From NCBI GenBank assembly GCA_934394615.1, contig CAKRRJ010000066.1, forward strand, positions 1 to 12,649: DNA of 12,649 nucleotides, read 5' to 3'. The position numbers were made by a program, and so were the translations under genes. Below are positions 1 through 12,649 of this stretch, piece after piece. Origin of the DNA: an uncultured Lachnospiraceae bacterium (lineage in GTDB: Bacteria; Bacillota; Clostridia; Lachnospirales; Lachnospiraceae). How positions within the stretch are numbered: position 1 is the first letter of the stretch; each line of letters begins with the position of its first letter. Under the pieces are notes generated by a model that saw only the letters and a program-made list of their open reading frames with translations, had not been told where the DNA came from and ran no database searches.

Positions 1-36
1 GTGAACAGTAACTATATTTCTGCACGGAGGTTTTTC

Positions 37-1050
37 ATGGCACGAATCAAAGATATCGCAGAACTGGCCGGTGTCTCACGCGGAACCGTGGACCGGGTCT
101 TAAATAACCGCAGCGGTGTCAGCCCGCAGACAGCCGAAAAAATAAAAGAAATCGCCAAAGCGCTGGACTACCGCCCCAACAAGGCCGGACTGGCCCTTGC
201 CGCCCAAAAGAAAAAAAACAAGATTGGCGTTGTCCTGTTCAGCAAAAACAACCCGTTTTTTGATGAAGTCAGCGAAGGCGTGCAGGCAAAAGCCCGGGAA
301 CTGGCCGACTACGGCGTGACTACCCTGACCAGGCGGGTCGAATTTGATCTTGCCGCCCAGCTTGCTGCCATCGATGAACTCCTGGAAGAGGAGATTCACG
401 GGCTGCTTCTTGCCCCCTACAATCATCCGGCCATTCAGGAAAAAATCGACGAGCTGGCTGCCTGCGGGATTCCGGTTGTCACTGTCAACACGGACATCTG
501 CGGTTCCAAACGCATGGCCTATGTCGGCAGCGATTACATCTGCGGCGGGCGGACTGCTGCTGGACTGCTTGCACTCATGACGGAGGGCGAAACCGAACTT
601 GGCATTATCACCGGGTCCCGGAATGTGTTATGCCATTCCGAGCGGATCCGCGGACTGACCGAGACACTGGAAGCCTCCTATCCCCGAATCCACATTGCGG
701 AAATCCTGGAAAACCATGACGATGAATTTGAGAGCTACGCGCTGACCCGGCAGCTGCTCCAGCAGAATCCCCGCATTGATGCTCTGTTCTTCGCTGCAGC
801 CGGTGTATTTGGCGGATGTAAAGCCGTTCAGGAATCCGGCCGCCATCCCAAAATCGTCACCTTCGATGAGGTTCCAACTACACTGGATATGCTGCGCGCC
901 GGTGTCATCTCCGCCACCATCAGCCAGCAGCCCCGCAGGCAGGGTTCCCGTTCCCTGGATCTGCTGTTCGAATATCTGACCTCCGGGACACAGCCGGTAC
1001 AGGAAGAGAACTTCGTGGAGCATTCCATCAAAATCCGGGAAACTGTCTAA
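37..1050 (+). CDS. LacI-family transcriptional regulator with sugar-binding domain
   Basis: This is a 337-residue DNA-binding repressor or activator. Residues 4-23 form the LacI helix-turn-helix (KDIAELAGVSRGTVDRVLNN), followed by the hinge region to about residue 58. The rest, from about 62 to the end, is a periplasmic-binding-protein-like effector domain of the ribose/galactose type, containing GIITGSR and FDEVP segments typical of such folds. Length fits the family (about 330-350). I chose ATG 37 because AGGAGG-like cggagg lies at 25-30, six bases upstream; an in-frame GTG at position 1 has no visible signal in the window and would put extra residues before the conserved MARIKDIA start. 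The usual TVSRVLN in the recognition helix is TVDRVLN here. Which operon it controls is not visible: the left neighbour is outside the window, and the L25 gene to the right is an unlikely target. The effector is unknown; a sugar is inferred from the family. Confidence 0.9.
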   Translation: MARIKDIAELAGVSRGTVDRVLNNRSGVSPQTAEKIKEIAKALDYRPNKAGLALAAQKKKNKIGVVLFSKNNPFFDEVSEGVQAKARELADYGVTTLTRRVEFDLAAQLAAIDELLEEEIHGLLLAPYNHPAIQEKIDELAACGIPVVTVNTDICGSKRMAYVGSDYICGGRTAAGLLALMTEGETELGIITGSRNVLCHSERIRGLTETLEASYPRIHIAEILENHDDEFESYALTRQLLQQNPRIDALFFAAAGVFGGCKAVQESGRHPKIVTFDEVPTTLDMLRAGVISATISQQPRRQGSRSLDLLFEYLTSGTQPVQEENFVEHSIKIRETV

Positions 1051-1067
1051 ATTCCCTCCAGGCATTA

Positions 1068-1094
1068 TTAGCAGTCTGCATAAAAGAGTGCTAA
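1068..1094 (+). promoter_or_regulatory. CIRCE-like HrcA operator
   Basis: The arms are TTAGCAGTC (1068-1076) and GAGTGCTAA (1086-1094), separated by exactly nine bases. The known CIRCE consensus is TTAGCACTC-N9-GAGTGCTAA, so the right arm matches 9/9 and the left arm 8/9. CIRCE is the binding site of the heat-shock repressor HrcA. It sits 17 nt after the LacI-family stop codon and about 60 nt upstream of the visible -35 region of the L25/Ctc gene, which is further from the promoter than usual. Either a second, unseen promoter lies close to it, or it controls from a distance. Confidence 0.7.
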
Positions 1095-1154
1095 TTTCTG
1101 AAAATATTGCTAATTTTATCCTTTTGTGTGTTTGATTTTTTGGTATTTTTTCAA

Positions 1155-1183
1155 GGTTCACTTTTTCCAGAACGTGCTATAAT
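1155..1183 (+). promoter_or_regulatory. Promoter of the L25 gene (extended -10)
   Basis: A perfect -10 TATAAT at 1178-1183 is preceded by TGC, giving an extended -10. The -35 position at 17-bp spacing (1155-1160, GGTTCA) is weak, which is normal for extended -10 promoters. Transcription would start near 1190, leaving a leader of about 118 nt before the L25 start. That leader includes a small hairpin (GGAAG/CTTCC, about 1263-1276) just upstream of the ribosome binding site; I recognise no known leader RNA class in it. Confidence 0.65.
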
Positions 1184-1307
1184 ACAGTCAGTGCAAAAAA
1201 GAAGAACTTCCTCATAAAGACAAGCTCTCCATCTACACGAATGAATAACGATTATAAGACCGGAAGGATTTCTTCCCCCGGCCATTCAAAGTAGGAGGCA
1301 GATTATT

Positions 1308-1892
1308 ATGATGACGTTAGCAGCTGAAAAAAGAGATCCTGAGGTTAAGGCGAAAAAATTAAGAAGAGAAGGCTACACCACCGGTGTTCTGTACGGCCGT
1401 GAAATGAAAGAAAATGTAGCCCTGAAATACACAGAGAAAGATGCCTTAAACTTTATTAAGAAAGCCAAAGAAGGCGCTCAGACCATGCTGGATATCTCCG
1501 GTGAAAAGGTCGATGCCCTGGTAAAGAATATCGATTACGATCCGCTCAGCAAAAAGATCCTGGCACTGGATTTCCAGGCACTGGTTGCAGGTGAAGTAGT
1601 TGCCGCAACTGTTCCGGTTACCTTTATCAATGAAGAGGTTGTTCAAGGTGTCTTCGAACCGGAGATCACAGAAATCCACTACAAAGCAGATCCGGCACAT
1701 CTGTTAGACCCGATTGAGATCGATCTGGCAAAACTTCCGCAGGGAACCAGGACTCTGTATGTTAAGGATCTGAAACTGGAAGAAAAAGGCGTTACCGTAA
1801 CCACCACCGCTGATTCCCAGCTGTTCCACGTTGGCGAATACGCAAAGGCTGAGGAAGAAGACGAAGAGTCTGAGGAAAAACCGGCAAAGTAA
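1308..1892 (+). CDS. rplY: Large ribosomal subunit protein bL25, TL5/Ctc type
   Basis: This protein binds 5S rRNA in the large ribosomal subunit; in Bacillus the homologue Ctc is a general stress protein. It has 194 residues, matching the long two-domain form. The N-terminal L25 5S-binding domain covers about residues 4-92, with the characteristic GYTTGVLYGRE and VKNIDYDPLSKKILALDF segments. The C-terminal TL5 beta domain covers about 97-180, with VVQGVFEPEITEIHYKA and the DLAKLPQGT segment. A very acidic tail (EEEDEESEEKPAK) closes it. The start at 1308 has AGGAGG at 1293-1298, nine bases upstream; the adjacent ATG at 1311 is a less well-spaced alternative. It is transcribed alone from the promoter at 1155-1183, with a CIRCE-like site further upstream that suggests heat-shock control. 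The alternative symbol ctc is equally apt. Confidence 0.93.
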   Translation: MMTLAAEKRDPEVKAKKLRREGYTTGVLYGREMKENVALKYTEKDALNFIKKAKEGAQTMLDISGEKVDALVKNIDYDPLSKKILALDFQALVAGEVVAATVPVTFINEEVVQGVFEPEITEIHYKADPAHLLDPIEIDLAKLPQGTRTLYVKDLKLEEKGVTVTTTADSQLFHVGEYAKAEEEDEESEEKPAK

Positions 1893-1924
1893 ATCTGGTG
1901 AAATCCGAATAAAATCACAAAACA

Positions 1925-1967
1925 AAAGCCCCGGAAAGCTGGCACACTTGCTGCTTCCCGGGACTTT
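1925..1967. terminator. Hairpin between convergent L25 and HD genes
   Basis: Arms at 1925-1939 and 1953-1967 form a 15-bp stem with two mismatches around a 13-nt loop. On the plus strand it lies 33 nt after the L25 stop but lacks a clear T-run. On the minus strand it is followed by TTTTGTTTTG, so it suits the HD-domain gene better as an intrinsic terminator. It probably serves both convergent genes. Confidence 0.65.
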
Positions 1968-2013
1968 CTGCATGGCTGCGTTCCATCCGCATTTTCTGTT
2001 TTCCTGAATCTGG

Positions 2014-2601
2014 TTACTCTCTCAGATTTCCCTTCGCAATATTCTCCTTCAAAATCTGATCTGTGACCTCAAACAGCGTTTCCGATCCTTCCCTGGTCCG
2101 GGATTGTCTGCCGTAGACCTGCTCCGCGGTGACATCATGATTTTTCCAGTCTCCGCCGCCATTGCTGTTATTCAAAAGCAGCGGCTGTAAATTATCAAGC
2201 GCTCTGGCAAACTTTGCCTCCGGAGTCTTTCGCTCTTCAAACTCATCGAAAATTGCTACCAGATCTTTTTTCTGGTCTTCCGGAAGCATGGAATAAAGAC
2301 GCTCTTTCGCTGCCTCCTCCCGCGCTTTCTGGGTTTTTAAGCCCTCCGCATCGTACGCGTAGGTATCGCCCGCGTCAATCTCCACCACATCGTGGATCAG
2401 GCACATGAGCATAACCCGCGCCACATCAATTTTCTCATTGGAATACTCCTGTAAGAGATACGCCATGATTGCCATATGCCAAGCATGCTCCGCGTCATTC
2501 TCATTGCGGCCGTGCCCGCTTAAATGGGTCTGGCGGAAAATATTTTTCTCTTTATCAATCTCAAGGATAAAATCCAGCTGTTTCTGTAAACGCTCGTCCA
2601 T
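2014..2601 (-). CDS. HD-domain phosphohydrolase, YfbR/HDDC2-like
   Basis: This is a 195-residue cytoplasmic HD-superfamily hydrolase. The metal-binding set is complete: His39 in NDAEHA, His70-Asp71 in CLIHDVVEIDAGDT, and Asp136 in ARALDNLQP. This spacing matches the YfbR/HDDC2 group, whose characterised members are metal-dependent 5'-deoxyribonucleotidases acting on dNMPs. By that family link it may act in nucleotide pool control, but the substrate here is inferred only. The start at 2601 is supported by GGAGGAG at 2607-2613, five bases upstream. The gene stands alone, divergent from the KDG kinase and convergent with L25. A possible extended -10 lies at 2667-2675, next to an inverted repeat that could be an operator. 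Confidence 0.88.
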   Translation of the reverse strand: MDERLQKQLDFILEIDKEKNIFRQTHLSGHGRNENDAEHAWHMAIMAYLLQEYSNEKIDVARVMLMCLIHDVVEIDAGDTYAYDAEGLKTQKAREEAAKERLYSMLPEDQKKDLVAIFDEFEERKTPEAKFARALDNLQPLLLNNSNGGGDWKNHDVTAEQVYGRQSRTREGSETLFEVTDQILKENIAKGNLRE

Positions 2602-2666
2602 GTCGGCTCCTCCGTCCTGCCGGGCACACTGCTTTTCTTCCCGCTGCCCGATTGTTTTCGTTTCCT

Positions 2667-2675
2667 ATCATACCA
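2667..2675 (-). promoter_or_regulatory. Possible extended -10 for the HD-domain gene
   Basis: Read on the minus strand this is TGGTATGAT, an extended -10 with five of six matches to TATAAT. No good -35 is seen at 17-bp spacing. It lies about 66 nt upstream of the HD start codon. Confidence 0.4.
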
Positions 2676-2678
2676 CAA

Positions 2679-2708
2679 TTGCCGATGCTTCGCATTCCAA
2701 ATCGGCAA
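2679..2708. repeat. Inverted repeat in the divergent HD/KDG kinase region
   Basis: Perfect 8-bp arms TTGCCGAT (2679-2686) and ATCGGCAA (2701-2708) are separated by 14 nt. The repeat overlaps the -35 region of the putative HD-gene promoter, a place where a repressor would act. No T-run follows on either strand, so it is not an intrinsic terminator. Confidence 0.45.
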
Positions 2709-2805
2709 AATCCTCTGCCATCACTGTATCATACGGCATTTTCAGTTCAGAAAATGCCCTACCTCATGTACAGTAACAAAATTTCCTTTTCTCCCACAAA
2801 ATCCA

Positions 2806-2814
2806 TGATATAAT
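2806..2814 (+). promoter_or_regulatory. Extended -10 promoter of the KDG kinase gene
   Basis: TGATATAAT at 2806-2814 is a perfect TATAAT with a TGn extension. The -35 position at 17-bp spacing is poor. Transcription would start near 2821, giving a leader of about 54 nt before the ATG at 2875. Confidence 0.55.
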
Positions 2815-2874
2815 AAATTGCGAAAACACGATGCATCGATTACAGCAAACTGGAACGGAAAGGATGATTTTTTC

Positions 2875-3894
2875 ATGAAAATACTTACCTTTGGCGAAAT
2901 CATGCTCCGGCTGAAGACACCAGAGCACCTGCGGATCGTACAGGCAGACGGATTTGAAGCCAGCTATGGCGGCGCAGAATCCAACGTAGCCGTCTCCCTC
3001 GCCACATTGGGAGATGACGCCGCCTTCTTAACCAAACTCCCCAAAAATCCGGTCGGCGATGCCGCTTTTAACGAGCTTCGCCGCTACGGCGTTGACACCT
3101 CCCGCATCCTGCGCGGCGGCCCGCGCCTTGGCATTTACTACTTTGAAAAAGGAAGCGATATCCGCCCGACAAACGTTCTCTACGACCGCGCCGGAAGCGC
3201 GCTTGCCGAGGCAGACACAGCCGAATTTGACTGGGAATCGTTATTAAAAGATGTCGATATTTTCTTCTTTTCCGGCGTGACTCCGGCCATCAGTCCCGCT
3301 GTGGAAAAAGCCGTCTCCGAGGCACTGTCCTACTGCAGCGCACACGGCATCACCGTAATCTGCGATCTGAACTACCGCTCCAAGATGTGGTCTCAGGAAA
3401 AGGCGCAGTCTGTCATGAAACAGCTGATGCACCACGTAGATCTGTGCATCGCAAACGATGAGGATTTTGAAGCAGCGCTTGGCATCCATGCTTTCGACGG
3501 TGATATGGCACACGGCATCGACCAGATCGACACCTACCGCCAGGGCATGCAGAAAATTCTGGAACTCTACCCGAACTGCAGCGCCGTTGCCAGTGTCCTG
3601 CGCAACTTAAAGACTGCTGAGGACGGCGAATGGATGGGCATTTACTTAAAAGACGGACAGTTTTATGAAAGTCCCATCCACACCGTACACAGTCTGGAAG
3701 CTGTCGGTGCCGGGGATGCCTTTGCAGGCGCGCTCATCCACGGCCTGGTACATCAGTTCTCCCCACAGAAACTCATCGACTTTTCCATCACTGCCAGTGT
3801 CATGAAACTGATGGTCCAGCACGATTTCAACCTGGTCAGTGAAGAGGAAATTCTCCGCATCATGAAGACGGGAGAAACGAACGTGATCCGGTAA
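2875..3894 (+). CDS. kdgK: 2-keto-3-deoxygluconate kinase (PfkB family)
   Basis: This kinase phosphorylates 2-dehydro-3-deoxy-D-gluconate with ATP to KDPG, the last step before aldol cleavage in hexuronate and pectin breakdown. It has 339 residues, normal for the family. The N-terminal ribokinase glycine segment is at 31-39 (YGGAESNVA). A segment typical of KDG kinases lies near residues 86-107 (GIYYFEKGSDIRP, then LYDRAG), and CDLNYR is at 163-168. The PfkB signature with catalytic Asp281 is in EAVGAGDAF. The start at 2875 has GGAAAGGA about ten bases upstream and gives the conserved MKILTFGE beginning; an in-frame ATG-less extension upstream was rejected. It is a single-gene unit with its own promoter, and no other hexuronate genes are present in the window. 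Another 2-keto sugar acid is possible as substrate. Confidence 0.87.
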   Translation: MKILTFGEIMLRLKTPEHLRIVQADGFEASYGGAESNVAVSLATLGDDAAFLTKLPKNPVGDAAFNELRRYGVDTSRILRGGPRLGIYYFEKGSDIRPTNVLYDRAGSALAEADTAEFDWESLLKDVDIFFFSGVTPAISPAVEKAVSEALSYCSAHGITVICDLNYRSKMWSQEKAQSVMKQLMHHVDLCIANDEDFEAALGIHAFDGDMAHGIDQIDTYRQGMQKILELYPNCSAVASVLRNLKTAEDGEWMGIYLKDGQFYESPIHTVHSLEAVGAGDAFAGALIHGLVHQFSPQKLIDFSITASVMKLMVQHDFNLVSEEEILRIMKTGETNVIR

Positions 3895-3974
3895 ACCTTC
3901 CAGTTCCCGTCTCCCAGCAATTTCCTAAGTACTAAGAGAACTCTCTCCTGACACTGCAGCACTACGCACAGAAA

Positions 3975-4018
3975 AAAAGCATGGAAGCAATCCTTTTTCG
4001 GATCCATTCCATGCTTTT
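3975..4018. terminator. Strong bidirectional terminator
   Basis: Perfect 12-bp arms (AAAAGCATGGAA at 3975-3986, TTCCATGCTTTT at 4007-4018) enclose an inner ATCC/GGAT stem. On the minus strand a run of seven T follows (3978-3972), ending carbonic anhydrase transcripts. On the plus strand TTTTACCTTTTT follows, ending kdgK transcripts. Confidence 0.85.
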
Positions 4019-4074
4019 ACCTTTTTATAACTGCTCAGGCGCTTCACAGCCACATCAGTTCTGCAATAACAGCC

Positions 4075-4620
4075 CTACTCCTCTACTCTCGTCAGCTCTC
4101 CGGTCGCGGAATCCATGATAAATCCACTGATTCGCACATCCTTCGGCATAAGCGGATGCTCTTTCAGTCTGCGAACCGTCTCATGCACGGAAGACTCTAC
4201 AGATTCAAAGCCGCCGAGCCAGCGCTCAAGATTGATGCCGCTGTGACGCACAATGTCAATGTGCTGCTGATCGATGCCGCGCTCCACCAGCATATCCAGC
4301 ATCTCACTTCCATCCATGCCCTGCACGCCGCAGTCGGTATGGCCAATCACCATAACCTCTTCCACGCCAAGTTCCAGGATGCCGACTAACAGGCTCCGCA
4401 CCACACTGCCGTACGGATGAACGATCACGCCGCCTGCGTTCTTGATGATCTTGGCGTCGCCGTTTTTGATGCCAAGCGCCGCCGGAAGAAGCTCTAACAG
4501 GCGGGTATCCATACAGGTTAAGATTGCCAGTTTCTTGTCCGGATATTTGCTGGTCAGATATGGCTCGTAGCCCTTGTTCTCCACAAATTTCCGGTTGTAT
4601 TCCATAATTTCATCGATCAT
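4075..4620 (-). CDS. Beta-class carbonic anhydrase
   Basis: This zinc enzyme interconverts CO2 and bicarbonate in the cytoplasm. It has 181 residues, typical of the short bacterial beta class. The metal and catalytic residues are all present: Cys36, Asp38 and Arg40 in CMDTR, then His94 and Cys97 in GHTDCG. NAGG at 61-64 is also conserved in the family. The short form and its motifs resemble the clade that includes mycobacterial Rv1284. The start at 4620 has only a weak ribosome binding site (AAAGTGAG); Met6 is a possible alternative. It is transcribed from its own promoter (4694-4722) and ends at the bidirectional terminator at 3975-4018. It probably supplies bicarbonate for carboxylations or buffers pH; that role is inferred. 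Confidence 0.92.
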   Translation of the reverse strand: MIDEIMEYNRKFVENKGYEPYLTSKYPDKKLAILTCMDTRLLELLPAALGIKNGDAKIIKNAGGVIVHPYGSVVRSLLVGILELGVEEVMVIGHTDCGVQGMDGSEMLDMLVERGIDQQHIDIVRHSGINLERWLGGFESVESSVHETVRRLKEHPLMPKDVRISGFIMDSATGELTRVEE

Positions 4621-4693
4621 AGTCTTTACTCACTTTCTGCAAAATCACGAAAGATTTCTTCGTGTCTTCACTCAAACAAATTGCGGCTCCATC

Positions 4694-4722
4694 AATATAC
4701 CAGATTTTTGTTCTATTGTCAG
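4694..4722 (-). promoter_or_regulatory. Promoter of the carbonic anhydrase gene
   Basis: On the minus strand, -35 CTGACA (4722-4717) and -10 TATATT (4699-4694) are separated by exactly 17 bp, and TGG precedes the -10. Transcription would start near 4687, about 66 nt before the ATG. Confidence 0.75.
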
Positions 4723-4764
4723 TAGCTCAGCGCATATTTTATGGAAACTTAATTGTTACTACGC

Positions 4765-4791
4765 TACTGTTCACACGTTGTGCAAACAGTA
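4765..4791. repeat. Inverted repeat TACTGTT-N13-AACAGTA between VanW and carbonic anhydrase genes
   Basis: Arms TACTGTT (4765-4771) and AACAGTA (4785-4791) are perfect; within the spacer a CACA/TGTG stem can also form. A third similar half-site, GAACTGTAA, lies at 4802-4810, right after the VanW stop codon. No T-run follows on either strand, so it is not a standard terminator. It lies about 45 bp upstream of the carbonic anhydrase -35, so it may be a regulator site or an RNA hairpin at the VanW 3' end. Confidence 0.5.
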
Positions 4792-4813
4792 ACGAGATTT
4801 TGAACTGTAACAC

Positions 4814-6604
4814 TTAATTTTCTGGCGCTGTCGGCTTATCCACCGCATGGCCTTCCTGCGCAGCTGTTGTTTCCGCTGCTGTGGTATTCTCCGAAGATGC
4901 CGGCTGCTCTGCCGATGTTGTTTTCTCTGCTGCTGTCGTTTTTTCTGCAGATGCCGGTTTCTCTGCCGCCGTAGTCTTCTCCGCAGATGTCGTTTTCTCT
5001 GCTGTTGTGCTCTTCTCTGCGGCTGTCGTCTTTTCCGAAGCAGTTGATTTTTCTGCTGCCGTGGTCTTCTCCGTAGCGTTCTTTTTATCTGCCGCCGAGC
5101 TTTCCGGTGCTACTTTCTGGCCCGGAACATATCCGTCCGGCATGCCGTCCACTGTTGCTGCCGCCGTAGTCTTTGCCGCCGCAGAAGTTCCTGCTGTCTG
5201 TATTTTTCCGGTATTGCGCCGGATCACTGCCGCGTGGCCCTTATATTCCTTGGAGTGGTCTTCGGTCCGCTCCACAACCTCGCCGTTTTTCTTCACCACT
5301 TTGTAGGTGATCCAGCGGCTTCCGTTGGTTCCTGCCTTTTTTACCACTTCCGTTCCCGGTGCCAGCGTCGAATCTTCCTCGTAAGTTGGATCTGGCGGTG
5401 GAAGCTCCTCCACCTTTTCCGATTCCAGGCTCCAGGTAACGCCATCTTCCAGAACCGGAACGCCATAGATTGCTACCGTGGTTTTCCGGTCGCTGTAGCT
5501 CGCCCGGATGCCGATTGCCGCATCCGACGTATTGATAAAGCGGAAATCCGGATAATCCCAGCTGATGGCCGCATCCTGCCCCGGTGTGACATAGTTCGGC
5601 TCAAACGTATGGGATCTCCGGTAAGTGATGCTCATGCCCGACTGGAACGCAACCCGGTACAGCGTCGAGGAAACCTGGCAGACGCCGCCGCCCAGCTCCT
5701 GGACCACCTCACCGCTGTTGTAGGCTGCCGCCTCCTGAAATCCCTTCTCCGCGGTTCTCGGTCCCACAATCTTATTAAAGGAAAATTCCTCTCCCGGTTT
5801 TACAATGGTTCCGTTTATTGCCTCCGCCGCAAGACGCACATTGGTATTTCGCTTTTCGTTCGCAGTTGTCTCTGTTGTAAATGTGGCAAGCTTCTCGTAA
5901 CGCGCCCGCGCCTCTGCCTCCGAATACTCCGGCTGCACGGTGTCTGCCTCCACAGCAATGACTGCATCATATGTGCCATTCAGCGCCGCATCCGTCAGGG
6001 CAGAAGCCAGTTTTTCCTGATTTACCTCCGTTCCCGCGGTTCCTTCCGAAAACAGGAACTTGTCGTTTGCCGCATCATAATCGTAAATCTCACTGTTCTT
6101 CGCCTTGACATCCCAGACAGCGGCAATCTTCTCCGCAGCGGCCTTCGCACTCTCCCGGAGTGTCTCCGAATCTTCCACCACAAAAGTGTAATCCCCCGCC
6201 GCCTTTACTGTACAGATTCCATCCAGAAATGCATCCAGCTCCGCATCCAGAATGTTATCTGCCTCCAGGGTCTCTCCGTTATCGCTCACCGTGACCTTCC
6301 ACGGAAACATTTCCGCAATGGCCGCCTTCGCCTCCTCGCGGGTCATCCCCGTCAGGGAAATGCCATTCACCCGGATATCATCCGAAGCAAAGGTCGTTTC
6401 GATCACAGTGCTGCTTTCTGCCTCTGCTGTCGTGCCCTTTTTCCCAGCAACCATACAGGCTGCAGCAAACGCCACGATCACAACCGCCACTACAGCGCCT
6501 CCGACCATCATCCGCTCCCGCTGTACCCGCTTTTTCCGCATCTGTTCCACCCGCTTCATTGCAGGGGATTTTTCTCTGTAAGAATGTTTCTCTGTATCCC
6601 GCAT
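4814..6604 (-). CDS. Membrane-anchored VanW-domain protein with G5-like domain and repeat tail
   Basis: This is a cell-envelope protein of unknown biochemical function. From the ATG at 6604 it has 596 residues: a basic cytoplasmic N-terminus, one membrane segment at about 32-54, a PG_binding_4-like region at about 75-230, a VanW domain at about 250-385 (FNKIVGPRTAEKGF, then GGGVCQVSSTLYRVAF), a G5-like beta domain at about 410-467 (STLAPGTEVV, then VVKKNGEVVERT), and a Thr/Ala/Glu/Lys tail with 12 six-residue repeats at 511-582. The layout suggests a type II membrane protein with domains outside the cell near peptidoglycan. VanW domains occur in some vancomycin-resistance clusters, but no van ligase genes are here. 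The start is ambiguous: an in-frame ATG at 6631 adds nine residues but lies only about six bases from the predicted transcription start, whereas 6604 has AAAAAGGA at 6615-6622, ten bases upstream. Confidence 0.85.
   Translation of the reverse strand: MRDTEKHSYREKSPAMKRVEQMRKKRVQRERMMVGGAVVAVVIVAFAAACMVAGKKGTTAEAESSTVIETTFASDDIRVNGISLTGMTREEAKAAIAEMFPWKVTVSDNGETLEADNILDAELDAFLDGICTVKAAGDYTFVVEDSETLRESAKAAAEKIAAVWDVKAKNSEIYDYDAANDKFLFSEGTAGTEVNQEKLASALTDAALNGTYDAVIAVEADTVQPEYSEAEARARYEKLATFTTETTANEKRNTNVRLAAEAINGTIVKPGEEFSFNKIVGPRTAEKGFQEAAAYNSGEVVQELGGGVCQVSSTLYRVAFQSGMSITYRRSHTFEPNYVTPGQDAAISWDYPDFRFINTSDAAIGIRASYSDRKTTVAIYGVPVLEDGVTWSLESEKVEELPPPDPTYEEDSTLAPGTEVVKKAGTNGSRWITYKVVKKNGEVVERTEDHSKEYKGHAAVIRRNTGKIQTAGTSAAAKTTAAATVDGMPDGYVPGQKVAPESSAADKKNATEKTTAAEKSTASEKTTAAEKSTTAEKTTSAEKTTAAEKPASAEKTTAAEKTTSAEQPASSENTTAAETTAAQEGHAVDKPTAPEN
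4859..5074 (-). repeat. 12-copy 18-bp tandem repeat coding for AEKTTA-like units
   Basis: Within the VanW-protein gene, 216 bp encode twelve in-register six-residue units: TEKTTA, AEKSTA, SEKTTA, AEKSTT, AEKTTS, AEKTTA, AEKPAS, AEKTTA, AEKTTS, AEQPAS, SENTTA and AETTAA. The copies are degenerate, more so towards the C-terminus. The length is a multiple of three per unit, so copy-number change would keep the frame. The likely role is a flexible, charged spacer or wall-contact tail. Confidence 0.85.
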
Positions 6605-6643
6605 ATCTGTCCGATCCTTTTTAGTTCTCATATTTTTTCCACA

Positions 6644-6672
6644 AATATAGCAGATTTCTGGCAGACTGTCAT
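6644..6672 (-). promoter_or_regulatory. Promoter of the VanW-protein gene
   Basis: On the minus strand, -35 ATGACA (6672-6667) and -10 TATATT (6649-6644, preceded by TGC) are 17 bp apart. Transcription would start near 6637. That makes the ATG at 6631 almost leaderless and favours the ATG at 6604. Confidence 0.75.
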
Positions 6673-6716
6673 CAGGTGAAAAGCGAATTCAAAAAAACTT
6701 AATAAACCGGGCGACT

Positions 6717-7913
6717 CTATTCCTTCTCCAACAGCTTCTCAAACGTACTGTCCATTCCCAGCGCTCCGAGTGGGGCAGTAATCAAAATTGCCATGACCGC
6801 CACGGAAAGCACAATCTGACCACAGGGAAGCCCCATAGCCATCGGCACGGAACCAATTGCAGCCTGCACGGTAGCCTTTGGCAGATACGCAATAACACAG
6901 AACAGGCGCTCTTTCCAGTTTAATGCTGTTCCCACAAGGCAAAGCAGCACACCCACGGTGCGGAATAACAGTGCGGTAAAGATCATGAGAACTGCTGCCA
7001 GTCCTGCTCCCATCGTGTAGCGGATATCCACCGCTGCACCCACCAGCACAAACAGCAGCACTTCTGCCGCCAGCCACAGCTTGCCAAACTTCTCAGACAG
7101 GCGTGCCGACACTGCTTTGATGCTGCGCAGCTTCAGCACACAGGCCATGCCGACCACAGCCAGAAGTCCGGATACGGAAATATACGGCTTTACCCAGGTT
7201 TCCACCGACATGAGCAGGAAAGAAACGCCCAGTACAATGATCACCTTTATGCTGTTGCGGACGTAATGCTCTTTTGCGTAAGCCGTCTCGAAAAACAGAC
7301 TTAACAGCCATCCTGCTGCCGCGCCAAGCAGAATGCCGCTCACAATGGATACCGGAATATTAGCAAAATCCATCAGTTTCGCGCTTCCGCCCTGTGCCAT
7401 GCCGGAAAACGTAGAGAACAGCACAATGACAAAGATATCATCACACGATGCCCCAGCCAGAATCATTTGTGGGATGCTCTTTTTTGTGCCATATCCGGTC
7501 TCTATGAGCTTTACCATGCGCGGAACCACCACCGCCGGAGAAACCGCCGCCAGCACTGCGCCCATCACAGCTGCCTCAATACGATTCACCCCAAGGATCA
7601 TGGGCGCAAACAGCACATAGCCCAACAGCTCAAAGCTCGCCGGTACACAGGCCATCATCACTGCAGGCCGTCCTACCTTCTTTAAATCTGCCAGATTCAG
7701 AGACAGTCCGGCCTTAATCAGAATGATGATGAGCGCCATCTGGCGCAGTTCCGATGAAATCGAAAGAATGGACGGTTCCAGAAGATCCAGCACATAAGGC
7801 CCCAGCACAATGCCGGTCAGGAGCATTCCGATGATGCGCGGCAGCCGGATGCGCTGGCAGATGGCCGCCATCGCCAGGCCGACCAGAAAAATAAATGAAA
7901 GTGACGTTAACAT
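6717..7913 (-). CDS. Cation/proton antiporter under fluoride riboswitch control
   Basis: This is a multi-pass membrane transporter of the monovalent cation:proton antiporter superfamily (Na_H_Exchanger fold), 398 residues with about 11-13 hydrophobic segments. It begins LTSLSFIFLVGLAMAAICQRI and includes the family's RIIGMLLTGIVLGP segment near 26-39. The ion-binding helix has a paired aspartate, Asp158-Asp159 in GASCDDIF, and Lys346 sits in the late helix AYLPKATVQ. In characterised relatives the DD pair plus lysine is found in electrogenic CPA2-type exchangers, while CPA1 proteins usually have ND. The start at 7913 is fixed by AAGGAGG at 7921-7927, seven bases upstream; a longer in-frame start would run through the terminator. 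The leader contains a fluoride riboswitch. Fluoride riboswitches are known to precede Na+/H+ antiporter genes as well as crcB, so a role in fluoride or acid stress tolerance is likely. The transported ion is not shown. Confidence 0.88.
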   Translation of the reverse strand: MLTSLSFIFLVGLAMAAICQRIRLPRIIGMLLTGIVLGPYVLDLLEPSILSISSELRQMALIIILIKAGLSLNLADLKKVGRPAVMMACVPASFELLGYVLFAPMILGVNRIEAAVMGAVLAAVSPAVVVPRMVKLIETGYGTKKSIPQMILAGASCDDIFVIVLFSTFSGMAQGGSAKLMDFANIPVSIVSGILLGAAAGWLLSLFFETAYAKEHYVRNSIKVIIVLGVSFLLMSVETWVKPYISVSGLLAVVGMACVLKLRSIKAVSARLSEKFGKLWLAAEVLLFVLVGAAVDIRYTMGAGLAAVLMIFTALLFRTVGVLLCLVGTALNWKERLFCVIAYLPKATVQAAIGSVPMAMGLPCGQIVLSVAVMAILITAPLGALGMDSTFEKLLEKE

Positions 7914-7968
7914 ATTTCTTCCTCCTTTTTCTCGCGCGGGAATGTCCGGACAAGAATCCACAACACGC

Positions 7969-8019
7969 AAAAAAAGCTGATAACCCCTGTGATGTTTACT
8001 CACAGAAGTCATCAGCTTT
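7969..8019 (-). terminator. Expression-platform terminator of the fluoride riboswitch
   Basis: On the minus strand, a 5' arm (8019-8000) pairs over 20 positions, three of them G-U, with a 3' arm (7992-7973) around a 7-nt loop. A run of seven T follows (7975-7969). The 5' arm contains the 3' strand of aptamer P3 (AAGC) and the 3' strand of the pseudoknot (ACTTC), so aptamer and terminator cannot coexist. It would also stop read-through from the opp-GNAT operon when fluoride is absent. Confidence 0.87.
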
Positions 8020-8061
8020 GTATAAGCGGTTCTGGTTTCCCAAGGGAGAACTTCATTCCCT
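8004..8061 (-). ncRNA. Fluoride riboswitch aptamer (crcB motif)
   Basis: Read on the minus strand, the leader shows the elements of the crcB/fluoride motif in order. P2 is AGGGA (8061-8057) with TCCCT (8047-8043), enclosing the conserved ATG..GTTC loop. Pseudoknot P1 is GAAGTT (8054-8049) with GACTTC (8010-8005). The AACCGC segment is at 8031-8026. P3 is GCTT (8027-8024) with AAGC (8018-8015), then the conserved CTGATGACTTCTG. A small TGG-GAAA-CCA hairpin (8042-8033) sits between P2 and P3. Identification rests on matching the known T. petrophila and consensus patterns from memory. The downstream terminator and antiporter gene fit the class. Confidence 0.88.
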
Positions 8062-8067
8062 GTCGGT

Positions 8068-8096
8068 ATTCTACTTTATTTTTCCAGATCTGTAAA
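8068..8096 (-). promoter_or_regulatory. Promoter of the riboswitch-antiporter unit
   Basis: On the minus strand, -35 TTTACA (8096-8091) and -10 TAGAAT (8073-8068) are separated by exactly 17 bp. Transcription would start at about 8061, directly at the first base of aptamer P2. The -35 begins only 17 nt after the stop codon of the upstream GNAT gene. Confidence 0.8.
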
Positions 8097-8112
8097 GCGC
8101 TTTTTTACAAAA

Positions 8113-8604
8113 TCAAAGCGTCTTCTCGTAGCACAGATACTCATGTTCGTGCATAAAGCACTCGCCGACTACCTCATATTCAAATACCCGGTAAGATGCC
8201 AGTGCTTTTTTGTTCTCCTTTGCCACCAGGATATGCACGCTCTTATACCCCTGGCGCCGCAGTTCCTCTATGGCTCCGGCCATGAGCTTTCTCGCGATAC
8301 CCTGGTTCTGGTATTGCTCCTTCACGCCGAGCCGTGAGAGTTCGCGCCCTGGTAAACGCTCCGGTGTCCAGCAGGTCAGATTTTTCACCTTCGGGTCCTC
8401 GTCAATGGAGATAACGCCTGCCATCTCCCCAGTCTCTTCATCGCGCAGGCAAAACAGTGCATTGCGCGACAGGTCAAAATCCACATCGCTGCGCGCCGGA
8501 TAATCCGCGGTCCAGGCACAAAACGGCGTGCCGACCAGGGAACGGTAGAGCGCCAGAACTTCGTCTGCCTCGCTTTCTTTCACATGTTCAAACCGAAATG
8601 ACAT
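8113..8604 (-). CDS. GNAT-family N-acetyltransferase
   Basis: This is a 163-residue acetyl-CoA-dependent acyltransferase. The acetyl-CoA binding motif A is clear at residues 91-108, with the pyrophosphate-binding loop QNQGIA at 99-104 preceded by the beta strand LSRLGV. The following helix (MAGAIEELRRQGY), the strand SVHILVAKENKKAL and the asparagine-containing turn fit the GNAT fold, and the C-terminal segment (YRVFEYEVVGE) is a usual GNAT ending. The substrate cannot be told. The start at 8604 is supported by GAGGAGGAGT at 8611-8620; a longer open frame upstream runs into oppF in another frame and lacks conserved sequence. It begins 25 nt after the oppF stop with no terminator between, so it is probably the last gene of the opp operon; whether it works on peptides or amino acids is speculation. 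Confidence 0.88.
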   Translation of the reverse strand: MSFRFEHVKESEADEVLALYRSLVGTPFCAWTADYPARSDVDFDLSRNALFCLRDEETGEMAGVISIDEDPKVKNLTCWTPERLPGRELSRLGVKEQYQNQGIARKLMAGAIEELRRQGYKSVHILVAKENKKALASYRVFEYEVVGECFMHEHEYLCYEKTL

Positions 8605-8629
8605 AACATGACTCCTCCTCACACGCAGC

Positions 8630-9703
8630 TTATGCTTCTTCTCCCAGCGGGAAATGGCAGAACACTTTTCTATCCCCAAAGCACTTGCACGGCGGCTGTT
8701 CTTTTCCACAAATCTCCTGTGCATACGGACATCTTGTGTGGAATTTACAGCCGGACGGCGGATTGACCGGCGACGGAATCTCACCGGTCAGCAGTTCCTT
8801 TTCCTTGCTCCGCAGATGCGGATCTGCCTTTGGGATCGCGTTCATGAGAAAACGGGTGTATGGATGCAGCGGATGCGCATACAATTCTTCCGTCTCTCCA
8901 ATCTCGCACACACTTCCGAGAAACATCACACATACCCGGTCCGCAATGAATTTCACGACGCTTAAGTCATGGGAAATAAACAGATACGTTAGCTTGTATT
9001 CTTCCTGCAGATCTTTTAACAGGTTTAAGACCTGGGACTGGATCGACACATCCAGTGCCGACACCGGCTCATCGCACACGATCAGCTTCGGATTTAACGC
9101 GATGGCGCGCGCAATGCCGATACGCTGGCGCTGTCCGCCGGAGAACTGGTGCGGATACCGGTTATAGAATTCCTCCGGGATGCCGACCTCTTTCATAAGC
9201 TCCTTCACCCGTGTCTCCAGCTGTTTTTTGTTTTTCATGCCGTAGGTCGTGAGCGGCTCCGCAATGATCTTCGCCACACTCATACGCGGATTCAGCGACG
9301 CGTACGGATCCTGGAAAATGATCTGAAGCTGGCGGCGGATCTTCGCAAACTCCGCCTCTTTCATGGCTGTAATATCCTGCCCTTCAAATTCCACACTGCC
9401 GGATGTCGCATCCAGCAGACGGATGAGCAATCGGCCCAGGGTACTCTTGCCGCAGCCGCTCTCTCCTACCAGTGCCAGCGTTTCGCCCTCATAGATTTCC
9501 AGGTTCACATCTGATACCGCATGCACCACCAGCGGATTTTTCTTCGTGCCGCCGATGGGAAATTCCTTTACCAGGTGTTCGGTGCGAAGGAGGAGTTTCC
9601 GGTCACTGTCTGTCTGCGGTTTCAGCTTCTGGCTGTCGGCATTACTTCCTGCTGTCTGTGCCGGACTGTCGGCCATTTCTCTGTTTTTCTCATCTGCATT
9701 CAT
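8630..9703 (-). CDS. oppF: Oligopeptide/dipeptide ABC transporter ATPase, OppF/DppF type
   Basis: One of two ATP-hydrolysing subunits that drive peptide import, on the cytoplasmic side of the OppBC channel. It has 357 residues. Walker A GESGCGKST is at 80-88, the signature FSGGQRQR at 187-194, Walker B LIVCDEP at 207-213 and the switch histidine at 245 (SHD). A C-terminal oligo_HPY domain follows, including HPYTRFLMNAIPK. Cysteines at 319, 325, 332 and 349 form the pattern associated with an iron-sulfur cluster in some Opp/Dpp ATPases. The first 35 residues are a variable polar extension. I chose ATG 9703, with GGAGGTG at 9711-9717 seven bases upstream, over the GTG at 9706, only four bases from it. 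It overlaps the end of oppD by 14 nt, which suggests translational coupling. Nickel or another substrate cannot be excluded. Confidence 0.92.
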   Translation of the reverse strand: MNADEKNREMADSPAQTAGSNADSQKLKPQTDSDRKLLLRTEHLVKEFPIGGTKKNPLVVHAVSDVNLEIYEGETLALVGESGCGKSTLGRLLIRLLDATSGSVEFEGQDITAMKEAEFAKIRRQLQIIFQDPYASLNPRMSVAKIIAEPLTTYGMKNKKQLETRVKELMKEVGIPEEFYNRYPHQFSGGQRQRIGIARAIALNPKLIVCDEPVSALDVSIQSQVLNLLKDLQEEYKLTYLFISHDLSVVKFIADRVCVMFLGSVCEIGETEELYAHPLHPYTRFLMNAIPKADPHLRSKEKELLTGEIPSPVNPPSGCKFHTRCPYAQEICGKEQPPCKCFGDRKVFCHFPLGEEA

Positions 9704-10733
9704 CACCGGTCACCTCCACTCCCTGAAACTTCTCTGTTTTCTCCTTGCATGCTCCCTCATGTTCACTCAGAAAGCACCGCACCTTGTGCCCCTCCGCCGT
9801 CTCATACAGCTCCGGTCCTTCCGCAAAGCACCTCTCTGTAGCACATTCACACCGGGTACAGAAACGGCAGCCCTTCGGCAGATGCAGCAGGTTCGGCACT
9901 ACGCCCTCAATGGTGTAGAGCCGCTCTTCCTGACTGTCCAGCTTCGGAATGGACTTTAACAGGCCCTTTGTATAAGGATGCGCCGTGTGATCGAACAGTT
10001 CAAATGTCTCAGCCTGCTCCATCACTCTGCCCGCGTACATGACATACACATAATCACAGATTTCTGCCACCACACCCATGTTGTGGGTGATGAGGATGAT
10101 CGACGTTCCCTGCTCCTCGCAGAGTTTCTTCATCAGCTGCAGGATCTGCGCCTCAATCGTCACATCCAGCGCCGTGGTCGGCTCGTCCGCGATCATGACC
10201 TTCGGGCGGCACACCATCGCCATGCCGATCATGACACGCTGGCGCAGACCGCCGGAAAGCTGATGCGGATAGCTGTTGTAACGCTTCTCCGGCTCCGGAA
10301 TGCCGACTGCCCGGAAAATATCGATCACCCGCTGCTTTGCCTCTGCCTTGGAGACTTTCTGATGCAGCAGGATTGCCTCCTGCACCTGCCGTCCCACCGG
10401 ATACACCGGATTTAACGATGTCATCGGTTCCTGGAAAATCATGGAAATCTCGTTTCCACGCACCTTCGCAAGCTCTTTGGGTGAAAGGTGCGTAATATCC
10501 CGCCCATCCAGCGTAATGCTTCCGCCCACAACCTTTCCAGGATAACGCAGCAGCCCCATCACAGACATGGCTGTCATGCTCTTTCCGCAGCCGCTCTCTC
10601 CTACAATGCCGATGATCTTTCCGGCAGGAACCTCAATGCTCACACCATCCACCGCCGGAACTTCCCCTTTCGCGGTAAAGAAGTGAGATTTCAGATCACG
10701 GATATCCAGTACAATCGAATCACTCATGTTCAT
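9690..10733 (-). CDS. oppD: Oligopeptide/dipeptide ABC transporter ATPase, OppD/DppD type
   Basis: The partner ATPase of OppF; the two are expected to form the nucleotide-binding heterodimer. It has 347 residues with Walker A GESGCGKS at 45-52, the Q-loop at FQEPMTSLNP, the signature LSGGLRQR at 159-166, Walker B VMIADEP at 179-185 and the switch histidine at 217 (THN). The C-terminal oligo_HPY domain includes AHPYTKGLLKSIPKL and Cys289, Cys295, Cys302 and Cys320; two further cysteines (292 and 297) lie in the same cluster. The start at 10733 has AAAGGAG four to five bases upstream; the ATG at 10727, ten bases away, is an alternative that removes two residues. It begins 9 nt after the end of oppC and overlaps oppF by 14 nt. 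Confidence 0.92.
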   Translation of the reverse strand: MNMSDSIVLDIRDLKSHFFTAKGEVPAVDGVSIEVPAGKIIGIVGESGCGKSMTAMSVMGLLRYPGKVVGGSITLDGRDITHLSPKELAKVRGNEISMIFQEPMTSLNPVYPVGRQVQEAILLHQKVSKAEAKQRVIDIFRAVGIPEPEKRYNSYPHQLSGGLRQRVMIGMAMVCRPKVMIADEPTTALDVTIEAQILQLMKKLCEEQGTSIILITHNMGVVAEICDYVYVMYAGRVMEQAETFELFDHTAHPYTKGLLKSIPKLDSQEERLYTIEGVVPNLLHLPKGCRFCTRCECATERCFAEGPELYETAEGHKVRCFLSEHEGACKEKTEKFQGVEVTGDECR

Positions 10734-10742
10734 TTCTCTCCT

Positions 10743-11639
10743 TTACTGCTCTTTTAAATACGGATCCAGCACATCGCGCAGGCCATCACCCAGGAAGTTA
10801 AACGCCATCACCACAATCATGATCGCTACGCTCGGCGCAATGGAAAGCCACGGCTCCGAAAACAGGTATTTCTTTCCGCGCACGACCATCAGACCCCAGC
10901 TCGCGCTCGGCGGCTGCGCGCCCACACCCAGGAAACTTAAGGAAGCCTCCGACAGAATCGCGGACGGAATGTTCAGCGTAAACAGCACGATCAGGGACGG
11001 AATGCAGTTCGGTAAGATATGACGGAACATGATGACCCACTTTTTCACGCCAATGCTGCGCGCCGCCTCCACATACTCCTTCTCTTTTAAGGAAAGCGTC
11101 TGCGAGCGGACAATGCGTGCGGTTCCCGCCCAGTTTACCAGGCTCAGCGCGATAAAGATGTTGATGAGTCCGCCGCCCATGGTGTACATAACCACCATTG
11201 CCAGCAGCAGGGACGGGAACGCCAGCATCACATCCGCCAGGCGCATGATGATGAAATCGACCTTTCCGCCATAGAAACCGGCATACATGCCAAGCACCGT
11301 TCCGATCGCCATGGAAATGAGCGTCGGCACCAGGCCGATCGTCAGCGAAATGCGCGCGCCAAAAATAATGCGGCTGAGCACATCACGCCCCAGTTCATCT
11401 GTTCCAAGCCAGTGTGCCGCGCTCGGATGCTGCAGACGGTCCGCCAGGCTCTGCTGCAGGTGGTCGTAAGGCGCCACCACCGGGGCAAACACCGCGATCA
11501 GAATCATCAGAATGATGAGCAGCGCGGAAAATGCTGCCAGCTTATTCTGGCGCGCCAGCGCCTTCGCCTTGTCAAACCAGGTGTCTGCCTCGCCAATCTG
11601 GGCGCTGAAATCCACTTTCGTATTCTTTTTCTCTTCCAT
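10743..11639 (-). CDS. oppC: Oligopeptide/dipeptide ABC transporter permease, OppC/DppC type
   Basis: One of two channel-forming membrane subunits. It has 298 residues, with an N-terminal OppC_N segment (first membrane helix about 37-57, then the conserved HWLGTDELGRDVLSRIIFGAR at 76-96) and a binding-protein-dependent transport domain with about five more helices. The EAA loop that contacts the ATPases is at 188-210 (EYVEAARSIG and following residues). The C-terminal NFLGDGLRDVLDP ending is typical. I chose ATG 11639, which has GGGAGGG at 11648-11654 about eight bases upstream and starts one nucleotide after the oppB stop codon. A longer open frame to 11708 would overlap the oppB coding region and adds a non-conserved stretch. 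Confidence 0.92.
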   Translation of the reverse strand: MEEKKNTKVDFSAQIGEADTWFDKAKALARQNKLAAFSALLIILMILIAVFAPVVAPYDHLQQSLADRLQHPSAAHWLGTDELGRDVLSRIIFGARISLTIGLVPTLISMAIGTVLGMYAGFYGGKVDFIIMRLADVMLAFPSLLLAMVVMYTMGGGLINIFIALSLVNWAGTARIVRSQTLSLKEKEYVEAARSIGVKKWVIMFRHILPNCIPSLIVLFTLNIPSAILSEASLSFLGVGAQPPSASWGLMVVRGKKYLFSEPWLSIAPSVAIMIVVMAFNFLGDGLRDVLDPYLKEQ

Positions 11640-11640
11640 C

Positions 11641-12564
11641 TTACGCGCCCTCCCTGATTCTCGGATCCAGTACATTATAAAGCAGGTCTGCCACCAGGTT
11701 TCCCGCAATGATCAGAATCGTAGTAAAAATAACTGTGCCCTGCAAAAGCGGCATGTCACGCGTCTCGATCGCATTGACTGCCAGACGCCCGATGCCCGGA
11801 ACGCCAAACACGCTCTCTGTCAGCACCGCGCCCGAAAGCATGCTCGACACCTGCAGTGCCATCATCGTGACAACCGGAAGCATGGCGTTTTTGAGCGCAT
11901 GCTTCACGATCACGCCGGACTCCAGAAGGCCCTTTGCCCGTGCCGTGCGGATGAAATCATTCTGCATGATCTCCACCAGATTCGAGCGCGTCATGCGGGC
12001 GATGCTTCCCGCCGAGTTCCAACCCAGCACGATTGCCGGAAGCACCATGGCCCGGAAGGAATCAAACCCGGAAACCGGAAAAAGTTTAAATTTGAACGCA
12101 AACAGGTACTGTAAAACCAGTGCCGTCATGAAAACCGGCATGGACACGCCGATCAGCGCGCCGCCCATAAACAGGCGGTCCAGCAGCTTATTCTGGCGCA
12201 CCGCCGCTACAATGCCCGCCACAATACCAATGATCCAGGCAACCACCGCCGCGAGCAGAGACAGCTTCACCGTGTTCGGAAATGCCTCCAGAATAATCTT
12301 TGTCACGTTCCGGTTGAGCCGGTACGATGTTCCGAAATCTCCGCGCAGCGCATGCGCAATATACTGGAAAAACTGCACATACAGCGGCTTATCCAGCCCC
12401 ATCTCCTTACTGATCTTCTCGATGACAGCCGGGTTCACATGCTCTCCCATCATGGTCGTGACCGGGTCGCCCGGCACAATACGAAGCATAATAAAAATGA
12501 GAAGCACAACGCCCACCAGCACCGGAATGGAGATCAGAATCCGTTTGAGTATCTTCTTTAACAC
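11641..12564 (-). CDS. oppB: Oligopeptide/dipeptide ABC transporter permease, OppB/DppB type
   Basis: The other channel-forming subunit, 307 residues. It has the usual first helix (about 8-29), the conserved RIVPGDPV at 28-35, and a large external loop with the GLDKPLYVQF and RGDFGTSY segments. Five further helices follow, and the EAA loop is at 203-230 (DFIRTARAKG and following residues). It ends DLLYNVLDPRIREGA, as OppB/DppB proteins do. The start codon is GTG at 12564-12562, with AGGA six bases upstream. It is the first gene of the operon visible here. The matching substrate-binding protein is not in the window and probably lies further right. Peptide import is the family role; specificity (di- or oligopeptide, or nickel) cannot be told without the binding protein. 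Confidence 0.92.
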   Translation of the reverse strand: MLKKILKRILISIPVLVGVVLLIFIMLRIVPGDPVTTMMGEHVNPAVIEKISKEMGLDKPLYVQFFQYIAHALRGDFGTSYRLNRNVTKIILEAFPNTVKLSLLAAVVAWIIGIVAGIVAAVRQNKLLDRLFMGGALIGVSMPVFMTALVLQYLFAFKFKLFPVSGFDSFRAMVLPAIVLGWNSAGSIARMTRSNLVEIMQNDFIRTARAKGLLESGVIVKHALKNAMLPVVTMMALQVSSMLSGAVLTESVFGVPGIGRLAVNAIETRDMPLLQGTVIFTTILIIAGNLVADLLYNVLDPRIREGA

Positions 12565-12649
12565 ACCTTATCCTGCCACTCAAAATGTGTGTAAATACAC
12601 GCACATCGAGATAATATAGGTTCTCACGAACTCTACTTACTGCTTCATC
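12565..12649 (-). other. Leader upstream of oppB with hairpin; possible end of an upstream gene
   Basis: A weak 8-bp inverted repeat (ATGTGTGT at 12585-12592, ACGCACAT at 12599-12606, one G-T pair) lies 20 nt upstream of oppB. At the window edge the minus strand reads ATG AAG CAG TAA (12648-12637), which could be the last codons of an upstream gene such as a substrate-binding protein, but four codons prove nothing. A TATATTAT run at about 12619-12612 has no matching -35. A hairpin between binding-protein and permease genes commonly lowers permease expression; that is inference here. Confidence 0.3.

What the first reader, a model, noticed from the sequence alone, without database searches (positions are those of the whole stretch)
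7914..8096. Fluoride riboswitch controlling a cation/proton antiporter
The antiporter leader shows a promoter, a crcB-type aptamer (P2, pseudoknot P1, P3, conserved CTGATGACTTCTG) and an overlapping terminator with a T7 tail. Shared strands make the two folds exclusive, predicting transcription ON with fluoride. Fluoride riboswitches are known upstream of crcB, CLC-F and some antiporter genes. Here no crcB or CLC-F is in the window, so the antiporter may be a main fluoride-response output at this locus.
Basis: partly seen in the sequence, partly recalled or inferred. Interest (0 to 1): 0.8.

Follow-up and report, generated by a model that had tools for sequence, protein, structure and literature searches.

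The report
Fluoride-sensing RNA switch controlling an antiporter
A gut-type bacterium carries a standard fluoride-sensing RNA switch in front of a sodium/proton-type antiporter gene, and in related bacteria this pair tends to occur where the two known bacterial fluoride exporters were not found, so the antiporter may stand in for them.

Summary
The riboswitch is real. Rfam RF01734 matches 8069-7996 (-) at 50.7 bits (cut-off 34), with a promoter-like site before it and an overlapping terminator. Pseudoknot P1 and the terminator need the same strand in 45 aligned sequences, which predicts transcription ON with fluoride. The gene is a CPA2/NHA-type antiporter, closest among solved structures to NHA2. 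Fluoride riboswitches before Na+/H+ antiporters are already known (review PMC11139923, passages).

New here is the strength of the link. The aptamer precedes the antiporter in 70 of 80 related loci (one untestable), at 49 of 69 riboswitch sites in 295 genomes, before 17 of 18 antiporters in a second order, and in 10 of 10 listed plasmid homologues, not all independent. crcB or a CLC-F was found in 2 of 98 antiporter genomes, against 76 of 300 others. In the first order this holds on a tree of 120 genomes (0 shared, 7.5 expected, P 0.0002). The second order alone is not significant. The antiporter may be the main fluoride defence; whether it moves cations or fluoride is untested.

The parts
8068..8096 (-). 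sigma-70-type promoter-like site, TTTACA-17-TAGAAT
   Evidence: 10 of 12 consensus matches; a consensus match, not proof
7996..8069 (-). fluoride riboswitch aptamer (RF01734), full-length match
   Evidence: 50.7 bits, gathering score 34, E 8.4e-12
8044..8060 (-). aptamer hairpin P2 (GGGA/TCCC); its loop holds the 5' strand of pseudoknot P1 (GAAGT, 8054-8050)
   Evidence: the four P2 pairs are invariant in 45 of 45 sequences
8005..8009 (-). 3' strand of pseudoknot P1 (ACTTC); also part of the terminator's 5' arm
8015..8027 (-). aptamer hairpin P3 (GCTT, 8027-8024, with AAGC, 8018-8015); its 3' strand starts the terminator's 5' arm
7969..8019 (-). intrinsic terminator overlapping the aptamer (stem 8019-7973) and run of seven T (7975-7969)
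   Evidence: alignment control
7921..7926 (-). ribosome binding site AGGAGG
   Evidence: sequence
6717..7913 (-). CPA2/NHA-type cation:proton antiporter, 398 aa
   Evidence: PF00999, 148.6 bits; best solved relatives are NHA2/SLC9B2

Best explanation
This is a fluoride-ON transcriptional riboswitch that drives an NHA-type cation:proton antiporter gene. Without fluoride the nascent RNA forms the long terminator hairpin and transcription stops. With Mg2+ and fluoride the aptamer, held by pseudoknot P1, keeps the ACUUC strand away from the terminator and RNA polymerase reads on into the antiporter (folds and conservation shown; the ligand effect is inferred from the family). In the related Clostridia examined, the switch-antiporter pair is usually the genome's only over-cut-off fluoride riboswitch and occurs mostly where Fluc/CrcB and CLC-F were not found (shown for the samples). 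The likeliest role is that exchange of Na+ or K+ for H+ changes cytoplasmic pH or the pH gradient, and so limits the trapping or the toxicity of HF well enough to make a dedicated exporter dispensable (inferred).
For: RF01734 match; promoter-like site and overlapping terminator. P1 formed in 99.6% and terminator pairs in 90.4% of cells over 45 sequences; the terminator slid by 1-3 columns gives 32-57%. 70 of 80 relative loci carry the aptamer upstream; L014 was too short to judge. 59 of the 67 of these with a T run fold at -12 kcal/mol or better. Order of G015 (295 genomes): 49 of 69 over-cut-off sites lie upstream of this antiporter on the same strand within 3 kb. Order of G006 (103 genomes): 17 of 18 antiporters have a site 45-162 nt upstream. 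Ten of ten listed plasmid homologues at 34-55% identity have one. Exporters: 2 of 80 against 66 of 215 and 0 of 18 against 10 of 85; stratified exact P 1.4e-9, not corrected for kinship; tree simulation in the first order P 0.0002-0.0009 under three branch-length choices. crcB alone, the firmer half: 0 of 80 against 43 of 215, tree P 0.006. Residues of the NHA2 cation site are kept: D158 and R318 in 119 of 119 distinct homologues, D159 in 117 of 119, K346 in 117 of 117 that reach it.
Against: No fluoride binding or expression data exist for this leader. Thirty of 81 antiporters in the 295-genome sample have no riboswitch paired with them; a rescan found one weak site, and one of the thirty had only about 155 nt upstream. 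149 of 295 genomes have neither antiporter nor exporter, so lacking an exporter is common. CLC-F alone is weak: 2 of 80 against 23 of 215, P 0.03, tree P 0.04; with antiporters of 50% identity or more P 0.12. In the first order CLC-F was called by identity to one CLC-F, and only 5 of about 100 lower-identity CLC matches were motif-checked, so GNNLI-type CLC-F like that of G331 (37% identity) could be missed. The second order alone is not significant (P 0.20). Riboswitch-linked antiporters only: tree P 0.01. A proton-importing antiporter does not obviously relieve acid stress, so the physiological direction is unsettled.
Confidence: 0.62

Rival explanations
1. The antiporter is itself a fluoride exporter: an NHA-fold protein that moves F- (or HF) against protons or with a cation, a third bacterial export family beside Fluc and CLC-F.
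For: It is rarely found with crcB or CLC-F. Over both orders 83 of 92 over-cut-off riboswitch sites lead to antiporter, CLC-F or crcB, as if these were alternatives. crcB and CLC-F also avoid each other in the first order (0 of 295 with both, 3.6 expected, P 0.03). Fusobacterial homologues have the riboswitch, and the review names Fusobacteria among examples of bacteria lacking exporters; I did not test those genomes for exporters. Two riboswitch-linked homologues have Gly at the second Asp of the ion site.
Against: The two-Asp cation site, Arg318, Lys346 and the NHA2-type Glu95 and Thr348 are conserved. In the second order one genome, G331, has both crcB and a CLC-F. No NHA-fold fluoride exporter appeared in the listings of my searches (some lists capped).
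Confidence: 0.25
2. The antiporter is only an accessory pH/Na+ homeostasis gene; the exclusion reflects niche, or another exporter (for example the CLC branch with GREGA/GEIVP motifs) does the export.
For: This is the reading in the review PMC11139923 (passages). C. difficile has a CLC-type gene and an antiporter together in one riboswitch operon (PMC11477304, passages). One GREGA-type CLC tested is nearest to CLC-F among solved structures (177 against 46 bits). CLCs of the lower-identity group occur in 34 of 80 antiporter genomes (27 expected), and are enriched with antiporters of 50% identity or more (31 of 64, 22 expected, P 0.01).
Against: An accessory gene should accompany exporters, not avoid them. 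None of the ten riboswitch-run CLCs read in the first order is of the GREGA type, and GREGA lacks the published CLC-F signature. 46 of 80 antiporter genomes lack even this group. On the tree it is neither excluded nor significantly enriched (P 0.28 for enrichment).
Confidence: 0.3
3. The leader acts as an OFF switch, as a translational switch, or is a decayed aptamer.
For: None found.
Against: The aptamer match is full length and the core columns agree with relatives. The terminator overlaps P3 and P1, and the RBS lies outside both folds.
Confidence: 0.03

Closest known systems
Fluoride riboswitch (crcB motif, RF01734) with transcription terminator
   Same: Aptamer core, P1 pseudoknot, P2, P3 and terminator overlap.
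   Different: Nothing essential; there is a 9-nt insertion relative to the Rfam consensus between P2 and P3. The controlled gene is an antiporter, not crcB or CLC-F.
Fluoride-riboswitch-linked Na+/H+ antiporters (PMC11139923, citing Baker 2012, calls them the next most common gene class after exporters; the Baker paper is not held)
   Same: Same regulator and gene class.
   Different: Here the subfamily is identified as NHA2-like, and it avoids crcB and CLC-F in the sampled genomes, which I did not see stated in the passages read.
NHA2/SLC9B2 and other CPA2 antiporters
   Same: Long homology (E 6.5e-36 to NHA2), Asp-Asp motif, Arg318, Lys346, Glu95, Thr348 aligned with NHA2 residues.
   Different: The match starts at query residue 23 and chain residue 142, so the N-terminal extension of NHA2 seems absent (inference). 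Transport not tested.
CLC-F and Fluc fluoride exporters
   Same: The same riboswitch class controls them in other genomes of the same orders.
   Different: Unrelated protein families.

Membership tests
Fluoride riboswitch RF01734 | covariance-model score over the gathering score, full length | tested here: met
   50.7 against 34 bits, positions 1-64 of 64
Fluoride riboswitch RF01734 | P1 pseudoknot plus P2 and P3 | tested here: met
   P1 99.6%, P2 100%, P3 92.2% of cells paired in 45 sequences; little covariation because the columns hardly vary
Fluoride riboswitch RF01734 | expression platform that competes with the aptamer | tested here: met
   terminator 5' arm contains the P3 3' strand and the P1 3' strand
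Fluoride riboswitch RF01734 | Mg2+/F- binding and fluoride-induced expression | not testable with these tools
   needs in-line probing or a reporter
CPA2/NHA cation:proton antiporters | PF00999 domain over cut-off | tested here: met
   148.6 against 26.2 bits
CPA2/NHA cation:proton antiporters | Asp-Asp ion site and the Arg/Glu/Thr set of NHA2 | tested here: met
   D158, D159, R318, E95, T348; D159 is Gly in 2 of 119 distinct homologues
CPA2/NHA cation:proton antiporters | Na+, Li+ or K+ exchange for H+ | not testable with these tools
   needs vesicles or liposomes
NCBIfam potassium/proton antiporter PRK05326 (equivalog) and CPA2 subfamily TIGR00932 | score over the curated cut-off | tested here: not met
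   62.2 against 355 and 48.9 against 238.3 bits: not a member of those named models
CLC-F fluoride/proton antiporter | CLC fold with GNNLI/GMGLI, GREGT/V, GEVTP | tested here: not met
   the only Pfam family found in the protein is PF00999
Fluc/CrcB | PF02537 domain | tested here: not met

The most novel reading that the evidence does not exclude
Riboswitch-controlled NHA-type antiporters are a third, stand-alone bacterial fluoride-resistance system that replaces Fluc and CLC-F in many Clostridia, and perhaps in Fusobacteria and some cyanobacteria, acting either as a fluoride exporter or by collapsing the pH gradient that traps fluoride.
Probability: 0.4. Interest if true: 0.82.

Novelty: new member of a known kind. 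Interest (0 to 1): 0.5.

Why it matters
Many of the sampled Clostridia hold a fluoride sensor but no detected fluoride exporter. If the antiporter is their defence, it is either a new way to export fluoride or a new way to survive without export, and a deletion or a heterologous complementation test would decide it. The survey also shows which gene the fluoride riboswitch most often controls in the two orders sampled.

Tried and rejected
Searching the window's own genome for RF01734 and crcB failed because it is not held. A loose pattern scan for the aptamer was replaced by a stricter one, because at five allowed mismatches it also accepted weak sites. Reading every CLC as a fluoride exporter was rejected: 16 of 22 CLCs in the first 30 genomes are a GREGA branch without the published CLC-F signature. 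A conserved downstream partner gene was looked for and not found: in 78 loci the largest shared downstream family had 5 members, in Flavonifractor, Pseudoflavonifractor or uncultured Oscillospiraceae records. Phage carriage: no near match. A structure prediction was not run: homology to NHA2 fixes the fold class, and a model would not settle the transported ion.

Full report
Observation. The leader of the antiporter on the minus strand holds a full-length match to the fluoride riboswitch, RF01734 (8069-7996, 50.7 bits, gathering score 34, E 8.4e-12), the only Rfam match over its cut-off in the window. A promoter-like site lies at 8096-8068 and a terminator-like stem at 8019-7973. The leader folds far better than its shuffles (z -6.0, 0 of 200 as good); the aptamer part alone does not (z 0.0), but that method leaves out the pseudoknot. 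The start codon is at 7913-7911 behind AGGAGG. The protein has 398 residues, Pfam PF00999 at 148.6 bits. Its best solved relatives are NHA2/SLC9B2 (E 6.5e-36), then prokaryotic Na+/H+ antiporters (these are NapA and NhaP1 by recall). It fails the curated cut-offs of the NCBIfam antiporter models that it matches.

Switch logic. In an alignment of the window with 44 of 57 distinct relatives that had a usable stretch (I left out 13) the core columns are nearly invariant. P2 pairs are invariant, P1 (GAAGU with ACUUC) is formed in 99.6% of cells and P3 in 92.2%. The terminator's 5' arm is the P3 3' strand followed by the P1 3' strand. Its 16 pairs are formed in 90.4% of cells, against 32-57% when slid by 1-3 columns. 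Change on both sides is slight (7 cells, 2 pairs; 0 of 500 shuffles reach 7 cells but 157 of 500 reach 2 pairs), as expected where one arm is fixed by the aptamer. For the aptamer helices no covariation measure stands out clearly from the shuffles. The two folds exclude each other, so bound fluoride should permit transcription. That is inference from the family; no binding data exist here.

The pair in relatives. One scan of GTDB genomes gave 263 relatives, of which the best 80 loci were kept, at 71-80% identity. Their record titles name Lachnospiraceae, Faecalibacterium, Pseudoflavonifractor, Faecalitalea, Anaerococcus and Negativicoccus among others; many are MAGs. By the strict pattern 70 of these 80 have the aptamer in the up to 500 nt upstream (71 of 81 with the window); L014 has only 33 nt upstream. 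67 of the 70 have a run of five or more T within 90 nt, and in 59 of the 67 the stretch folds at -12 kcal/mol or better (the first T run was taken, so this undercounts). Downstream neighbours differ. Thirty of the 80 loci, picked by me with a leaning to named isolates and longer contigs, were followed to their genomes. 28 of 30 have an over-cut-off RF01734 site, one each, and all 28 sites lie beside the antiporter; one of these genomes has a second, sub-cut-off site without it. One of 30 has crcB. 21 of 30 have some CLC, 22 proteins: 3 resemble CLC-F by motif, 2 are chloride-type GREGP, 16 are GREGA, and 1 is different. So 26 of 30 showed neither crcB nor a CLC with CLC-F motifs.

Survey of one order. 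295 genomes were drawn from the order of G015 (the genome of L049, titled Coprococcus catus; Lachnospirales in NCBI taxonomy). RF01734 passes its cut-off in 65 genomes, 69 sites (strict filters, so a lower bound). The antiporter query (E <= 1e-60) hits 80 genomes, 81 proteins, at 37-79% identity. 49 of the 69 sites lie within 3 kb upstream of an antiporter on the same strand; with sub-cut-off sites 51 pairs, 48 of them under 400 nt, and one (G320) with three genes in between. By identity band, 12 of 13 antiporters at 60% or more are paired, 34 of 52 at 50-60%, and 5 of 16 below 50%. The 30 unpaired antiporters were rescanned with permissive filters: one weak site (22.8 bits), 29 none, one of these with only about 155 nt upstream. 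Of the 20 unpaired sites, 10 lead to a CLC, all with GMxL[IV]/GREGV/GEVTP, and 3 to crcB; the other 7 are a contig end, other genes or undecided (Pfam run on 7 of the 10 CLCs).

Known exporters in the same genomes. crcB passes its cut-off in 43 of 295 (G240 has a 21-bit hit that I did not count). A CLC-F query finds 25 genomes at 49% identity or more; 23 of the 25 loci show GMxL/GREGV with GEVTP (one GEIYP) and two are fragments with one of the motifs. The other CLC matches, at 38% or less, lie in about 100 genomes; only 5 of these were motif-checked (three GREGA/GEIVP, two GEIVP only), so this group may hide some GNNLI-type CLC-F. 0 of 80 antiporter genomes have crcB and 2 of 80 (G214, G320) have CLC-F, against 43 and 23 of 215 others. 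Any exporter: 2 of 80 against 66 of 215, expected 18.4, Fisher P 1.5e-8. crcB alone P 4.4e-7; CLC-F alone P 0.03, and 0.12 for antiporters of 50% identity or more. The lower-identity CLC group shows no exclusion (34 of 80, expected 27; with antiporters of 50% or more 31 of 64, expected 22, P 0.01). To allow for kinship I built a tree from the rpoB domain PF00562 of 120 genomes: the top 120 by score of the 150 rows listed, out of 267 with a match, so not a random draw. 44 have the antiporter, 21 an exporter, none both. Independent evolution on the tree gives a mean overlap of 7.5 and P 0.0002; other branch-length choices 0.0003-0.0009; crcB alone 0.006, CLC-F alone 0.04, antiporters of 50% or more 0.0025; riboswitch-linked antiporters only (25 and 21, none both) 0.01. 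Parsimony needs 20 and 16 changes of the two traits.

Second order. 103 genomes from the order of G006 (the genome of L022, titled Faecalibacterium prausnitzii): antiporter in 18, crcB in 9, CLC-F-like in 2 (G331 with GNNLI/GREGT/GEVTP and also crcB; G327 with GMALL/GREGV/GEVVP) after a motif look at all 26 CLC matches. None of the 10 exporter genomes has the antiporter (P 0.20 alone). Both orders together, stratified: 2 seen, 20.2 expected, P 1.4e-9, not corrected for kinship. 17 of 18 antiporters have a riboswitch 45-162 nt upstream; the eighteenth (G388) has none in the 900 nt rescanned. The other six over-cut-off sites go to crcB (3), CLC-F (1), a second site upstream of an operon in G367 (1) and a contig end (1). 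Over both orders 83 of 92 over-cut-off sites lead to antiporter, CLC-F or crcB.

Wider spread. Among plasmid records, 12 hold a homologue over at least 80% of the query; the 10 listed were read. All ten have RF01734 over its cut-off upstream: Acetoanaerobium, Peptoclostridium, Ilyobacter, two Cetobacterium, three Picosynechococcus, Synechococcus NIES-970 and Leptolyngbya. Several are close kin, so they are perhaps six independent cases. In Peptoclostridium a CBS-domain gene lies between switch and antiporter; the two cyanobacterial proteins scanned carry a C-terminal Usp domain.

What the protein may do. NHA2 has the Asp277-Asp278 ion site, Arg431 where electrogenic antiporters have a salt-bridging Lys, Glu214 and Thr461, and is electroneutral (PMC8850199, passages). 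The residues aligned with them here are D158, D159, R318, E95 and T348 (conservation). This speaks for a cation/H+ exchanger. Two distinct homologues have Gly at D159. HF enters and dissociates in the cytoplasm, so accumulation follows the pH gradient (established chemistry): an antiporter importing H+ would reduce trapping; one exporting H+ would relieve acid load but increase trapping. The review PMC11139923 (passages and section 11) gives the pH-homeostasis reading and says Na+/H+ antiporters are the next most common riboswitch-linked class after exporters, citing Baker 2012, which I could not read. It also says that Fluc and CLC-F are usually mutually exclusive. The pH reading does not predict that the antiporter avoids exporters. 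My literature searches (some lists capped) showed no paper whose title or abstract start reports this; most subscription papers and preprints are not in that library.

Limits. Completeness of the sampled genomes is unknown, many are probably MAGs, and missing genes lower all counts. Niche could drive both traits. The window's genome could not be searched. Function is untested.

Noticed in passing
L443 588-2289 (-) and L442 251-2091 (-): In one genome of each order (G320, G367) a fluoride riboswitch precedes two genes for a weakly NifU-like protein and a GGGtGRT protein (PF14057), followed by the antiporter (after a Usp gene in G320, after another riboswitch in G367). I recall no known function for GGGtGRT; a fluoride link would be a clue.
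   Followed up: partly
L400, L405 and L443 141-539 (-): Universal stress protein domain fused to the riboswitch-linked antiporter in two cyanobacteria, and a separate Usp gene beside it in G320.
   Followed up: partly
L113-L120, L122-L126, L128-L130: A CLC branch with GREGA and mostly GEIVP motifs; the one member tested is nearest to CLC-F among solved structures, and none was seen behind a fluoride riboswitch at the sites I read. Its ion is unknown.
   Followed up: partly
L021 and L078/L085: Riboswitch-linked antiporters in which the second Asp of the Asp-Asp ion site is Gly.
   Followed up: no
L212, L220, L227 (G128:C1:3523-5178): Three fluoride riboswitch sites within 1.7 kb of one contig, around a crcB pair.
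   Followed up: no
4817-6631 (-): VanW-like/G5 protein with a long low-complexity Thr/Ala/Glu/Lys repeat tail.
   Followed up: no
4078-4620 (-): Carbonic-anhydrase-like protein (PF00484) two genes downstream of the antiporter.
   Followed up: no
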